Below, one piece after another: positions 1-64,000 of a DNA stretch of 64,000 bases. The translations under genes and the position numbers were made by a program. Source of the DNA: Flavobacteriaceae bacterium PS02337 (lineage in GTDB: Bacteria > Bacteroidota > Bacteroidia > Flavobacteriales > Flavobacteriaceae). The notes beneath the pieces were generated by a model. That model saw only the letters and a program-made list of their open reading frames with translations, ran no database searches and was not told where the DNA came from. Position 1 is the stretch's first letter; each line of letters begins with the position of its first letter. Where the stretch lies: assembly GCA_029959285.1 (NCBI GenBank), contig JASCOE010000013.1, positions 62,001 to 126,000 of the forward strand, written 5' to 3'.

Positions 1-1010
1 CAATCGACGGCAAAGATGTTGACGGTTTTTATTTGAGCGAAAATGATCCTGCAAACGGAAACGAACTTCTTTTTACCAAACAAAAACCTTACGTCATTTA
101 CGGATATGCCGGAGTTCCAGAAAATAAAACCATAATTTTTGAAGCTGGCGCACGAGTTCACTTCCATGCAAATTCTGGATTGTACGTTGCCAAAAATGCT
201 ACTCTTCAAATTAATGGAACAACTTCTTCAACAGAAAAACTCGAAAACGAAGTTATTTTTGAAGGCGATCGTTTAGAACCGCTTTACTCGGATATTCCTG
301 GACAATGGAAATCGGTTATTTTTGAAAAAAGTAGCACAAATCACTCGATCAATCATTTAACTTTAAAAAATGCAACGACTGGTTTAGATTTTAGAAGTCC
401 GCTAAATACTGTTCAAATTAAAAATACTCAGATTTACAATTGCGTTGAATACGGAATTTTAGCCCAAAACACTAAAATCGTTGGCGAAAATATTGTAATC
501 AATTACGCTGGTTTAGCAAGTTTATCATGCGTTTACGGAGGAGATTACAAATTTACACATTGTACATTCCATAATAATTGGCCAAATCCATCGCATTTCG
601 CAGTCAATTTGAGCAATAGTTTGACTGGAGCAACACCTGAAACAAATCCGTTAACTCAGGCAACTTTCAACAATTGTATTATTTATGGTTCGAATTTTAA
701 CGAATTCAATATCAGTAAAAATACATCCTCTGCATTTGTTTACCAATTGAACAATTGTTTATTGAAATTCGGAAGCACGACAAATCCTAATTATCAATTC
801 AAAACTGACACCGAACATTATAACAATATTATTTTGAATGAAAATCCGAAGTTTTATAATGTTTCTCAGAATAAATTCAATATCGATAAAACTTCTGCCG
901 CTTTCGCGAAAGGAAATCAGTCGTATTTAATTGCAAAAGATATTTTAGGAATTACGAGAACTTCTCCGCCAGATTTGGGCGCTTATCAGAGTCAAGATTT
1001 TCCGAAGTAA
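1..1010 (+). CDS. Right-handed beta-helix surface protein, 5' end outside window
   Basis: The frame is open from base 3 at the window edge through the TTG at 33, so the true start and any signal peptide are outside; about 335 residues are visible. The chain is a ladder of short strands and Asn/Gly turns (GLYVAKNATLQINGT, NHLTLKNATTGLDF, YGILAQNTKI), as in right-handed parallel beta-helix proteins. It ends in PPDLGAYQ, which resembles the DIGAYE-type ending of many such repeats. No T9SS sorting domain follows. It is probably a cell-surface or periplasmic protein; substrate and enzyme activity cannot be told. The next gene starts 11 bases downstream on the same strand, so the two may be cotranscribed. 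Confidence 0.6.
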   Translation, partial: IDGKDVDGFYLSENDPANGNELLFTKQKPYVIYGYAGVPENKTIIFEAGARVHFHANSGLYVAKNATLQINGTTSSTEKLENEVIFEGDRLEPLYSDIPGQWKSVIFEKSSTNHSINHLTLKNATTGLDFRSPLNTVQIKNTQIYNCVEYGILAQNTKIVGENIVINYAGLASLSCVYGGDYKFTHCTFHNNWPNPSHFAVNLSNSLTGATPETNPLTQATFNNCIIYGSNFNEFNISKNTSSAFVYQLNNCLLKFGSTTNPNYQFKTDTEHYNNIILNENPKFYNVSQNKFNIDKTSAAFAKGNQSYLIAKDILGITRTSPPDLGAYQSQDFPK

Positions 1011-1021
1011 ATTAAAAATTT

Positions 1022-1606
1022 ATGAAATTAACTTTTGCATTGTTCATTTGTCATCTATTCTTTATTAATGCATTTGCTCAGAATACAATAACTATTAAAT
1101 GTGATTCTATTTATAAAAATAAGGGCATTACAATAAAACTTGTAAATTTTGAAACTAAAAAAGAGGGTTACGACGGTGAAAAAAATTCAATCCTAATTAT
1201 CAGTCAAAAAGTAAATAATAAATCTTCAACTATAATAAAAGATTCTATTTTTAGTTTTGTTCAAAAAATTGAATTTCAAGATTACAACAACGATGGTGTA
1301 AAAGATATTTTAGTTCAAAATATTTCTGATGTTCGAAGTAATTGGACCTATAATTTATATCTGTACAACCCGAAAACTAATAATTTCAAAAGAGTAAATG
1401 GTTTTGAAGAAATAAAAAATCCAAGTTACAATTCGAAATATAAGATTATTGAAAGTCATGTATCTTCTGGCACAAATTGGGCAGCATTCTATAAAATCAA
1501 AAACAACAAAGTTTATAATTATAATATTGAGATAATTGATGACGGCAGTTCAAAAGCTGAAAAAGAATATAGAAAAGCCATAAAAAAGATTTTAGAAAAA
1601 AAATAA
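1022..1606 (+). CDS. Secreted hypothetical protein with an Asp-rich FG-GAP-like loop
   Basis: 194 residues with a clear signal peptide (hydrophobic residues about 3-19, ending INAFAQ), so it is exported to the periplasm or beyond. The centre contains QDYNNDGVKDILV, a calcium-loop-like motif seen in FG-GAP/VCBS-type and XAC2610-like secreted proteins. No catalytic motif is visible. It lies 11 bases after the beta-helix gene and is followed by about 180 AT-rich bases before the nuclease. I do not recognise a specific family; the export call is firm and the fold call is weak. Confidence 0.6.
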   Translation: MKLTFALFICHLFFINAFAQNTITIKCDSIYKNKGITIKLVNFETKKEGYDGEKNSILIISQKVNNKSSTIIKDSIFSFVQKIEFQDYNNDGVKDILVQNISDVRSNWTYNLYLYNPKTNNFKRVNGFEEIKNPSYNSKYKIIESHVSSGTNWAAFYKIKNNKVYNYNIEIIDDGSSKAEKEYRKAIKKILEKK

Positions 1607-1785
1607 AACTTTTTATTTTACTACTTTCAAGTCAAAAATCAATAGTAAGAAAATATATCCAAAATTAAACATCGCTTAACGTTTCGTATTCATAAAAGTA
1701 ATAGATTTGTTATAATACATTTTTAAATTTCTAAAAATCAGATTCTTAAAAAAGTATTTAACACCCAAATCTTAAAATACTATTT

Positions 1786-3636
1786 ATGAAAAAAAACTAC
1801 TTTTTAGTCTTATTACTCTGCGTTAGTGTCTGTTTTTCTCAAATTCCTTCTGGATATTACAATACCGCAACTGGAACGGGTTACACTTTAAAAACACAAT
1901 TGTACAATATTATTAAAAACCATACCAATAATGGTTACGCAGGTTTGTACACTACTTATCTAACTTCTGACGTTGATAATTTTTACGAAAACGACGGAAC
2001 TATTTTAGACATGTATTCTGAAAATCCATCAGGAACAGATCCGTACAACTATACAACTGGAACGACTCAAAGATGTGGAAATTATTCTGTTGAAGGTGAT
2101 TGCTACAATCGAGAACACATTATTCCACAATCTGTCTTTAATGAACAGTCACCAATGGTTGCCGATGCGCATTTCATCACACCAACCGATGGAAAAGTAA
2201 ACGGAATGCGTTCCAACTATCCGCACGGAACTGTAAGTTCAGCAACATATACTTCACAAAACGGAAGTAAATTAGGTTCAAGTTCTGTTTCAGGTTATTC
2301 AGGAACTGTTTTTGAACCCATAAATGCATTTAAAGGCGATATTGCTCGAATGTATTTTTACTTCGCAACGAGATATGAAAATACAGTTGCAGGGTATTCT
2401 TATGCCATGTTTGACGGTTCAAGCAATAAAGTTTTTACGACTGCATTTTTGAATGTTCTTTTGGCATGGCACGCACAAGATCCTGTAAGTGCTAGAGAAA
2501 TTGCAAGAAATAATGCGATTTATGGTCGTCAAAACAACCGAAATCCGTTTATTGATCATCCAGAATATGTAAATCAAATTTGGGGAGGAACTCCTCCATC
2601 TGGAGATACTCAAGCACCAACAACTCCAACGAGTTTGGTTTCGACTTCAAAAACTGCTACTTCAATTTCACTTTCGTGGAATGCTTCTACAGATAATGTA
2701 GCCGTTACTGGTTATGACGTTTACGCGAATAGCGTTTTAAAAACAACTGTTTCCGGAGTTACAGCTACAATTACAGGTTTAACAGCTTCTACAGCTTATT
2801 CTATTTATGTTAAAGCAAAAGATGCAGCCGGAAATGCTTCTGCGTCAAGCAATACCATTTCGGTTACAACCAACAGTAGCGGAACAGGAACAGCAACCGA
2901 TTTGCTTTTCTCTGAATACATTGAAGGTTCTGGAAATAACAAAGCATTGGAAATTGCCAATAATACCGGAAGTTCTATTAGTTTGTCTGCTTACACTGTT
3001 AAAAAACAAACCAACGGCGCGGGTTCATGGAGTACAGGTTTAGCTTTAAGCGGCACTTTAACAACCGGAAGTAAATTTGTAATTGTAAACAGTTCCATGT
3101 CTTCTAGCTGTTTTGCTACAAGTGCTGCCAACATTTCAACAACGGCAACCGAATTGACTTTTAATGGAAATGATGCTGTAGGTTTATTTAAAAACGGAGT
3201 TTTAATTGATATCATCGGAACTTTTAATGGAGGAACCGCCAATTTTGCTGCAGATGTTACCTTAAGAAGAAAATCGACTGTGACTTCACCAAGTGCAACA
3301 TTCAATTTAAGCGCACAATGGGATTCGTATGCGACTGATACTTGTAATAATTTGGCAAGCAAAAAAGTTCAAACAGCTATTGAGGATGAGGAAATTATTA
3401 TCGAATCTGATGAAATTGTAATTTATCCAAATCCTTCTGACGGAAATTTCAATATAGAATCTCAGAATTCAGATCCATATTCAATTGAAGTTTTCTCATT
3501 TTCGGGACAAAAAGTTTTCGATAAGCAAAACATAACTTCTTCTGAAGTTTCTTTACAAAATTTATCTTCAGGAATCTACTTTATTAAAATCACAAAAGGA
3601 GAAAAAACGTCTTATAAAAGGATAATTATTAATTAA
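1786..3636 (+). CDS. Secreted endonuclease I family nuclease with FnIII, lamin-tail and T9SS domains
   Basis: 616 residues. A signal peptide (1-19, ending VCFSQ) is followed by an endonuclease I / NucM domain (about 20-262) with the His motif NREHIIPQS around residue 111 and two Cys nearby (RCGNYS, GDCYNRE). A fibronectin type III domain follows (about 275-363; TSISLSWNASTDNVAVTGY), then a lamin-tail-like domain (about 370-480; LLFSEYIEGSGNNKALEI). The last 75 residues form a type A T9SS sorting domain (VIYPNPSDGNFNIES, LSSGIYFIKI). The protein should be exported by Sec, moved through the outer membrane by type IX secretion, and degrade DNA or RNA outside the cell. It stands alone and ends in a strong hairpin terminator. 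Confidence 0.93.
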   Translation: MKKNYFLVLLLCVSVCFSQIPSGYYNTATGTGYTLKTQLYNIIKNHTNNGYAGLYTTYLTSDVDNFYENDGTILDMYSENPSGTDPYNYTTGTTQRCGNYSVEGDCYNREHIIPQSVFNEQSPMVADAHFITPTDGKVNGMRSNYPHGTVSSATYTSQNGSKLGSSSVSGYSGTVFEPINAFKGDIARMYFYFATRYENTVAGYSYAMFDGSSNKVFTTAFLNVLLAWHAQDPVSAREIARNNAIYGRQNNRNPFIDHPEYVNQIWGGTPPSGDTQAPTTPTSLVSTSKTATSISLSWNASTDNVAVTGYDVYANSVLKTTVSGVTATITGLTASTAYSIYVKAKDAAGNASASSNTISVTTNSSGTGTATDLLFSEYIEGSGNNKALEIANNTGSSISLSAYTVKKQTNGAGSWSTGLALSGTLTTGSKFVIVNSSMSSSCFATSAANISTTATELTFNGNDAVGLFKNGVLIDIIGTFNGGTANFAADVTLRRKSTVTSPSATFNLSAQWDSYATDTCNNLASKKVQTAIEDEEIIIESDEIVIYPNPSDGNFNIESQNSDPYSIEVFSFSGQKVFDKQNITSSEVSLQNLSSGIYFIKITKGEKTSYKRIIIN

Positions 3637-3656
3637 AAAATAGATTTTCATAAACT

Positions 3657-3684
3657 AAAAAGCGGCAAATTGCCGCTTTTTTTA
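3657..3684 (+). terminator. Rho-independent terminator of the nuclease gene
   Basis: Perfect stem AGCGGCA / TGCCGCT with an AAT loop, A-rich before and seven T after, 20 bases past the nuclease stop codon. Confidence 0.85.
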
Positions 3685-3963
3685 TGTCGCAAAGACCATT
3701 TTTAGAGAAATTGCAGATTTTATTTATTTTCAGGTTTCGTAAATTTTGCAATACTTTTTTCGGAGAGAAACTAAAATATGAGGCTATCCTTTTTGTTTTT
3801 TTCCTTTCTAAAAGTTTAATATAACAGAAGATGTCAAGGGCAAATTTTGAATAAATACCCGAAATTAATAAAAGACCAAAATCTCTTGATTCTGCGTCTT
3901 TTTGGTAGAAAAAATGCAAGAAAAAAGCAATTTCATTTTTTTTGAAAAGAGATCGTTTTCAAA
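3685..3963. other. Gene-free AT-rich stretch upstream of purL
   Basis: I see no supportable gene here. A minus-strand frame running from 3919 to 3629 crosses the terminator hairpin, has a composition unlike the neighbouring proteins and no promoter, so it is treated as chance. The purL promoter begins at its right edge. Confidence 0.6.
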
Positions 3964-3995
3964 TTTGCGCTTACTATTTATTTACATTAAATTTG
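3964..3995 (+). promoter_or_regulatory. Bacteroidetes-type promoter of purL
   Basis: TTTG at 3964-3967 and TAAATTTG at 3988-3995 with a 20-base spacer, matching the TTTG / TAnnTTTG consensus of the Bacteroidetes primary sigma factor. The -7 box lies 25 bases before the purL ATG. No purine riboswitch is visible in the short leader. Confidence 0.8.
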
Positions 3996-4020
3996 CAGCT
4001 CAATACAACAAACTACACAA

Positions 4021-7000
4021 ATGATCCATTTCTTTGAAAACCAAAGCAAAACTGTTTTTGCCGTACAAACGCAAAACGAAATTTCAGCTCAAGACATTTC
4101 AAAATTAAACTGGCTTTTTGCCGACTCAAATAAGATCGAAAAATCTGCATTGACAGGTTTTTTTGTTGGTCCTCGCGCCACGATGATCACGCCTTGGAGT
4201 ACAAATGCTGTAGAAATTACTCAAAACATGGGAATTTCTGGCATTATCAGAATCGAAGAATTTCATCCAGCAACGGAAGATTTTACTGATTTTGACCCAA
4301 TGCTTTCTCAAAAATTCAACGAATTAGATCAAGAAATCTTCACTATCAACATTCAACCAGAACCAATTTTGGAGATTGATGATATTGCAACTTACAACAA
4401 AGTTGAAGGTTTAGCTTTAAGCGAAGAAGAAGTAGATTACTTAAACAATCTTTCGACTAAACTAGGAAGAAAATTAACTGATTCTGAAATTTTTGCTTTC
4501 TCGCAAGCGAATTCAGAGCACTGTCGTCACAAGATTTTCAACGGAACTTTTGTTATTGACGGTGAAGAAAAAGAGACTTCTCTTTTCAAATTAATCAAAA
4601 AAACATCTCAGGAAAATCCTAATGATATTGTTTCTGCTTACAAAGACAACGTTGCTTTTGTAAAAGGGCCAAAAGTGCAACAATTTGCACCAAAATCGGC
4701 AGACAAACCTGATTTTTACGAAATAAAAGAATTTGATTCGGTTATCTCATTAAAAGCCGAAACACACAATTTCCCAACAACAGTTGAGCCTTTCAACGGA
4801 GCTGCAACAGGTTCTGGAGGAGAAATTCGTGACCGTTTAGCTGGAGGTCAAGGTTCATTGCCATTAGCCGGAACTGCAGTTTATATGACTTCATATTCAC
4901 GTTTGAACAACGACAGAAAATGGGAAAATGCTCTTGAAGAAAGAAAATGGTTGTACCAAACTCCAATGGATATTTTAATCAAAGCTTCAAACGGAGCTTC
5001 TGATTTTGGAAATAAATTTGGTCAACCGCTTATTACAGGTTCAGTTTTAACTTTCGAACATTCAGAAAACGACCGTAAAATTGGTTACGATAAAGTAATC
5101 ATGCAAGCGGGCGGAATTGGATACGGAAAACTGGATCAATCAATTAAAAAGAAACCACAAGAAGGCGACAAAATCGTAATTCTTGGTGGAGAAAATTATA
5201 GAATCGGAATGGGTGGTGCTGCGGTTTCTTCTGCAGACACAGGAGCTTTCGGTTCAGGAATTGAGTTGAATGCGATTCAGCGTTCAAACCCAGAAATGCA
5301 AAAACGTGCTGCAAACGCAATTCGTGGTTTGGTAGAAAGTGATAGTAACCCAATTGTTTCTATTCACGATCACGGAGCTGGAGGACACTTAAACTGTCTT
5401 TCGGAATTGGTTGAAGAAACTGGAGGTTTGATCGACTTGGATAAATTACCAGTTGGAGATCCAACACTTTCTGCAAAAGAAATTATTGGTAATGAATCTC
5501 AAGAAAGAATGGGATTAGTTATTGGTCAAAAAGATATTGATACGTTACAAAGAATTGCCGACAGAGAGCGTTCGCCAATGTATCAGGTTGGAGATGTAAC
5601 GGGAGATCACCGTTTTACTTTCGAATCAAAATCAAATGGTTCAAAACCGATGGATTATGCTTTAGAAGATTTCTTCGGAAGTTCTCCAAAAACGGTTATG
5701 ACAGACAAAACTATCGATAGAAAATATGCTGATGTTGCTTACAACGCAGGAGATTTTGAATCATATTTAAAAGACGTTTTACGTTTAGAAGCCGTTGCTT
5801 CAAAAGATTGGTTGACAAACAAAGTGGACCGTTGTGTTGGAGGAAAAGTGGCTAAACAACAAAATGCAGGTCCGTTACAATTGCCTTTGAATAATGTGGG
5901 AGTTATGGCTCTGGATTATTTAGGAAAAGAAGGAATTGCAACTTCTATCGGCCACGCTCCTATCGCAGCTTTGATCGATCCTGTTGCAGGAAGTAGAAAT
6001 GCTATTGCAGAATCGTTATCAAACATTATCTGGGCACCAATTAAAGACCAATTAAAAGGTATTTCATTGTCTGCAAACTGGATGTGGGCTTGTAAAAACG
6101 AAGGTGAAGACGCTCGTTTGTACGCTGCTGTTGAAGGTTGTTCAGAATTTGCAATTGAATTGGGAATCAATATTCCGACAGGAAAAGATTCACTTTCGAT
6201 GAAACAAAAATATCCTAATGACGAAGTAATCGCGCCTGGAACGGTTATTATTTCTGCTGGAGGAAATTGTACTGACATTAGAAAAGTAGTTGAACCAGTT
6301 TTACAGAAAAACGGAGATTCTATTTATTATATCAATTTGTCTCAAGATGATTTCAAATTGGGAGGTTCTTCTTTTGCACAAATTAGAAATACAATCGGAA
6401 ACGAAACTTCTACGATTAAAGATGCTTTTTTCTTCAAAAACGCATTTAATACAGTTCAGGAATTAATCGGCGAAAGCCAGATTTTAGCAGGTCACGATAT
6501 CGGAAGCGGTGGTTTAATTACTACTTTATTAGAATTGTGTTTTGCTGATGTAAATCTTGGAGCTAAAATTGATTTCTCTGCATTTGCAGAAAAAGACTTA
6601 TTGAAAATCCTTTTCGCTGAAAACATCGGAATCGTTTTTCAAGCTAAATCTGACGCAGCTGTTGAAGCTAAATTGAATGCTAATAATATCGAATTCTTCA
6701 AAATTGGATCTGTTCAAGAAACTGCAACTTTAGAAATTGCAGATTACAAATTAGATATTCCAACTTACCGCGATGTATGGTTTGAAACTTCTTATTTATT
6801 AGATCAAAAACAATCTAAAAATGGAACAGCAAAAGCTCGTTTCGAAAACTATAAAAATCAGGTTTTAAATTATACTTTCCCTGCACATTTCACAGGAAAA
6901 GCACCTGTCATCTCGAGCGGAGTCGAGAGACCAAAAGCGGCTATTATTCGTGAAAAAGGAAGTAATTCTGAGCGAGAAATGGCAAATGCTATGTACTTAG

Positions 7001-7674
7001 CAGGTTTTGACGTAAAAGACGTTCACATGACGGATTTAATTTCGGGTCGTGAAACTCTTGAGGATATTCAGTTTATTGGTGCGGTTGGAGGATTTTCTAA
7101 CTCTGACGTTTTAGGTTCTGCTAAAGGTTGGGCTGGAGCTTTCTTATACAACGAAAAAGCAAAAACAGCTTTAGATAACTTCTTTAAAAGAGAAGATACT
7201 TTATCTGTCGGAATCTGTAACGGATGTCAGTTGTTTATGGAATTGGAAGTTATTAATCCAGAACACGAAGTTCATGGAAAAATGCACCATAACGAGAGCC
7301 AGAAACACGAAAGTATCTTTACATCTGTAACGGTTCAGGAAAATAACTCTGTGATGTTATCTACTTTGGTTGGAAGCACTTTAGGAGTTTGGGTTTCTCA
7401 CGGAGAAGGTAAATTTAAATTACCTTATTCAGAAGACCAATATAACATTGTTTCTAAATATGCTTACGAAGGTTATCCTGCAAACCCGAACGGTTCTGAT
7501 TACAACACAGCAATGATGTGTGATAAAACAGGAAGACATTTGGTTATGATGCCTCATATTGAGCGCTCAACTTTCCAATGGAACTGGGCACATTATCCAA
7601 AAGACAGAAATGACGAGGTTTCGCCTTGGCATGAAGCTTTTGTTAATGCAAGAAAATGGATTGAGAAAAACTAA
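4021..7674 (+). CDS. purL: Phosphoribosylformylglycinamidine synthase, long single-chain form
   Basis: 1217 residues, the usual size of the fused PurL/PurQ enzyme. It converts FGAR, glutamine and ATP to FGAM in de novo purine synthesis in the cytosol. Seen: an N-terminal PurS-like region, the synthase core (FSQANSEHCRHKIFNGTF, SLKAETHNFPTTVEPFNGAA, GAGGHLNCLSEL) and a C-terminal class I glutaminase with nucleophile Cys in VGICNGCQLF and PHIERSTFQWNW near the end. The start is ATG at 4021, 25 bases after a consensus promoter; the gene is monocistronic with its own terminator. Odd: the linker before the glutaminase carries VISSGVERPK, encoded by a copy of an intergenic palindromic repeat (see findings). 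Confidence 0.97.
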   Translation: MIHFFENQSKTVFAVQTQNEISAQDISKLNWLFADSNKIEKSALTGFFVGPRATMITPWSTNAVEITQNMGISGIIRIEEFHPATEDFTDFDPMLSQKFNELDQEIFTINIQPEPILEIDDIATYNKVEGLALSEEEVDYLNNLSTKLGRKLTDSEIFAFSQANSEHCRHKIFNGTFVIDGEEKETSLFKLIKKTSQENPNDIVSAYKDNVAFVKGPKVQQFAPKSADKPDFYEIKEFDSVISLKAETHNFPTTVEPFNGAATGSGGEIRDRLAGGQGSLPLAGTAVYMTSYSRLNNDRKWENALEERKWLYQTPMDILIKASNGASDFGNKFGQPLITGSVLTFEHSENDRKIGYDKVIMQAGGIGYGKLDQSIKKKPQEGDKIVILGGENYRIGMGGAAVSSADTGAFGSGIELNAIQRSNPEMQKRAANAIRGLVESDSNPIVSIHDHGAGGHLNCLSELVEETGGLIDLDKLPVGDPTLSAKEIIGNESQERMGLVIGQKDIDTLQRIADRERSPMYQVGDVTGDHRFTFESKSNGSKPMDYALEDFFGSSPKTVMTDKTIDRKYADVAYNAGDFESYLKDVLRLEAVASKDWLTNKVDRCVGGKVAKQQNAGPLQLPLNNVGVMALDYLGKEGIATSIGHAPIAALIDPVAGSRNAIAESLSNIIWAPIKDQLKGISLSANWMWACKNEGEDARLYAAVEGCSEFAIELGINIPTGKDSLSMKQKYPNDEVIAPGTVIISAGGNCTDIRKVVEPVLQKNGDSIYYINLSQDDFKLGGSSFAQIRNTIGNETSTIKDAFFFKNAFNTVQELIGESQILAGHDIGSGGLITTLLELCFADVNLGAKIDFSAFAEKDLLKILFAENIGIVFQAKSDAAVEAKLNANNIEFFKIGSVQETATLEIADYKLDIPTYRDVWFETSYLLDQKQSKNGTAKARFENYKNQVLNYTFPAHFTGKAPVISSGVERPKAAIIREKGSNSEREMANAMYLAGFDVKDVHMTDLISGRETLEDIQFIGAVGGFSNSDVLGSAKGWAGAFLYNEKAKTALDNFFKREDTLSVGICNGCQLFMELEVINPEHEVHGKMHHNESQKHESIFTSVTVQENNSVMLSTLVGSTLGVWVSHGEGKFKLPYSEDQYNIVSKYAYEGYPANPNGSDYNTAMMCDKTGRHLVMMPHIERSTFQWNWAHYPKDRNDEVSPWHEAFVNARKWIEKN
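6906..6930 (+). repeat. Intergenic-type palindromic repeat inserted in frame in purL
   Basis: The bases contain TCTCGA-GCGGAG-TCGAGA, a short hairpin preceded by TGTCA. I recall this as the core of a repeat found between genes in flavobacteria, and it resembles the TGTCATTTCGA arms of the palindromic elements at 32135 and 46070. Here it is translated as VISSGVER without breaking the frame. Confidence 0.6.
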
Positions 7675-7689
7675 GAAATATATTTTTAT

Positions 7690-7720
7690 TAAAGCGCCCG
7701 ATAATTTCGGGCGCTTTTTT
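7690..7720 (+). terminator. purL terminator
   Basis: AAAGCGCCCGA / TCGGGCGCTTT stem with an AATT-type loop and a run of seven T, 16 bases after the purL stop codon. Confidence 0.88.
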
Positions 7721-7805
7721 TATAGCCACAGATTAAAAGGATTAAAATGATTTTTCTAAACTCTAAAAAATAATCTGTGATAATTCTTTTAATCTGTGGC
7801 TATAA
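7720..7805. repeat. 86-base inverted-repeat (MITE-like) element
   Basis: Left arm 7720-7744 and right arm 7781-7805 are 25-base inverted repeats with one mismatch (TTATAGCCACAGATTAAAAG at the outer ends), enclosing 36 AT-rich bases. It begins at the last T of the purL terminator. It has no coding capacity and looks like a small non-autonomous palindromic repeat. Confidence 0.7.
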
Positions 7806-7849
7806 AAAACATCCCAACGCTATCCCCACATCGTTAGGACATTATTTAT

Positions 7850-8131
7850 TTAATCTTTAAAAGCTGATGCAATTCCGGTTACAATATTGGCAGTTCCAAA
7901 AGCAAATAAGCCAGAAGCGATTGCCGTTTGTCCAGAGAAATATTGACTTTCGCGAGCTATAATACTAAAAATTGTTCCGCCAGCAAGTCCAGCAATTAAA
8001 CCTAGACCAATTGTAGAAATAATCCACCACGGTTCTGGTTCTGGAATTGGATGTTTCTTTAATAATTCACGCCACCAGCCAGGATATTTCGTTCCGCACC
8101 AACCCATCGCTAAGAAAAAAGCAGTTTCCAT
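7850..8131 (-). CDS. Small membrane protein, hypothetical
   Basis: 93 residues. A Trp-rich N-terminal part (MGWCGTKYPGWWRELL) is followed by a hydrophobic segment with Gly zippers (about 37-58, IISTIGLGLIAGLAGGTIF) and a second weak hydrophobic stretch (about 70-88), so one or two membrane passes are likely. I do not recognise a family. It stands alone, convergent with purL across the inverted-repeat element. Composition is protein-like and no overlapping frame competes. Confidence 0.6.
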   Translation of the reverse strand: METAFFLAMGWCGTKYPGWWRELLKKHPIPEPEPWWIISTIGLGLIAGLAGGTIFSIIARESQYFSGQTAIASGLFAFGTANIVTGIASAFKD

Positions 8132-8338
8132 AATAATTTAATTTTATGTGTTGCCTACTCGTTTGCTTTTCGGCTTCCGCATTCTTACGGGATAAAAGTA
8201 ATAGGACTAGATTTTAAAAAGAACATGAAATTTCCTGTTTTTAAAGGGGAAAAACACCTTTTTTTAAGTACTTCTTTTTACTTTCTTAATTCAATTAATA
8301 AAAACTAAGCTTAATTTAATAGTATCTTAAGGCGCATT

Positions 8339-8371
8339 ATTGTTCCTTTTTTCATTGTATAAATAACTTTG
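8339..8371 (+). promoter_or_regulatory. Promoter of the first TonB-type receptor gene
   Basis: TAACTTTG at 8364-8371 matches TAnnTTTG; ATTG at 8339-8342, 21 bases upstream, is a near match to the TTTG box. The box ends 4 bases before the ATG, giving a very short or leaderless transcript if correct. Confidence 0.55.
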
Positions 8372-8375
8372 CGAT

Positions 8376-10787
8376 ATGAAAAAATGGAAACAAAATTTAG
8401 TCGCTGCAATTATCTTATTTACTATATGCCAATACTCTTTTGGTCAGAAAACAAATGCTATAAACGGAATTATTTCTGATGGAAAAACACCAATCGAATT
8501 TGTAGATGTGGTTTTAAAACCTGTAACTGACACAACAAAAACTTCTGCTTACACAGTTACAGATTCATCTGGAAAATTTATTCTTGAAAATATTACGCCA
8601 GCCGAATACATTTTGAAATTTCGTCTGATTGGTTTTAAATCATTTACTCAAAAATTAAAATATACTGGAAATTCAATTTCACTTGGAAATATTATACTAA
8701 AGGAAGATGCCAATCTATTAAATACAGTTGTGGTAAATTCTCAGAAAAAACAAATTCAAAAAACAGCTGAAGGTTTTGTTTTTAATGCAGTTTCTAATAT
8801 TTCGCAATCGGGCGGAACAGCAATTGATATGCTGAAAAACATTCCAACCGTGGCTGTTGATGCCGATGACGCCATTTCGTTAAGAGGAAAAACGCCTTTG
8901 ATTTTAATTAATGGAAAAAATTCTGCGATTACGAACATGAATCAAATCCCGGCGAGCAGTATCGAAAGCATTGAAATTATTACAAGTCCGACCGCAAAAT
9001 ACGATGCAAATGCAGAAAGCGGAATTATCAATATTAAACTTAAAAAGAATAATTTGAACGGAATAAATGGCGCCGCTGTTCTTGGTGCTGGTTTTGGAGC
9101 AAAAGGAAGAATGAACAGTTCTATTATTTTAAATCATAAAACTGATAAATGGAATGTTGGCCTTGCGTACGACAATCGTTTTGCTGGAAGAACCAAAAGC
9201 ATCAAAGGCGAAAGAACAAATTATTTTATTGATGATGAACATTTTATCAATCAAAACAGACATGATGAAAGAACTGAAGGTTTGCAAAACTTAAAATTTA
9301 ATGTTGATTTTTCGCCAAATGAGAAAAATACGTTTTCATTTGAAGCACTCGGAAATATGGAAAGTCAAGATAATGATGAAACCTTAAAAACAGATGTTTT
9401 CAACAGTTCAAATCAATTTTATTCTAGCAATAAACGTCATTCATTAGAATTAGAACGTTCTAAAGCGGCAGAATTTGGTTTTAATTACGATCGTAAATTT
9501 TCTGATGAAAGAAAAAGTCTGAACGCTAGTATTACGACTTCTTATAATTTTCACAGAGAAAATACCAATATTGATACCGACAATTATGATGAAAATAATG
9601 CAATAATTGGCGATACTTTTTGGCAACGAACACATAATTATGAAAAGGAAAATATTTCGAATGCGATTTTAAATTATGCTTTTCCAATTTCAGAAAAATC
9701 TATTATTGAAACTGGATACAAAGGAACTTTTAGATTCTTTAATTCTGATTTTCAAAGTGCAGATCGAATCAATAACGAATATGTGATTGATCCGCTTGTG
9801 AGTACTATTTTTGATTTTAATGAACAAATAAATGCAGTTTACGGACTTTGGAATTCTTATTCTGGATCTAAAGAAAATCCAAAATGGAAATACAATTTAG
9901 GAATTCGCGCTGAGCAAGTTTCTAACAGTGGAAAAACTCAAAACAACAGCGATAATTTTTCTAACAATTATTTAAAATTTTTCCCTTCAGGATCTATACA
10001 ATTAAATTTGCAATCTGATGAGTTTTTAAAATTCGGTTACAGCAAACGAATCAATCGCCCAGATTTAGACGATTTAAATCCGTTTATTGATATTACAGAT
10101 GCGCTGAATCCGCATGGAGGAAATCCGTATTTGAAGCCAGAAATTATTCATATTGTAGAGTTAAATTATAATAAAGAATGGGATAAATATTCACTTTCCG
10201 GAAATGCATTTTATAGAAATGCCAACAATACGATTCGACAATATGGCACGCTGCAAGATAACGGAGTAATTTTATTGCAACCTCAAAACATTGGAAACAC
10301 AATTACTTACGGTTTAGAAAGTATTTTCAGCTTTAAACCTTTTTCTTTTTATGATGCAAATATCAGCGTAACTGCTTTTGAACAAAAAATAAACGCTGGA
10401 AATTTAGCACAAACGGAAGATGTTGTAAAAAGTGCGTTTAGCTGGTACGGAAAAATGATTAATAACTTTGTGCCGTGGAAAGGCGGAAAACTTCAAGTTA
10501 TCGGAAATTACAATTCTGCCGTGGCAACTCCACAAGGAAAACGAATTCCGATTTATAATGTTGACATGGGGTTTCAACAAAAGTTAGGAAATGGAAATGC
10601 ACGACTTGGATTAGTTGTCACCGATATGTTTAATACTTTAGAAAGCGGTTACAAAAACAATACTTTATTATTTAGAAACAACCGAACTTCTAAATCTGAC
10701 ACGCGCGCTTTAATGGTAACTTTTGCCTATACTTTTAAATCTGATTTTAAAGAAAAATTACTAGAAAATCAGTTTTCTACGGAGTAA
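8376..10787 (+). CDS. Outer-membrane beta-barrel receptor with carboxypeptidase-like N-domain
   Basis: 803 residues. A signal peptide (to about 23, YSFGQ) is followed by a carboxypeptidase-D regulatory-like domain (about 25-110; GIISDGKTPIEFVDVVL, AEYILKFRLIGFKSF), a TonB-dependent plug (about 125-230; GGTAIDMLKNIPTVAV, PASSIESIEIITSPTAKYD) and a C-terminal beta-barrel of the outer membrane protein beta-barrel family. This is the SusC-like but SusD-less type common in flavobacteria, expected to take up an unknown ligand with TonB energy. No SusD, sigma/anti-sigma pair or enzyme lies next to it. It is about 30 percent similar by eye in its plug to the receptor at 58688. Confidence 0.88.
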   Translation: MKKWKQNLVAAIILFTICQYSFGQKTNAINGIISDGKTPIEFVDVVLKPVTDTTKTSAYTVTDSSGKFILENITPAEYILKFRLIGFKSFTQKLKYTGNSISLGNIILKEDANLLNTVVVNSQKKQIQKTAEGFVFNAVSNISQSGGTAIDMLKNIPTVAVDADDAISLRGKTPLILINGKNSAITNMNQIPASSIESIEIITSPTAKYDANAESGIINIKLKKNNLNGINGAAVLGAGFGAKGRMNSSIILNHKTDKWNVGLAYDNRFAGRTKSIKGERTNYFIDDEHFINQNRHDERTEGLQNLKFNVDFSPNEKNTFSFEALGNMESQDNDETLKTDVFNSSNQFYSSNKRHSLELERSKAAEFGFNYDRKFSDERKSLNASITTSYNFHRENTNIDTDNYDENNAIIGDTFWQRTHNYEKENISNAILNYAFPISEKSIIETGYKGTFRFFNSDFQSADRINNEYVIDPLVSTIFDFNEQINAVYGLWNSYSGSKENPKWKYNLGIRAEQVSNSGKTQNNSDNFSNNYLKFFPSGSIQLNLQSDEFLKFGYSKRINRPDLDDLNPFIDITDALNPHGGNPYLKPEIIHIVELNYNKEWDKYSLSGNAFYRNANNTIRQYGTLQDNGVILLQPQNIGNTITYGLESIFSFKPFSFYDANISVTAFEQKINAGNLAQTEDVVKSAFSWYGKMINNFVPWKGGKLQVIGNYNSAVATPQGKRIPIYNVDMGFQQKLGNGNARLGLVVTDMFNTLESGYKNNTLLFRNNRTSKSDTRALMVTFAYTFKSDFKEKLLENQFSTE

Positions 10788-10930
10788 AAACTTACCAAAA
10801 ATCATTATAAAATAAAAATTTCATTCTTGTATTTTTAACGTTCGATTCTATTGAAAATTTAATTTATATTCGCCGAACCAAAAATCGGCCATTAGATTTT
10901 TCAGTCCCAAAAACATTAAACCTACATAGA

Positions 10931-11383
10931 ATGAAATTTTTAAAATTACTTTTTTTAAGCAGTTTGTTTTTTACTGCTTTACATTCCAATTCTCAAGTTA
11001 AAGTCGATCAAATTACTTATAAAATTCACGATCACTACATTACCACCACAATCGGATATCCTGTAACAGGAACTTTTATGTCTGAAGGTAAAAAAGAACC
11101 CATTGTACAATTGAATCCAGACGGAAGCGGAATTTTTCAATTTGAAGATTTAACGAAAGAAAATATTGTCTGGGGAATCGAATGTTCTGAAGAAGGTGTT
11201 CCTACTTTTAAAGAAGGATTTAATAGCGCTACTTATACTTTTTGGTATAGAGATAAAAATAAAGAAGACTGGAACTACACACAGTTTTCAATACACTTCA
11301 ATAAAAAGAAAATGTTCATTATGGGAGAGCGTATGAAAGATTATGCGGATTATAACGACATGCAAAAACCGAATTCTAAATAA
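10931..11383 (+). CDS. Secreted hypothetical protein
   Basis: 150 residues with a signal peptide (hydrophobic 5-17, ending LHSNSQ). The mature part is mixed beta (YITTTIGYPVTGTFMSEGKK, PDGSGIFQFEDLT) and ends in a charged tail. No known motif or catalytic residue pattern is recognised. It lies 143 bases after the receptor and may be independent of it. ATG at 10931 is the only sensible start because it gives the signal peptide. Confidence 0.65.
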   Translation: MKFLKLLFLSSLFFTALHSNSQVKVDQITYKIHDHYITTTIGYPVTGTFMSEGKKEPIVQLNPDGSGIFQFEDLTKENIVWGIECSEEGVPTFKEGFNSATYTFWYRDKNKEDWNYTQFSIHFNKKKMFIMGERMKDYADYNDMQKPNSK

Positions 11384-11535
11384 ATTTTTCTCGCTTTTTT
11401 GTAAAATTTGCTATTAAAAAGAAAACGTTTTCGTTGAATTTTAATAGTACTCATAAATTTTGCCATTTAATTTTATAAAATTAAAAATCATTCCTAAATT
11501 TTATTTAATTTGCAGTAAAATTCAATATATTAAAC

Positions 11536-13317
11536 ATGGTTCCAATCACACGCCTTTTTGATTTTCCCTACTATCAACAAGAAACTTACAACCTTCCAGT
11601 CGCTCTTGCAACCAAAAAAAATGGAGCCTGGGAAAAAACATCTAGCCAAGAATATATTGCAAAAGCAAATGCTGTTTCGAGAGCATTATTGCGCATGGGC
11701 GTTCAGAAAGATGATAAAATTGCCTTAATTACTTCAAATAATAGAACCGAATGGAATATTATGGATATTGGTATTTTGCAGACAGGTGCTCAAAATGTTC
11801 CAATTTATCCAACTATTTCAGAAGAGGATTACGAATATATTTTAAATCACAGCGGCAGTATTTACTGTTTTGTTTCTGATGATGAAGTGTATCAAAAAGT
11901 TCAAGCGATTAAAGCGAATGTACCAACTTTAAAAGAGGTTTATTCTTTTAATGAAATTCCGGGTTGCAAACATTGGTCTGAACTTTTGACTTTGGGCGAA
12001 GACGAAAGCAATCAAAATGAAGTTGAAGCTAGAAAAGACAGTATTAAAACCGAAGATTTAGCAACCATTATTTATACTTCTGGAACAACTGGAAAACCAA
12101 AAGGGGTTATGCTTTCGCACAAAAACATTGTATCGAATGTTTTAGACAGCGCGCCAAGAATTCCGTTTGATCCAGGAAAAAGTACAGCATTAAGCTTCTT
12201 GCCTATTTGCCATATTTTTGAAAGAATGATTTTGTACATCTATCAATATTATGGGGTTTCAGTTTATTTTGGAGAATCTATAGACAAAATCAGTGACAAC
12301 TTAAAAGAAGTTCGTCCGACTGTAATTACTGCAGTTCCAAGGCTTCTTGAAAAGGTTTACGATAAAATTTATGCTAAAGGTGCAGAATTAACAGGAATCA
12401 AGAAGAAACTTTTTTTCTGGGCAATTGATTTAGGTTTAAAATACGAACCATACGGTGCAAATGGCGCTTGGTATGAATTCCAATTAAAAATTGCTAGAAA
12501 ATTGATTTTCAGTAAATGGAAAGAAGGTTTGGGCGGAAACTTAGATTTAATGGTTTCTGGAAGTGCAGCTTTGCAACCACGTTTAACAAGAGTTTTTGCT
12601 GCGGCAGAGATTCCAGTTATGGAAGGTTACGGTTTATCTGAAACTTCTCCGGTAATTGCCGTTAACGATCAAAGAAACAGAGGTTTCAAAATTGGAACGG
12701 TTGGAAAACCAATTCAAAATCTTGAAGTTAAAATTGCCGAAGATGGCGAAATTTTACTAAAAGGACCAAACGTAATGTTAGGATATTACAAAGATCCAGA
12801 AAAAACAGCCGAAGCGATTATCGACGGTTATTTCCATACTGGAGATATCGGAGAAATTGACAGCGAAGGTTTCTTAAAAATTACAGATCGTAAGAAAGAA
12901 ATGTTCAAAACTTCTGGAGGTAAATACATTGCGCCGCAAATGATTGAAAATGCGATGAAACAATCTCGTTTTATTGAGCAGATTATGGTAATTGGTGAAG
13001 GTGAAAAAATGCCTGCCGCTTTTATTCAGCCAAATTTTGAATTTGTGAAAGAATGGGCTAAAATCCATAAAATAACTTTAGGAAGCACTGACAAAGAAAT
13101 CAGTGCAAATCCAGATGTTATTAAACGTATTGATGAAGAAATAGAAGGAATCAACAAGAAATTTGGACATTGGGAACAAATCAAACGTTTTGAGCTTACT
13201 CCAGATGTTTGGTCTATCGACGGCGGACAGCTTACTCCTACTTTAAAACTAAAACGTAAAATCATTAAAGAAATTTACAAAGATCTTTACGCAAAAATCT
13301 ACGGAAACAATCAATAA
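11536..13317 (+). CDS. Long-chain fatty acid--CoA ligase (AMP-forming)
   Basis: 593 residues, the typical length of the FadD15/FAA1-like bacterial long-chain acyl-CoA synthetases. Adenylate-forming motifs are complete: the ATP loop IIYTSGTTGKPKGVMLSH (about 178-195), GYGLSETSPV (about 366-375), the FHTGDIGEID hinge region and the KITDRKKEMFKTSGGKYIAP motif with the catalytic Lys region. It activates fatty acids to acyl-CoA at the inner membrane, feeding lipid synthesis or the beta-oxidation cluster at 28.5-34 kb. It is a single gene ending in a hairpin shared with the convergent exonuclease gene. Confidence 0.93.
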   Translation: MVPITRLFDFPYYQQETYNLPVALATKKNGAWEKTSSQEYIAKANAVSRALLRMGVQKDDKIALITSNNRTEWNIMDIGILQTGAQNVPIYPTISEEDYEYILNHSGSIYCFVSDDEVYQKVQAIKANVPTLKEVYSFNEIPGCKHWSELLTLGEDESNQNEVEARKDSIKTEDLATIIYTSGTTGKPKGVMLSHKNIVSNVLDSAPRIPFDPGKSTALSFLPICHIFERMILYIYQYYGVSVYFGESIDKISDNLKEVRPTVITAVPRLLEKVYDKIYAKGAELTGIKKKLFFWAIDLGLKYEPYGANGAWYEFQLKIARKLIFSKWKEGLGGNLDLMVSGSAALQPRLTRVFAAAEIPVMEGYGLSETSPVIAVNDQRNRGFKIGTVGKPIQNLEVKIAEDGEILLKGPNVMLGYYKDPEKTAEAIIDGYFHTGDIGEIDSEGFLKITDRKKEMFKTSGGKYIAPQMIENAMKQSRFIEQIMVIGEGEKMPAAFIQPNFEFVKEWAKIHKITLGSTDKEISANPDVIKRIDEEIEGINKKFGHWEQIKRFELTPDVWSIDGGQLTPTLKLKRKIIKEIYKDLYAKIYGNNQ

Positions 13318-13337
13318 ATCAAATAATATAACCAAAA

Positions 13338-13366
13338 CAAAACGGCTGTCAATTGACAGCCGTTTT
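13338..13366. terminator. Bidirectional terminator between convergent genes
   Basis: Perfect palindrome GGCTGTCAATTGACAGCC flanked by AAAA and TTTT, in the 47-base gap between the ligase and the exonuclease; it can terminate both. Confidence 0.85.
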
Positions 13367-13910
13367 AATTTTGCAGACACCAATGCAAAATCTTCGCGAT
13401 GTTTTTCGCATCGTCAATTCCACGTTGATGTGTTCCTTCTAGCGGAATATTCAACAATGCAAGCGCGCCGTTCATTCCCGTTGGTTTTACTAAACCAAAC
13501 TTTTCGGCAAAATATACTTTTACATTAATATGGTCATTTGCCATTGGATACGAAACGCCAAACGATTTACATTGTTTTTGAAGCATATTCAAATCGTACT
13601 GACCGTAACTAGCCCAAGTGTACAAATCGGGATTGTATTGATCGATTAACTGATTTATAGCGTCTTCAAAAAGAACTCCGTTTTTATCCAGTAAATCCTG
13701 TGTAATGGTTGTCAATTCTGTACAAAACGGACTAACACTTGATCGCTGAGGCTTTATCAAAATACCTTGATTTTTTGTAATTTCTCCTGTTTGAGTATCT
13801 AAAACCGCCAAACCGATTTCAATAATTTCATTTTCCTGGCCTTTCGGGACAGCACTTTGCCAACATGTGGCTTCTAAATCGATAATAATAATTTTATCTG
13901 TTGTTTTCAT
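13365..13910 (-). CDS. DEDDh 3'-5' exonuclease family protein
   Basis: 181 residues. All exonuclease motifs are visible: Exo I IIIIDLEATCWQ (Asp, Glu), Exo II SYGQYDLNML (Asp) and Exo III HQRGIDDAKNIAKIL (His, Asp), i.e. the RNase T/DnaQ superfamily with a DEDDh active site. The Cys-Trp after the acidic pair and the HQRGIDDA form point to the ERI1/KapD-like subgroup, which trims RNA 3' ends, but a DNA substrate is not excluded. It is monocistronic, cytosolic and convergent with the acyl-CoA ligase. Confidence 0.88.
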   Translation of the reverse strand: MKTTDKIIIIDLEATCWQSAVPKGQENEIIEIGLAVLDTQTGEITKNQGILIKPQRSSVSPFCTELTTITQDLLDKNGVLFEDAINQLIDQYNPDLYTWASYGQYDLNMLQKQCKSFGVSYPMANDHINVKVYFAEKFGLVKPTGMNGALALLNIPLEGTHQRGIDDAKNIAKILHWCLQN

Positions 13911-13943
13911 TTTTTTAATTTTTAATAATTGTGTTTAATTTTT

Positions 13944-14105
13944 TAACCGCAAGGGGCGCTAAGATTTACGCAAAAGCACGCTAAGATTAGTTTCACGCAG
14001 ATTCAGCAGATTTGAGCAGATTTTAAAAATCCTTTTAATCTTTATATCCCGATAGCTATCGGGAGTGGCAAAAAAACTTTGTATCTTAACGCCTTTGTGC
14101 CAGAG
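13944..14105. repeat. Composite intergenic repeat with palindromes
   Basis: Contains AACCGCAAGGGGCGCTAAGA, a CACGCAGATT / GAGCAGATTT block, the perfect palindrome TCCCGATAGCTATCGGGA (14047-14064), and a TTAACGCCTTTGTGCC tail. The same words occur in the opposite orientation at 21290-21440, so this is a dispersed family. No gene is visible in it. Confidence 0.6.
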
Positions 14106-14106
14106 C

Positions 14107-14613
14107 TTAGAAAAACATGCTTTTAAAATCTCTAAAGAAATTTCTTTTCTTCTTAGACTTTTTCTCAGGTTTTTCTTTTTTATCAGCACTCTTTTTCTCT
14201 ATAACTGCTTTCACTTTGTCAATGGTTTTGATCTTTTTTGTATCCTCCGTTTTAGCATTTTCGTAAAACTTTTTGAAAGGACGCAACTCAAAATCAACCA
14301 AAATTGCAGCCATATTTATCGCATCAATATTTGATGGATCTGTTTCTCCTTTAAAGAACGTTTCGATAGGTCTGAATTTATCTTTCTTCTCCTTAAACTT
14401 ATTCTTTTTATTATGATCGAAATCTAAGCCCAAAAGATTACTAAAAACATTCAGATCCTCTTTTGTTGGGTTATTTTCGAAAATCAACCAGCACAAATCA
14501 CGAAGTTTTCCACGAGAAGGTTTGTACAAATAATCAAAGTATTTCCCTTCTTTTTCGGTCTCGTATTTTTTTCTAATTGCGGTTTTATATTTTTCTAATG
14601 TATTGTTTTGCAT
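14107..14613 (-). CDS. Hypothetical Lys-rich protein, possibly co-regulated with RNA repair genes
   Basis: 168 residues from the ATG at 14613 (MQNNTLEKYK); the frame is open 23 codons further but the extension is low complexity. A globular first 115 residues (RGKLRDLCWLIFENNPTKEDL, FSNLLGLDFDHNKK, RPIETFFKGETDPSNIDAINMAAILVDFELRPFKKF) is followed by a very basic Lys-rich tail ending KKKRNFFRDFKSMFF, which could bind nucleic acid or membrane. I know no function for the family. It is the second gene after a promoter (14962-14999) that shares its inverted repeat and spacing with the rsr and Y RNA promoters. Confidence 0.7.
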   Translation of the reverse strand: MQNNTLEKYKTAIRKKYETEKEGKYFDYLYKPSRGKLRDLCWLIFENNPTKEDLNVFSNLLGLDFDHNKKNKFKEKKDKFRPIETFFKGETDPSNIDAINMAAILVDFELRPFKKFYENAKTEDTKKIKTIDKVKAVIEKKSADKKEKPEKKSKKKRNFFRDFKSMFF

Positions 14614-14722
14614 GGCATTTTTTTTTTTGCAATTCTTGGGAATCTCAGGAAATCGAAGGTTTTCTGGGAAATCCAATATCACAAAAGTTTAAAAGCACCC
14701 TTGCTTTACCAGAGAAATATCT

Positions 14723-14881
14723 CTAAATGATATATATAAAATCCCTAAAATTCACCTTTCTATTCCATAGGTTAGTAAGTTCCAAATCCTCATTTTTACT
14801 CGAGGCAAATGGCGACTCATTAAATTCCACTTTATCTGTTTGACCACTATAGTCTGACCTAAGTCCTATTTTTTGATTCAT
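14723..14881 (-). CDS. Putative 52-residue small protein
   Basis: The frame begins MNQKIGLRSDYSGQ and ends RKVNFRDFIYII. It has a protein-like mix of acidic, polar and aromatic residues, with no repeats. It is the first frame downstream of the inverted-repeat promoter at 14962-14999, with a leader of about 75 bases, and lies 109 bases before the Lys-rich gene. There is no homology to rely on, so the coding call rests on position and composition. Confidence 0.45.
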   Translation of the reverse strand: MNQKIGLRSDYSGQTDKVEFNESPFASSKNEDLELTNLWNRKVNFRDFIYII

Positions 14882-14900
14882 CCTTAAATTTTTATTGTTA

Positions 14901-15050
14901 AACTTTTTTTTAAAGGTTCTGAGGTGCTAAGATGCTAAGCAACTAAGCTTTTTTCTCTGAACAAATATTACAATCGTTCTACGCAATTATTCTGCGTACT
15001 TTTTTTTAAAGGTTCTGAGATGCTAAGATTCTAAGAGGCTAAGCTTTTTT
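14901..15050. repeat. Pair of about 50-base direct repeats flanking a promoter
   Basis: 14901-14953 and 14998-15050 are near-identical (TTTTTTTAAAGGTTCTGAGR, then GCTAAGAT and CTAAGCTTTTTT). The 44 bases between them hold the inverted-repeat promoter. The words TTCTGAG and CTAAGAT belong to a common intergenic repeat family here. Confidence 0.6.
14962..14999 (-). promoter_or_regulatory. Inverted-repeat promoter P3 (RNA-repair type)
   Basis: On the minus strand TACGCA-GAATAAT-TGCGTA is followed, with the end of its TTGCG word exactly 20 bases upstream of the end of the -7 box, by TAATATTTG (box 14962-14969). The word, inner spacing and distance equal those of the promoters before rsr (25749-25787) and the Y RNA array (24132-24170). 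It would drive the 52-residue frame and the Lys-rich gene. Confidence 0.65.
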
Positions 15051-15088
15051 GCCTTTGTCCCTTTGTACCTTAGAACCTATGTACCTAA

Positions 15089-15116
15089 ATAAAAAAGCAC
15101 CCGATTAAAGGTGCTT
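15089..15116 (-). terminator. Terminator of the 31-residue small gene
   Basis: On the minus strand AAGCACC / GGTGCTT encloses an 8-base loop and is followed by six T. It lies 25 bases after the stop of the 31-codon frame. Confidence 0.75.
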
Positions 15117-15140
15117 CATAACAAATACGATATAACTATC

Positions 15141-15236
15141 CTATTGCCTATATTGATGCACCGACATGTAAAAGCATTCACGATCTGAAATCGAGGCTAC
15201 TAATCTTGTGTTGTTTATGTATAATTTAAAACTCAT
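15141..15236 (-). CDS. Putative 31-residue peptide gene with own promoter and terminator
   Basis: The frame begins MSFKLYINNTRLVAS and ends CFYMSVHQYRQ. It has a consensus promoter 73 bases upstream (15309-15341) and a terminator 25 bases downstream, so a transcript of about 210 bases is well supported even if the peptide is not. One Cys followed by aromatic residues in the C-terminal half recalls the similar-sized frame at 15790. It could be a peptide, an Spo-like small protein, or an sRNA with a chance frame. No RBS is expected in this phylum. Confidence 0.5.
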   Translation of the reverse strand: MSFKLYINNTRLVASISDRECFYMSVHQYRQ

Positions 15237-15250
15237 ATTGTTTATTTTTT

Positions 15251-15292
15251 ATATTGTTATTGCAATTGTCATTGCGATTGTTATTGTTATTC
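15251..15292. repeat. Imperfect hexamer repeat in the small-gene leader
   Basis: Seven imperfect copies of an ATTGYY-type hexamer (ATTGTT, ATTGCA, ATTGTC, ATTGCG). On the minus strand this is AATAAC-like and lies in the leader between the promoter and the 31-codon frame. Confidence 0.6.
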
Positions 15293-15308
15293 TTTCAATT
15301 TTGTTTGG

Positions 15309-15341
15309 CAAAGATATGATGGAAAAAATCATATTTCCAAA
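15309..15341 (-). promoter_or_regulatory. Consensus promoter of the 31-residue small gene
   Basis: Minus strand TTTG (15338-15341), 21-base spacer, TATCTTTG (15309-15316): a perfect TTTG / TAnnTTTG match. Confidence 0.8.
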
Positions 15342-15631
15342 TATTTTTTAAGATTAATTTTCTGACTATCAATTAGTTAAACCCAAAAATAAAAGCAAAG
15401 GAATTCCTGTCCGCAAACTGGTGCAGATCTTGTTTTGTATCAAATGACTGTTACTCATCAAATTACTTTTCAAGAGGATATTTCGCTATTTGGTTTAATC
15501 ATGAAACATTTGGTCAATTATTTTTTTAATTATTTTTAGTTATGGTTTGTTTTTCTATCATTTTTTGTCCTATTGAACGATTTTTTTGTCCTGTTGAGCG
15601 AAGTCGAAACATTCTCAAAACTATTTCAAAC
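15342..15631. other. Gene-free repeat-rich stretch
   Basis: No frame here is supportable. It contains two copies of a TTTTGTCCT-TTGA word (15563-15610, the second with GAGCGAAGTCGAAA), a degenerate relative of the TCGAC-containing palindromic repeats elsewhere in the window. Confidence 0.5.
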
Positions 15632-15660
15632 AAAAAAAGCGTCCCGAAATTAGGACGCTT
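15632..15660 (-). terminator. Terminator of the 32-residue small gene
   Basis: AAGCGTCC / GGACGCTT with an 8-base loop and a run of T on the minus strand, 32 bases after the stop of the frame at 15692. Confidence 0.75.
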
Positions 15661-15691
15661 TTATATTTTATGTTGAGTTGAACTCTAAAAT

Positions 15692-15790
15692 CTACATTTC
15701 AATTTCATAAAAATACATATCGCATCCAAACACCTCAGCTGGAAAATCTCCGGCCAATTGTTCAAATTTTTTGCTTACTGAAAGTATCAT
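15692..15790 (-). CDS. Putative 32-residue peptide gene with own promoter and terminator
   Basis: The frame begins MILSVSKKFEQLAGD and ends CDMYFYEIEM. A perfect consensus promoter lies 30 bases upstream (15821-15853) and a hairpin terminator 32 bases downstream, giving a transcript of about 180 bases. It resembles the 31-codon gene 450 bases away in length, strand, promoter spacing (21) and a lone Cys in an aromatic C-terminus, although the sequences differ. Function unknown; a regulatory RNA is the alternative. Confidence 0.5.
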   Translation of the reverse strand: MILSVSKKFEQLAGDFPAEVFGCDMYFYEIEM

Positions 15791-15820
15791 ATGTATTTTT
15801 CTATTTATTAATTACAGATA

Positions 15821-15853
15821 CAAATGTAGTATATTTTATATTAATTTAACAAA
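15821..15853 (-). promoter_or_regulatory. Consensus promoter of the 32-residue small gene
   Basis: Minus strand TTTG (15850-15853), 21-base spacer, TACATTTG (15821-15828). Confidence 0.8.
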
Positions 15854-15883
15854 ATGTACTTAAAATATATTTTTTACAACAAA

Positions 15884-16153
15884 TCAACCTCTGTTGAGAC
15901 AAGCTTTCTGAATCTGCTTATTTGAAAATGGCGATAGCGTTTCTGCCAGATTTCGGCTGGTTCTTAAACAGCTCAGTATTTTTTGCCTTAAATTGATATC
16001 GTCGCCAAACTCTGTATGCATTAATAGCTCGAAGATTTCCTGTAAATACATGGGCTGTTCTTTGTAATCTCCCTCAAACAATTCGTCTGAAAGGAAATTA
16101 ATTATGGATGGCACTACATCAGGATGTGTTGGTTTTTGATTTTCTTTTGACAT
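15884..16153 (-). CDS. Small hypothetical protein behind a structured leader
   Basis: 89 residues, acidic and soluble, with helical pattern (VVPSIINFLSDELFEGDY, YLQEIFELLMHTEFGDD, LRQKILSCLRTSRNLAETL). No signal peptide, membrane segment or known motif. It is the only frame downstream of the structured RNA element at 16178-16315, whose promoter (-7 box 16320-16327) points toward it. I do not recognise the family. Confidence 0.6.
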   Translation of the reverse strand: MSKENQKPTHPDVVPSIINFLSDELFEGDYKEQPMYLQEIFELLMHTEFGDDINLRQKILSCLRTSRNLAETLSPFSNKQIQKACLNRG

Positions 16154-16177
16154 TTTCGAAAATATTTAAACGCACGA

Positions 16178-16315
16178 AGCCCTCATCTTCGGTTGTGTCA
16201 AAACACTACAAGGAGTGGAATTAGGGCTATCACTAGCTCCAGCAACGTGAATGAGGGCTCGTTATGTTAACTTAAAATTTAAGTTTTCGGATTTCTCCTT
16301 GTATAGTATTTTGAC
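16178..16315 (-). ncRNA. Structured RNA leader or small RNA with crossing helices
   Basis: Two long complementary pairs cross each other. 16295-16315 pairs with 16197-16215 (CTCCTTGTA ... TTTTGAC, one mismatch and a two-base bulge). 16251-16259 pairs with 16178-16186 (AGCCCTCAT / ATGAGGGCT). In RNA order the strands run P1, P2, P1', P2', i.e. a pseudoknot or two alternative folds. A TATCTTTG -7 box at 16320-16327 puts the transcript start at the first base of P1. It is either the 5' leader of the 89-residue gene or a free RNA of a dispersed family. I do not recognise a known riboswitch. Confidence 0.5.
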
Positions 16316-16319
16316 TTTA

Positions 16320-16327
16320 CAAAGATA
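16320..16327 (-). promoter_or_regulatory. -7 box of the structured leader transcript
   Basis: TATCTTTG on the minus strand, about 7 bases before the first paired base of the leader. The -33 position reads TTTC, a near match to TTTG. Confidence 0.6.
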
Positions 16328-16356
16328 TATTTTTATTTTTAAAAGAAGGAAAAAAC

Positions 16357-19300
16357 CTACTTTTTCCTTATCTTTGTGATTTTTTTATCATTTGTAGAGT
16401 AATTCATTATATATTTAGCTTTTTTAAGATTTTCTATAAATTTTAAATTCTCCTCAGTATTATTGATTGGAGGTTTACTCTTTCCTACTTCTATAATATC
16501 TGCAAAAGGTTCTTCTAATATCGTTAATACTTCTTCAATAAATGCGACTTCTTTACAAAATAAATCAAAGTATAAATTACATAATTTTATTTTTGTCTCA
16601 AGAGATTTAACATTTTGTAATAAATTTCTAAAGTATAAATACGATACATTTAATTTCCTTTCCTTTAAAATTTCACCAATCAAATTTCCTAAATTATTTT
16701 TTTGATTAATTTCTTTCTCGTTTATTTCGTAGATTAATTTTATCTTGTTTTCAACTGACAAATTAGAATTTAACAAAGATTCGTATTCTTTTTCTTTTAA
16801 TTCATAGTCTATTTCTTCTTGATCTCTTTGCTGAATATATTCTTCAAAATTTAATATAATTAGAGGAATTTGTTTACCTGCTGTTTTTATCCTAAGTAAT
16901 TCGAAATTCTCTTTTGTTAGAGCAATTATCCCCTTTTCAACTAACATCTTTACTTTTTTCTCATCTATTTTTTCAATTTCTAAATTATCATAACTATCTT
17001 CAATATTCTCTATTAAAAATGAATATGCTTCATTAGTAATTTCATGTGTCAAAATTAAATCTATGATAAACTCATTTTTAGCTTCTTCGGCAAAATCTAA
17101 ACTCTTAATATCTTCTTTAGATAATTCTATATATTCTTTTTCACTATTTAAAAATGAAATTAAAGATTCATCCACATTATGTTCTTCATAATATTTAAAA
17201 GCATTAATCCAAGATGGTCTTATTTTATTTAATGCAAATAATACACTCCATTTTTTTGGATCCCTGATTTCATCTAATTTATTAAATATTACATCTTGAT
17301 TTATAATAAGATCATAAGGATCAATTTCATCTAATTTTGGGTTATTCAATAAATTAATTAAATACTTTTCATTTTCATTTTTATTTGTTTCAAGTTTAAG
17401 AAATACATTCTTAACATAATAAAGTATTTCATCATTAACATATTCGATTAAACTGGTGCAATCTGAATCTTGAATTGTTGTATAATTAGAACGTTTTAAA
17501 TTTAGTGCATCTTTTTTTGACGTTTTTTCTTTCATTACTTGCTCAATCATTTCATCATTTAATTGATACAAATTGTTCTTATAAATGAAATCAAATAATA
17601 ATCGATTAGAATTAACATCTAATGGTTTTTCGAATTTAATATGTAAATTCAAAAGTGTTTTTTCTACATTTTTATTTTCAAAATTTATCAGATTAAAAAA
17701 ATCTTTTCTTTGGGAAATAAAATTTGAGAGTTTTTGATTCTCATTTTGATGTTCTAGTATTAAAACATCTACATTTAAAAGTAAATTTTTAAAAATGAAT
17801 TCTTTAGATCTATCTGTAAAATAATCACTTTCCTGTACATAATTCCAAAAATTAGGGTAATAAACACAAATTTCTTGCACAAATTTTTCAAAATACTTTC
17901 CATTAGAAATATAAACATCTATAAATCCTATAGTTCTAGCACTTTCATTATTAAATTGATTAAATATATCAAAGAGGTCATTATTTTTAATTTCATTTCG
18001 TATTTCTAACAAATAATCAATGAAATTTATATTTAAAATTTCTTTTTTTTGAAAATCATTTCTTAGATGTCTCATTAAATTTTCAACTTTATCTAGTTTG
18101 AAATCTACTGGTAAAGCCTTATTATTTCTAATGCTAAGAATGAAATTTTTATCATTTGTGCTGATGTCGCCTTCTTTAAAAATTGATATATAATCAAAGT
18201 AATCCTCAGCAATAAAACCATTGGTTACAAAATATATTAAAACTTCTGATTTTTTAATTTCGGCATTTAATAGTTCTTTATAATTTTCGTCATTAAAACT
18301 TTCTTGAAAATTATTTCGTTTAATTTTTTCAATTTCATTTTGTGATTTCTGAATTATTTTTTTTAGACTTTCAATTTCTAATTTTTTTCGTTCAAATATC
18401 AATTCAACTCTTTGATCATAATTATTTATTGGGTCAACTTTTTTTTCAATATTTGCAAAACTAATATTGATTTCATTTAATTGATTTGTTAATGTCCAAT
18501 TTGATCTGTCAATCATTTTTTTCATTACTGTAATTGATTCAATTTTTCTAAATGAATCAAACATTTCATCCTCAATTAAGTCTTCAACTTTATTTAAATA
18601 ATAAGTTTTATCATTGAAGATAAAACTAGTGACTTCATCTGGAAATCTTTTCAAGAACTCTAAAAGATATAATCTTCTTAAATCTTTTATATTACTGTTT
18701 GTTGTTTTGTCTTCTACTAATTCTTTTAATTTAGTTATTTGGTTACTATTGTTAACTATTAATTCTTGTTCAATTTCAGTTTGTTTAAATTTGATTTTTT
18801 TTAAATCCTTATTGAAGACCTCGTAGATCATACCTTCATTTTTATGAAGTGTTGCAAAATCTTTAGGAAACAAATTTTTGTAAACTATAAATGATAATAA
18901 TTTATTAGTTACTAACTGAATTTTAGTCTCCTCAGTTAATTTATCATAATAAATTTTATATTCATTGATAATATTTTTGAGTAATCTCATATCATCAATG
19001 TAAAGAGATATATCATATAACAGATTTTGATATATATTTTGATCTTTTAGCTTTTCTGCTAAATAGTTATATGAATTAGAAGAATTAATAACTGGGATTA
19101 TTGGTAAAATAAAATCGAAAAACTTTGTTCTGTCACCGTTTTTAAACATTTCATCTTTCAATGCGTAAATAAAAACTATATGTCTATTAACTTGTTTTGA
19201 AATATTCAGTAATAAATTAATCTCACGAAGTTTTGTGAAAATTTCTGGTTCATTGAATCTATCTAAATCTTCAATTATAACTACATTGTAATGTGTTCTT

Positions 19301-20112
19301 TCAAAAAAATATACTACTTCATCCAAATTTTTATTTAAAATAGAGTTATCAGAAACTTCTCTATTTAATTCTACATCTCCTTTAAAATTTATTTTACTAA
19401 ATTTAAAATCACTGATTGCCCTAACGAAGCTTTTTAAAATATAAAAAGTTCCTAGCAATAAAAATATAATTGAAAGAATTTCAAAAATCTTAAAATTTAA
19501 ATCACAATTTTCACTTTCGAAAAAATAAAATCTGACACATTTAAGTTCTGTAATTAAACTATTATGAAAGATATATATATAACTCAATATAATTATTAAA
19601 CAAAATAGAGAGTTGATAAAGAGAGAATGTTTTTTTAAATTTTTTATTTTTTGAAATCTTGAATTTGGGATTGTATTACTTTTTTCAACATATAACATTT
19701 GTTGTAGAATACTTAATTCAATCCTCTTATTCAGTTCTTCATATTTATCACTTTTTGGTCTTGGCTGATCTTCTACAAACAAATCATCAAAAGTTGCTAA
19801 CGAAATATTTAAATATTCAAATTCAGGATGTTTTTCTTTAAATGTTTTTAAAATACTACTTTTTCCAGAACCATACGAACCAGTCATGGCAATATTTTTA
19901 ACGTTTTTATTTTTTAAAGCCCATAATAATGAATCAATATAAATACTTCTTTCTACAATAACTGGGGAGAGATCTTCGAATGAATGTATGTTGTTATTAA
20001 AAGGATAATCTAATTTAGATAGAAAGTTATTTCTTACTTTAAGAACCTTATTAAAAAGAGGGGCAAAAATTATATTGTAAATAACTTTTACGTAAGTTGT
20101 TTCATTTTCCAT
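16357..20112 (-). CDS. YobI-like P-loop NTPase with two membrane segments
   Basis: 1251 residues from ATG 20112 (MENETTYVKV); the longer frame adds 20 low-complexity residues. Walker A is AMTGSYGSGKSSILKTF (about 93-109). Walker B is VVIIEDLDRF followed by a sensor-like REINLLLN. Between them lie two hydrophobic helices (FINSLFCLIIILSYIYIF and IFEILSIIFLLLGTFYIL), so the ATPase is membrane-anchored. The C-terminal 850 residues are helical, Lys/Glu/Asn-rich and lack known motifs. The layout fits the YobI family of P-loop NTPases, proposed from genome context to act in conflict or phage defence; a KAP ATPase is the alternative. Base composition is far more AT-rich than its neighbours, suggesting transfer. 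It stands alone. Confidence 0.75.
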   Translation of the reverse strand: MENETTYVKVIYNIIFAPLFNKVLKVRNNFLSKLDYPFNNNIHSFEDLSPVIVERSIYIDSLLWALKNKNVKNIAMTGSYGSGKSSILKTFKEKHPEFEYLNISLATFDDLFVEDQPRPKSDKYEELNKRIELSILQQMLYVEKSNTIPNSRFQKIKNLKKHSLFINSLFCLIIILSYIYIFHNSLITELKCVRFYFFESENCDLNFKIFEILSIIFLLLGTFYILKSFVRAISDFKFSKINFKGDVELNREVSDNSILNKNLDEVVYFFERTHYNVVIIEDLDRFNEPEIFTKLREINLLLNISKQVNRHIVFIYALKDEMFKNGDRTKFFDFILPIIPVINSSNSYNYLAEKLKDQNIYQNLLYDISLYIDDMRLLKNIINEYKIYYDKLTEETKIQLVTNKLLSFIVYKNLFPKDFATLHKNEGMIYEVFNKDLKKIKFKQTEIEQELIVNNSNQITKLKELVEDKTTNSNIKDLRRLYLLEFLKRFPDEVTSFIFNDKTYYLNKVEDLIEDEMFDSFRKIESITVMKKMIDRSNWTLTNQLNEINISFANIEKKVDPINNYDQRVELIFERKKLEIESLKKIIQKSQNEIEKIKRNNFQESFNDENYKELLNAEIKKSEVLIYFVTNGFIAEDYFDYISIFKEGDISTNDKNFILSIRNNKALPVDFKLDKVENLMRHLRNDFQKKEILNINFIDYLLEIRNEIKNNDLFDIFNQFNNESARTIGFIDVYISNGKYFEKFVQEICVYYPNFWNYVQESDYFTDRSKEFIFKNLLLNVDVLILEHQNENQKLSNFISQRKDFFNLINFENKNVEKTLLNLHIKFEKPLDVNSNRLLFDFIYKNNLYQLNDEMIEQVMKEKTSKKDALNLKRSNYTTIQDSDCTSLIEYVNDEILYYVKNVFLKLETNKNENEKYLINLLNNPKLDEIDPYDLIINQDVIFNKLDEIRDPKKWSVLFALNKIRPSWINAFKYYEEHNVDESLISFLNSEKEYIELSKEDIKSLDFAEEAKNEFIIDLILTHEITNEAYSFLIENIEDSYDNLEIEKIDEKKVKMLVEKGIIALTKENFELLRIKTAGKQIPLIILNFEEYIQQRDQEEIDYELKEKEYESLLNSNLSVENKIKLIYEINEKEINQKNNLGNLIGEILKERKLNVSYLYFRNLLQNVKSLETKIKLCNLYFDLFCKEVAFIEEVLTILEEPFADIIEVGKSKPPINNTEENLKFIENLKKAKYIMNYSTNDKKITKIRKK

Positions 20113-20362
20113 ATTATTTTTTTTCTTTTTATATGTTCTTAGTTCCCAAGGAAATAAAATTATTATTATCATAAAAATATAGTTCCTATAAATGATTAAA
20201 ATTCTTTCAAATATGCATTATGTTTTAATAATAATTTTACGGTTTTTCGTAATCATAATTCAATTGACAATTTTCACCTTCAAATATATCTAAACAAAAA
20301 GCCCTCAAACCAAGTACAAACACCTGATTTAAAAGCCAACAAATAATCTTTCTAATTAAAAC

Positions 20363-21160
20363 CTAAATCCCAAAAAAACTTTTAGAATTCCTGGTAGTTT
20401 CCTCCGCAACTTTAGCTAAAGCAACTCCTTTAAACTGTGCAATTGTTCCAGCAACATACGGCAGGAAAGCAGGTTCGCAACGGCGTTCGTGGTATTTCTT
20501 TAAGAGGCTGTTCGGGACATTTTTAGGAAGCATAAACGGCGCATCGGTTTCAATCATCATTCGGTCGAGCGGTACGTACTGAATGACTTCTTTTAAATGA
20601 CTGAAACGCTTGGCATCTGAAATCGCTCCCGTAAAACCCAGATAAAATCCGTTGTCAAGATAGGTTTTGGCTTCCTGTAAAGTTCCTGTAAAACAATGCA
20701 CAACGGCTTTTGGCAATTGCGGTAAATATTCTTTGGTAATATTCATAAAAGAATTAAAAGCGCTTCTCTCATGCAAAAACAGCGGTTTCTGAACTTCAAT
20801 CGCCAATTCTAATTGGGCTTTATAACATTCTTCCTGTTTGTTTCGGGGCGAAAAGTCACGATCAAAATCGAGTCCGCATTCGCCAACCGAAACTACGTGT
20901 TTCAGTTCTAATAATTTCCTGAGTTTCGAAATACTCTGCGCATCGAAACTCTTAGCATCATGCGGATGAATTCCCGCCGTAGCGTACAACACGCCCGGAT
21001 ACTGTCTCGCAATCTTTGCAGATTCTTCGCTATTTCGTACGCTGGTGCCCGTGAGTATCATTTGCGATACATCGGCGTCGAGCGCGTCTTGTACGACATC
21101 GTCTATGTCGTTTTGGAATTGTTTGTTTGTTAGGTTAATTCCTATGTCTATATAATTCAT
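20363..21160 (-). CDS. tatD: TatD family 3'-5' nuclease
   Basis: 265 residues, close to E. coli TatD including the N-terminal MNYIDIGINLTNKQF in place of an HxH start. Metal-ligand motifs seen: GIHPHDAK, VGECGLDF, FLHERSAF, VVHCFTGT and MIETDAPFMLP. TatD is a cytosolic Mg-dependent exonuclease acting on single-stranded DNA and RNA, implicated in repair of oxidised DNA and in RNA turnover. It is on the same strand as rtcB but 395 repeat-filled bases downstream, so it is probably its own unit. Given its neighbours a role in RNA clean-up is possible but only inferred. Confidence 0.9.
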   Translation of the reverse strand: MNYIDIGINLTNKQFQNDIDDVVQDALDADVSQMILTGTSVRNSEESAKIARQYPGVLYATAGIHPHDAKSFDAQSISKLRKLLELKHVVSVGECGLDFDRDFSPRNKQEECYKAQLELAIEVQKPLFLHERSAFNSFMNITKEYLPQLPKAVVHCFTGTLQEAKTYLDNGFYLGFTGAISDAKRFSHLKEVIQYVPLDRMMIETDAPFMLPKNVPNSLLKKYHERRCEPAFLPYVAGTIAQFKGVALAKVAEETTRNSKSFFGI

Positions 21161-21555
21161 TTTTTTTTAAGTTACAAAGGCTCAAAGAGACAGAGGGACA
21201 AAGGTTTCTTCTCTTGAACCTTCTTGTTATTTTATTTTTTATCACTAAACGCTATTTTTAATCTCGCAAAATCGCAGAGTCGCTAAGTTTTTATTTCACG
21301 CAGATTTTAAACAGATTTAAGCAGATGCTCGCAGATTATTCTAAAAAAAATCTAATTTAATCTGCTAAAATCCGCAAAATCTGCGTGAAAAAATCTTTGC
21401 GAACTTCGCGTAAATCTTAGCGCTCTTTGCGGTTAAAATTACCACAAAACGTTAGACGCACTGCAGTGCGCCTCTACAGTAAATACTGTGATCGAGAATG
21501 GACACAAAAATTGCATCTCAAAACTGAAAACTGCGACTGCGACTGAAAACTAAAC
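21161..21555. repeat. Repeat-filled gap between rtcB and tatD
   Basis: No gene. 21170-21230 holds AAAGGCTCAAAGAGACAGAG-type words. 21293-21440 holds an inverted pair built on TTTCACGCAGATT ... AATCTGCGTGAAA, followed by GCGTAAATCTTAGCGC, the reverse of the repeat at 13944. 21444-21482 is a half copy of the element at 26510-26590 (ACGTTAGACGCACTGCAGTG-like). No convincing terminator for rtcB is seen. Confidence 0.65.
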
Positions 21556-22977
21556 TCAGTCCTCACGGCTTCCATCATCTGCCATTCTTACCAATTTTGG
21601 AGTAAACTTCGCCACAACATCCACTAAATCCTGTTGTGCTTCCATCACCTGATTGATATCTTTATACGCCATTGGGGCTTCGTCTAGACCTGCTCCGATA
21701 AGCGTAACGCCATGATCTTTCAGGATGGTTTTCATTTCGGTTTGTGTGATGTTTTTGATGGCTTGGGTTCTGCTCATTTGTCTTCCTGCTCCATGCGAAG
21801 CCGAATTTATGGCGTTCTCCTCGCCTTTTCCTCTCACCAAAAATCCTGGTGCGGTCATACTTCCCGGAATGATTCCCATAACGCCTTTTCCAGCTGGAGT
21901 TGCTCCTTTTCTATGTACGATCACTTCTTCGCCGTTCCAGATTTCTTTCCAAGCGAAATTATGATGGTTTTCGACTTTGGCTAAAATCGTCGCACCCAAA
22001 GCGCGTTCCATTTTGTTATGGATAATTTCGTGACAAGCCGAAGCGTAATCTCCCGCCAAATTCATCGCCAACCAGTATTCCTGACCTAATTGTGAATTCA
22101 CATCTAAATACGCTAAGTTTTTTGCTACTTCTGGAAGTTTACATTCGTCTTTGGCGATTTTCGTATAATGTCCCGCAATTGTTGCGCCCATTCCTCGTGA
22201 ACCAGAATGCGTTAACAAAGCGATGTATTTTCCTTTTGGGATATTTAGAACTGCATCGTCTTGGGCGAATTCCATGATTCCGAATTCGACAAAGTGATTT
22301 CCACCACCCGAAGATCCTAATTGCGACCAGGCTTTATCTTTCAAATTCTTCACAAACGGATTCATATTAAAAGTTTCATTCTCCAAAACCGCATGATCTG
22401 ATTTGTACTGACCGTGAAATCCGTGACCCGCTCCAAAAATAGAATTGGCAATTAATTCTTTTTTGAATTTGGCTTCGTTTTCAAAGTAAAAAGCTTCTGG
22501 AATATCATAAACCGACAACGCCATTCTACATCCAATATCAACTCCAACACCATACGGAATAATGGCATTTTTTGTGGCTAAAACTCCGCCAATAGGCAAT
22601 CCGTAACCTTGGTGTGCGTCTGGCATTAAAGCTCCGGCAACTGTAACAGGCAGTTTCATGGCAACTTCCATTTGTTTTCTGGCTCCGTCTTCGATATGAT
22701 CTAATCCGTAAGCGGAATACGCATTTGGATTTTCGTTTAAAGCGATAAAATCTTCTGGTTTTTCATTCGATTTTTCGATCAAAGCCACAGCCAATTTGCT
22801 GAAGATTTTATCGTCTATATAATTCTCCGGAGTTTCTAAGACGTTTTTGAAATTTGTAATCATTTCGTCTCTTTTAAATCCGTGTCTTTTACTGTTTATT
22901 TTTAAGGCGATTCCGATTATTTTTCCTTCTGGGAATCCTAATTCTAATATATCTGTACCGTTTATTTGTGTTTTCAT
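21556..22977 (-). CDS. rtcB: RNA-splicing ligase RtcB
   Basis: 473 residues from ATG 22977 (MKTQINGTDI); the longer frame starts in an intergenic repeat. RtcB joins RNA ends bearing 2',3'-cyclic phosphate or 3'-phosphate to 5'-OH ends using GTP and Mn. Motifs: PDAHQGYGLPIGGV, GVGVDIGCRMAL (Asp and Cys metal ligands), GSSGGGNHFVEF, LLTHSGSRGMGA, and SASHGAGRQMSR with the His that is guanylylated. It is last in the minus-strand order rsr, Y-like RNA array, SUKH gene, rtcB. No RtcA cyclase, archease or RtcR is nearby. Family call certain; a role in repair of cleaved tRNA follows from the locus. Confidence 0.96.
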   Translation of the reverse strand: MKTQINGTDILELGFPEGKIIGIALKINSKRHGFKRDEMITNFKNVLETPENYIDDKIFSKLAVALIEKSNEKPEDFIALNENPNAYSAYGLDHIEDGARKQMEVAMKLPVTVAGALMPDAHQGYGLPIGGVLATKNAIIPYGVGVDIGCRMALSVYDIPEAFYFENEAKFKKELIANSIFGAGHGFHGQYKSDHAVLENETFNMNPFVKNLKDKAWSQLGSSGGGNHFVEFGIMEFAQDDAVLNIPKGKYIALLTHSGSRGMGATIAGHYTKIAKDECKLPEVAKNLAYLDVNSQLGQEYWLAMNLAGDYASACHEIIHNKMERALGATILAKVENHHNFAWKEIWNGEEVIVHRKGATPAGKGVMGIIPGSMTAPGFLVRGKGEENAINSASHGAGRQMSRTQAIKNITQTEMKTILKDHGVTLIGAGLDEAPMAYKDINQVMEAQQDLVDVVAKFTPKLVRMADDGSRED

Positions 22978-23043
22978 TTTTTTGTTTTTTAAGGGACAAA
23001 GGAGCAAAGGTTTTTTTACTACTTCGCAGTTGTTCTGTGTTGT

Positions 23044-23574
23044 TTAAAATCTTAAAAATTCATTCTTTAAGTATTCTTTCAAATTATCTCCATATACAAT
23101 TATATCAGAACCCCAAACTGAAATGACCGGAGATAGATTTTTATCTGCAAAAACAACCAAAGCTCTATGACTGTATATTGGAACATAACCCACAATTTTA
23201 GAAACATCAAAACCTGCTTCTCTTAGAGCTTCTTCAGCATAAATTTTAAACTCTTTTATTTCTTTAACGAGCCAATTTGATTTCTCAATATCTCTAGGAT
23301 ATTGGTAAAAAGAATCATTAAATTTTATTTCATCTTCTCCATCTGGATCAATTGAAATTTCTAAAGTATCAAGTCCACCAATATTTAAAAGCATTTCTCT
23401 GTATTCCCAAGGAAAATCAAATCCAAATAATAATTGTAATTGATCTATTTCTTTTCTGCTTATTCCTTTTAAAAACTTTGTGTTAGGCTGAATTTGAAAA
23501 CCGTAAATATCATCACGAAGTTTTATTCGTTTAAAATTCTTTTCCGCTTTATTTTTTATTTCTTTGATTGTCAT
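23044..23574 (-). CDS. SMI1/KNR4 (SUKH) family protein in the RNA repair operon
   Basis: 176 residues. The SUKH core is visible: an N-terminal helix with ISRKEIDQLQLLFGFDFPWEYREMLLNIGG, a central acidic segment, and a C-terminal SPVISVWGSDIIVYGDNLKEYL strand-helix. SUKH proteins are mostly immunity proteins against nucleic-acid-cleaving polymorphic toxins, and in yeast scaffolds. It lies 29 bases after the last Y-like RNA unit and 66 bases before rtcB, so it should be cotranscribed with both. No toxin gene is adjacent. It may protect against an RNase or regulate the pathway; this is inference. Confidence 0.8.
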   Translation of the reverse strand: MTIKEIKNKAEKNFKRIKLRDDIYGFQIQPNTKFLKGISRKEIDQLQLLFGFDFPWEYREMLLNIGGLDTLEISIDPDGEDEIKFNDSFYQYPRDIEKSNWLVKEIKEFKIYAEEALREAGFDVSKIVGYVPIYSHRALVVFADKNLSPVISVWGSDIIVYGDNLKEYLKNEFLRF

Positions 23575-23603
23575 TTTATATGTTTAATTATATGTTTAAT
23601 TTT

Positions 23604-23674
23604 AAAAGAGGTAACATTTAGGAATGGTTTAATTTTCTTGGAACGAAGGAACCATTTCCTGACGACACTCTTTT
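23604..23674 (-). ncRNA. Y-like RNA unit 5 (hairpin only)
   Basis: 71 bases. Closing stem AAAAGAG / CTCTTTT; internal loop TGTCGTC opposite AAATGTTAC; upper stem AGGAA(A)TGGTT / AACCATTCCT with one bulged A; apical loop with TCCTTCGT. No tRNA-like arm. It begins one base after unit 4 and precedes the SUKH gene by 29 bases. No terminator follows, so the array probably reads into SUKH-rtcB. Confidence 0.65.
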
Positions 23675-23675
23675 T

Positions 23676-23760
23676 TAAGAGCAATATTCTATAAGCGACT
23701 TTTAGGATTCGAACCTAATATTATCAACCAACGAAGTAGCGCTTTATAGACGGCATCTTA
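23676..23760 (-). ncRNA. Y-like RNA unit 4 with T-arm
   Basis: 85 bases. Closing stem TAAGA / TCTTA; internal loop TGCCGT opposite AATATTGC; upper stem CTATAA(A)GCG / CGCTTATAG with one bulged A; then TACTTCGTTGGTTGATAA and a perfect T-arm, TTAGG-TTCGAAT-CCTAA. ACTT pairs with AAGT just below the T-arm. The GTTGGTT loop could play the D-loop part in an elbow-like contact. This is a shortened tRNA mimic. Confidence 0.7.
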
Positions 23761-23764
23761 TTTT

Positions 23765-23836
23765 TTGAAAAGGTAATAATTGATGAGAGTATTTTGAAAC
23801 CTATACGAAGTAGCTCTCACACACGACATTTTTCAA
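23765..23836 (-). ncRNA. Y-like RNA unit 3 (hairpin only)
   Basis: 72 bases. Closing stem TTGAAAA / TTTTCAA; internal loop ATGTCGTG opposite AATTATTACC; upper stem TGAGAG / CTCTCA; loop containing TACTTCGT. It lacks a T-arm, so it would be only the Ro-binding part of a Y RNA. Confidence 0.65.
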
Positions 23837-23841
23837 TTTTT

Positions 23842-23977
23842 AAAAAGAAGTAAAAAGCAATAAGAGAAACGGGGCTTGTCTTGCCAGAGTCGAACTGGAT
23901 AACCTTGCTGATTTTACAACTTCGCTATTCCTCCCCAAATTGCTGACGAAGTAACTCTTATTTACGACATTCTTTTT
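23842..23977 (-). ncRNA. Y-like RNA unit 2 with tRNA-like domain
   Basis: 136 bases, the longest unit. Closing stem AAAAAGAA / TTCTTTTT; internal loop with TGTCGT; upper stem AATAAGAG / CTCTTATT; then TACTTCGT. The inner domain is closed by GGGG / CCCC and contains a T-arm, CCAG-TTCGACT-CTGG, preceded by a degenerate D-like segment (TAGCGAAGTTG ... ATCAGCA). Here the order is D-like then T-arm, as in an ordinary tRNA that lacks an anticodon arm. ACTTCG can also pair with CGAAGT inside it, so the exact fold is uncertain. Confidence 0.65.
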
Positions 23978-23985
23978 TTATTTTT

Positions 23986-24104
23986 AAACAAGATAACATT
24001 CAAAAAGACATATTCTGCTCTAACCAACTGAGCTACAATCTATAAAAAGAATGATGGGAATTGAACCCACGACACGAAGGAATTCTTTTTTACGACACTT
24101 GTTT
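23986..24104 (-). ncRNA. Y-like RNA unit 1, circularly permuted tRNA mimic (YrlA type)
   Basis: 119 bases. Closing stem AAACAAG / CTTGTTT; TGTCGT opposite AATGTTAT; upper stem AAAAAGA / TCTTTTT, then ATTC / GAAT. Inside, in order: TCCTTCGT, a T-arm (GTGGG-TTCAATT-CCCAT), a hairpin joining the two acceptor strands (CATTCT ... AGATTG, TTTTAT loop, one mismatch), TA, and a D-arm (GCTC-AGTTGGTTA-GAGC). So the T-arm comes before the D-arm, the acceptor end is capped, and the Ro-binding stem replaces the anticodon loop. Bacterial YrlA Y RNAs have this arrangement. It lies just after rsr. Confidence 0.82.
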
Positions 24105-24131
24105 ATTTTTTCAATTAACTTATTCCTTTTA

Positions 24132-24170
24132 CAAATATTCAAATCATACTGCGCAATTATTTTGCGCAGT
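24132..24170 (-). promoter_or_regulatory. Inverted-repeat promoter P2 of the Y-like RNA array
   Basis: Minus strand: a 9-base perfect dyad ACTGCGCAA / TTGCGCAGT around AATAA (24148-24170), then the -7 box GAATATTTG (24132-24139). From the end of TTGCG to the end of the box is 20 bases, as at P1 and P3. The predicted start is about 20 bases before the first paired base of unit 1, and the dyad is 12 bases past the rsr stop codon, so the array can be transcribed apart from rsr. Confidence 0.75.
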
Positions 24171-24181
24171 AGATTTAAAAT

Positions 24182-25699
24182 TTACAATTCTATTCGATTA
24201 ATGTAATTCAAAGCGCTGTTTTTATCGTCTAAAGCATTCAAAACATCAAACACTTTATCTGACCAACCGGCTATTAAATATACATCGTTTTTTTCGATGT
24301 TAATTGGCGACTGACCGTAACCAGCCAAATCAAACAAATACAATTTTGAGTTTGGTGCGATACTTTTGTATCGACTCCAAGAGTTTGCAAATGAGTCTTT
24401 TGTGTAAGCATTATTCCACATTTGAACATCTGTAAACAACATTACTTTATCGACAACTTCTTTTCGGGCGATTAAATCTTCCAAAACCAAATGACCGTTT
24501 GTAGCATAACCTACTTCACCTTCACGTTTGTAATATTCGTTAACGTTTGCCAATATGCTTCGTTTTGGCATATTGATTATTTTCCAACGATCACCAAACA
24601 TACCGCTCACTACATTTTTACAACGGCTTTGCATTAACATACCCAACATCAAACCAATATCATAAAGTAATACTTTACTTTTTGGTGAAATTGGCTGTTG
24701 CATTGAACCTGAAACGTCACAAGCAATTACAACTGATGTGTTTACATCAAAACCTTTTATGTTTTGTGAACTGATCGTAACCGCATCTTCCAAAGCATCT
24801 AAAACCATTGAAGTATATTTGAAATTCAAATCTTTCACTTCACGATACGCAGCTAAAAATCGGAATGGCAATTGTTTTGAGTTGGCGACTGCTTTTTCGT
24901 TAGAAAGATAATCGCATACTTTTTGCATATGAAAACCCGAAACATTCGCTTCTAAGATATTTCGTAAGTTACGCAACAATGCCATGTAACCTATTTTACC
25001 GCTATCGATTAATTCTTCCCATTTTTGAGTGAATGCTTTTTGCTTTTCATTCTCATTATAGAATTTCACTTGACCTAATTGAGACAACTCAGTTTCCCAA
25101 GTATATGGCGTTTGCAAAGTATTCGTTGCAACTTTATTAAAGATTGATTGCTGTGCTTCATCTTTTGCTTTTGGGTGAACCAAAAACAAGGCATCTTTTA
25201 ATTTTACAGCACCATCACGATTGTATTTTGCGAATTGGTATTCATCAAATTTATTGAACGAAATTGCCAAACCTTTTTGGATTTGTTTTGATAAACGGTT
25301 TAATTTCTTAACGTCGTTTCGTTCGTTTGCCATTTGATAGTAAGCCAACAATTCTGTTATTTCGTCTGCACGTTGTATAACATTAATTATCATTTTACTG
25401 ATTAATGAATCGCCAGAATATATTTTTGCCAATTCTACAACCAAAACCAATGGTACGGAACGCATATGCATTTCGTTACGGGCATAAACTGCCAACTTTG
25501 CCACAAATACTGGATTACATTTTTTAATCAAGTTTTTGATTCGCTCTAAACGAGTTGTATCTTTTTCATAAAATGAAGCACTCAAACTTGTTGTTACAAC
25601 TGCTGCGTACAATTCGTATTCTGATGTTAAAGAAAAAGCTGGTGCGTTTTCGTGATTAACTATATTGTTTTTCTCTTTTGATAAAAAATTGAATTTCAT
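24182..25699 (-). CDS. rsr: Ro60 ortholog Rsr (TROVE plus vWA domain)
   Basis: 505 residues. The N-terminal two thirds is a TROVE domain of HEAT-like helices (FSLTSEYELYAAVVTTSLSA, LIKKCNPVFVAKLAVYARNE, MRSVPLVLVVELAK, GKIGYMALLRNLRNILEANV), which forms a ring that binds Y RNA outside and single-stranded ends of misfolded RNA in its hole. The C-terminal third is a vWA domain with an intact MIDAS, VIACDVSGSMQQP, and FTDVQMWNN. Rsr with Y RNA recruits exonucleases such as PNPase for RNA quality control. It starts the minus-strand island and is transcribed from promoter P1. Confidence 0.95.
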   Translation of the reverse strand: MKFNFLSKEKNNIVNHENAPAFSLTSEYELYAAVVTTSLSASFYEKDTTRLERIKNLIKKCNPVFVAKLAVYARNEMHMRSVPLVLVVELAKIYSGDSLISKMIINVIQRADEITELLAYYQMANERNDVKKLNRLSKQIQKGLAISFNKFDEYQFAKYNRDGAVKLKDALFLVHPKAKDEAQQSIFNKVATNTLQTPYTWETELSQLGQVKFYNENEKQKAFTQKWEELIDSGKIGYMALLRNLRNILEANVSGFHMQKVCDYLSNEKAVANSKQLPFRFLAAYREVKDLNFKYTSMVLDALEDAVTISSQNIKGFDVNTSVVIACDVSGSMQQPISPKSKVLLYDIGLMLGMLMQSRCKNVVSGMFGDRWKIINMPKRSILANVNEYYKREGEVGYATNGHLVLEDLIARKEVVDKVMLFTDVQMWNNAYTKDSFANSWSRYKSIAPNSKLYLFDLAGYGQSPINIEKNDVYLIAGWSDKVFDVLNALDDKNSALNYINRIEL

Positions 25700-25748
25700 A
25701 ATTTCTGGTTTTTAAAATTAGACAATGCTTATTGTTTTATTTCTTAAG

Positions 25749-25787
25749 CAAAGATTTCAAAACCACTACGCAATTATTTTGCGCAGT
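25749..25787 (-). promoter_or_regulatory. Inverted-repeat promoter P1 of rsr
   Basis: Minus strand ACTGCGCAA-AATAA-TTGCGTAGT (25765-25787, one mismatch in the dyad), then AAATCTTTG (-7 box 25749-25756), with the same 20-base distance as P2 and P3. No TTTG -33 box is present at the normal place, so the dyad may replace it as an activator site or cover it as an operator. On the plus strand the same dyad lies upstream of the HD-domain gene. Confidence 0.75.
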
Positions 25788-25800
25788 AAAAAAAGAATTT

Positions 25801-25808
25801 TAAATTTG
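25801..25808 (+). promoter_or_regulatory. -7 box of the HD-domain gene
   Basis: TAAATTTG matches TAnnTTTG, 13 bases before the ATG at 25822 and 17 bases after the P1 dyad, so the divergent pair could share the regulator. Confidence 0.55.
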
Positions 25809-25821
25809 AGTAAAAAACAAC

Positions 25822-26436
25822 ATGAATTTAGAGAAAATCTATTCTGATTTACTTTCGAATATTGGCTTTTCATCAAATGAAATTCAGAAAAAATGGAAGG
25901 ATTTAGAAAAGGCATATTCAAGAAAATCAAGGCACTATCATAATCTTAACCATTTAAAAGAAATGATTGAGAGCTTTGAAATCTATCGAAACAAACTTGA
26001 AAGTCCGGATGAAATATTATTTTCAATTTTTTATCACGATTTTGTTTATTCAGCTTCTAAAAAAGATAACGAACTCAAAAGTGCCGAATATGCTGTGGCG
26101 ATTTTACCTGAAAATATCGATCTAAATAAGCAATTAGTTTTTGATGCGATCTGCGCCACGCAACAACATCAACCAAATGAAATTGAAGATATTAATTGGT
26201 TAATTGATTTTGATTTGAAAATCCTTGCTAAAGATTGGGAAGATTATAAAATCTATTTTGAACAAATTAGAAAAGAATATCGCATTTATCCTGATTTTCT
26301 CTACAAACCTGGGCGTGCAAAAGCATTGAAACATTTTCTGGAAAATGAGTTTATTTTTCAAACTGATGTGTTTAGGAATTTATATGAGAATAAAGCGAGA
26401 ATTAATATTGAAAAGGAAATTTCTTTATTAATATAA
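25822..26436 (+). CDS. HD-superfamily metal-dependent phosphohydrolase
   Basis: 204 residues. Metal-binding motifs: RHYHNLNHLKEMI (about 37-49), FYHDFVYSA (about 71-79, the HD pair) and an acidic IDFDLKILA later. This spacing marks the small stand-alone HD family that opens with a Tyr-rich RHYHNxxH motif; its substrate is not known. It diverges from rsr across the P1 dyad and has a hairpin terminator. It may act on a nucleotide or RNA end in the repair pathway, but only location suggests that. Confidence 0.8.
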   Translation: MNLEKIYSDLLSNIGFSSNEIQKKWKDLEKAYSRKSRHYHNLNHLKEMIESFEIYRNKLESPDEILFSIFYHDFVYSASKKDNELKSAEYAVAILPENIDLNKQLVFDAICATQQHQPNEIEDINWLIDFDLKILAKDWEDYKIYFEQIRKEYRIYPDFLYKPGRAKALKHFLENEFIFQTDVFRNLYENKARINIEKEISLLI

Positions 26437-26448
26437 AAATCTACTATT

Positions 26449-26481
26449 AAACCCGACAGGTTTTTGAAACCTGTCGGGTTT
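26449..26481 (+). terminator. Terminator-like hairpin after the HD gene
   Basis: AAACCCGACAGGTTT / AAACCTGTCGGGTTT, a 15-base perfect stem with a 3-base loop. The T tract is short. I recall the hairpin as a recurring intergenic element in flavobacteria, so it may be repeat and terminator at once. Confidence 0.6.
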
Positions 26482-26509
26482 GGTTGGAAACAATAATAAC
26501 ACACCGTAT

Positions 26510-26590
26510 TTCTGTAGAGACGCACCGCAGTGCGTCTAACGTTTTGTGGATATTCGGTGCGTAGACGCACTGCGGTGCGTCTCTACAGAA
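26510..26590. repeat. 81-base element with 29-base perfect inverted repeats
   Basis: 26510-26538 and 26562-26590 are exact reverse complements (outer word TTCTGTAGAGACGCACCGCA). Each arm is itself partly palindromic around CGCACCGCAGTGCG. A half copy with two mismatches lies at 21444-21482. Confidence 0.75.
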
Positions 26591-26649
26591 AATTGGAACC
26601 GAAAAAATTATTTTAAAAAAAGGGATAATGAAATTTCATTATTAACGTA

Positions 26650-26746
26650 AATGCGTGAGGGATTGAAGTGGAGCTCTTTTTTAAGGCGATTTTTCTTGGC
26701 CTTAAAAAAAGCGGGAACGTAAAGCCCGACCCGGAGGGGCACGCCC
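26650..26746. repeat. GC-richer structured intergenic element upstream of the WYL gene
   Basis: Contains GTGGAGCT, a long hairpin (TTTTTTAAGGC / GGCCTTAAAAAA, 26676-26710), then GCGGGAACGTAAAGCCCGAC and a GGGC-AC-GCCC hairpin. It stands out by base content and ends 15 bases before the WYL start codon, so it may be in the WYL leader. It shares the GGAGCT ... AGCCC theme with elements at 16210-16245 (minus) and 61658-61742. Confidence 0.5.
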
Positions 26747-26761
26747 AAAAAAAACATTCTT

Positions 26762-27799
26762 ATGTCACAAAACAAAAACGCTTTAATTCGGTACAAAACA
26801 ATCGATAAATGTCTGCAGAATAAATACCGGCAATGGACTTTAGAAGATTTAATCGAATGTTGTTCTGAAGCTTTATTTGAATATGAAGGTCGACAAAACC
26901 CAATCAGCAAAAGAACTATTCAAATGGATATTCAGCTGATGCGAAGTGAAAAACTCGGATATAATGCGCCAATCGTGGTTTACGACAAAAAGTATTATAA
27001 ATATGAAGACGAAGATTTTACGATAACCGATATTCCGCTGACGGAAACGGATATGAATGTTTTGACAGAAACGGTTTCGATGTTGAAACAGTTTAAAGAT
27101 TTCTCTTTATTTAATGATGTATCGGATATTTTACAGCGATTGGAAGATAAAATCTACGCCGAAAAATCGCATACGAAACCTGTTATTTATTTGGATAAAA
27201 ATGAAAATCTAAAAGGATTGCATTATTTGGATGAAATTTATCAGGCGATTATCAAAAAGATGGTGCTAATTATTACTTATAAATCTTTTAAATCCAGAGA
27301 AGAAACAAAATTCCATTTTCATCCGTTTATTTTAAAGGAATTCAATAATCGTTGGTTTTTAGTCGGAAAGAAAAAAGCCTCTCAGCCGATTACGAATTTG
27401 GCTTTAGACAGAATTATTTCTATAGATTACGATTTTAATCTTCCCTACTTAGAAGAAGATTTTGATGCCGATGATTATTATAAAGATGTAATTGGAGTTA
27501 CAGTCAATTCTGGATTGAAAGCAAGGCGAATTGAATTATGGGTCGATGCCTCGAATGCGCCTTACGTACTTACAAAACCTTTGCATACTTCTCAGCGATT
27601 AATTAAAGAAAATGAAGACGGAAGTGTTATTATACATATATATGTAATACCGAATTACGAAATGGAAAGGCTTTTATTAGGTTTTGGAAGCTGTCTTGAA
27701 ATTTTAAGACCTGAAAGTCTCAGAAATCGTATGAAAAAGATCATAAAAGATGCAATTTCAAGATATGAAAACGAAAATTCAACTGAAATTAATTCATGA
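26762..27799 (+). CDS. WYL-domain transcriptional regulator
   Basis: 345 residues. An N-terminal winged-helix part (LIRYKTIDKCLQNKYRQWTLEDLI ... ISKRTIQMDIQLMRSEK, about 8-75) precedes a linker, a WYL domain (about 150-225; LITYKSF, FHPFILKEFNNRWFLVG, NLALDRIISID) and a C-terminal WCX extension (about 245-335). WYL regulators sense nucleic acids or nucleotides and often control RNA/DNA repair or defence genes. It is 325 bases from the HD gene, in the RNA repair neighbourhood, and is the best local candidate to bind the dyads in P1 and P2; that link is inference. Confidence 0.85.
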   Translation: MSQNKNALIRYKTIDKCLQNKYRQWTLEDLIECCSEALFEYEGRQNPISKRTIQMDIQLMRSEKLGYNAPIVVYDKKYYKYEDEDFTITDIPLTETDMNVLTETVSMLKQFKDFSLFNDVSDILQRLEDKIYAEKSHTKPVIYLDKNENLKGLHYLDEIYQAIIKKMVLIITYKSFKSREETKFHFHPFILKEFNNRWFLVGKKKASQPITNLALDRIISIDYDFNLPYLEEDFDADDYYKDVIGVTVNSGLKARRIELWVDASNAPYVLTKPLHTSQRLIKENEDGSVIIHIYVIPNYEMERLLLGFGSCLEILRPESLRNRMKKIIKDAISRYENENSTEINS

Positions 27800-27969
27800 T
27801 TTTTTGAATAAATCCAAATTAAACCTAAAATAAATAACAGAAAGGGATTTTTACGATACCTAAATTGTTAAAATCTGAAAAAAGAATAGTATATTTCAAA
27901 TCAAAACGACCACAAAACCCTCTAAATCAGGGATATTTTTTAACTAACCAAAAATTTATGAAAAAATAA

Positions 27970-28001
27970 TATGCATGCATAGTATTTTTTCATTATATTT
28001 G
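27970..28001 (+). promoter_or_regulatory. Promoter and probable MarR operator of the beta-oxidation cluster
   Basis: TATATTTG (27994-28001) is a -7 box 18 bases before the ATG. The perfect palindrome TATGCATGCATA (27970-27981) lies over the -33 region, where a repressor would block RNA polymerase. Confidence 0.6.
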
Positions 28002-28019
28002 AAATCGATATAGTTACCT

Positions 28020-28478
28020 ATGAAAGACAAAACGATAGATTATATTTTGAGAGCTACATGGCAGGCTGTTTCAAGAATGTATAATGAAGAGGCTGCAAAA
28101 TACGATGCTACCATGGCAACAGGATTTGCTTTGTTAAGCATTGATAAAGAGGAAGGAACTCCATCAACCGCTTTAGGTCCGAGAATGGGAATGGAAGCTA
28201 CAAGTTTGACCAGAACACTAAAATCTATGGAAGACAAAGGTTTGATTGTTCGCAAAAAAAATCCAAGCGACGGAAGAGGTGTTTTAATTTACCTAACCGA
28301 TTTTGGAAAAGAAAAAAGAGAATTATCTAAAAATACTGTTCTGAAGTTTAATGAGACCGTTAGAAAACATGTTTCTGACGAAAAACTGAAACATTTTATC
28401 GAAGTTTCTGAAATCATTAATGAATTAATTCATGACAAAAACATATTTAATCAAACAGAAAACGCAGAAAACGAATAG
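28020..28478 (+). CDS. MarR-family transcriptional regulator
   Basis: 152 residues with the MarR winged helix (KYDATMATGFALLSI, EATSLTRTLKSMEDKGLIVRKKNPSDGRGVLIYLT, wing Asp-x-Arg present) between dimerisation helices. It heads the cluster, 60 bases before fadN, and probably represses it through the palindrome at 27970-27981, released by acyl-CoA or another fatty ligand. This is the usual MarR pattern but the ligand is not shown by sequence. Confidence 0.88.
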   Translation: MKDKTIDYILRATWQAVSRMYNEEAAKYDATMATGFALLSIDKEEGTPSTALGPRMGMEATSLTRTLKSMEDKGLIVRKKNPSDGRGVLIYLTDFGKEKRELSKNTVLKFNETVRKHVSDEKLKHFIEVSEIINELIHDKNIFNQTENAENE

Positions 28479-28538
28479 CATTTCGTAAGACAAGAAATAA
28501 TTCAAAACCCTGCAAAAAAAACAAACAAGTAACAAATT

Positions 28539-30929
28539 ATGAAACGCACAATTAAAAAAGTTGCTGTAATTGGATCCGGAATTATGGGTTCAGGTATAGC
28601 TTGTCATTTTGCCAACATTGGTGTTGAAGTTTTACTGCTTGACATCGTACCTCGCGAGTTGACAGAAGCTGAAGCTAAAAAAGGATTAACGCTTGAAAGT
28701 AAAGCCGTTCGCAACCGTGTGGTAAACGAACATTTGGCGAATTCATTAAAATCAAAACCATCTCCTATTTACAGTCAGAAATTCGCAAATAGAATTACGA
28801 CTGGAAATACGACTGATGATATGGCAAAAATTGCTAATGTTGACTGGATTATTGAAGTTGTTGTAGAGCGTTTGGACATTAAGAAATTAGTTTTTGAACA
28901 AATCGAGAAATTCCGCAAGCCGGGAACTTTGGTTACTTCTAATACTTCTGGTATTCCAATTCATTTTATGAGTGAAGGAAGAAGCGAAGATTTCCAACAG
29001 CACTTCTGCGGGACTCACTTTTTTAACCCTGCGCGTTACTTAAAATTATTTGAAATTATTCCTGGTCCAAAAACTTCAACTGAAGTATTGGATTTCTTAA
29101 ACGAATACGGATCTAAATTTTTAGGAAAAACTTCGGTTGTTGCTAAAGATACTCCAGCGTTTATTGGAAACAGAATTGGTATTTACGGAATCCAGAGTTT
29201 ATTCCATTTAGTAAAAGAAATGGGATTAACGATTGAAGAAGTTGATAAATTGACAGGTCCAGTAATTGGTCGTCCAAAATCGGCTACTTTCCGTACGGTT
29301 GACGTTGTTGGTTTAGATACTTTGGTTCACGTTGCCAACGGTATTTATGAAAACTGCCCAACTGACGAACAACACGAATTGTTTAAACTTCCTGATTTCA
29401 TCAACAAAATGATGGAAAATAATTGGTTAGGAAGCAAAACTGGACAAGGTTTTTATAAAAAAGTAGATAAAGATATTCTTTCTTTAGACTTAGATACATT
29501 AGAATATAGAGCTGCAAAAAAAGCAAATTTTGCAACTTTAGAATTAACTAAAACTATTGATAAACCAATCAATCGTTTTAAAGTTTTAGTTAAAGGAACA
29601 GATAAAGCGGGAGAATTCTACCGTAAGAGTTTTGCCGGAATGTTTGCTTATGTGTCAAACAGAATTCCTGAAATCTCAGACGAATTATACAAAATTGACG
29701 ACGCCATGAAAGCTGGTTTTGGATGGGAAAATGGTCCATTCGAAATCTGGGATGCTATTGGTGTTGCCAAAGGAATTGAAATCATGAAAGCTGAAGGTTT
29801 AGAGCCTGCTGCATGGGTTACTGAAATGTTGGCTTCTGGAAGCGAAAGCTTCTATTCTGTAAAAGAAGGAGCGACATATTTCTATAACATTCCGACAAAA
29901 TCACAAGTAAAAGTTCCTGGACAAGATTCATTCATTATTCTAAACAACATTCGCGAAAGCAAAAAAGTTTGGAGCAATAGTGGAGCAATTATTCAGGATT
30001 TAGGAGACGGAATTTTGAACTTAGAATTCCAATCTAAAATGAATACTATTGGTGGCGATGTTCTACAAGCTATCAATAAAGCAATCGACTTATCTGAAAA
30101 AGAATATCAAGGTTTAGTTATTGGTAACCAAGCAGCGAATTTCTCTGTTGGAGCTAATATCGGAATGATTTTCATGATGGCAGTTGAGCAGGAATACGAC
30201 GAATTGAACATGGCAATTAAATTGTTCCAAGACACTATGATGCGTGTTCGTTACTCTTCTATTCCAGTTGTAGTAGCGCCTCACGGAATGACTTTTGGTG
30301 GTGGATGCGAAATGAGCTTACACGCTGATAAAGTAGTTGCTGCCGCAGAAACTTACATGGGATTAGTTGAATTTGGTGTTGGTGTACTTCCTGGTGGAGG
30401 TGGATCTAAAGAAATGGCTTTGAGAGCTTCAGATTTATTCCGTAAAAACGATGTGGAATTAAACGTTCTTCAAGAGTATTTCTTGACAATCGCTATGGCT
30501 AAAGTTTCGACTTCTGGTTATGAAGCTTTCGATACAGGGCTTCTTCAACATGGAAAAGACATTATCGTAGTAAACAAAGATCGTCAGATTGCTGAAGCTA
30601 AGAAACATGCATTGTTAATGGCAGAAGCTGGTTACACACAACCAATCAGAAGAACTGATGTTAAAGTATTAGGAAAACAAGCTCTTGGGATGTTCTTAGT
30701 TGGAACAGATCAAATGGAAGCTGGAAAATACATTTCTGAGCACGATAAGAAAATCGCTAACAAACTGGCTTATGTAATGGCTGGAGGTGATTTATCTGAA
30801 GCAACTTTAGTATCTGAACAATATTTATTAGATATCGAACGTGAAGCTTTCTTATCTCTTTGTACTGAGAGAAAAACTTTAGAAAGAATTCAATACATGT
30901 TAACCAAAGGGAAACCTCTTAGAAACTAA
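28539..30929 (+). CDS. fadN: 3-hydroxyacyl-CoA dehydrogenase / enoyl-CoA hydratase, FadN type
   Basis: 796 residues. The dehydrogenase comes first: Rossmann VAVIGSGIMGSGIACHFA (8-25), TSNTSGIP, GTHFFNPA, KDTPAFIGNRI. The crotonase (hydratase) domain is C-terminal (about 520-720; GLVIGNQAANFSVGANIG, FGGGCEMSLHAD, GVGVLPGGGG). This order is that of Bacillus FadN, opposite to FadB/FadJ. It catalyses the second and third steps of fatty acid beta-oxidation. fadA follows after 4 bases, so the two are translationally close. Confidence 0.94.
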   Translation: MKRTIKKVAVIGSGIMGSGIACHFANIGVEVLLLDIVPRELTEAEAKKGLTLESKAVRNRVVNEHLANSLKSKPSPIYSQKFANRITTGNTTDDMAKIANVDWIIEVVVERLDIKKLVFEQIEKFRKPGTLVTSNTSGIPIHFMSEGRSEDFQQHFCGTHFFNPARYLKLFEIIPGPKTSTEVLDFLNEYGSKFLGKTSVVAKDTPAFIGNRIGIYGIQSLFHLVKEMGLTIEEVDKLTGPVIGRPKSATFRTVDVVGLDTLVHVANGIYENCPTDEQHELFKLPDFINKMMENNWLGSKTGQGFYKKVDKDILSLDLDTLEYRAAKKANFATLELTKTIDKPINRFKVLVKGTDKAGEFYRKSFAGMFAYVSNRIPEISDELYKIDDAMKAGFGWENGPFEIWDAIGVAKGIEIMKAEGLEPAAWVTEMLASGSESFYSVKEGATYFYNIPTKSQVKVPGQDSFIILNNIRESKKVWSNSGAIIQDLGDGILNLEFQSKMNTIGGDVLQAINKAIDLSEKEYQGLVIGNQAANFSVGANIGMIFMMAVEQEYDELNMAIKLFQDTMMRVRYSSIPVVVAPHGMTFGGGCEMSLHADKVVAAAETYMGLVEFGVGVLPGGGGSKEMALRASDLFRKNDVELNVLQEYFLTIAMAKVSTSGYEAFDTGLLQHGKDIIVVNKDRQIAEAKKHALLMAEAGYTQPIRRTDVKVLGKQALGMFLVGTDQMEAGKYISEHDKKIANKLAYVMAGGDLSEATLVSEQYLLDIEREAFLSLCTERKTLERIQYMLTKGKPLRN

Positions 30930-30933
30930 GAAA

Positions 30934-32115
30934 ATGAAAACAGCATATATAGTAAAAGCATATAGAACAGCAGTTGGAAAAGCTCCAAAAGGTGTTTTTA
31001 GATTTAAAAGACCTGATGAATTAGCTGCAGAAACCATTCAGTTTATGATGGATGAGTTGCCTAATTTCGACAAAAAACGTATCGATGACGTTATGGTAGG
31101 AAATGCCATGCCAGAAGCAGAACAAGGTCTTAACGTTGGACGTTTGATCTCTTTGATGGGATTAAAAGTTGAAGACGTTCCTGGTGTAACTGTAAACCGT
31201 TACTGTGCCTCTGGATTAGAAACTATCGGAATGGCAACTGCTAAAATCCAATCAGGAATGGCAGATTGTATCATTGCTGGTGGTGCAGAAAGTATGAGTT
31301 TTATTCCGATGGGAGGTTACAAACCAACTCCGGATTATAAAGTTGCTGCTGCAGGTCACGAAGATTACTACTGGGGAATGGGTTTAACTGCTGAAGCGGT
31401 TGCTAATCAATACAAAATCTCGAGAGAAGATCAGGATGAGTTTGCTTACAACTCTCATATGAAAGCGTTGAAAGCACAGGCAGAAGGAAAATTCGACAAA
31501 CAAATCGTTCCAATTACTGTTGAGCAAACTTTCATCAATGAAAATGGTAAAAAAGAAACTAAATCATACGTTGTAAATAAAGACGAAGGACCAAGAGCAG
31601 GAACTACTAAAGAAGCTTTAGCAGGTTTAAGACCAGTTTTCGCCGCTGACGGAAGTGTAACTGCTGGTAACTCTTCTCAAATGAGTGACGGTGCTGCTTT
31701 TGTTTTAATCATGAGCGAAGAAATGGTAAAAGAATTAAACCTTGAGCCAATTGCACGTTTGGTAAATTTTGCTTCTTCTGGTGTTGAACCAAGAATTATG
31801 GGTATAGGTCCTGTAAAAGCTATTCCGAAAGCATTGAAACAAGCTGGATTAACATTAAACGATATTGAATTAATTGAATTAAACGAGGCTTTTGCGTCAC
31901 AAGCTTTAGCAGTTACTCGCGAGTTAAACATTAACCCAGAAATCGTAAACGTAAACGGTGGAGCGATCTCTTTAGGACACCCTCTAGGATGTACAGGAGC
32001 CAAACTTTCTGTTCAGTTATTCGATGAAATGAAACGCAGAGGTAATAAATACGGAATCGTTTCGATGTGTGTGGGGACTGGACAAGGTTCTGCTGGGATT
32101 TACGAGGTATTGTAA
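30934..32115 (+). CDS. fadA: Acetyl-CoA acyltransferase (thiolase)
   Basis: 393 residues, a full-length degradative thiolase. Acyl-accepting Cys is in VNRYCASGLETI; the other active-site elements are ELNEAFASQAL, SLGHPLGCTGA (His) and SMCVGTGQGSAG (Cys). It cleaves 3-ketoacyl-CoA in the last step of beta-oxidation, probably in a complex with FadN. It is separated from the acyl-CoA dehydrogenase gene by a 100-base palindromic repeat. Confidence 0.95.
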   Translation: MKTAYIVKAYRTAVGKAPKGVFRFKRPDELAAETIQFMMDELPNFDKKRIDDVMVGNAMPEAEQGLNVGRLISLMGLKVEDVPGVTVNRYCASGLETIGMATAKIQSGMADCIIAGGAESMSFIPMGGYKPTPDYKVAAAGHEDYYWGMGLTAEAVANQYKISREDQDEFAYNSHMKALKAQAEGKFDKQIVPITVEQTFINENGKKETKSYVVNKDEGPRAGTTKEALAGLRPVFAADGSVTAGNSSQMSDGAAFVLIMSEEMVKELNLEPIARLVNFASSGVEPRIMGIGPVKAIPKALKQAGLTLNDIELIELNEAFASQALAVTRELNINPEIVNVNGGAISLGHPLGCTGAKLSVQLFDEMKRRGNKYGIVSMCVGTGQGSAGIYEVL

Positions 32116-32134
32116 GAAAGTATTCTCTCCTATT

Positions 32135-32234
32135 TGTCATTTCGACGAAGGAGAAATCACACTAGTAATTCGACAAAGTATGTACGCAACAGTGTGTGTT
32201 CAGCGAGTGTGATTTCTCCTTCCTCGAAATGACA
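32135..32234. repeat. 100-base palindromic element, copy 1
   Basis: Arms 32135-32162 and 32207-32234 are 28-base inverted repeats with one mismatch (TGTCATTTCGA at each outer end, then GAAGGAGAAATCACAC). It lies inside the fad cluster. A second copy of the same family, with the same outer 25 bases, is at 46070-46171. Confidence 0.8.
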
Positions 32235-32290
32235 AGATTGAGGACAAAAAGACATAAAAAATAAAGTACAAAAACAAAAAAATAAAAGTC

Positions 32291-34081
32291 ATGAGCGACA
32301 AAACAAGAGGAGGTCAATTCCTAGTTAAAGAAACAAAATGCGAGGATATCTTCACACCAGAAGATTTCTCGGAAGAGCAGTTAATGATGCGTGACTCTGT
32401 AAAAGAGTTCGTTGACAAAGAATTATGGGCGCATAAAGATCGTTTTGAGAAAAAAGATTACGCTTATACAGAAGCTTCTATGCGTAAAGCTGGAGAACTT
32501 GGACTTCTAGGAGTTGCAGTTCCTGAAGAATACGGCGGATTAGGAATGGGATTTGTTTCTACAATGTTAGTTTGTGACTACATTTCTGGAGCAACTGGTT
32601 CTTTCTCAACTGCTTTTGGTGCGCACACAGGAATTGGAACTATGCCAATTACACTTTACGGATCTGAAGAACAAAAGAAAAAATACGTTCCGAAGTTAGC
32701 TTCTGGAGAATGGTTTGGAGCTTATTGCTTAACTGAGCCAGGTGCAGGATCTGATGCTAACTCAGGAAAAACAAAAGCTGTTTTATCAGAAGACGGAAAA
32801 TACTACTCTATTACAGGACAAAAAATGTGGATTTCGAATGCAGGTTTCTGCAGCGTTTTCATTGTTTTTGCTCGTATTGGAGATGATAAAAATATTACAG
32901 GTTTCATCGTAGAAAACGATCCTTCTAACGGAATTTCTATGAATGAAGAAGAACATAAATTAGGAATTCGTGCTTCTTCTACTCGTCAGGTTTTCTTCAA
33001 CGAAACGAAAGTTCCTGTTGAAAACATGTTATCTGAAAGAGGAAACGGTTTCAAAATTGCAATGAATGCTTTGAACGTTGGTCGTATTAAATTGGCTGCA
33101 GCTTGTTTAGATGCTCAAAGAAGAGTTACTTCTGGAGCTGTAAAATATGCTAACGAAAGAATTCAGTTCAATACATCTATTTCATCTTTTGGAGCTATCC
33201 GTTCTAAATTAGCTGAAATGGCAACTAACGCTTATGCAGGAGAAAGTGCTTCTTACCGTGCTGCAAAAGATATCGAAGATAGAATCGCTGCTCGTGAAGC
33301 TGAAGGAACGAGTCACCAAGAAGCAGAATTGAAAGGTGTTGAAGAATATGCTATCGAGTGTTCTATCTTGAAAGTAGCGGTTTCTGAAGACGTTCAATCT
33401 TGTTCTGATGAAGGAATTCAGATTTTTGGTGGAATGGGATTCTCTGAAGACACTCCAATGGAAAGTGCTTGGAGAGATGCTCGTATCGCTCGTATTTACG
33501 AAGGAACAAACGAAATCAACAGAATGCTTTCTGTTGGTATGTTGATCAAAAAAGCAATGAAAGGTCACGTTGATTTACTTGGACCAGCAATGAAAGTTCA
33601 GGAAGAATTAATGGGAATTCCATCTTTTGATACTCCGGATTTCTCTGAATTATTCGCTGAAGAAAAAGGAATCATCGCTAACTTGAAAAAAGTTTTCTTA
33701 ATGGTTGCTGGTAGCGCTGTTCAAAAATACGGTCCTGAATTAGATGCTCACCAACAATTATTAATGGCAGCTTCTGATATCTTGATCGAAATTTACATGG
33801 CTGAAAGTACAATTTTGAGAACTGAAAAATTAGCAAAATCTCAAGGTGAAGACAAAGTTCAAGAGCAAATCGCTATGGCAAAATTATACTTGTACAAAGC
33901 AGTTGATATCGTAAACTTAAAAGGAAAAGAAGGAATCGCTTCTTTCGCTGAAGGAGACGAACAACGTATGATGTTAATGGGACTTAAACGTTTCACTAAA
34001 TATACTAACCTGCCAAATGTTGTGGCACTTAGAGAAAAAATTGCAGCAAAATTAGTAGCAGAAGATACTTACTGCTTCTAA
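32291..34081 (+). CDS. fadE: Acyl-CoA dehydrogenase
   Basis: 596 residues, the long form with a C-terminal extension of about 180 residues. Flavin-binding and substrate motifs: AYCLTEPGAGSDANS, WISNAGFCSVFIVFAR, and RIARIYEGTNEINRMLS with the catalytic Glu. It oxidises acyl-CoA to enoyl-CoA, the first step of beta-oxidation, passing electrons to ETF. With fadN and fadA it completes the spiral and matches the fadN-fadA-fadE order of Bacillus. A hairpin terminator at 34114 closes the cluster. Confidence 0.93.
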   Translation: MSDKTRGGQFLVKETKCEDIFTPEDFSEEQLMMRDSVKEFVDKELWAHKDRFEKKDYAYTEASMRKAGELGLLGVAVPEEYGGLGMGFVSTMLVCDYISGATGSFSTAFGAHTGIGTMPITLYGSEEQKKKYVPKLASGEWFGAYCLTEPGAGSDANSGKTKAVLSEDGKYYSITGQKMWISNAGFCSVFIVFARIGDDKNITGFIVENDPSNGISMNEEEHKLGIRASSTRQVFFNETKVPVENMLSERGNGFKIAMNALNVGRIKLAAACLDAQRRVTSGAVKYANERIQFNTSISSFGAIRSKLAEMATNAYAGESASYRAAKDIEDRIAAREAEGTSHQEAELKGVEEYAIECSILKVAVSEDVQSCSDEGIQIFGGMGFSEDTPMESAWRDARIARIYEGTNEINRMLSVGMLIKKAMKGHVDLLGPAMKVQEELMGIPSFDTPDFSELFAEEKGIIANLKKVFLMVAGSAVQKYGPELDAHQQLLMAASDILIEIYMAESTILRTEKLAKSQGEDKVQEQIAMAKLYLYKAVDIVNLKGKEGIASFAEGDEQRMMLMGLKRFTKYTNLPNVVALREKIAAKLVAEDTYCF

Positions 34082-34113
34082 TGTAAAAATAGTTTTTAGC
34101 TTTTAATTTGTTT

Positions 34114-34150
34114 AAACCCGCACAAGTCCGAAACTGTGCGGGTTTATTTT
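34114..34150 (+). terminator. Terminator of the beta-oxidation cluster
   Basis: AAACCCGCACA / TGTGCGGGTTT stem with a 10-base loop followed by ATTTTT, 32 bases after the acyl-CoA dehydrogenase stop. Confidence 0.8.
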
Positions 34151-34311
34151 TCAAATAAATAATAACGAAAGATTTTAACTACAACTCGCAACTTTTTTGC
34201 ATGAATTTGCAAAATATTCGTTAAAATTATCCTTTAGAATCATGGATTATAGTTAATTATCAAATTTATTGCAGTACTTTTAGCTTTCAAAAAACTCTAA
34301 AAACCAGAAAA

Positions 34312-35406
34312 ATGAAACAAACTATTTTTATTGCTTTATTTTTAATGTGCTTTTGTATTACATCTACTTTTGCACAAAAAAATGAAAAAATGGATATTAT
34401 CGCTTACTACACTGGCGATTCTAAACTTATTGACGAATATGAGGTTAACAAACTAGACCAAATTATTTTCAGTTTTTGTCACTTAAAAGATGGAAAATTA
34501 AACGTCGATTCTGCTAAAGATTCTATTACTATCAAACATTTAGTTTCTTTGAAAGCAAAAAATCCAAAATTAAAAATTGTTTTATCTCTTGGCGGATGGG
34601 GAGGTTGCGAACCGTGTTCTGCGGCTTTTTCGACAGCTGAAGGAAGATTAAAATTTGCTAAATCTGTAAAAGAAATTAGTGATTCTTATAAAGTTGATGG
34701 TTTAGATTTAGACTGGGAATACCCAGCAATTGAAGGACTTCCTGGTCATTTATTTCAAGCTGTTGATAAACCAAATTTCACAGAATTGCTTAAAATATTA
34801 CGTTCAACATTAGGTAAAAAATATGAATTAAGTTTTGCTGCTGGAGGTTTCCAAAAATATTTAGATGAATCTATCGACTGGAAAGCAGTTACTCCGTTAG
34901 TAAACCGTATCAATATTATGAGTTATGATTTAGTGAATGGATATTCAAAAGTAACTGGACACCATACTCCTTTATACAGCACAAATCCAAAAGAAGAATC
35001 TACAGACAGAGCTGTTGAATTTTTACTAAAACAAGGAGTTCCTGCTAAAAAATTAGTAATTGGAGGCGCATTTTATACCAGACAATGGAAAAATGTAGAA
35101 AATATCAATAACGGGTTATATCAGGCTGGAGAACATTTTGAAGGTGTTGATTTTAAAAACTACGCTAAAACTTATACAGAAGCTAACGGATGGAAATATT
35201 TCTGGGATGATAAAGCAAAAGCGCCATATTGGTACAATGCAACAACAAAAACTTTCGCAACATCAGATGATTTAAAATCAATTAAAGCAAAAACAGAATA
35301 TGTAAAAGCTAAAAAATTAGGTGGAATTATGTTTTGGGAACTTACATTAGACAGTTTCCGCGACGGAATGGTCAATGAAATTTACAAAGTTAAAACTGCT
35401 AAATAA
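34312..35406 (+). CDS. Glycoside hydrolase family 18 chitinase-like protein
   Basis: 364 residues. A signal peptide (to about 22, CITSTFAQ) is followed by a GH18 TIM barrel. The catalytic motif DxxDxDxE is intact as VDGLDLDWEYP (about 131-141); KIVLSLGGWGG is the conserved strand-3 motif, and MSYDLV and MFWELTLD are later barrel strands. It hydrolyses chitin or chito-oligosaccharides, or acts as an endo-N-acetylglucosaminidase. There is no chitin-binding module and no T9SS sorting domain, so it is probably periplasmic. It stands alone, not in the large chitin locus known from flavobacteria. Confidence 0.9.
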   Translation: MKQTIFIALFLMCFCITSTFAQKNEKMDIIAYYTGDSKLIDEYEVNKLDQIIFSFCHLKDGKLNVDSAKDSITIKHLVSLKAKNPKLKIVLSLGGWGGCEPCSAAFSTAEGRLKFAKSVKEISDSYKVDGLDLDWEYPAIEGLPGHLFQAVDKPNFTELLKILRSTLGKKYELSFAAGGFQKYLDESIDWKAVTPLVNRINIMSYDLVNGYSKVTGHHTPLYSTNPKEESTDRAVEFLLKQGVPAKKLVIGGAFYTRQWKNVENINNGLYQAGEHFEGVDFKNYAKTYTEANGWKYFWDDKAKAPYWYNATTKTFATSDDLKSIKAKTEYVKAKKLGGIMFWELTLDSFRDGMVNEIYKVKTAK

Positions 35407-35409
35407 TAA

Positions 35410-35437
35410 GAAAGGGAATCAATTGATTCCCTTTTTC
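35410..35437. terminator. Bidirectional terminator between chitinase and convergent gene
   Basis: AAAGGGAATCAATTGATTCCCTTT, a palindrome with T-runs on both strands, between stops at 35406 and 35446. Confidence 0.82.
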
Positions 35438-35445
35438 TTTATCTT

Positions 35446-35931
35446 TTATTGTACTTTATTCTTATCCAATTCACCAATAAACGGAATTGCTTCTAAAATT
35501 TCACTTCGAATTATCGTCTGCAAATAAACTTCAAGCTGAATAAATTTCGCAGCATTTATAGCTCCGATTGCTTTCTTAGCTTGATTATAGGTTTTAGTGT
35601 AAAGTTTTTCATAATCAATATGATTTTTCAAAGTGTTTTTTGCCAATTCATCAGCTTTAGCATCCGTTAAGGTTTCGTAATTGGCAGCATAATTATTTAT
35701 TAATTGAAATTTAGTTTGCCCAAGAGCTTTACGTTTTGCTTCATAATCATCGTAAATTTTTGAAAAAGCGGCAGCTTGTGCGTCTGATAAATTCATGTAC
35801 TGTTTTACAAGTTCACTTTTAGACTTTCCATAAATGCTTTGCACTACTTCCAAATCTTCTTTATATGAAGATTGTGCATAAGATGAAAACGAGGCAATCG
35901 CCGCGATAAGAATAAGGATTGATTTTTTCAT
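35446..35931 (-). CDS. Periplasmic helical hypothetical protein
   Basis: 161 residues with a signal peptide (to about 19, FSSYAQ). The mature part is predicted all-helical (VVQSIYGKSKSELVKQYMNL, AAAFSKIYDDYEAKRKALGQ), resembling the Spy/CpxP-like helical periplasmic proteins of Bacteroidetes but without the LTxxQ repeats. No function can be given. It is a single gene on the minus strand. Confidence 0.65.
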   Translation of the reverse strand: MKKSILILIAAIASFSSYAQSSYKEDLEVVQSIYGKSKSELVKQYMNLSDAQAAAFSKIYDDYEAKRKALGQTKFQLINNYAANYETLTDAKADELAKNTLKNHIDYEKLYTKTYNQAKKAIGAINAAKFIQLEVYLQTIIRSEILEAIPFIGELDKNKVQ

Positions 35932-36023
35932 AATTCAATTTGTTTTTCGGGTTGTTTTTAAAAAAATATCTATACTTAATATTACTTTCTAACACATTAA
36001 AAACATTTTAAATTCTTGAAGAT

Positions 36024-36566
36024 CTAGGGTTTCAAATTCTCTGATTTACTTTCATCAACTTTTGGGGCGCTTATAATACCATCGTAATTTATTGGAGCTC
36101 TGTTTATGCTATTTACAGTCAATGTTGCAGTTCCGTTATAAAATATCCTGAAAAACAAATCATAAGAATCGTTAGTTCCTTTTACAGTCGCTTGAAAATT
36201 GATGTTTTTTGATTTTTTTGAAACTTTAATATTTTCTGGCTTTCCTTCAAATTTGATTCCGCCATCGCTATTGTATCCAACATTATAAGCACGCCCGAAA
36301 AAAGGCAAATCGCTAATAGTTTTATCTGTATTAAATTTTAAGAAATGAGAATAATCATCTAGAAAAATTAATCTTCCGCCTTGAGGCGTAACTTTTTGAG
36401 CTTCAAAAACAAAATTTTTAGCTTCAATTAATTCTTCAATTTCTTTTTGTTTTTTTTGTTCTTGTTCCGCCTTAAGTTCTTTTTTTGTTTTCTGCTCCGT
36501 TTGAGCTGAAACAGAAAAATTTAAAGCGCATAAAAACAAGATTAAAATAGATATTCTACTTTTCAT
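36024..36566 (-). CDS. DUF4251-type exported protein
   Basis: 180 residues. A signal peptide (to about 21, FSVSAQ) and a Lys/Glu-rich coiled stretch (22-45) are followed by a beta domain typical of DUF4251 (KNFVFEAQKVTPQGGRLIFLD, LPFFGRAYNVGYNSDGGIKFEG, GTATLTVNSINRAPINYDG). The family is Bacteroidetes-specific and of unknown function. It follows the META-domain lipoprotein by 4 bases and is surely cotranscribed with it. Confidence 0.82.
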   Translation of the reverse strand: MKSRISILILFLCALNFSVSAQTEQKTKKELKAEQEQKKQKEIEELIEAKNFVFEAQKVTPQGGRLIFLDDYSHFLKFNTDKTISDLPFFGRAYNVGYNSDGGIKFEGKPENIKVSKKSKNINFQATVKGTNDSYDLFFRIFYNGTATLTVNSINRAPINYDGIISAPKVDESKSENLKP

Positions 36567-36570
36567 AATA

Positions 36571-37005
36571 TTACTTTTTTGTAAAACGCATCATGGCAAT
36601 ATCTCCCGAAATAAAATTTAATGTTTTTCCGTCATCAGTAATATCATAAGATGTTACTTTTTGAAGCGTTTTCATAAAAACCTGTTCTCCTTGTCCGTCC
36701 AAACACATCATTTTAGTTACTGCCATTGGCTGCGTAAAATCGATTTTGTTTCCAGTAACAACTAATTTTCCTGTAAAAGAATTGCAACTGTTGTTTCCGA
36801 AAACTTTATTTTCTTTTGTATCAAAATTAATAGTCGGTTTTTTATTCGGGTATAAACCATCAAATGCAATTTTTGGGCCAGTAATGTAATTGAGTTCCCA
36901 AATTCCATCTAATTTAGAAACAGAATCATTTTTTTTACATTTAAAAATATTGCAGGAAAATAAAATCGAGCTTAAAAAAACGAGGATAAAAATCTTTTTC
37001 ATCAT
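36571..37005 (-). CDS. META-domain (HslJ-like) lipoprotein
   Basis: 144 residues; starts at 37005 or the second Met at 37002. The lipobox ILFSC (Cys 18) follows a hydrophobic signal, so it is a lipoprotein. The META domain is visible: LDGIWELNYITG, FGNNSCNSFTGKL, ITDDGKTLNFISG and a final MMRFTK. HslJ-like proteins are outer-envelope proteins linked to stress or antibiotic tolerance; the biochemical role is not known. It is first in a two-gene unit with the DUF4251 protein. Confidence 0.85.
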   Translation of the reverse strand: MMKKIFILVFLSSILFSCNIFKCKKNDSVSKLDGIWELNYITGPKIAFDGLYPNKKPTINFDTKENKVFGNNSCNSFTGKLVVTGNKIDFTQPMAVTKMMCLDGQGEQVFMKTLQKVTSYDITDDGKTLNFISGDIAMMRFTKK

Positions 37006-37217
37006 AACATTAAGAATTAAATGTGAGCGAATTAGAAGACTGGTTTTCAGAAATTATCCGTTAAAACCATCACGAATTTAAGCAATATTTTTCGTTTTTG
37101 AACTCAATCGATCTGAAATTATAAAGTATAGTTTGACTTTTTTTTAACTTTTAGAGTTAATTCGATTCGTTATTTTATGTTAAATTTACTTAATATATAA
37201 TTTAAAAGTCTTCCAAT

Positions 37218-37745
37218 ATGAAAAAGATAATCGTTTCTTTCGCTATACTTACTGCCTTAGTTATTGGCTGTAAGACCAATACAAAATCAAATGATGCTAA
37301 AACGCTAACGGTTGCTTTAGAACCAAAAAGTAATAGTAAAGTTGCCGGAACAGCTGTTTTTACTGAGAAAAATGGAAAAGTTACTTTTACAGCCAAAATA
37401 ACTGGTTTAGAACCTGGAGTTCACGCGATCCATATTCATGAGAAAGCAGATTGTAGTTCAGCCGATGGAAGTTCAGCTGGCGGACACTGGAATCCAACAT
37501 TTAAAAAACATGGAAAATGGGGAGTTGCAGAATATCATAAAGGAGATATCGGAAACTTTACTGCTGACGCAAAAGGCAACGGATCGATCACTTTAACTAC
37601 AGACGAATGGTGTATAGGTTGTGGAGACGCAAACAAAGACATTTTAGGAAAAGGTTTAATTGTGCATGCTGGAACTGATGATTTTACCACTCAGCCAACT
37701 GGAAATGCAGGAGGAAGAGTTGCTTGCGCAGGAATCATTAAATAA
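37218..37745 (+). CDS. sodC: Superoxide dismutase [Cu-Zn], lipoprotein
   Basis: 175 residues. A lipoprotein signal with ALVIGC (Cys 18) is followed by a Cu/Zn SOD domain. Copper ligand His pair HAIHIHEKADCS, GGHWNPTFKKHG with bridging and zinc His, and LIVHAGTDDF are all present, as is the final GGRVACAGII disulfide region. It removes superoxide in the periplasm or at the envelope. A hairpin at 37756-37792 terminates it. No other oxidative-stress gene is next to it; dps and oxyR are 4-5 kb away. Confidence 0.93.
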   Translation: MKKIIVSFAILTALVIGCKTNTKSNDAKTLTVALEPKSNSKVAGTAVFTEKNGKVTFTAKITGLEPGVHAIHIHEKADCSSADGSSAGGHWNPTFKKHGKWGVAEYHKGDIGNFTADAKGNGSITLTTDEWCIGCGDANKDILGKGLIVHAGTDDFTTQPTGNAGGRVACAGIIK

Positions 37746-37755
37746 GAAAAATTTC

Positions 37756-37792
37756 AATAACCACTATTTTTAACAAAATCTAGTGGTTATTT
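37756..37792 (+). terminator. Terminator of sodC
   Basis: AATAACCACTA / TAGTGGTTATT stem, 14-base loop, followed by TAATTTT. Confidence 0.65.
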
Positions 37793-37854
37793 AATTTTAA
37801 AATGAATTCTAAAACAAGAAAAAGACATAGCTTTGCATCAGCAAAATTAAGTCA

Positions 37855-39057
37855 ATGATTAATCCCTCAGCAGCAGGCTGGATCGATAAGTTTTTTAGTG
37901 AACAGAAGTTTTCAGAAGCAATTCCTTTTGAAACTGTAGATTCTTTTTACTATAAAGTAAGAGAAACTGGATTTATTTATGGTCATATTATTGCTATAGA
38001 TTCTCAAGTTCCGATTCCGATAAAAGGCTGGTTTAAAACCGAAATTTCTAAAACAGCGTTACTTAACACACTTTATCATGTTTTCTGTTTAGAAAAAAGA
38101 AATTCGGAACCCAAAAATTTTATTTCAGAAGTTTTAAAGTTTTACAAGCAAATGAATCCAGAAGGATTTAATTTGTTCAAAATTTTATTGCCTAAAGACA
38201 CTCCTTCTCTATCTCTTGAGAATATAATTGATCAACGAGTTCAAACCAATGACAGTATTATCAGTAAAAACTTTTCGCATTTGGTTACCAATGCTTTATT
38301 GTTTATTGATGTTTTGGCGTTTAGACAATATTTAGAACATGGCGAAATTCCAGAAAAATACCTAAAACGTATTGAAGAAACAGTTCTAGGAATTGTTGGT
38401 TTAGCCTTAAAAACAAAAACGGTCAAATCGCAACATGATGATCTTTTAATCAAACTTTTTGAAGCTTCAATACGTTATTCAAAATTCTCAAAAGTAACTG
38501 TAGAAACTTTAGAAACATTGAATCTCGATTATTTTAAAAACAAGCTTGAACAATATTACCTAATCGACATGGCTGGAATGGCTTTGTGGAGCGATGGAGT
38601 TGTTGAAAATGAAGAATCGTATTTCTTATATGCTTTGGGTTCAACAATGGGAATTTCTGACGATTTTGTAACACAGAGTATGGATACAACCAATGCTTTT
38701 ATTACAACACACAGAAAGAAGATCCCGTATTTTAATTATTCAAATCCTGTTAAACATTTCTACGATCAAATGACGCATAGCGTTATCAAACTGATTGTTA
38801 GAAATAAAAATAGATTGGTAAGAGAAATTATGCAGAGTAAAGAACTTGTTGTTTTACTAGCGTATTCTACAACAAGAGATTTGGATGCAAAAGAAAAGAA
38901 AAAAGTAAAAAAACAGCTTTTGGATATTTGTAAAACCATTCCATCGCTGACGATATTTTTACTTCCTGGCGGAAGTTTATTGCTTCCGATATTAATCAAA
39001 TTTATTCCGACCATGCTTCCATCTGCATTTAATGAAAATCTAGACGAAAACGAATAA
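37855..39057 (+). CDS. LETM1-related protein with TerB-like middle
   Basis: 400 residues. The C-terminal end (LDICKTIPSLTIFLLPGGSLLLPILIKFIPTMLPSAF, split by a membrane-like hydrophobic helix) matches the core of the LETM1 domain, and the middle (IDMAGMALWSDGVVENEESYFLYALGSTMGIS) looks like a TerB/DjlA-type helical domain. Bacteroidetes proteins of this make-up have been annotated as LETM1-related and biofilm-associated. It is probably bound to the inner membrane by the C-terminal helix; the role is unknown. Confidence 0.75.
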   Translation: MINPSAAGWIDKFFSEQKFSEAIPFETVDSFYYKVRETGFIYGHIIAIDSQVPIPIKGWFKTEISKTALLNTLYHVFCLEKRNSEPKNFISEVLKFYKQMNPEGFNLFKILLPKDTPSLSLENIIDQRVQTNDSIISKNFSHLVTNALLFIDVLAFRQYLEHGEIPEKYLKRIEETVLGIVGLALKTKTVKSQHDDLLIKLFEASIRYSKFSKVTVETLETLNLDYFKNKLEQYYLIDMAGMALWSDGVVENEESYFLYALGSTMGISDDFVTQSMDTTNAFITTHRKKIPYFNYSNPVKHFYDQMTHSVIKLIVRNKNRLVREIMQSKELVVLLAYSTTRDLDAKEKKKVKKQLLDICKTIPSLTIFLLPGGSLLLPILIKFIPTMLPSAFNENLDENE

Positions 39058-39086
39058 AAAAATCGCCCTTTTTGAGGGCGATTTTC
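39058..39086. terminator. Bidirectional terminator
   Basis: AAAATCGCCCT / AGGGCGATTTT with a TTTTG loop, between the convergent LETM1-related and carbonic anhydrase genes. Confidence 0.85.
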
Positions 39087-39108
39087 TTTTTAAATTATAT
39101 TTTTTCAA

Positions 39109-39744
39109 TTAAAATTTCAATTGATATACTTCATCCAATTCTTCGTTTGAAGCAATATTTACATTTAAATCTGTAACAAATCCAGAGTTTAAACCGTAAA
39201 CCCATCCGTGAAGCATTAAATCCTGACCATTTCTCCAAGCGTTTTGTACAATTGAAGTCTTAGCTAAATTATAAACTTGTTCTTTTGCATTGATTTCAAC
39301 AAAAGCATTAAAACGTTCTGTTTCGTCTTCAATTGAATTTAAGTATTTATCGTGTAAACGGTATTCATCTTTAATGTGGCGAATCCAGTTATCAATAATT
39401 CCAACAGACTGATTTCCCATAGCGGCTTTTACACCACCGCAACCATAATGACCGCAAACAATTACGTGTTTAATCTTCAACACATTTACAGCGTAATCTA
39501 AAACACTTAACATATTCATATCTGAATGCACCACCATATTTGCGATATTACGGTGAACAAAAACTTCACCTGGTTTTGCACCAACAATTTCGTTTGCAGG
39601 AACACGGCTGTCAGAACATCCAATCCATAATAATGGCGGAGATTGTCCTTTTGCTAAATCAGCAAAATAATTCGGGTCTAAAGCCAATGAATTTTCTACC
39701 CATTTTTTATTATTTTCTAATAACTGCTCATAAAATTTTCTCAT
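39109..39744 (-). CDS. can: Beta-class carbonic anhydrase
   Basis: 211 residues. Zinc ligands and the Asp/Arg dyad are in WIGCSDSRVP (Cys, Asp, Arg) and VCGHYGCGGV (His, Cys). It interconverts CO2 and bicarbonate in the cytosol. It is encoded 114 bases downstream of a SulP anion transporter on the same strand, suggesting that bicarbonate import and hydration work together to supply carboxylation reactions. Gene assignment to Can rather than CynT is by size and absence of cyanase genes. Confidence 0.93.
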   Translation of the reverse strand: MRKFYEQLLENNKKWVENSLALDPNYFADLAKGQSPPLLWIGCSDSRVPANEIVGAKPGEVFVHRNIANMVVHSDMNMLSVLDYAVNVLKIKHVIVCGHYGCGGVKAAMGNQSVGIIDNWIRHIKDEYRLHDKYLNSIEDETERFNAFVEINAKEQVYNLAKTSIVQNAWRNGQDLMLHGWVYGLNSGFVTDLNVNIASNEELDEVYQLKF

Positions 39745-39858
39745 TTTTTTTATTTTTTGTGTGGTAATTTCTAAGTTATAATAGTCTCAAAAAATGAACT
39801 TGATGTAAAGTTACCTAAATTTTGACATTTTTTTTATCTCAAAAGCCCCTAAATTTTA

Positions 39859-41505
39859 TTATTCTCCTTTAACAACTTCTTTTTGAACTACTTCTCTTTT
39901 TGCCACATCATAATAATGTTCGATCGTAACATGATTTTGATTGTCTGGTGTGTTTTCTAATTCGTACGCTTCTTTAAAACCTTTAAGCTTTACTTTGATA
40001 TTTTCATCAATTGCTCGAGTTTCTTTAAATTCACGAATCAAATCTAAAACGTCGTGCGCAATATACTCTGTATCATGTGCATTAATTATTACTTTAGAAT
40101 TTTCAGGAATTTCACTCAAAGTTTGTTTGATTGCCGCTTTATTCAAAAATGAAACTTCTTGAGCTAAATCGATGTGAATAATATCTCCATCTTCGTATTG
40201 TTCTTTTTTGAAAATGTACGCTCTTTTTAAGTTTCCTCTTAAAACGAAAATGATACTAATAATGATTCCCAGCGCAACACCTTTTAGCAAATCTGTCGCA
40301 ACAACAAAGACCAAAGTTGCAATGAAAGGTACAAACTGGTATTTCCCCTTTTCCCAGAAATGCATAAAGGTTGCTGGTTTAGCTAATTTATATCCGACCA
40401 AAATCAAAACTGTCGCCAATGTTGCCAATGGAATTTTGTTTAAGATTGCCGGAATAGACAATACACTTATTAATAAAAGTACACCGTGAATTATAGAAGA
40501 TAATTTAGATTTTGCTCCTGCATTATTATTTGCTGATGAACGCACCACGACCGATGTCATTGGAAGTCCGCCTAAAAGTGAACTTACAATATTACCAATT
40601 CCTTGTGCTTTAAGCTCAACATTAGTATTTGTGTAGCGTTTTTGCACATCCATTCTATCAGAAGCTTCAATACACAATAAAGTTTCTATAGAAGCAACAA
40701 TGGCAATTGTAAGAGCAACTACCCAAACCTGCGGATTTGTAACAGCAGCAAAGTTGGGCGTAATTATAATTGATTTGAAATCGTCAAAAGATTTTGGAAC
40801 TGGCAATGAAACCAAATGTTCTTTTGCAATTGCCAAAGGGCTTCCTGTTGATATAAATATTTCGTTTAAAACTACTCCAAGAATTACAGCAACTAAAGCT
40901 CCTGGAACCAATTTTAATCTTTTTAGAAAAGGAACTCTGTCCCAAGAAAGTAAAACTACCAATGAAACAGCAGTAACTACAACAGCACCTAATTGAATGT
41001 GATTTAAAAGATCAAAAAGAAATGAAAATGAATTACTTCCATCATTTTGTATAAAGGCCTGATCTCCTTCGAAATCTGCATCGTAACCAAAAGCGTGCGG
41101 TATTTGTTTTAAAATGATGATGATTCCGATACCGGCTAACATTCCCTCAATTACATTTGTTGGAAAATAATTTGATATACTTCCAGCTTTTAAAAATCCT
41201 AATGCTAATTGAATTAATCCAGCAATAAAAACAGACATTAAAAATACATCGAAAGCTCCTAAATCTGTAATTGCGGTTAAAACGATTGCTGTTAACCCAG
41301 CAGCTGGACCTGATACACTAATGTGCGACTGGCTCAAATATCCTACGACGATACCACCAATAACACCAGCAATAATTCCAGAAAATAATGGTGCCCCAGA
41401 AGCCATTGCAATACCTAAACACAATGGAAGAGCGACCAAGAAAACCACTAAACCTGAAGCAAAATCAGATTTAAGGTTGGCAAAAAGATTGATTTTTTTT
41501 GTCAT
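39859..41505 (-). CDS. SulP/SLC26 family anion transporter, probable bicarbonate transporter
   Basis: 548 residues with about 11-14 membrane helices (to about 425) starting with FANLKSDFASGLVVFLVALPLCLGIA-type SulP entry segments, SHISVSGPAAGLTAIV in the substrate site, and GLPMTSVVVRSSANNNAG. A cytosolic STAS domain follows (about 440-530; IDLAQEVSFLNKAAI). SulP proteins move sulfate, bicarbonate or other anions. The adjacent carbonic anhydrase favours bicarbonate (BicA-like), but sulfate cannot be ruled out. Confidence 0.88.
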   Translation of the reverse strand: MTKKINLFANLKSDFASGLVVFLVALPLCLGIAMASGAPLFSGIIAGVIGGIVVGYLSQSHISVSGPAAGLTAIVLTAITDLGAFDVFLMSVFIAGLIQLALGFLKAGSISNYFPTNVIEGMLAGIGIIIILKQIPHAFGYDADFEGDQAFIQNDGSNSFSFLFDLLNHIQLGAVVVTAVSLVVLLSWDRVPFLKRLKLVPGALVAVILGVVLNEIFISTGSPLAIAKEHLVSLPVPKSFDDFKSIIITPNFAAVTNPQVWVVALTIAIVASIETLLCIEASDRMDVQKRYTNTNVELKAQGIGNIVSSLLGGLPMTSVVVRSSANNNAGAKSKLSSIIHGVLLLISVLSIPAILNKIPLATLATVLILVGYKLAKPATFMHFWEKGKYQFVPFIATLVFVVATDLLKGVALGIIISIIFVLRGNLKRAYIFKKEQYEDGDIIHIDLAQEVSFLNKAAIKQTLSEIPENSKVIINAHDTEYIAHDVLDLIREFKETRAIDENIKVKLKGFKEAYELENTPDNQNHVTIEHYYDVAKREVVQKEVVKGE

Positions 41506-41589
41506 AATACAATACTAAAAAAATTATTCATTAAAGATTTCCCTCATCTCAGAATGAAATGCGGTTAAAGATCAAAATAATCGGAAGTA

Positions 41590-41871
41590 TTATACTAAAT
41601 TGGGAGGTGGAGCAAATATGCTCGGAGAAATATTGTCAAGTTTTACAATATTTTCAGAAATGATTGTTTTTTTTTCGATGCATACCGGAATTAAAACTTC
41701 ATGCTCTAAAACTGTTGGATGAACTACATTTTTAAGTTCTTTATGTACTTCTTCTTCAGCGATACTGAAAGATACAGCCGTACCATTTCCTTTCTTAATC
41801 GCCTGAACAATTGTCGGGGTCGATAAGAAGGCAATGAATATAAATAATAATATGCGGGCTACAAATTTCAT
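41590..41871 (-). CDS. Short exported hypothetical protein
   Basis: 93 residues from ATG 41871 (MKFVARILLF); the frame is open 8 codons further. An N-terminal hydrophobic signal or anchor (to about 22, STPTIVQA) precedes a short polar tail with no motif. It lies 84 bases upstream of the SulP gene on the same strand. The length of the mature part (about 70) and lack of homology make this a modest call. Confidence 0.5.
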   Translation of the reverse strand: MKFVARILLFIFIAFLSTPTIVQAIKKGNGTAVSFSIAEEEVHKELKNVVHPTVLEHEVLIPVCIEKKTIISENIVKLDNISPSIFAPPPNLV

Positions 41872-41933
41872 CGAAACAAAAATAGCGTTAAACAAATAAA
41901 ATCAAAGAGATTTTTATAGAAATTTAACATAAA

Positions 41934-41968
41934 CAAAAAAGCAGAATGCAATTTTTACTGCATTCTGC
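41934..41968 (-). terminator. Terminator of dps
   Basis: GCAGAATGCA / TGCATTCTGC stem with an 8-base loop, then T-run on the minus strand, 25 bases after the dps stop. Confidence 0.82.
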
Positions 41969-41993
41969 CTCTATTTAACTAAAAAACAACAAT

Positions 41994-42473
41994 TTAAAGC
42001 GTTTCTTCTAACCAAGCATTCATCATCCAAATTGTTTTTTCTTGCTCAGAAATAAAATCACTCATCATTGAATTGGTACCTTCATCGTTAATTTCGTCCG
42101 ATTTGTTTAATATTTCTCTTTCGATTTTTAATAAATCCGATAAAGAATGAACGATTAATTGAACTGCCTTTTCATCATTAGAAATATTCTTTCCAACTGT
42201 CAATTTATTGTTTTTGATATAGTCTTCAAAAGTATGCAAAGGCGTTCCTCCTATTGTCAAAACTCTTTCGGCTATCATATCTATTTTTAATTGCGCGTCT
42301 GTATATAATTCTTCGAATTTTACGTGTAAATCAAAAAAGCGTTTTCCGCGAATGTTCCAGTGAATTCCTCTCAAATTTTGATAATATACTTGAAAGTTTG
42401 ACAAAAGGACATTCAATTCTTTTACTAATAATTCTGATTCTTTTACAGGTAATCCTAAAATATTTGTCTTCAT
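41994..42473 (-). CDS. dps: Dps-family DNA-binding ferroxidase
   Basis: 159 residues. The ferroxidase centre at the dimer interface is present: RGIHWNIRGKRFFDLHVKFEELY (His, Asp, Glu; conserved HWN and EELY) and IDMIAERVLTIGGTP. A 12-mer cage stores iron and consumes peroxide, protecting DNA. It is divergent from oxyR with a 107-base gap, so peroxide control by OxyR is expected. Its own terminator follows. Confidence 0.95.
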   Translation of the reverse strand: MKTNILGLPVKESELLVKELNVLLSNFQVYYQNLRGIHWNIRGKRFFDLHVKFEELYTDAQLKIDMIAERVLTIGGTPLHTFEDYIKNNKLTVGKNISNDEKAVQLIVHSLSDLLKIEREILNKSDEINDEGTNSMMSDFISEQEKTIWMMNAWLEETL

Positions 42474-42500
42474 AATCTATTTTTTTACACTAATTTACTA

Positions 42501-42508
42501 CAAAATTA
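42501..42508 (-). promoter_or_regulatory. -7 box of dps
   Basis: TAATTTTG on the minus strand matches TAnnTTTG, 28 bases before the dps ATG. The AT-rich stretch between it and the oxyR box (42553-42560) is where OxyR would bind. Confidence 0.6.
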
Positions 42509-42552
42509 AAGTAAGTTTCATAAAATAAATATAAATAAAAATTATATTTTCT

Positions 42553-42560
42553 TATTTTTG
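42553..42560 (+). promoter_or_regulatory. -7 box of oxyR
   Basis: TATTTTTG matches TAnnTTTG, 20 bases before the oxyR ATG. Confidence 0.6.
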
Positions 42561-42580
42561 CATCACAAATTACTATCAAT

Positions 42581-43525
42581 ATGACTATAACTCAATTACA
42601 ATATGTGTTAGCGGTTGCTGAGCATAAAAACTTCACACTTGCTGCAGAAAAATGCTTTGTAACTCAGCCAACCTTAAGTATGCAAATACAAAAGATTGAA
42701 GAAGAACTTAATATTTTAATTTTCGACAGAAGCAAAAAACCAATTCAGCTTACTGATATTGGACAAAAAATAGTAAATCAGGCAAAGAATATCGTAAACG
42801 AAGCCGATCGTATTAAAGATATTGTAGAACAACAGAAAGGTTTCATTGGAGGAGAATTTCGTTTAGGAATAATTCCGACCATTATGCCTACGTTGCTTCC
42901 AATGTTTTTGAATAATTTCATTAAAAAATATCCAAAAGTTAAACTTTTAATTGAAGAATTAAATACAGAAGAAATTATTCTAAAATTGAAAAACGGTCAT
43001 TTGGATGCGGCAATTGCTGCAACTCCGCTGGAAGATGAAAAAATCAAAGAAATCGTTTTGTATTTTGAACCGTTTGTAGCCTACATTCCAGAGCAACATG
43101 CGATTTTTGGAAAACAAGAAATTGAAGTTTCAGATTTAAATCTAAACGAAATCTTGCTTTTACAAGACGGACATTGCTTTAGAGATGGAATTTTAAATCT
43201 TTGCAAAAGCGTTTCTGATGCCGATCAAAAAAATTTTCAGATTCAAAGCGGTAGTTTTGAAACCTTGATTAAATTGGCAGACGAAGGTTTGGGCACAACG
43301 TTACTTCCGTACTTGCACACCTTAGACTTAAAAGAATCCGATAAACTGAAACTTCGAAACTTTAAGGAACCAAAACCTGCTCGCGAGGTAAGTTTGATTT
43401 ACCCAAAGAGCGAATTAAAAATGCAAATCATCGACGCAATCAGATCTACAATTGCTGGCGTTGTAAAAGGAGCAATTGTTTTTCAGAACGTTCAAATCAT
43501 AAGTCCGCTACAAAAGAAAGCGTAA
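42581..43525 (+). CDS. oxyR: Hydrogen-peroxide-sensing LysR-type regulator OxyR
   Basis: 314 residues. LysR winged helix at the N-terminus (QLQYVLAVAEHKNFTLAAEKCFVTQPTLS), then a periplasmic-binding-like sensor domain. The redox pair is in LLLQDGHCFRDGILNLC, equivalent to Cys199 and Cys208 of E. coli OxyR with the same spacing, so peroxide sensing is well supported. It diverges from dps, a classical OxyR target. It ends in a hairpin shared with the next, convergent gene. Confidence 0.95.
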   Translation: MTITQLQYVLAVAEHKNFTLAAEKCFVTQPTLSMQIQKIEEELNILIFDRSKKPIQLTDIGQKIVNQAKNIVNEADRIKDIVEQQKGFIGGEFRLGIIPTIMPTLLPMFLNNFIKKYPKVKLLIEELNTEEIILKLKNGHLDAAIAATPLEDEKIKEIVLYFEPFVAYIPEQHAIFGKQEIEVSDLNLNEILLLQDGHCFRDGILNLCKSVSDADQKNFQIQSGSFETLIKLADEGLGTTLLPYLHTLDLKESDKLKLRNFKEPKPAREVSLIYPKSELKMQIIDAIRSTIAGVVKGAIVFQNVQIISPLQKKA

Positions 43526-43527
43526 TA

Positions 43528-43556
43528 AAAAAGGAGCCAATTTGGCTCCTTTTTTT
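43528..43556. terminator. Terminator of oxyR
   Basis: AAGGAGCCAAATTTGGCTCCTT-type hairpin (GGAGCCAA / TTGGCTCC) followed by seven T; the stop codon of the convergent 65-codon gene lies in its right flank. Confidence 0.83.
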
Positions 43557-43752
43557 ATGCTTTAATAAGTAGTAGACTTTGTTTTAATTCTGGCTTTTCG
43601 ATTACAAAACTTAATAACCATTCTTGTAATTGTTCCATTTCATAAGGTAACAGTGTCTTGATAGCTTTTTCTAGCTCTTTGCAGAAAAGTATCGGATCGA
43701 AACTAACTCTCTCAAGTATTGATTTCGTGTAATCAAACATCATTTTTGACAT
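43555..43752 (-). CDS. Small conserved-looking hypothetical protein
   Basis: 65 residues (or 62 from the Met at 43743). Amphipathic helical pattern, MMFDYTKSILERVSFDPILFCKEL and AIKTLLPYEMEQLQEWLLSF split by short turns; no signal or motif. Such 60-residue helical proteins are common in flavobacteria. It shares the oxyR terminator region. Confidence 0.55.
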   Translation of the reverse strand: MSKMMFDYTKSILERVSFDPILFCKELEKAIKTLLPYEMEQLQEWLLSFVIEKPELKQSLLLIKA

Positions 43753-43920
43753 AATAAAATAAGATTTTCGGGGGTTATCTAATTTTTTAAACTCGAGCCA
43801 AATTTAAACAATTAACCAACATAAATTCCATTTTTAACTAATTATTTTAAAAACTTTAGCAACGAATACGTTTTCTTAAAACACATAAATCAATATAGAA
43901 TCGTTCTAAACAACTCATTT

Positions 43921-44583
43921 TTAAAGGTTTTTAAAGGCTCTAAACATTTCTCGTTTTCCAGGAGGCCCCGCTAATTTTTCTACGGTAAATCCTACAGCAA
44001 TCATACTTCTTTTAACAACGCCTCGCGCTGCATAAGTCACTAAGACTCCATTAGGCTTTAAACTATTGTACATTTTCTGAAAAATTTCTGTACTCCAAAG
44101 CTCCGGTTGCACTCTATATCCGAAGGCATCAAAGTAAATCAAATCAAAAGTTTCAAAATCGTCAATTTCATCAAAAAATTGTTTCCTTTTGGTTAACGAG
44201 AACTGGTCGCAAATTTCTACTTTTTCATTCCAATCCGATTTATGCATTTTTTCAAAAATGTTACTAAATTCCAATGCTTCCAGTTCTTCAGCATAATTCA
44301 TTTCTAAAATTTCCTTTGCATCAACTGGATAAGCTTCTACTCCAACATAATCGATTTTTTGATTTTTTCGAATTGCTTCTAAAAAAGTTATAAAAGCATT
44401 CAGACCTGTACCAAAACCAATCTCTAATATACTTATAGGATTTTCAAATAATGAAAGTCCATTTTTTATAAATACATGTTTCGCTTCTTGAATTGCTCCG
44501 TGTGTAGAATGATAACATTCGTCCCATTCTGGTAAACGAATTGTAGTTGAGCCATCTAGCGTTTTTATTATTTCTCTTTTCAC
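43921..44583 (-). CDS. mnmD: tRNA mnm5s2U34 methyltransferase MnmD
   Basis: 220 residues. Class I methyltransferase with a SAM loop ILEIGFGTGLNAF (about 48-60), acidic VGVEAYPVD, and the MnmC2-type core DLIYFDAFGYRVQPELWS and PNGVLVTYAARGVVKR ... PPGKREMFRAF. It makes the final methyl transfer to wobble uridine 34 of certain tRNAs. It is the stand-alone MnmD form without the MnmC oxidase half. Monocistronic. Confidence 0.92.
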   Translation of the reverse strand: MKREIIKTLDGSTTIRLPEWDECYHSTHGAIQEAKHVFIKNGLSLFENPISILEIGFGTGLNAFITFLEAIRKNQKIDYVGVEAYPVDAKEILEMNYAEELEALEFSNIFEKMHKSDWNEKVEICDQFSLTKRKQFFDEIDDFETFDLIYFDAFGYRVQPELWSTEIFQKMYNSLKPNGVLVTYAARGVVKRSMIAVGFTVEKLAGPPGKREMFRAFKNL

Positions 44584-44799
44584 TTTTTCCGAAATTTACA
44601 ATGTCTTTTTGGTGATTTTCAAGCCATTTTAATATTCAAATTTAGTCAAAACTAATGCGTAAAGCCTTAAAAATCGATAGTTTTTTCATAAATTCTTTAT
44701 AAAAATCAATTAAATATTTGAGTTTATTATAGGATAAATAAATCTCAGTTAAAAGCAGTAAATAATGAATTTTCACTAAGCATTTTACATAATTTTACG
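44584..44799. other. Gene-free gap between mnmD and ilvE
   Basis: AT-rich, no frame or hairpin I can support. Divergent promoters must lie here; only the ilvE -7 box is clear. No leucine- or isoleucine-rich leader peptide is visible. Confidence 0.5.
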
Positions 44800-44807
44800 T
44801 AATTTTG
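44800..44807 (+). promoter_or_regulatory. -7 box of ilvE
   Basis: TAATTTTG matches TAnnTTTG, 83 bases before the chosen ATG. No TTTG box at the normal distance. Confidence 0.45.
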
Positions 44808-44890
44808 CATTCATTAATTTCCATTTTACACGATATCATCACTTTAAAATATCAGAAGTGAAAAATATCTCACAAAAAACTTACATAACT

Positions 44891-45961
44891 ATGAGTACAA
44901 CTCAAACAAGCAAAATTGAAATCAGAAAAGCTGATTCGTCTAAGATAAGCTCTGTAGACTTTGAAAACTTAAGTTTTGGTGCTGTATTTACAGACCATTT
45001 ATTCGAATGCGATTATAAAGACGGACAATGGCAAAACCCTGTCATTAAGCCTTATGCTCCTATTCTAATGGATCCATCATCAAAAGTCTTTCATTACGGT
45101 CAAGCTATTTTTGAAGGAATGAAAGCTTACAAAGATGAAAGCAATGATGTTTGGTTGTTTAGACCTGATGAAAACTATAAGCGTTTTAATAGTTCTGCAG
45201 TTCGTATGGCAATGCCAGAAGTTCCAGAAGATATTTTTATGGATGGTTTAAATGAATTATTAAAAATTGACCAAGAATGGATTCAGAGAGGAAATGGAGC
45301 AAGTATGTACATCCGTCCTTTTATGATTGCAACAGGACCTGGAGTTATTGCAAATCCTTCTGACGAATATAAATTTATGATTTTACTTTCTCCTGCAAAA
45401 GCATATTACGGAGGCGAAGTAAAAGTAATTATTGCTGAACATTACAGTAGAGCTGCAAATGGTGGAATCGGTGCTGCAAAAGCTGCCGGAAACTACGCTG
45501 CTCAATTTTACCCAACTAATTTGGCAAACAAAGATGGTTTCCAACAAGTTATTTGGACTGATGATGCAACGCATACAAAATTAGAAGAAGCTGGAACAAT
45601 GAACGTTTTCTTCAGAATTAACGATACTTTATTAACAGCTCCAACAAGCGAAAGAATTTTAGATGGTGTAACTAGAAAAAGTTTGATCGCAATGGCTGAA
45701 AAAGAAGGTCTTAATGTAGAAGTTCGTCCAGTTATTGTTTCTGAATTGGTTGAAGCAGCTAAAAACGGATCTTTGAAAGAAATTTTCGGAGCAGGAACTG
45801 CGGCGGTTATCAGCGTTATCAAAGGATTCTCTTATCAAGATGAATACTATGAAATGGCTCCGATCGAAAATTCTTACGCGTCTTTCTTAAAAGAAAAATT
45901 GACAAGTCTTCAAAATAAACTTTCTGAAGATACTTACGGATGGACAGTTAAAGTGCAATAA
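44891..45961 (+). CDS. ilvE: Branched-chain amino acid aminotransferase
   Basis: 356 residues from ATG 44891 (MSTTQTSKIE); an upstream GTG at 44858 adds 11 atypical residues. Fold-type IV PLP enzyme: FHYGQAIFEGMKAY, SMYIRPFMIATGP, the PLP-Lys region GGIGAAKAAGNYAA, and LEEAGTMNVFF. It transfers amino groups between Glu and the 2-oxo acids of Leu, Ile and Val. Monocistronic, closed by a hairpin at 45983. Confidence 0.94.
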   Translation: MSTTQTSKIEIRKADSSKISSVDFENLSFGAVFTDHLFECDYKDGQWQNPVIKPYAPILMDPSSKVFHYGQAIFEGMKAYKDESNDVWLFRPDENYKRFNSSAVRMAMPEVPEDIFMDGLNELLKIDQEWIQRGNGASMYIRPFMIATGPGVIANPSDEYKFMILLSPAKAYYGGEVKVIIAEHYSRAANGGIGAAKAAGNYAAQFYPTNLANKDGFQQVIWTDDATHTKLEEAGTMNVFFRINDTLLTAPTSERILDGVTRKSLIAMAEKEGLNVEVRPVIVSELVEAAKNGSLKEIFGAGTAAVISVIKGFSYQDEYYEMAPIENSYASFLKEKLTSLQNKLSEDTYGWTVKVQ

Positions 45962-45982
45962 TCCAAAACCATATAAAAAGAG

Positions 45983-46018
45983 AAACCCGATAAATTTAGT
46001 TTTATCGGGTTTTTTATT
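45983..46018 (+). terminator. Terminator of ilvE
   Basis: AAACCCGATAAA / TTTATCGGGTTT stem then TTTATTTA, 21 bases after the stop codon. Confidence 0.82.
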
Positions 46019-46069
46019 TAGTTTATTATTAAAATATATGGCAGAGAATATTAAGATTAAGCACAATCT

Positions 46070-46171
46070 TGTCATTTCGACGAAGGAGAAATCTTCGCAA
46101 GTAGCTCAACAAAGATTGTTGATTTGTTATGTGGAGTTTCTTACGGAGATTTCTCCTTCGTCGAAATGACA
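46070..46171. repeat. 102-base palindromic element, copy 2
   Basis: Outer 25 bases are perfect inverted repeats (TGTCATTTCGACGAAGGAGA at the ends). It is the same family as 32135-32234; the inner about 45 bases are unrelated. It lies between ilvE and the convergent MazG-like gene. Confidence 0.8.
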
Positions 46172-46254
46172 AAAATAACGTAAAGCTTTGCGAACTTTGA
46201 TTTTTTTATAAGAACTACAGAAAAAAACTTAGCGTTCTTTGCGTTTAATCTTCT

Positions 46255-46635
46255 TTATAACAATTTAGAAAAATCTGGTTTAAAGTAATTTGGACCTTTC
46301 ATTACTTTTCCGTCTTCTCTATAAATTGGTTTTCCGTCTTCTCCTAATTTACTCATATTACTGCGTTGAATTTCATCAAAAACTGCTTCAATTTTATCCT
46401 GAAGTCCGTGTTCGATAATCGTTCCGCACAAAATATACATCATATCGCCAAGTGCATCGGCAATTTCAACCAAATCATTATTTTGAACCGCCTCGTAATA
46501 TTCTTCGTTCTCTTCTTTCATTAAATTATAACGAAGTAATTTTTTCTCAGATCCAACATCAGCAACTGGAGTTGTGCTATGTCCAATTTTAAAGGCAGTG
46601 TGAAATTCTGTTACGGCGTCGAGTTGTTTTTTCAT
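46255..46635 (-). CDS. MazG-like nucleoside triphosphate pyrophosphohydrolase
   Basis: 126 residues, all-alpha NTP-PPase fold. Metal-binding acidic motif EENEEYYEAVQNNDLVEIADALGD (two halves, EExxE and ExxD) is intact. It probably hydrolyses a nucleoside triphosphate or a phosphoribosyl-NTP to the monophosphate, i.e. house-cleaning of non-canonical nucleotides. Not HisE, as no his genes are near. Monocistronic. Confidence 0.85.
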   Translation of the reverse strand: MKKQLDAVTEFHTAFKIGHSTTPVADVGSEKKLLRYNLMKEENEEYYEAVQNNDLVEIADALGDMMYILCGTIIEHGLQDKIEAVFDEIQRSNMSKLGEDGKPIYREDGKVMKGPNYFKPDFSKLL

Positions 46636-46769
46636 ATAATAGTTTTCCTTTTTTTTGCTAATATAAGTCAGTTTACGATAAATTCGAAAATTTATTGAAT
46701 GAAATGAAAAGGCAATTTAGCAGCAATTTGTATACAATTCTCTAAATTTGTCAAAAATAATTTAAAACT

Positions 46770-46958
46770 ATGTTTAGTCAAGGACAATTAATATTTGGAG
46801 TATGCTTTTTCGTTGCATTTGTAATCATAATGATTTTTGCTTACCGCAAAGATTTAGCGTTGCATAAAATCTTTTATAAAGGAAATTACAAAGTGCTTCT
46901 TGTTTTTTTGCTCTTTATTGCCATCTTGTTTTTGATTAAAATATTTTTCAAAAGATAA
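46770..46958 (+). CDS. Small two-helix membrane protein
   Basis: 62 residues: hydrophobic helix 1 (about 6-24, LIFGVCFFVAFVIIMIFAY), a short basic loop (RKDLALHKIFYKGNYK), helix 2 (about 42-59, VLLVFLLFIAILFLIKIF). Both loops are basic, giving ends in the cytosol. It has the look of a conserved Bacteroidetes small membrane protein; function unknown. Confidence 0.7.
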   Translation: MFSQGQLIFGVCFFVAFVIIMIFAYRKDLALHKIFYKGNYKVLLVFLLFIAILFLIKIFFKR

Positions 46959-47078
46959 GTTTTTCAAAGTCCGTTTTTAGATAAAAAATCAAACGTCATA
47001 AAATAAAACCTAATAATTATGGGTTATTAGTAAGACTGACAATAAAATTTATAACTTTACGAACCAAACAATCTACCA

Positions 47079-48287
47079 ATGAAAATTCTTAAGTATTTAT
47101 TTCTTTTTGCGCTATTAAGTTTTGTCGCTCTTACTGTTTTTGTTGCCACTCAAAAGGGAAATTTTTCTGTAGAAAGAAGTAAAGTTATCAATTCGCCTCG
47201 CGCAACAGTTTATAATTATCTTAATGATTTTAGAAATTACGAAGATTTTGAATCTTGGTCGGTTGAAGATCCAACTATAAAAATGACTTACGCTAATAAA
47301 ACAAGCGGAAATGGCGCTTCATTTTATTGGGATGGAACTGATGGCAAAGGAAATGCAATTACTCTTAAAACAAAAGACGGCGAAAGCATTGACCAAAAAA
47401 TGCAATTTGACGGCACAGAAGCAGATGTTAACTGGACTTTAAAAGATACTTTAAACGGAAAAACAAAAGTTACCTGGAAAGGAAAAGGTACAATGAGTTT
47501 TTTATTTAAAATCTACACTGCTTTGCACGGAGGTTCTGATAGAGTTATCGGAACTATTTACGAAAAAAGTCTAGCAAATATTGATAAAAATTTAGATTAC
47601 GAAACTAAAACATACGCTGTTAAAGTCGACGGAGTTGTGAAAAAAGAAGACACTCCATATATACGTCAGACTTTTACAAGTGAAATTGCAAAAGTGAATA
47701 AGAATGCAAGAATTGTAATTCCAAAACTAATTCACTTTAGTGAAACAAACGGATTATCTGCAAACGGAAAACCATTTATTATCTATCATACTTACGATAC
47801 TAAAACTGGTTTAGCAAAAATTTCGATTTGTTTACCAATCAATAAAGAAATTTCTACTAGTTCTGGAAGTGATATATTGGCTGGAAAATTAAATGGTTTT
47901 GATGCTGTAAAAACAACGCTAAACGGAGATTATTCGCATAGAGATGAAGCTATTAATAAAACAATTGCTTATATCAACAACCAAAAAATTATTCCAGAAT
48001 TAGGTTGGTCACATCTTGAAATTTTGACTTTAAGCAAATTAGACGTAAAAGGTTCTTCAAAACTGGTTACAGAAATTTATTTTCCTATAAAACCAAAAGT
48101 TGTTCCTGTTACTTCTGAGCCTGTTTACCAACCAGCAGCAACTGCGACAGATACTCAAGGTGAAGTTCAAAGCGAAGCTCAAAACGAACAACCTCGCACG
48201 GAGCCTAGAAAAGAGCCAGTAAAAAAGAAACCAGCGCCAGCTCAACCAGCTCCGACTCCAGCAAAAGAAGAAGAGTCTGAATTCTAA
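47079..48287 (+). CDS. Membrane-anchored SRPBCC / GyrI-like two-domain protein
   Basis: 402 residues. An N-terminal membrane anchor or signal (4-24) is followed by a START/SRPBCC lipid-binding-like domain (about 30-170; VERSKVINSPRATVYNYLNDF, MTYANKTSGNGASFYW, VTWKGKG) and a GyrI-like effector-binding domain (about 185-340; KPFIIYHTYD, AGKLNGFDAVKTTLNGDY, LTEIYFPIK-like end). The last 60 residues are a Pro/Glu/Lys-rich flexible tail. The pairing suggests binding of a small hydrophobic ligand at the envelope. It is 70 bases upstream of the ECF sigma gene and may be in its unit. Confidence 0.75.
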   Translation: MKILKYLFLFALLSFVALTVFVATQKGNFSVERSKVINSPRATVYNYLNDFRNYEDFESWSVEDPTIKMTYANKTSGNGASFYWDGTDGKGNAITLKTKDGESIDQKMQFDGTEADVNWTLKDTLNGKTKVTWKGKGTMSFLFKIYTALHGGSDRVIGTIYEKSLANIDKNLDYETKTYAVKVDGVVKKEDTPYIRQTFTSEIAKVNKNARIVIPKLIHFSETNGLSANGKPFIIYHTYDTKTGLAKISICLPINKEISTSSGSDILAGKLNGFDAVKTTLNGDYSHRDEAINKTIAYINNQKIIPELGWSHLEILTLSKLDVKGSSKLVTEIYFPIKPKVVPVTSEPVYQPAATATDTQGEVQSEAQNEQPRTEPRKEPVKKKPAPAQPAPTPAKEEESEF

Positions 48288-48358
48288 TTTTTAGACGAAT
48301 TAAACCTTTTGTTTAAAATTCAGTCTAACTTACAAAGAAGGTTTACAAAACAAAAAGT

Positions 48359-48901
48359 TTGATAGACGAGAAAGAATTTATAAAACAATTATTAAACCCA
48401 GAAACGCAAAATACAGCGTTTCAAAAACTCTTGTCTGATTATCAGCGTCCTTTGTATTCTCATATTCGAAATATTGTTTTGAATCATGATGATGCAGGTG
48501 ATGTCTTGCAGAATACTTTTATAAAGGTTTTTCAATATCTTAAAAACTTTAAAGGTGAAAGTAAACTTTTTTCATGGATGTATCGAATTGCCACAAACGA
48601 AGCTTTGACTTTTTTGTCTCAGAAAGCAAAATTGAGCGGTATTTCATCTGAAGATCTTCAAAATAAAACGATTGATAATTTAAAAGCCGATCTTTATTTT
48701 GATGGCGACGAAATTCAAATTAAACTTCAAAAAGCAATTGTCACATTACCAGAAAAACAGCAATTAGTTTTTAAAATGAAATATTTTGAAGAATTAAAAT
48801 ACGAAGAAATAGCAGAAATTCTAGGCACTTCTGTTGGTGCTTTGAAAGCATCTTATCATCATGCTGTAAAAAAAATTGAATTATATGTTACAACAAATTA
48901 A
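48359..48901 (+). CDS. ECF-type RNA polymerase sigma factor
   Basis: 180 residues, with region 2 (DYQRPLYSHIRNIVLNHDDAGDVLQNTFIKVFQYL, FSWMYRIATNEAL) and region 4 (LPEKQQLVFKMKYFEELKYEEIAEILGTSVGALKASYHHAV). The start is TTG at 48359, as there is no in-frame ATG before region 2. It directs RNA polymerase to a small regulon. The next two genes, a membrane protein and a periplasmic helical protein, look like its anti-sigma and sensor. Confidence 0.92.
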   Translation: MIDEKEFIKQLLNPETQNTAFQKLLSDYQRPLYSHIRNIVLNHDDAGDVLQNTFIKVFQYLKNFKGESKLFSWMYRIATNEALTFLSQKAKLSGISSEDLQNKTIDNLKADLYFDGDEIQIKLQKAIVTLPEKQQLVFKMKYFEELKYEEIAEILGTSVGALKASYHHAVKKIELYVTTN

Positions 48902-48931
48902 ACCTTTTGTAACTAAAACTATCTTATAGAT

Positions 48932-49351
48932 ATGAAAGCATTTAAATTAGAAAACGAACCAAAAATAAAATCTGGATTTAAAACTCCGGACCATTATTTT
49001 GATGATTTTTCAGAAAAAGTTTTACAACAGTTAAACGAAAAAGAAGTAAAAGTAATTCCGTTTTACAGACGTAAAAAAACACTTTCTTTAATTGCAGCTG
49101 CTATGATTGGTTTTGCTTTAATGATTCCGATTGTGAATAATTATAGAGCAACTTCAAATGATCTTGACGAGGCAACTTTAGAAACTTATCTATCTTACCA
49201 ATCCAACATTAATCAATATGATTTGATTCAGAAATTGGATGATAGTGATATTGAAAAACTAGGCAAAGATGTTACGCTCGAAGATGAAACATTAGAAGAT
49301 ATTCTGGCAACAAGCCCAAATATAGAACACTTAATTTCAGAACAAAATTAA
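48932..49351 (+). CDS. Probable membrane anti-sigma factor
   Basis: 139 residues. A cytosolic N-terminal 48 residues (FKTPDHYFDDFSEKVLQQL, a motif found in many Bacteroidetes anti-sigma-like proteins), one membrane helix (about 50-68, LSLIAAAMIGFALMIPIV), then an acidic periplasmic tail (LDDSDIEKLG). Position 30 bases after the ECF sigma gene supports the role; there is no ZAS zinc motif, so the contact mode is unclear. Confidence 0.65.
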   Translation: MKAFKLENEPKIKSGFKTPDHYFDDFSEKVLQQLNEKEVKVIPFYRRKKTLSLIAAAMIGFALMIPIVNNYRATSNDLDEATLETYLSYQSNINQYDLIQKLDDSDIEKLGKDVTLEDETLEDILATSPNIEHLISEQN

Positions 49352-49381
49352 ATTTTAAACTTAACTCAACTTAACTTAGCA

Positions 49382-49840
49382 ATGAAAATAAAAAACATTT
49401 TACCGCTCCTGCTCTTTCTGATAAGTTTTTCAATTTTTGCCCAAAATGGAAAAATTGATGAAAAGCGTGAAAAAATTAAAGCTTTTAAAGTTTCATTTTT
49501 AACGACAGAATTGGAATTAACTCCAACAGAAGCAGAAAAATTTTGGCCCATTTATAATGCTTATGATGATAAACAATTCGAATTAAGACATTTTAAAATG
49601 AAAACTTATCTGAAAAAATTAAATGATGATAATCTAAAAAACCTTTCAGAAAAAGAAGCCGTAACGTTATTATCTCAAATAGAAACTACTGACAAAGAAT
49701 TATATCAGCTTCGTGAAAAATTCATGAACAATGTCAAGAAAGTACTTTCTGCTAAGAAAATATTATTGCTTAAAAAATCGGAAGACGATTTTAGCCGAAA
49801 ATTATTGCAACAATATCGTGATAAAGGCAATAAAGACTAA
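49382..49840 (+). CDS. Spy/CpxP-like periplasmic sensor protein
   Basis: 152 residues. A signal peptide (to about 20, FSIFAQ) then an all-helical charged domain (AFKVSFLTTELELTPTEAEKF, FWPIYNAYDDKQFELRHFKM, LREKFMNNVKKVLSAKKIL). The LTPTEAEKFWPIYNAY segment resembles the LTxxQ-containing Spy/CpxP family. Located 30 bases after the putative anti-sigma gene, it is likely the periplasmic sensor or chaperone of the same unit. A hairpin at 49867-49902 closes the operon. Confidence 0.7.
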   Translation: MKIKNILPLLLFLISFSIFAQNGKIDEKREKIKAFKVSFLTTELELTPTEAEKFWPIYNAYDDKQFELRHFKMKTYLKKLNDDNLKNLSEKEAVTLLSQIETTDKELYQLREKFMNNVKKVLSAKKILLLKKSEDDFSRKLLQQYRDKGNKD

Positions 49841-49866
49841 ATTACAAAGAAACAACAGCGATAAAG

Positions 49867-49902
49867 CCCCTATATAATAATACTTACTTTATTATTTAGG
49901 GG
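49867..49902. terminator. Bidirectional terminator after the ECF sigma unit
   Basis: CCCCTATATAATAA / TTATTATTTAGGGG with an 8-base loop and T-rich flank, between stops at 49840 and 49913. Confidence 0.75.
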
Positions 49903-49912
49903 TTTTATTATT

Positions 49913-50974
49913 TTATTTAAAATGAAGTCGAAGCACTTTATTATATCCAGCAGCAATCGCAGTATTTCTATTAATAAAACGAATTGTAAAAAGTTTTGAA
50001 TCTGTAGAAAGTTGCATCCAGTTTTCTCCTCCGTTTTGAGAATATTGAATTCCTTCAGAACCCACACAGATGATTTCTTTACCATTTCCTCCAGGAACAT
50101 ATTGTATGCAAGATGCGTAACCAAAGCCCATATTTTGGCCAATTAACTGCCAAGTCAATCCACCATTGGTTGTAAACGCTTTATTATCGGATTTTTTATT
50201 TGTATAACTATAATCGCCTCCAGCAATAAAACCATGTTTAGAATCATAAAAATCAGCTGTAAAAATTCCAGTCATTTCTTTTCCCTGAACAATTGGAGTT
50301 TCAATAACTTTCCAAGTTTTTGCTTTATCTGGAGAATAAAAAACACGTGCTTTTTTTCCGCCCGAAACTAGCCAAGTATCATTTCCTTTTATAACAATAT
50401 TCGTATTACTAGCCGCAAAAGCAGCTTCGCCAGTAGCATTTGTAGGTAATTTATCTGAAAGTAATTTTGTCCAAGTTTCACCTCCATCGCGGGTAACAAT
50501 TATAGAAAATGTATCTTCAGTTGGATCTCCAATTGCGATTCCTTCTTTGTCGTTCCAAAATTGCATACTATCGTAAAAAACTTTTGGATTGATTTCTTTG
50601 TATACTAATTTTACTTTTTGTGTTTTTTTAGAAACAGAATATAATAAAGCTGGATTTCCTACACTAAGAAGAAATATATCTTTTGAAGTTTGAGCAATAC
50701 TTCTAAACTCTAAGTTAAGAGTATCACGGTAGATATGGTCTTCAAATTTTTCGTTTTTATCCAAATCATAGTAACCAAAGCGAGAATTATCTGCGCCATA
50801 CCAAACCTTATTTTTATCGATTACAATTGCCCTAATACTTATTTTATCCTTAAATAAGGTGTCAATCTGCATGGATGTAAAACCACCTGCGAACTCTGCA
50901 TTAGTAACAAAAGACGTGGTTTTAAAAGACATAAATAAAACAAATATGCAAAAAAACAGTATTACTTTTTTCAT
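49913..50974 (-). CDS. Exported BNR/YCF48-like beta-propeller protein
   Basis: 353 residues with a signal sequence (hydrophobic 4-16). Repeated Asp-box-like units: TRDGGETWTKL, SPDKAKTWKVIE, TTNGGLTWQLIG and SQNGGENWMQLS, each before a GFIAGG/GNGKEIICVGS-type strand, as in BNR repeats and in the HCF136/YCF48-like propellers often labelled oxidoreductase or photosystem assembly proteins. Here it is probably an envelope protein of unknown ligand; no enzymatic residue is apparent. Monocistronic. Confidence 0.78.
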   Translation of the reverse strand: MKKVILFFCIFVLFMSFKTTSFVTNAEFAGGFTSMQIDTLFKDKISIRAIVIDKNKVWYGADNSRFGYYDLDKNEKFEDHIYRDTLNLEFRSIAQTSKDIFLLSVGNPALLYSVSKKTQKVKLVYKEINPKVFYDSMQFWNDKEGIAIGDPTEDTFSIIVTRDGGETWTKLLSDKLPTNATGEAAFAASNTNIVIKGNDTWLVSGGKKARVFYSPDKAKTWKVIETPIVQGKEMTGIFTADFYDSKHGFIAGGDYSYTNKKSDNKAFTTNGGLTWQLIGQNMGFGYASCIQYVPGGNGKEIICVGSEGIQYSQNGGENWMQLSTDSKLFTIRFINRNTAIAAGYNKVLRLHFK

Positions 50975-51209
50975 ATGGATAAAATTAGGGTGTTGCTAAA
51001 ATACGATTATTTATAAAATTTCAAATAAGTTTATTTCTTTTTAAAAAATAAAATTCAGTTTGTTTTTTATTATCGTTTAAAACGAAAGGACAACGAACAA
51101 AATACAACACACTGATTAACTTGTACTTAAAACCAGAAGAGTAGTAAAATAAATTTATGGCACAGTAATTGGTTATCTACTATCACAAATAATTTAATAT
51201 AATTTAGCC

Positions 51210-52511
51210 ATGAAAACGAAATTACTTCTTATAGCGATAATAGCCTTAGTTTTTGGTTCTTGTGCAGCACAAAGTCAAACTACAGTATACGCAAAAAATT
51301 CAGATATAAGCGACAACTTAGATTTAAGAGCCGTTGCTTCTATCTTTGGAGAATCTGCCAACCTTCAAGATTTTGAAAGACGATTGAATGATCCAAAATA
51401 TCAAATCTCAAACCTTGACCTAAATGGCGATGACGAAGTAGATTATCTTCGTGTAATTGAAAGTGTTGAAAACAGAACTCACGTTGTAATTATTCAAGCC
51501 GTTTTAGATCGTGATGTTTATCAAGACATTGCAACAATTGACGTTGAAAGAGATAATTATAATAAAGTAAGTGTTCAAGTTGTAGGGAATACTTATTTAT
51601 ATGGTGCAAACTATATCTATGAGCCAGTTTACAGCGTTGCTCCAGTAATTTACACTTCATTTTGGGTAAACAATTACAGACCATATTACTCAACTTTTTA
51701 TTGGGGTTATTACCCAACATATTACACAGCTTGGGCGCCATATCCGGTTTACAGATATAGAAACAATATCAATGTTTGCATCAATCTGAATAATCATTAT
51801 AACTACGTAAATACTAGACGAAGCTACAGAGCTCCTGCAATCTACGAAACTAGACGTTCTTATGGTTACGAAAGAATGCGTCCAAACTATAGCTTTGCAG
51901 AAAGACATGCTAATACTTCTAATAGATATGAATTAGACCAAAGACGTGTTGCTAGCAGAGAATCTAACAGAAATGCTTATAGTTCAAATAGAAATAATAC
52001 TTCTAGACCAGTTTCATCTGATAACAGAACATCAAATAGAACTTATGCTGAAAACAGAAATTCAACAAATAGAACTTCTGCAGACAGAAACTATTCTAAT
52101 AATGATAGAACATATTCTACAAATAGAACAGAAAACAGAAATTCTGATAGAACTGTAAATCGTGATAATTCAGCTAGGGTAAATAATACGCCACGAGTTG
52201 AAAGAACTGAAAACACTTCTAGAGCAGAATCAAGAAATAACAATTCTGTAAGCACTCCGAGAGTAAATACAAATCGTGAAATGTCTACTCAAAGATCTGA
52301 AAACTCTAGAGGAAATTATGAAAACAGATCTTCTGGCAGCTCAAATAGAGAATATTCTGCAAGACCACAACAAAGTCAGCAGCCTCAACAACGTTCTGAA
52401 GCTCCTAGAGCAAGCCAAGAAACTTCTAGAGTTAGTCAAGAATCTAGAGGCGGACAATCTCAAAGAGAAAGCGGTTCAAGCTCTAGAGGCGGCGGCGGAA
52501 GAAGAGGTTAA
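51210..52511 (+). CDS. Lipoprotein with an Asn/Ser/Arg-rich low-complexity tail
   Basis: 433 residues. A lipobox LVFGSC (Cys 18) is followed by a globular part to about 140 (an EF-like DLNGDDEVDYLRV segment and HVVIIQAVLDRDVYQDIATID), a Tyr/Pro-rich stretch (about 150-190, YRPYYSTFYWGYYPTYY), and 220 residues made almost only of Asn, Ser, Arg, Thr and Glu (SSNRNNTSRP, NRTSADRNYS). The tail ends Gly/Arg-rich, SRGGGGRRG. Such tails are disordered and may bind polyanions or the cell surface. Function unknown. Confidence 0.7.
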   Translation: MKTKLLLIAIIALVFGSCAAQSQTTVYAKNSDISDNLDLRAVASIFGESANLQDFERRLNDPKYQISNLDLNGDDEVDYLRVIESVENRTHVVIIQAVLDRDVYQDIATIDVERDNYNKVSVQVVGNTYLYGANYIYEPVYSVAPVIYTSFWVNNYRPYYSTFYWGYYPTYYTAWAPYPVYRYRNNINVCINLNNHYNYVNTRRSYRAPAIYETRRSYGYERMRPNYSFAERHANTSNRYELDQRRVASRESNRNAYSSNRNNTSRPVSSDNRTSNRTYAENRNSTNRTSADRNYSNNDRTYSTNRTENRNSDRTVNRDNSARVNNTPRVERTENTSRAESRNNNSVSTPRVNTNREMSTQRSENSRGNYENRSSGSSNREYSARPQQSQQPQQRSEAPRASQETSRVSQESRGGQSQRESGSSSRGGGGRRG

Positions 52512-52533
52512 TTTCAATAAAAAATAGAATTAC

Positions 52534-52568
52534 AAAAAAGCACAATTTTACGATTGTGCTTTTTTTTA
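52534..52568 (+). terminator. Terminator of the low-complexity lipoprotein gene
   Basis: AAAAAAGCACAAT / ATTGTGCTTTTTT stem with a TTTACG-type loop. Confidence 0.83.
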
Positions 52569-52608
52569 TCTTTTTACTTTTAATAGCTGCTAATTTGTTT
52601 TAAAACAG

Positions 52609-52616
52609 TAAATTTG
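52609..52616 (+). promoter_or_regulatory. -7 box of kup
   Basis: TAAATTTG matches TAnnTTTG and ends 25 bases before the ATG at 52641. It overlaps an upstream TTG at 52614, which therefore cannot be the start codon. Confidence 0.65.
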
Positions 52617-52640
52617 CAACCGTCTTTTATAAAAATATAC

Positions 52641-54620
52641 ATGAGCGCATCGCATAAAAACTTACATAGTAAGTTGTCTATTGGGGGTTTATTGATTACT
52701 TTAGGGATTATTTATGGAGATATTGGAACATCTCCTTTGTATGTAATGAAAGCCATTTTGGGCGATCACACCATTAATGCCGACATTGTTTTAGGAGGTA
52801 TTTCTTGTGTATTCTGGACATTAACATTACAAACTACAATAAAATATGTACTTATTACTTTAAGTGCAGACAACCACGGAGAAGGAGGTATTTTTGCACT
52901 TTATGCATTAGTCAAGAAAACTAAGATACAATGGCTTATTGTTCCCGCCATAATTGGAGGAAGTGCTTTACTCGCTGACGGAATTATCACACCTCCTATT
53001 TCTATTTCATCTGCAGTAGAAGGAATTCGGGCATTTTATCCAACAATGCAAACGCAAACTATTGTTTACATTGTAATTAGTATTTTATTTGTTTTATTTA
53101 CAATTCAGCAATTCGGAACTAAATTGGTTGGTAAATTCTTTGCACCAATGATGTTAATCTGGTTCGCCATGCTTGGAACTTTAGGTGCCATTCAAGTACT
53201 TAATTATCCAGAAGTTATCAAGGCAATTAATCCGTATTACGCTTATCATTTATTGTCAATTCACCCTGATGGTTTCTTTGTTCTTGGTTTTGTATTTTTA
53301 TGTACAACTGGAGCAGAAGCTTTATATTCTGACATGGGACACTGTGGTAGAAAAAACATCAGAATTAGCTGGATGTTCGTAAAAGCTACTTTAGTTTTAA
53401 ACTATTTTGGACAAGCAGCTTATTTAATTCACCATGAAGGAAGCACGTTACAACAATTAGGAGGAGAAAATGGAAACCCATTTTACTTAATTATGCCACA
53501 TTGGTTTTTACCATTCGGAATTGTAGTGGCAACTTTAGCAGCTGTTATTGCTTCTCAAGCCCTTATAAGCGGTTCATTTACGCTTATAAATGAAGCAATG
53601 CGCTTAAACTTCTGGCCAAAAGTTAAAATTAAATATCCAACAGAAGTGAAAGGACAATTATATATTCCGTCAATTAACTGGTTATTGTTTTTTGGTTGTG
53701 TTGGAATCGTTTTACACTTTGAAAAATCAGGAAACATGGAGCACGCTTATGGTCTTGCCATTATTTTATGCATGATCATGACGACCATTTTATTGAATTA
53801 TTATTTGATTATGAAGCGTGTAAAACTGTACTTTATGGTACCGCTTATCACTATTTATTTATTAATTGAGTTTAGTTTCCTTTTTGCGAACATTACTAAG
53901 TTTGCTGAAGGTGGTTACGTTACATTAATTATAGCAAGTATGCTGATTTCTGTAATGACGATTTGGTATTTAGCTAAGAAAATCAACAAAAGTTACACGA
54001 AAATTGTCAAAATTGATGATTACAAACAAGTTTTAGTAGAATTGAGTCAAGATCTATCTATTCCGAAATATGCGACGCATTTAGTTTATATGACAAATGC
54101 CAATCGCGTAGATGAATTAGAGGAAAAAATTATTTATTCTATTTTGCAAAAACGTCCAAAAAGAGCAGATATTTATTGGTTTGTTCACGTTAATATATTA
54201 ACTGAACCTTATAAAACACAATATAAAGTAACAGAAATAGCTAAAGATGATATTTATAGAATTGATTTCAATTTAGGTTTTAGAGAGCCTACAAAAATCA
54301 ATTTGATGTTTAGAGAAGTTATCAAAGACATGGTAAAACGTGGCGAAGTAGATATTACCAGCCGTTACGAATCTTTAAACAAAAACAATATTATTGGTGA
54401 CTTTAAATTTGTTTTATCTGAGAAATTCTTATCGAATGACAATGATTTAAGATGGCATGAAAACATTATCATGAATTCTTATTTCTTTATCAAAAAACTG
54501 AGTTTGTCTGAAGAAAGAGCTTTCGGTCTAGACAGCAGCTCTGTTAAAGTAGAGAAATTTCCAATGGTGCTTCATGCTCCAGAAAATATTGGATTAACGC
54601 GTATTGTTTCAAAAGAATAA
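52641..54620 (+). CDS. kup: KUP-family potassium uptake protein
   Basis: 659 residues from ATG 52641 (MSASHKNLHS). About 12 membrane helices form the first 455 residues, with the KUP motifs GIIYGDIGTSPLYVMKAI and NHGEGGIFALYAL near the N-terminus and GADGIITP-like LLADGIITPPISIS. The C-terminal about 200 residues are cytosolic. It takes up K+ with H+ at the inner membrane. Its promoter is too short for a c-di-AMP riboswitch. Monocistronic with its own hairpin. Confidence 0.93.
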   Translation: MSASHKNLHSKLSIGGLLITLGIIYGDIGTSPLYVMKAILGDHTINADIVLGGISCVFWTLTLQTTIKYVLITLSADNHGEGGIFALYALVKKTKIQWLIVPAIIGGSALLADGIITPPISISSAVEGIRAFYPTMQTQTIVYIVISILFVLFTIQQFGTKLVGKFFAPMMLIWFAMLGTLGAIQVLNYPEVIKAINPYYAYHLLSIHPDGFFVLGFVFLCTTGAEALYSDMGHCGRKNIRISWMFVKATLVLNYFGQAAYLIHHEGSTLQQLGGENGNPFYLIMPHWFLPFGIVVATLAAVIASQALISGSFTLINEAMRLNFWPKVKIKYPTEVKGQLYIPSINWLLFFGCVGIVLHFEKSGNMEHAYGLAIILCMIMTTILLNYYLIMKRVKLYFMVPLITIYLLIEFSFLFANITKFAEGGYVTLIIASMLISVMTIWYLAKKINKSYTKIVKIDDYKQVLVELSQDLSIPKYATHLVYMTNANRVDELEEKIIYSILQKRPKRADIYWFVHVNILTEPYKTQYKVTEIAKDDIYRIDFNLGFREPTKINLMFREVIKDMVKRGEVDITSRYESLNKNNIIGDFKFVLSEKFLSNDNDLRWHENIIMNSYFFIKKLSLSEERAFGLDSSSVKVEKFPMVLHAPENIGLTRIVSKE

Positions 54621-54640
54621 AAAAGCTTAACAATAATTTC

Positions 54641-54670
54641 AAAAAACACTCTAAATTAGAGTGTTTTTTC
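54641..54670 (+). terminator. Terminator of kup
   Basis: AAAAAACACTCTAA / TTAGAGTGTTTTTT, a near-perfect palindrome 21 bases after the stop. Confidence 0.83.
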
Positions 54671-54731
54671 TTTTAGTGAAAGTCTAAAATAAGATTCAGC
54701 ATTAAAAATTTAACTTTCAATCAATTAATAG

Positions 54732-54739
54732 TACCTTTG
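54732..54739 (+). promoter_or_regulatory. -7 box of the RsmB-like methyltransferase gene
   Basis: TACCTTTG matches TAnnTTTG, 17 bases before the ATG. Confidence 0.6.
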
Positions 54740-54756
54740 CAACTCAAATAATAGAA

Positions 54757-55971
54757 ATGAGATTACACAGAAATTTAGTTTATACTACCATCGACTCTTT
54801 GAACGCCATTTTCAATGAAGGAGAATATGCCGATAAAGTGGTAGCTAGAGCATTAAAAAAAGACAAACGTTGGGGAAGTTCTGACAGGAAATTTGTTGCT
54901 GAAACGATATACGAAATTGTTCGCTGGAAACGATTGTACGCTGAAATTGCCGAAGTAAAAGAACCTTATGATAGAGATAACCTTTGGAGAATGTTTGCTG
55001 TTTGGGCAGTTCTGCGCGGTTACCCAATTCCTGATTGGAGACAATTGGAAGGAACACCAGAAAGAAAAATTAAAGGCCGTTTTGATGAATTATCTAAAAA
55101 CAGAGCTTTAAAAGAATCTATTCCTGATTGGATGGATGAGTTGGGAGTAAAAGAATTAGGCGAAAAAGTTTGGTCGAAAGAAATTGCAGCTCAAAATCAG
55201 CCTGCGAAAGTTATTCTTAGAACAAATACTTTAAAAGGAACTAAAGAAAGCCTTAGAAATACTTTGATGGATTTAAATATTGAAACAGAATATTTAAAAG
55301 ATCAGCCTGAAGCTCTAGTTTTAAAAGAAAGAGCAAATGTGTTTTTGACAGACGCTTTTAAACAAGGACTTTTTGAAGTTCAGGATGCTAACTCGCAATT
55401 AGTTGGAGCATTTTTGGATGTAAAACCAGGAATGCGCGTTGTAGATACTTGCGCTGGAGCGGGAGGAAAAACATTGCACATGGCTTCTTTAATGGAAAAT
55501 AAAGGACAGTTGATTGCAATGGATTTGTACGAAAGCAAATTGAAACAATTGAAATTAAGAGCGAAAAGAAATGGCGCTTTTAATATTGAATATCGCATTA
55601 TTGACAGCACAAAAGTGATCAAAAAATTGCACGAAAAAGCAGATCGTGTTTTAATTGACGCACCTTGTAGCGGATTAGGAGTTTTAAAAAGAAATCCAGA
55701 TTCTAAATGGAAATTACAACCTGAATTTATCGATAATATTCGTAAAGTTCAGAGTGAAGTTTTAGAAAGTTATTCTAAAATTGTAAAACCAGGCGGAAAA
55801 TTAGTTTATGCAACTTGTTCTGTATTACCATCAGAAAATCAAGAGCAAGTGGAGAAATTCTTAAAAACAGAAATCGGAAAGCAATTTACTTTTGTTGAAG
55901 ATCGTAAAATGCTAGCATCAGAATCTGGTTTTGACGGGTTTTACATGGCACTTTTAGAAAGAAAAGTTTAA
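54757..55971 (+). CDS. RsmB/NOP-family RNA cytosine-5 methyltransferase
   Basis: 404 residues. An N-terminal NusB-like helical part (to about 145) precedes the methyltransferase core: SAM loop VVDTCAGAGGKTLHMA (about 227-242), DAPCSGLGVLKRNPDSKW with the releasing Cys, and YATCSVLPSENQEQV with the nucleophile Cys. The two-Cys mechanism is that of RNA m5C methyltransferases; RsmB (16S C967) is the most likely assignment but RsmF-like targets are possible. Monocistronic. Confidence 0.9.
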   Translation: MRLHRNLVYTTIDSLNAIFNEGEYADKVVARALKKDKRWGSSDRKFVAETIYEIVRWKRLYAEIAEVKEPYDRDNLWRMFAVWAVLRGYPIPDWRQLEGTPERKIKGRFDELSKNRALKESIPDWMDELGVKELGEKVWSKEIAAQNQPAKVILRTNTLKGTKESLRNTLMDLNIETEYLKDQPEALVLKERANVFLTDAFKQGLFEVQDANSQLVGAFLDVKPGMRVVDTCAGAGGKTLHMASLMENKGQLIAMDLYESKLKQLKLRAKRNGAFNIEYRIIDSTKVIKKLHEKADRVLIDAPCSGLGVLKRNPDSKWKLQPEFIDNIRKVQSEVLESYSKIVKPGGKLVYATCSVLPSENQEQVEKFLKTEIGKQFTFVEDRKMLASESGFDGFYMALLERKV

Positions 55972-55992
55972 AAGAGAAAATTTTCAATATTT

Positions 55993-56032
55993 AAATTCCA
56001 AATTCCAATCTTAAACCTGGAATTTGGAATTT
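55993..56032 (+). terminator. Hairpin after the RsmB-like gene
   Basis: AAATTCCAAATTCCA / TGGAATTTGGAATTT, a 15-base stem with a 10-base loop and T-run. A further palindrome (GTCAAAGTTTAAAACTTTGAC split by its centre, 56066-56086) and AAAGTTTGGAATTTGGATTT follow before menE. Confidence 0.75.
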
Positions 56033-56130
56033 TTTATTTATATGTTTTCTAATAGCCAACTTCGTCAAAGTTTAAAACTTTGACAAAGTTCTAAACTCAA
56101 AGTTTGGAATTTGGATTTTTTTATTGGAAT

Positions 56131-57174
56131 TTAAACTTGTAAAGTAGGTTTACGAAGTAATTTACCGTTTTCGTTTTCTTTAAATTTTGTAACGAAAACT
56201 ATTTCTTTTGGTTTTTCATATTTCCCTAAAACATCAAAGAAATCAGCTGGAAATTCTTGTTTTTCTCCTTCAATAACCAAAACTAATTTTTCTCCTAAAG
56301 TTGTATCTGGAAGTCCCGTTACAAAAAATCTATTCGGTATTTTTCCAATTAATTTTGCTTCGATTTGTTCAGGAATCAGCTTCACTCCTCCACTATTAAT
56401 AACGTTATCAATTCTTCCTAAAAAAATAAATTGCTGTTCGTTTATTAATTCAACTAAATCATTTGTAACAATTGGTTCATCTGAGATTGTAGCAACATTA
56501 ATAACCAAACATTGACGATCGTCTTGAGAAATTTTAACGTTTGGAAGAATTGAAAAAACAGAATCTCCCAATCGTTTTGCCGCAACATGCGTTATGGTTT
56601 CAGTCATTCCGTATGTTTCGTAAATCTCTGTTTTAAGAGGCAAAAGTTTTTCTTCTAATGCAGCATCTAATTTTGCACCGCCAATAATCAACTTACGAAC
56701 TTTAGAAAGTCCATCAATCGAATTTTGAACCTGCAGCGGCACCATCGCAACAAAATCGTATGTGGTTGTATTTAAATCCAGCGGATGAAGACTTGGAGAT
56801 ACAACATCCAATTCTAAACCTAAAATCAAACTGCGAACCAACATCATTTTTCCGGCGATAAATTGAGTTGGCAAACATAATAAAGCTTTGTCTCCGGGCT
56901 TTAAATCAAAGAAATCTCCCGTTGCTAAAGCCGACTGAATCATCGCTTGTTTTTCTAATCTAACTAATTTTGGAAGTCCTGTTGTTCCAGAAGTCGTCAT
57001 TTCGATATAATCTTTTTTATCAAACCAATCTAAAAAAAATTCTCCAATTGATTTTTCGTAAGCATCTCCTTCTTTGATAAAACTATATCCGATGCGACAC
57101 AAATCTGCGGCGTTTAGATGATAGCCATCGAGTTTAAAATAATTATGTACATTTCTATGAGTTAAGTTTGGCAT
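56131..57174 (-). CDS. menE: O-succinylbenzoate--CoA ligase
   Basis: 347 residues, the short adenylate-forming form typical of Bacteroidetes MenE. Motifs: MTTSGTTGLPKLVRLEK (ATP loop), YETYGMTETITHVAAKR, FLGRIDNVINSGGVKLIPEQ and the C-terminal Lys in ENENGKLLRKPTL. It makes OSB-CoA in menaquinone synthesis. It follows a CPBP protease gene by 7 bases on the same strand; no other men genes are in the window. Confidence 0.9.
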   Translation of the reverse strand: MPNLTHRNVHNYFKLDGYHLNAADLCRIGYSFIKEGDAYEKSIGEFFLDWFDKKDYIEMTTSGTTGLPKLVRLEKQAMIQSALATGDFFDLKPGDKALLCLPTQFIAGKMMLVRSLILGLELDVVSPSLHPLDLNTTTYDFVAMVPLQVQNSIDGLSKVRKLIIGGAKLDAALEEKLLPLKTEIYETYGMTETITHVAAKRLGDSVFSILPNVKISQDDRQCLVINVATISDEPIVTNDLVELINEQQFIFLGRIDNVINSGGVKLIPEQIEAKLIGKIPNRFFVTGLPDTTLGEKLVLVIEGEKQEFPADFFDVLGKYEKPKEIVFVTKFKENENGKLLRKPTLQV

Positions 57175-57181
57175 GATACTT

Positions 57182-58135
57182 TTACTTTAAATTTAAAAAT
57201 TCGGTCACTTCATTATCAGGTTCATCAATTTTACCCGTTAGTTTCTCTTTCCAATTTGTCCAACCATATTTTTTACTAAAAATAAAAAGCAAAATCGGGT
57301 AAATAATGACAACTGGAAGAATTACATCAATTCCTGCTGAAGGTTCTGAAAGATCTCTAAATATAGAATTGGTTTGAAAAACAGACCAATCGGAAGTAAC
57401 TAAAAGCGCTCCAACAAGATTATTCGCTGCATGAAAACCAAGCGACAATTCCATTCCTTCATCCATTAATGTAAGAACTCCCAAAAACAAACCTGTTCCT
57501 ATATAATAAATCATTACAATATTTCCCATTTTAGTAACTTCGGGATTAAACCAATGCATTGATCCAAAAATAAGAGAAGTCATTACAAGCGGAAACCATC
57601 TATTACGAGCCAAATTGGCAAATCCTTGCATCAAATAACCTCTAAAAACATATTCTTCTGTGCTTGTTTGTATCGGAATAAAAATACTTCCTACAACAAC
57701 TAATATTAGAAAAGGCACTAAATTAAAATTAAAAGCAAATTTTTCTGGAGCTACAAAATAAACAGTAAAGAAACTCAACAGCGAAAAGAAAGTCCATAAA
57801 AAGAATGAAAACCAGATTCGTTTCCAGTCTGTCTCCGGTCTAGAAGTCGTTATGGATAATAATGTTTGATGGTGAATAAATTTTACAACAAAATAAATTC
57901 CAGCAAAGGCAAATACAAATGAAATCATTACTAAAACTAGCGTTGTATTAGATTCAAACATTTTCATAAAACCATTATCGGTCGTAGGGAAAGCTTGTCC
58001 TTCTTTATAAGTTTTATACAATACTGCTAAAGTAAGTGGAATTTGCCCCACGAAAGAAGCCGCTATAATAAAAACAGATCCTAAAAGGTATTTCCAAAAC
58101 TTATTTTCAGGTTTAATTCCTTGCTCTAAAAACAT
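57182..58135 (-). CDS. CPBP-family intramembrane metalloprotease
   Basis: 317 residues, about 8 membrane helices. The CPBP/Abi motifs are present: TSTEEYVFRGYLMQG (EExxxR), FGSMHWFNP (FxxxH) and LGFHAANNLVGA (HxxxN/B). CPBP proteases cut membrane proteins; relatives process prenylated proteins or serve bacteriocin immunity. It is translated just before menE, probably in one transcript, but a functional tie is not evident. Confidence 0.88.
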   Translation of the reverse strand: MFLEQGIKPENKFWKYLLGSVFIIAASFVGQIPLTLAVLYKTYKEGQAFPTTDNGFMKMFESNTTLVLVMISFVFAFAGIYFVVKFIHHQTLLSITTSRPETDWKRIWFSFFLWTFFSLLSFFTVYFVAPEKFAFNFNLVPFLILVVVGSIFIPIQTSTEEYVFRGYLMQGFANLARNRWFPLVMTSLIFGSMHWFNPEVTKMGNIVMIYYIGTGLFLGVLTLMDEGMELSLGFHAANNLVGALLVTSDWSVFQTNSIFRDLSEPSAGIDVILPVVIIYPILLFIFSKKYGWTNWKEKLTGKIDEPDNEVTEFLNLK

Positions 58136-58251
58136 AAATTTAAAATTTTAAAAAATGAGAATTCAAATTCGGTCAGTTAATCTTACTTTTGGCTTTGCTA
58201 AAATAATTCTTTTTTATCTTTAGAATATTTGAAACCATTAAATATAACAAA

Positions 58252-58596
58252 ATGATACAAATTTATCACAATCCGAGATGCGGAAAATCAAGAAACTGTC
58301 TTGCATTTATAGAACAAACAAATCAAGAATTTGAAATCATACCATATTTGACAGAAACACCAACTGCTGACGAATTAAAAACATTATTGAAACAGCTAAA
58401 TCTTGAACCAATTCAACTTATTAGAATCAAAGAAAAAGTATGGATTGAAAACTATAAAGGCAAAACATTGACTGATGATCAAATCGTTAATGCAATGGTC
58501 GAAAACCCAATTTTAATTGAAAGACCTATCGTAGTAAAAGACGGAAAAGCCGTTATTGGAAGAGACCCAGATCTTGTTGCTTCTTTTTTAGATTGA
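58252..58596 (+). CDS. arsC: ArsC/Spx-family thioredoxin-fold protein
   Basis: 114 residues, glutaredoxin-type arsenate reductase fold. The active-site Cys is in YHNPRCGKSRNCLAF; later motifs are LIRIKEKVW, MVENPILIERPIVV and IGRDPDLV, where the RPIVV segment with its Arg is typical of ArsC. No ars operon is near, so it may act as a general thiol reductase or Spx-like protein. Monocistronic. Confidence 0.85.
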   Translation: MIQIYHNPRCGKSRNCLAFIEQTNQEFEIIPYLTETPTADELKTLLKQLNLEPIQLIRIKEKVWIENYKGKTLTDDQIVNAMVENPILIERPIVVKDGKAVIGRDPDLVASFLD

Positions 58597-58650
58597 TTCT
58601 AAAATACCCTATTAACATTTTTTTGTGATTTCCCTCTTTAAACCAAAAAC

Positions 58651-58658
58651 TACATTTG
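58651..58658 (+). promoter_or_regulatory. -7 box of the second receptor gene
   Basis: TACATTTG matches TAnnTTTG, 29 bases before the ATG at 58688; a TTTG lies 25 bases upstream, slightly far. Confidence 0.55.
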
Positions 58659-58687
58659 CCGTCTAAAGAGAAAAGAAAAACCAGAAA

Positions 58688-61153
58688 ATGAAAAAAATCA
58701 AATTTGCTGTACTACTTGTATTCTTATTTACAAGTTTTTACAACTACTCACAACAAGCGCCTGGTGGCAACAAAGTAAAAGTCACAGGAAAAGTTTTAGA
58801 AAAAGTAAGCAAGCAACCACTTGAATATGCTACTATTTCTATTACTGCGCCAAACGACACTAAAGTTATAGCCGGAGGTATTACAAATCCAAAAGGAGAA
58901 TTTGAAGTTGCCGTTGCGCCAGGAACTTACGATATAAAAATTGAATTTATTTCTTTTAAAGCAACTGAATACAAGCAGAAAAACGTTCAGGGCGATACTA
59001 ATTTAGGTGTAGTAAATTTATCTGAAGATGCTGCACAACTTAATGAAGTTGTAGTTCGCGCTGAAAAATCTACTGTCGAAATCAAATTAGACAAAAAGGT
59101 TTACAACGTGGGTCAGGATATGATGGTAAAAGGAGGAACTGTAAGTGACGTTTTAGATAATGTTCCGTCGGTTTCTGTTGATACAGAAGGAAATGTAAGT
59201 TTAAGAGGAAGCGATAATATTCGTATTCTAATTGACGGAAGACCATCACAAGCCATAAATGTTGCCGAAGCTTTGAGGCAACTTCCTGCTGATGCAATTG
59301 ATAAAGTAGAAGTAATTACAAATCCATCTGCTCGTTATGATGCTGAAGGTGGTTCTGGAATTATCAATATTATCCTTAAAAAAGGTAAAAATCAAGGTTT
59401 AAACGGAACTTTTATCGCTTCAACTGGTTTACCAGAAACGTATGGTTTAAGCGCCAATTTGAACTATAAAACAGAAAAGTTAAACTATTTTACAACTGCT
59501 GGCTACAACTACAGAACTAACGAAGGTGGCGGTTTAACAAATACTTCTTATTATAATAACGATGGTTCTCCAAAAAGTTATTTGGATGAAGATCGTGACA
59601 CAAAAAGAACTAGAGATGGTTTCAATGCAAGAGCTGGAGTTGAATGGACACTTACCCCTTCAACATTCTGGACGAACGCTATTAACTATCAAAAAAATAC
59701 AGGTGAAGATACAGATTTAATCAACTACAGTAATTTTGACGCTGCTCACGCTTTTACAGGAAGTACTTATCGTTTGAACAATGCCGATACTGGAAGCGAA
59801 AATGTTGAATTCACTTCGAATTTGATTAAAAACTTTAATGATAAAGGTCACAAACTTACTGCCGATTTCTCTATTTCGAGAAATACAGACGATAGTAATA
59901 GTAGAATTGAAGCTTCTCCAAACTTTAATAATACCTTAAACGATCAAGTACAAAAACAAGTATTATTTCAGGCAGATTACGTTCTTCCGCTAGGAAAAGG
60001 AAGCCAGTTCGAAGCAGGTTATAAAGGAAGTTTTGGAGATTTAAATAACGAATATTATGTAACTGAAAACGGCGGAGCTAAAGATCCAAATTTATCAAAT
60101 ACATTAGAATACAAAGAAAATATTAACGCTATTTACACACAATACGGTTTCAAGGTCAATAAATTCTCTTATTTATTTGGCTTACGTTGGGAAGACACGA
60201 ATATCCAAGTAAACTTATTGGATAACAGCGATTTCAATACTAAAAAATACAACAACTTATTTCCAAGCGCCTTTATTAGCTACGAAATTTCTGATCAAAG
60301 TAATTTTACTGCAAGTTATAGTAAACGTTTAACTAGACCTAGAGGACGTTTTATGAACCCTGCGGTGAATTATTCTAGTAACGTAAATATCTTTCAAGGA
60401 AACCCAGATCTTGATCCTTCATTAACAGACAAATATGATATTGGATACATTAAAAGATGGAGTAAAGTAACGTTTAATACTTCAGCATATTTTGAAGACA
60501 CAAAAGACGTTTTTAGCTTTGTTAGAACTCCAAACGGTCAAGAAGTTAACGGAATTCCTGTTATTTTGAGCAGACCTATTAACTTAGGAAAAGAACAAAA
60601 ATTTGGTTTTGAATTTACCGTAAATTACACTCCTTTTAAATGGTGGAAAGTAAATACCAATTTCAATCTTTATAATGTACAAACAACTGGTGAAAACACT
60701 TATACAGATACAAACAACAATATAGTAGTACAAAATCTTGACAATAAAGCAAATACTTGGTTCGCAAGAATCAATTCTAAATTGACATTGCCATACAAAA
60801 TTGATTGGCAGTTAAACGGTACTTACAACGCAGAACAAAAAACGGCTCAAGGTAAAAACTTAGATCAATTTGCAATGAATACTGCTTTTAGTAAAGATAT
60901 CTTAAAAGACAAAGCAACGATTGCGTTTAATATTAGTGATATTTTCAATTCAAGAATCATGAGATCGTACACCTACCTTCAAAATGACACAACTCTTGAA
61001 AGTCAAAAATCATATGGCGAAATGCAGTTCCGTAAACGTCAATTCAATTTATCATTCACATATCGCTTCAATAAAGCTAAAAATGAAAGAGATAAAAACG
61101 CGCAACCTAAAAATGAAGGCGGCGGAGATGGCGGCGGAGATTTCCCTGGATAA
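58688..61153 (+). CDS. TonB-dependent receptor-like outer-membrane protein
   Basis: 821 residues. A signal peptide (to about 22, FYNYSQ), carboxypeptidase-regulatory-like domain (about 30-115; GKVLEKVSKQPLEYATISI, DIKIEFISFKATEY), plug (about 135-235; GGTVSDVLDNVPSVSVD, GRPSQAINVAEALRQLPADA) and a C-terminal barrel ending YRFNKAKNERDKNAQ and a Gly-rich tail. Same family as the receptor at 8376. No SusD partner; the ligand is unknown. Confidence 0.88.
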   Translation: MKKIKFAVLLVFLFTSFYNYSQQAPGGNKVKVTGKVLEKVSKQPLEYATISITAPNDTKVIAGGITNPKGEFEVAVAPGTYDIKIEFISFKATEYKQKNVQGDTNLGVVNLSEDAAQLNEVVVRAEKSTVEIKLDKKVYNVGQDMMVKGGTVSDVLDNVPSVSVDTEGNVSLRGSDNIRILIDGRPSQAINVAEALRQLPADAIDKVEVITNPSARYDAEGGSGIINIILKKGKNQGLNGTFIASTGLPETYGLSANLNYKTEKLNYFTTAGYNYRTNEGGGLTNTSYYNNDGSPKSYLDEDRDTKRTRDGFNARAGVEWTLTPSTFWTNAINYQKNTGEDTDLINYSNFDAAHAFTGSTYRLNNADTGSENVEFTSNLIKNFNDKGHKLTADFSISRNTDDSNSRIEASPNFNNTLNDQVQKQVLFQADYVLPLGKGSQFEAGYKGSFGDLNNEYYVTENGGAKDPNLSNTLEYKENINAIYTQYGFKVNKFSYLFGLRWEDTNIQVNLLDNSDFNTKKYNNLFPSAFISYEISDQSNFTASYSKRLTRPRGRFMNPAVNYSSNVNIFQGNPDLDPSLTDKYDIGYIKRWSKVTFNTSAYFEDTKDVFSFVRTPNGQEVNGIPVILSRPINLGKEQKFGFEFTVNYTPFKWWKVNTNFNLYNVQTTGENTYTDTNNNIVVQNLDNKANTWFARINSKLTLPYKIDWQLNGTYNAEQKTAQGKNLDQFAMNTAFSKDILKDKATIAFNISDIFNSRIMRSYTYLQNDTTLESQKSYGEMQFRKRQFNLSFTYRFNKAKNERDKNAQPKNEGGGDGGGDFPG

Positions 61154-61175
61154 AATCAGTTAAACTTCAATATTT

Positions 61176-61223
61176 AAAAAATCCAAATTCTAATTGTAAA
61201 GATTTGAATTTGGATTTTTTTAT
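61176..61223 (+). terminator. Terminator of the second receptor gene
   Basis: AAAAAATCCAAATTC / GAATTTGGATTTTTT, a 15-base stem with a 15-base loop. A second hairpin (GGACTCGT / ACGGGTCC) for the convergent small gene lies at 61248-61279. Confidence 0.75.
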
Positions 61224-61247
61224 GAATTTTCATTTTATGAAATAAAA

Positions 61248-61279
61248 AAAAGGACTCGTAAAAACGGGTCCTTTTTTTA
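61248..61279 (-). terminator. Terminator of the 59-residue membrane protein gene
   Basis: GGACTCGT / ACGGGTCC stem (one G-T pair) with A-run and T-run on either side, 19 bases after the stop at 61298. Confidence 0.75.
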
Positions 61280-61297
61280 TGACATCAACCTAAAATA

Positions 61298-61477
61298 TTA
61301 TAATTTAAATGGTTGTTCTTCTTGTCTTTTTTTAGCTCTCTTTTCTTTGAATAATTCCCAGCTTGCTCCCGTAACCCAATAAGATACGAAACCAACTAAG
61401 AAAAACATTAACCAAAATCCTATAGTTAGAATGGTTAAGAAAAGTAAAAAGCCTAAGTACTGTGAAAATTCAAACAT
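61298..61477 (-). CDS. Small membrane protein of 59 residues
   Basis: The frame begins MFEFSQYLGF and ends KKRQEEQPFKL. Two adjacent hydrophobic stretches (about 8-22 and 24-37, split near Trp22) suggest a helical hairpin or one long helix, followed by a basic cytosolic tail (ELFKEKRAKKRQEEQ). A terminator hairpin follows the stop. No family recognised, but composition and the terminator support a real gene. Confidence 0.7.
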   Translation of the reverse strand: MFEFSQYLGFLLFLTILTIGFWLMFFLVGFVSYWVTGASWELFKEKRAKKRQEEQPFKL

Positions 61478-61821
61478 GTTTTCCGGAATTTTTGAATGTT
61501 ACGACAAATGTAGGCTATATATTTTTTCTCAGCAATAAAATCTAAATCAATTTTCGTTAAATAACATTTATCCGTATATTTATACTCATTTTAAATAAGC
61601 TTTTTTTAGGTTGCGAAACCTTTGAAATAAAGAGCTCATTTAAAAACATAATAATTTTCAGGAGCTGTTTCCTGCTGTCCGCTGTATCTTTTTATCCGCC
61701 GCGGCGGACAAAAAGGATGCCGCTTCCATCAGGGCTAGGGCGTTCATTTTCAAAAGAAATTTCAGTTACAATCTTATAAACAACATTTTACATTTTCAAA
61801 TAACATTTTACAATCGACAAA
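61478..61821. other. Gene-free gap upstream of fumC with a GC-rich repeat
   Basis: 61658-61742 is a GC-rich structured element: GGAGCTG, then a hairpin around the perfect palindrome TCCGCCGCGGCGGA (61695-61708) extended by ATCTTTTT / AAAAAGGAT, then GCCGCTTCCATCAGGGCT. It resembles a repeat I recall from other flavobacterial intergenic regions. The rest is AT-rich; I see no gene and no clear fumC -7 box. Confidence 0.55.
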
Positions 61822-63207
61822 ATGAAATACAGAATAGAAAAAGACACCATGGGAGAAGTTCAAGTCCCAGCCGATAAATATTGGGGTGCGCAAACAGAAC
61901 GTTCTAGAAATAATTTCAAAATCGGACCATCGGCATCTATGCCAAAAGAAATCATAGAAGGTTTTGCGTATCTAAAAAAAGCAGCCGCTTACGCTAATTA
62001 CGATTTAGGCGTTTTACCAATTGAAAAAAGAGATGCTATCGCAGCCGTTTGCGATGAAATTCTGGAAGGAAAACTAGACGATCAGTTTCCGCTTGTTATT
62101 TGGCAGACTGGTTCAGGAACACAAAGTAACATGAATGTTAATGAAGTTATTGCAAACCGCGCGCAAGTTCTAAAAGGTTTTGAAATTGGCGAAGGCGAAC
62201 AATTCATCAAAGCAAATGATGATGTAAACAAATCACAATCATCAAACGATACTTTCCCAACCGGAATGCACATTGCAGCCTATAAAATGGTAGTTGAAAC
62301 CACAATTCCTGGAGTTGAAAAACTACACGCTACTTTAGTTAAAAAAGCTAATGAATTTAAAGATGTGGTTAAAATCGGTCGTACACATCTTATGGATGCA
62401 ACGCCATTAACACTTGGACAAGAAATTTCGGGTTACGCTGCTCAATTGGCTTTCGGATTAAAAGCATTAAAAAACACTTTAGCGCATTTATCTGAAATTG
62501 CTCTTGGCGGAACCGCAGTCGGCACAGGATTAAACACACCAAAAGGTTACGACGTAAAAGTGGCAGAATATATTGCTCAATTTACGAATCATCCATTTGT
62601 AACAGCAGAAAATAAATTTGAAGCTTTGGCTGCGCACGATGCGATTGTTGAAACACACGGAGCATTAAAACAACTGGCAGTTTCGTTAAACAAAATTGCG
62701 AATGACGTAAGAATGTTAGCTTCTGGGCCTCGTTCTGGAATCGGCGAAATACATATTCCAGAAAACGAACCAGGATCTTCTATCATGCCAGGAAAAGTAA
62801 ATCCGACACAATGTGAAGCTTTAACTATGGTTTGCGCTCAAGTAATCGGAAACGATATGGCAATTGCTGTTGGCGGAATGCAAGGACATTACGAACTAAA
62901 CGTTTTTAAACCAGTAATGGCGGCAAACTTTTTACAATCGGCACAATTATTAGGCGACGCTTGTGTTTCTTTTGATGAACATTGCGCGCAAGGAATTGAA
63001 CCTAATTACAAACGCATCAAAGAATTAGTAGATAATTCACTTATGTTGGTAACGGCTTTAAATACAAAAATTGGTTATTACAAAGCTGCAGAAATCGCTC
63101 AAACCGCTCACAAAAACGGAACAACTCTTAAAGAAGAAGCCGTTCGTTTAGGTTACGTAACTCCAGAAGATTTTGATGCTTGGGTAAAACCTGAAGAAAT
63201 GGTTTAA
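61822..63207 (+). CDS. fumC: Fumarate hydratase, class II
   Basis: 461 residues, full length. Conserved motifs: [53 protein letters not shown], and the signature [16 protein letters not shown] with the catalytic Ser loop. It hydrates fumarate to malate in the TCA cycle as an iron-free homotetramer. Monocistronic, followed by nested palindromes. Confidence 0.96.
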
Positions 63208-63211
63208 ATTT

Positions 63212-63355
63212 AGTTATGAATTATGAGTTATAAGTTAGGAGTTGTTTTTTTGACTAAACTTTAAAACCAAAAAAGGTAGAAAACATATATGTTTTCTACC
63301 TTTTTTATGTTCATTATAAGCAAAACTCATAACTTATAACTCATAATTCATAACT
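63212..63355. repeat. Nested palindrome with terminator between convergent genes
   Basis: Outer arms 63212-63236 and 63331-63355 are perfect 25-base inverted repeats (AGTTATGAATTATGAGTTAT-type). Inside, 63269-63306 is a strong bidirectional terminator, AAAAAAGGTAGAAAACATA / TATGTTTTCTACCTTTTTT. The right arm touches the stop codon of the minus-strand gene. Confidence 0.8.
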
Positions 63356-64000
63356 TATTTACCGTCTACGTAGTCTTGTAAATAACTGAATCTCTCTGTC
63401 AGTTTTCCATTTTCTGTGATTTTAGCGCGTTTTAGAATTCCATCTTTGTCACCGTTGAAAAAAGCTGGAATTACATGTTCCATAAATTGTTCTCCAAAAC
63501 CAATACTTGCATCTTTTGGAATTTCACAAGGCAAATTATCAACCGCCATTACTGCGACCGCCGCGGGATGAAAAAAGTCTACTTCTTTATCTTCTAAAGG
63601 AAAATATCCGTATAAAGGTTCTGCAATTGTCGAAGAACGAACCGTAGAAGCAATCGGACCGTTTACATCGCAAGAAATATCTGCTACTACTTTTAGTTTA
63701 CAATCGCTAGCATTCAACATTTCCCGAGTTAAAATCATTGGCGCATTGCTTGCATAAAAATGTCCCGCAAAATAAATATCTGAAACTTTAGTAAATCTTT
63801 CAAAATCAGATTCATATTCTTCAGGATGATGTATAAAATCTGTAAAATCTAAAACCTTTCCGTCTTTTCTTCTATTGTATTCTAAAACATCCAACTGCAC
63901 GTAAACTGCCTGAGCATATTTCTTAGTCAAATAATTATCTATGGCAATTTCTTTCACTTTAATAGCATCCAAAATTTCTTTGGCTCCGCTCCCAACCTTT
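63355..64000 (-). CDS. NAD(P)-dependent dehydrogenase (saccharopine/alanine dehydrogenase type), N-terminus outside window
   Basis: At least 214 residues of the C-terminal part are visible; the frame is open to the window edge beyond the TTG at 63972 and reads KVGSGAKEILDAIKV there, a dinucleotide-binding GxGxxG-like loop. Then LKVVADISCDVNGPIAST, TIAEPLYGYFP and DNLPCEIPKDASIGFGEQF, features shared with the NAD-dependent saccharopine dehydrogenases and the alanine dehydrogenase/transhydrogenase superfamily. It may be a lysine-type saccharopine dehydrogenase or a related oxidoreductase of amino acid metabolism. Confidence 0.72.
   Translation of the reverse strand, partial: KVGSGAKEILDAIKVKEIAIDNYLTKKYAQAVYVQLDVLEYNRRKDGKVLDFTDFIHHPEEYESDFERFTKVSDIYFAGHFYASNAPMILTREMLNASDCKLKVVADISCDVNGPIASTVRSSTIAEPLYGYFPLEDKEVDFFHPAAVAVMAVDNLPCEIPKDASIGFGEQFMEHVIPAFFNGDKDGILKRAKITENGKLTERFSYLQDYVDGK

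Follow-up and report, generated by a model that had tools for sequence, protein, structure and literature searches.

Introduction

Bacterial Y RNAs function in tethering PNPase in Deinococcus. In 2014 a survey (Chen et al.) reportedly found Y RNAs close to rsr in more than 250 species, and at least one unit per locus is said to carry a tRNA-like part. The YrlA family (Rfam RF02553) is distinguished by a permuted head, in which a T-arm is followed by a D-arm. In the part of one report that deals with YrlA, the RNA is linked to both rsr and rtcB and is considered a possible competitive inhibitor of an anticodon nuclease (PMC7790460). For the vertebrate Y RNAs, the section of a second report on the Ro60 site gives a seven-bp helix with a three-nt bulge opposite a C (PMC4726728).

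The array, head types, and operator described here are a variant of these known bacterial Y RNA systems. The window (the whole stretch of DNA analysed, 64,000 nt from a Flavobacteriaceae genome) holds five units, U1–U5, that are predicted from sequence to be a divergent lineage of bacterial Y RNAs, missed by Rfam and arranged as an array. By structure, linkage, and a conserved spacing ('ruler') element these are Y RNAs; by Rfam's own threshold they are not YrlA.

Results

Locus organization

On the minus strand, the gene order is rsr, U1–U5, a SUKH gene, and rtcB. R1, used below, is a covariance model made from the units of relatives (alignment A1).

24182–25699, minus strand: rsr, Ro60 orthologue (TROVE and vWA domains; PF05731, 105.6 bits)
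23986–24104, minus strand: U1, predicted Y RNA of 119 nt, T-arm then D-arm (the YrlA order); R1 E = 8.7e-11
23842–23977, minus strand: U2, predicted Y RNA of 136 nt with a type d head; R1 E = 1.2e-13
23766–23835, minus strand: U3, predicted short Y RNA hairpin of 70 nt without a T-arm; R1 E = 9.3e-15
23676–23760, minus strand: U4, predicted Y RNA of 85 nt, T-arm only; R1 E = 8.2e-7
23604–23674, minus strand: U5, predicted short Y RNA hairpin of 71 nt without a T-arm; R1 E = 4.2e-16
23044–23574, minus strand: SUKH/SMI1-KNR4 gene (PF09346, 26.1 bits; cut-off 25.4)
21556–23007, minus strand: rtcB, RNA ligase (PF01139, 279.4 bits)

Profile and predicted fold together identify the product of rsr as a Ro60 protein. 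A second profile, PF25045, scored 21.4 bits, under its cut-off of 27.7, and the AlphaFold2 model (pLDDT 80.7, pTM 0.56) matched 13 chains at E ≤ 0.001, every one a Ro60/TROVE structure (including 1yvp and 2nvo), with Xenopus Ro bound to RNA and Deinococcus Rsr among them.

The preliminary description of this DNA had drawn five minus-strand units set 1–8 bases apart, and the linkers measure 8, 6, 5, and 1 nt, in order. The two motifs it had named, TGTCGT (or TGCCGT) and CTTCGT, occur in each of U1–U5, the interval from TGYCGT to T(A/C)CTTCGT is 10 nt in U1–U3 and 11 nt in U4–U5 as it had counted, and the three units given T-arms are U1, U2, and U4. Its AATRTTRC-like bases opposite the first motif hold for U4, U5, and, save for the last base (TTAT), U1, but U2 (TTTTTAC) and U3 (AATTATTAC) diverge, so that the common part is reduced to TTRC or TTAT. 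Placement of the array between rsr and rtcB likewise needs qualification: rsr lies directly upstream, but rtcB is not an immediate neighbour because the SUKH/SMI1 gene, which starts 29 nt past the array end, intervenes.

A search of the window with R1 recovered exactly U1–U5 (five matches, all on the minus strand, E ≤ 8.2e-7; runner-up E = 1.1), and across the whole genome, where four of the five units were listed, nothing else scored better than E = 0.43. At gathering thresholds, an Rfam scan of the window missed all five units, and ARAGORN found no tRNA among them. The Rfam scan of the window also placed Flavo-1 RNAs (RF01705) at 61664–61740 and 26640–26735 and a DUF805b element at 8152–8183.

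Structure and covariation of the docking base

Cores were collected with a pattern that demanded T(G/T)(T/C)CG and TNCTTC, and the 3′ side of each was placed by the closing and upper stems alone. After removal of duplicates there were 546 cores from 100 loci, of which 515, from 98 loci, possessed both stems and were kept (31 dropped). The G position was opposed by C in 485 of the 515 cores and by T in 16, and the neighbouring Y-R pair was T-A in 235, C-G in 230, T-G in 35, C-A in 3, and other in 12; pairing percentages are inflated here because units were retained for having stems. Among the 316 distinct 30-mers, the Y-R pair was C-G in 150, T-A in 134, T-G in 21, and other in 11. As the pattern fixed the 5′ letters, the 3′ partner alone was free to vary, and the seeming invariance of the motif letters and the limitation to Y follow in part from the search itself, since the pattern demanded them; variants of the demanded motifs do occur (TACCGT, TTTCGT, CTTCA). 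The first units of three loci missed by the pattern (L012, L014, L015) replace G-C with A-U (TACCG with TTGT), and U1 in the window has G-U at this position.

The preliminary description had proposed stem covariation in relatives as a test, and the stems do covary, including the pair adjoining the bulged C that is the Ro-binding signature. A1, a diverse alignment of 34 of 36 non-redundant short units (from 107), had 87.9% of cells paired (shuffled, 64.2 ± 1.3%) and a covariation score of 0.703 (shuffled, 0.240 ± 0.018; slid versions, ≤0.179). RNAalifold independently returned 15 of the same 17 pairs and no others, with T10 and C13 unpaired. The same core was the fold of 34 distinct Flavobacterium last units, the counterparts of U5, which were chosen by order rather than by stems; these give little covariation, since most core pairs are invariant there.

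The units thus resemble the vertebrate Ro60 site in having a helix, formed by the two ends, in which one bulged C adjoins conserved pairs. Unlike the vertebrate site as set out in the relevant section of PMC4726728, the window units add a bulged U and have a longer, partly conserved 3′ loop strand (NTTRC). A strand-swapped Ro site, in which the 5′ and 3′ halves would trade the places they have in YrlA, was considered and ruled out, as the Y-R covariation follows the ordinary orientation.

Could the block instead consist of degenerate tRNA genes? The T-arms in U1, U2, and U4 and the D-arm in U1 might suggest it, but the absence of ARAGORN calls, the two units without tRNA parts, the class-wide stem covariation, and the fixed spacing of the motifs, both of which (TGYCGT and CTTCGT) persist in relatives, leave this explanation with a negligible probability.

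Distribution and linkage to rsr

Possession of rsr is sparse, with 35 of 399 genomes in the genus and 2 of 199 in the family (the window's own genome counted in both). Scanning named genomes turned up 228 relatives; the best 80, which were used here, include Flavobacterium, Chryseobacterium, Epilithonimonas, Pedobacter, Saprospiraceae, and Xanthocytophaga. The core pattern occurred downstream of rsr and on the same strand at 35 of 35 genus loci and 79 of 80 named loci, the 80th having a contig that stops ~200 nt past rsr; one locus from another genus (L005) is cut by a contig end. On the reverse strand the pattern matched 0–3 times per locus. The 98 loci with full cores held 2–10 units each (mean, 5.26), so that the 'one or two per locus' that the preliminary description had taken as usual is too low for the class. 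At E ≤ 0.01, R1 gave 332 matches in the 80 named loci, and the best 300 of these were all on the rsr strand and all downstream of rsr, except for one in L116.

In a sample of 325 genomes from the class, TROVE was present in 16, and R1 matched 13 of those 16 compared to 0 of 309 others (Fisher, 1e-20). Of the three rsr genomes that R1 missed, two were recovered by local search and one (G653), whose units are GC-rich, by pattern. Within the genus, R1 matched 34 of 35 rsr genomes, the remaining one (G512) being recovered by local search, and 3 of 364 others. These tallies count genomes that supplied A1 (among the 13 class genomes at least one, G708, which is locus L096, and among the 34 genus genomes at least eight); with suppliers left out, they stand at 12 of 15 for the class and 26 of 27 for the genus. 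Overall, the array is not local to the window, and relatives across the class keep similar rows.

For two of the three rsr-less genus genomes (G545 and G497) the R1 matches are AT-rich by eye and were set aside as chance. The third, Flavobacterium G585 (L130), has a genuine orphan array at 7031–8276 with five R1 matches, and no rsr was found in its 15-kb stretch or by a search of its genome. Genes near this array (334–4034) include, by eye, polynucleotide kinase-, RNA ligase-, and Hen1 methyltransferase-like ORFs. In another genome (G672; L190/L191) a ten-core array lies ~25 kb away from rsr.

The distribution bears on the possibility that the block is a structured 5′ leader regulating SUKH-rtcB in cis. 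The 29-nt distance to the SUKH start is compatible with a leader, as is the lack, in the window, of any site matching the operator pattern (below) between the array and rtcB. Yet 55 of the 80 named loci gave no rtcB match in the stretch examined (up to 4 kb past rsr), while the array stays with rsr in the named loci, and a leader is accordingly rated as very improbable.

Head types

A T-arm search divided the 515 units into 134 short hairpins, 72 mid-length units that have a T-arm, 196 long units whose T-arm comes early, 58 whose T-arm comes late (type d), and 55 that fell in no class. T-arms were called in 326 of the 381 mid and long units compared to 1 of 381 shuffled counterparts and in none of the 134 short units. 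Each of the 98 loci includes one or more T-arm units and with them a tRNA-like part. Where both arms were called, T preceded D, as in YrlA, in 145 units; the opposite order appeared in 10 units that look like false calls on type d, and the D-arm detector also fires on 39 of the 381 mid and long units once they are shuffled. The D-arms included a GCTCAG type and a GTGTAA..GGTAACAC type. The length-based classifier puts U1 in the T-arm-only class.

The type d head, found in U2, is non-permuted and consists of a GGGG/CCCC helix enclosing a 5 + 5 bp hairpin and a T-arm; among its relatives (alignment A2, 15 sequences), 7 of 18 pairs show double changes. A crossing GTC-GAC pairing, which is moderately supported, would turn this head into a pseudoknot. 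The pairing is possible in 34 of 41 unique pairs (permuted mean, 26.5; equalled in 0 of 2000 permutations), with the same GTC common to 34 of the 41 sequences, and neither four-letter versions nor versions displaced by one or two positions stood out.

Such resemblance raises the alternative that the heads serve mainly as decoys, tRNA look-alikes that absorb a tRNA-cutting toxin or nuclease while Rsr merely stabilises them. The heads resemble different tRNA classes, as judged by the two kinds of D-arm, an operator ties the array to rtcB in some loci, and anticodon-nuclease inhibition was raised for YrlA in the part of PMC7790460 cited above. Set against this, the 134 short units lack a T-arm and nevertheless retain the whole docking base, and no anticodon arm was noticed by eye in the units read. 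We regard a predominantly decoy role as improbable.

Separately, three tRNA genes (Rfam RF00005) lie within the Y RNA array of L096, at 6157–6389.

The ruler element and comparison with known systems

The interval from TGYCGN to TNCTTC, with 6–14 nt allowed, was 10 nt in 406 of the 515 units and 11 nt in 101. The length of the 3′ strand in A1 is mostly the same for 5′ strands of 10 and of 11 nt, so the additional base is probably bulged, as the preliminary description had it for the A in U4 and U5; a separate test for a balancing 5′ bulge, preferred in 72 of the 101 eleven-nt units and 204 of the 406 ten-nt units, was too crude to add to this. Counted from GNCG to ACUUC, the interval becomes 12 or 13 nt, and T(A/C)CTTC can be read as the local version of an element placed 12–13 nt past GN(C/U)G.

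The same element recurs in other systems. The Rfam YrlA consensus has GGCG, 12 nt, and ACUAC, within a common ruler of GNCG, 12 nt, and ACUWC. On a Rhizobium plasmid (L349) the rsr-rtcB gap holds five Y units by pattern, in which ACUAC follows after 12 or 13 nt, while the reverse strand of the locus has none, and the corresponding gap in Methylosinus (L348) holds at least two with 12 or 13 nt; both differ from the window in that rtcR adjoins rsr and in the canonical GNCGAAUG..ACUAC form. In Deinococcus gobiensis (plasmid P2, L347) the Y RNA adjoins rsr, R1 matches one unit (E = 1.1e-5), and both units seen read, by eye, GGUG, 12 nt, and CCUUC; they differ in being GC-rich, in belonging to another host group, and in having no C at the bulge position, since the motif reads GGUG.

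Arrays of 3–7 units of the form T(G/T)GCGYAG..TNCTTC also lie by phage rsr in the Caulobacter phage CcrColossus (L344) and in viral contigs L202, L204, and L207. These differ in lying upstream of rsr and in having G rather than Y as the third base, by which the pair is apparently extended to G-C (TGGCG opposite TTCC or ATCC), and R1 gives CcrColossus a weak match or none. Seven TNCTTC units precede the CcrColossus rsr; of these, five or six satisfy the stricter (A/C)CT(A/T)C form with an interval of 12 or 13 nt. CcrColossus alone of eight named phage rsr regions had an array by pattern; two others (L342, L343) have single possible units, L338 has one weak R1 match (E = 0.024), and the rest had nothing clear. 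R1 matched 4 of 7 viral rsr contigs, and no clear Y units were seen on the archaeal plasmid L346. A viral scan with a 14-base pattern gave at least 120 stretches with one match each among the matches listed, which were taken as chance. Several phage loci carry tRNA genes: in L207 (2218–3505, upstream of the phage rsr) they are interleaved with Y units, in L202 many lie beyond rsr, and in CcrColossus an annotated tRNA-Gln (3128–3195) coincides in part with the third Y unit and is possibly a Y RNA annotated in error.

Because the element is present in units without tRNA-like domains and beside the rsr of unrelated hosts, Rsr is its most economical partner, and we infer that the ruler contacts Rsr itself.

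How far the units depart from described families can be judged against YrlA. U1 and the other long units share its permuted head, and the comparison with Rfam called for by the preliminary description found U1 at 48.6 bits, aligned across the T-arm and D-arm but below the gathering cut-off of 69, while the other window units were unmatched; six related loci scored 31–43 bits, all under the same cut-off. The simplest alternative is that these are ordinary, already covered Y RNAs, that several per locus is normal, and that the Rfam model is merely too narrow. The spacing element common to YrlA, Rhizobium, Deinococcus, and phage units argues for this, as do the five canonical units of the Rhizobium gap and the breadth that the Chen et al. 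survey reportedly found. It has to contend with a Bacteroidota Ro site of GYCGU rather than GNCGAA, CUUC in place of CUAC, arrays of up to 10 units (2–10) with some head types off the YrlA consensus, one of them unlike YrlA, and scores short of the gathering cut-off throughout the window and the six loci scanned; on balance we think it unlikely, though less so than a decoy role. A literature search returned no title reporting such arrays among the matches listed. That arrays as such are undescribed is unproven, and multi-unit loci also occur outside the Bacteroidota, on the Rhizobium plasmid and in the Caulobacter phage.

A shared operator and a candidate regulator

A paired motif, TRCGYA-N7-TRCGYA, precedes both rsr and the array, and the gene for a candidate regulator lies upstream of rsr.

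25767–25785, no strand assigned: operator copy ahead of rsr
24150–24168, no strand assigned: operator copy ahead of the array, 45 nt before U1
14980–14998, no strand assigned: third operator-like site, with a TAATATTTG box following on the minus strand
26762–27799, plus strand: WYL-WCX transcription factor, the candidate regulator (PF13280 and PF25583, over cut-off)

Across 752,283 bases the pattern had 195 sites (Markov control mean, 0.4). Of these, 83 lie no more than 300 nt ahead of rsr (in 76 of the 80 loci), 56 lie no more than 170 nt ahead of a unit (in 50 of the loci; absent there in the other 30), 11 precede rtcB (in 11 of the 25 loci with an rtcB match), and 45 lie elsewhere, several slightly farther ahead of the first recognised unit. 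Directly past the operator is a TANNTTTG-like box, which we take to be a Bacteroidota promoter element. A stricter form, TGCGYA-N7-TGCGYA, occurs at four places in the window's whole genome, namely the array, rsr, and two DUF5677-like genes. The latter (L199 1679–2614 and L200 1586–2434) score 13.8 and 26.9 bits against a cut-off of 27.1. In seven relatives the genome-wide operator counts were 1–7 compared to 0–3 for the backwards pattern, so some single sites are chance. The shared operator joins covariation and co-occurrence with rsr in supporting the original proposal of a multi-copy Y RNA cassette that mixes tRNA mimics with hairpins predicted to do no more than bind Ro.

The WYL protein is the likely regulator of rsr, the array, and some rtcB genes. 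A WYL-WCX homologue lies upstream of rsr at 29 of 80 named loci, and the WYL-rsr gap contains two operators in 7 of 8 distant relatives checked. Among ten genomes with no WYL gene at the locus, nine have an ortholog elsewhere (50–75% identity), which in one case lies a few kb from rsr, and in the tenth (L071/G919) a close WYL and the rsr operator are both absent. In G914 an operator lies ~0.5 kb ahead of the WYL gene. Counting against the link, L116 has the WYL gene and, by pattern, no operator. A domain of RtcR, the CARF-sigma54 activator, was found in none of the 7 neighbouring proteins scanned, one of which is the WYL-WCX protein.

A boxA motif before the array, presumably an antitermination signal, was also considered; it was exact in 25 of 98 first units compared to 5 of 238 control windows, but it is not a general feature of the arrays, because it is confined to Flavobacterium relatives.

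Discussion

The explanation that we hold to be highly probable is that the units are Y RNAs serving the neighbouring Rsr, with a common docking base, varied heads, and an operator-controlled array. Every unit would dock on the Rsr (Ro60) ring through the same base, a short helix with the G-C and Y-R pairs, the bulged C, an upper helix of near-constant length, and UACUUC(G) or UCCUUC(G) approximately one helical turn over the bulge. The heads would range from none (U3, U5) through a T-arm (U4) to a permuted tRNA mimic (U1) and a non-permuted T-arm (U2). Most likely the array is made as one RNA from its own operator-controlled promoter, perhaps continuing through SUKH and rtcB, and would be cut within the AT-rich linkers. 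The heads may join a single Rsr to different RNA-processing partners or gate the ring, and the WYL regulator may turn on rsr, the array, and rtcB, probably following RNA damage.

A more specific reading, offered tentatively and with somewhat less than an even chance of being right, is that bacterial Y RNAs constitute a modular library of adaptors. Here, the ruler (GN(C/U)G, 12 or 13 nt, (A/C)CUWC) would dock all units on Rsr in one orientation, and the heads would be exchangeable, among them a T-arm head that is non-permuted, pseudoknotted, and tethered by its acceptor end. These heads would direct a single Rsr ring to different tRNA-handling partners, and a Bacteroidota WYL RNA-damage regulon would comprise rsr, the array, and rtcB.

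The conserved 12–13 nt ruler suggests a second contact in addition to the bulged C. With several head types sitting on one docking base, the question of what bacterial Y RNAs do becomes testable. R1 extends Y RNA annotation to a class in which the scanned units score under the Rfam YrlA threshold, and the shared operator provides Ro60 and RtcB with a candidate regulator outside of the RtcR system.
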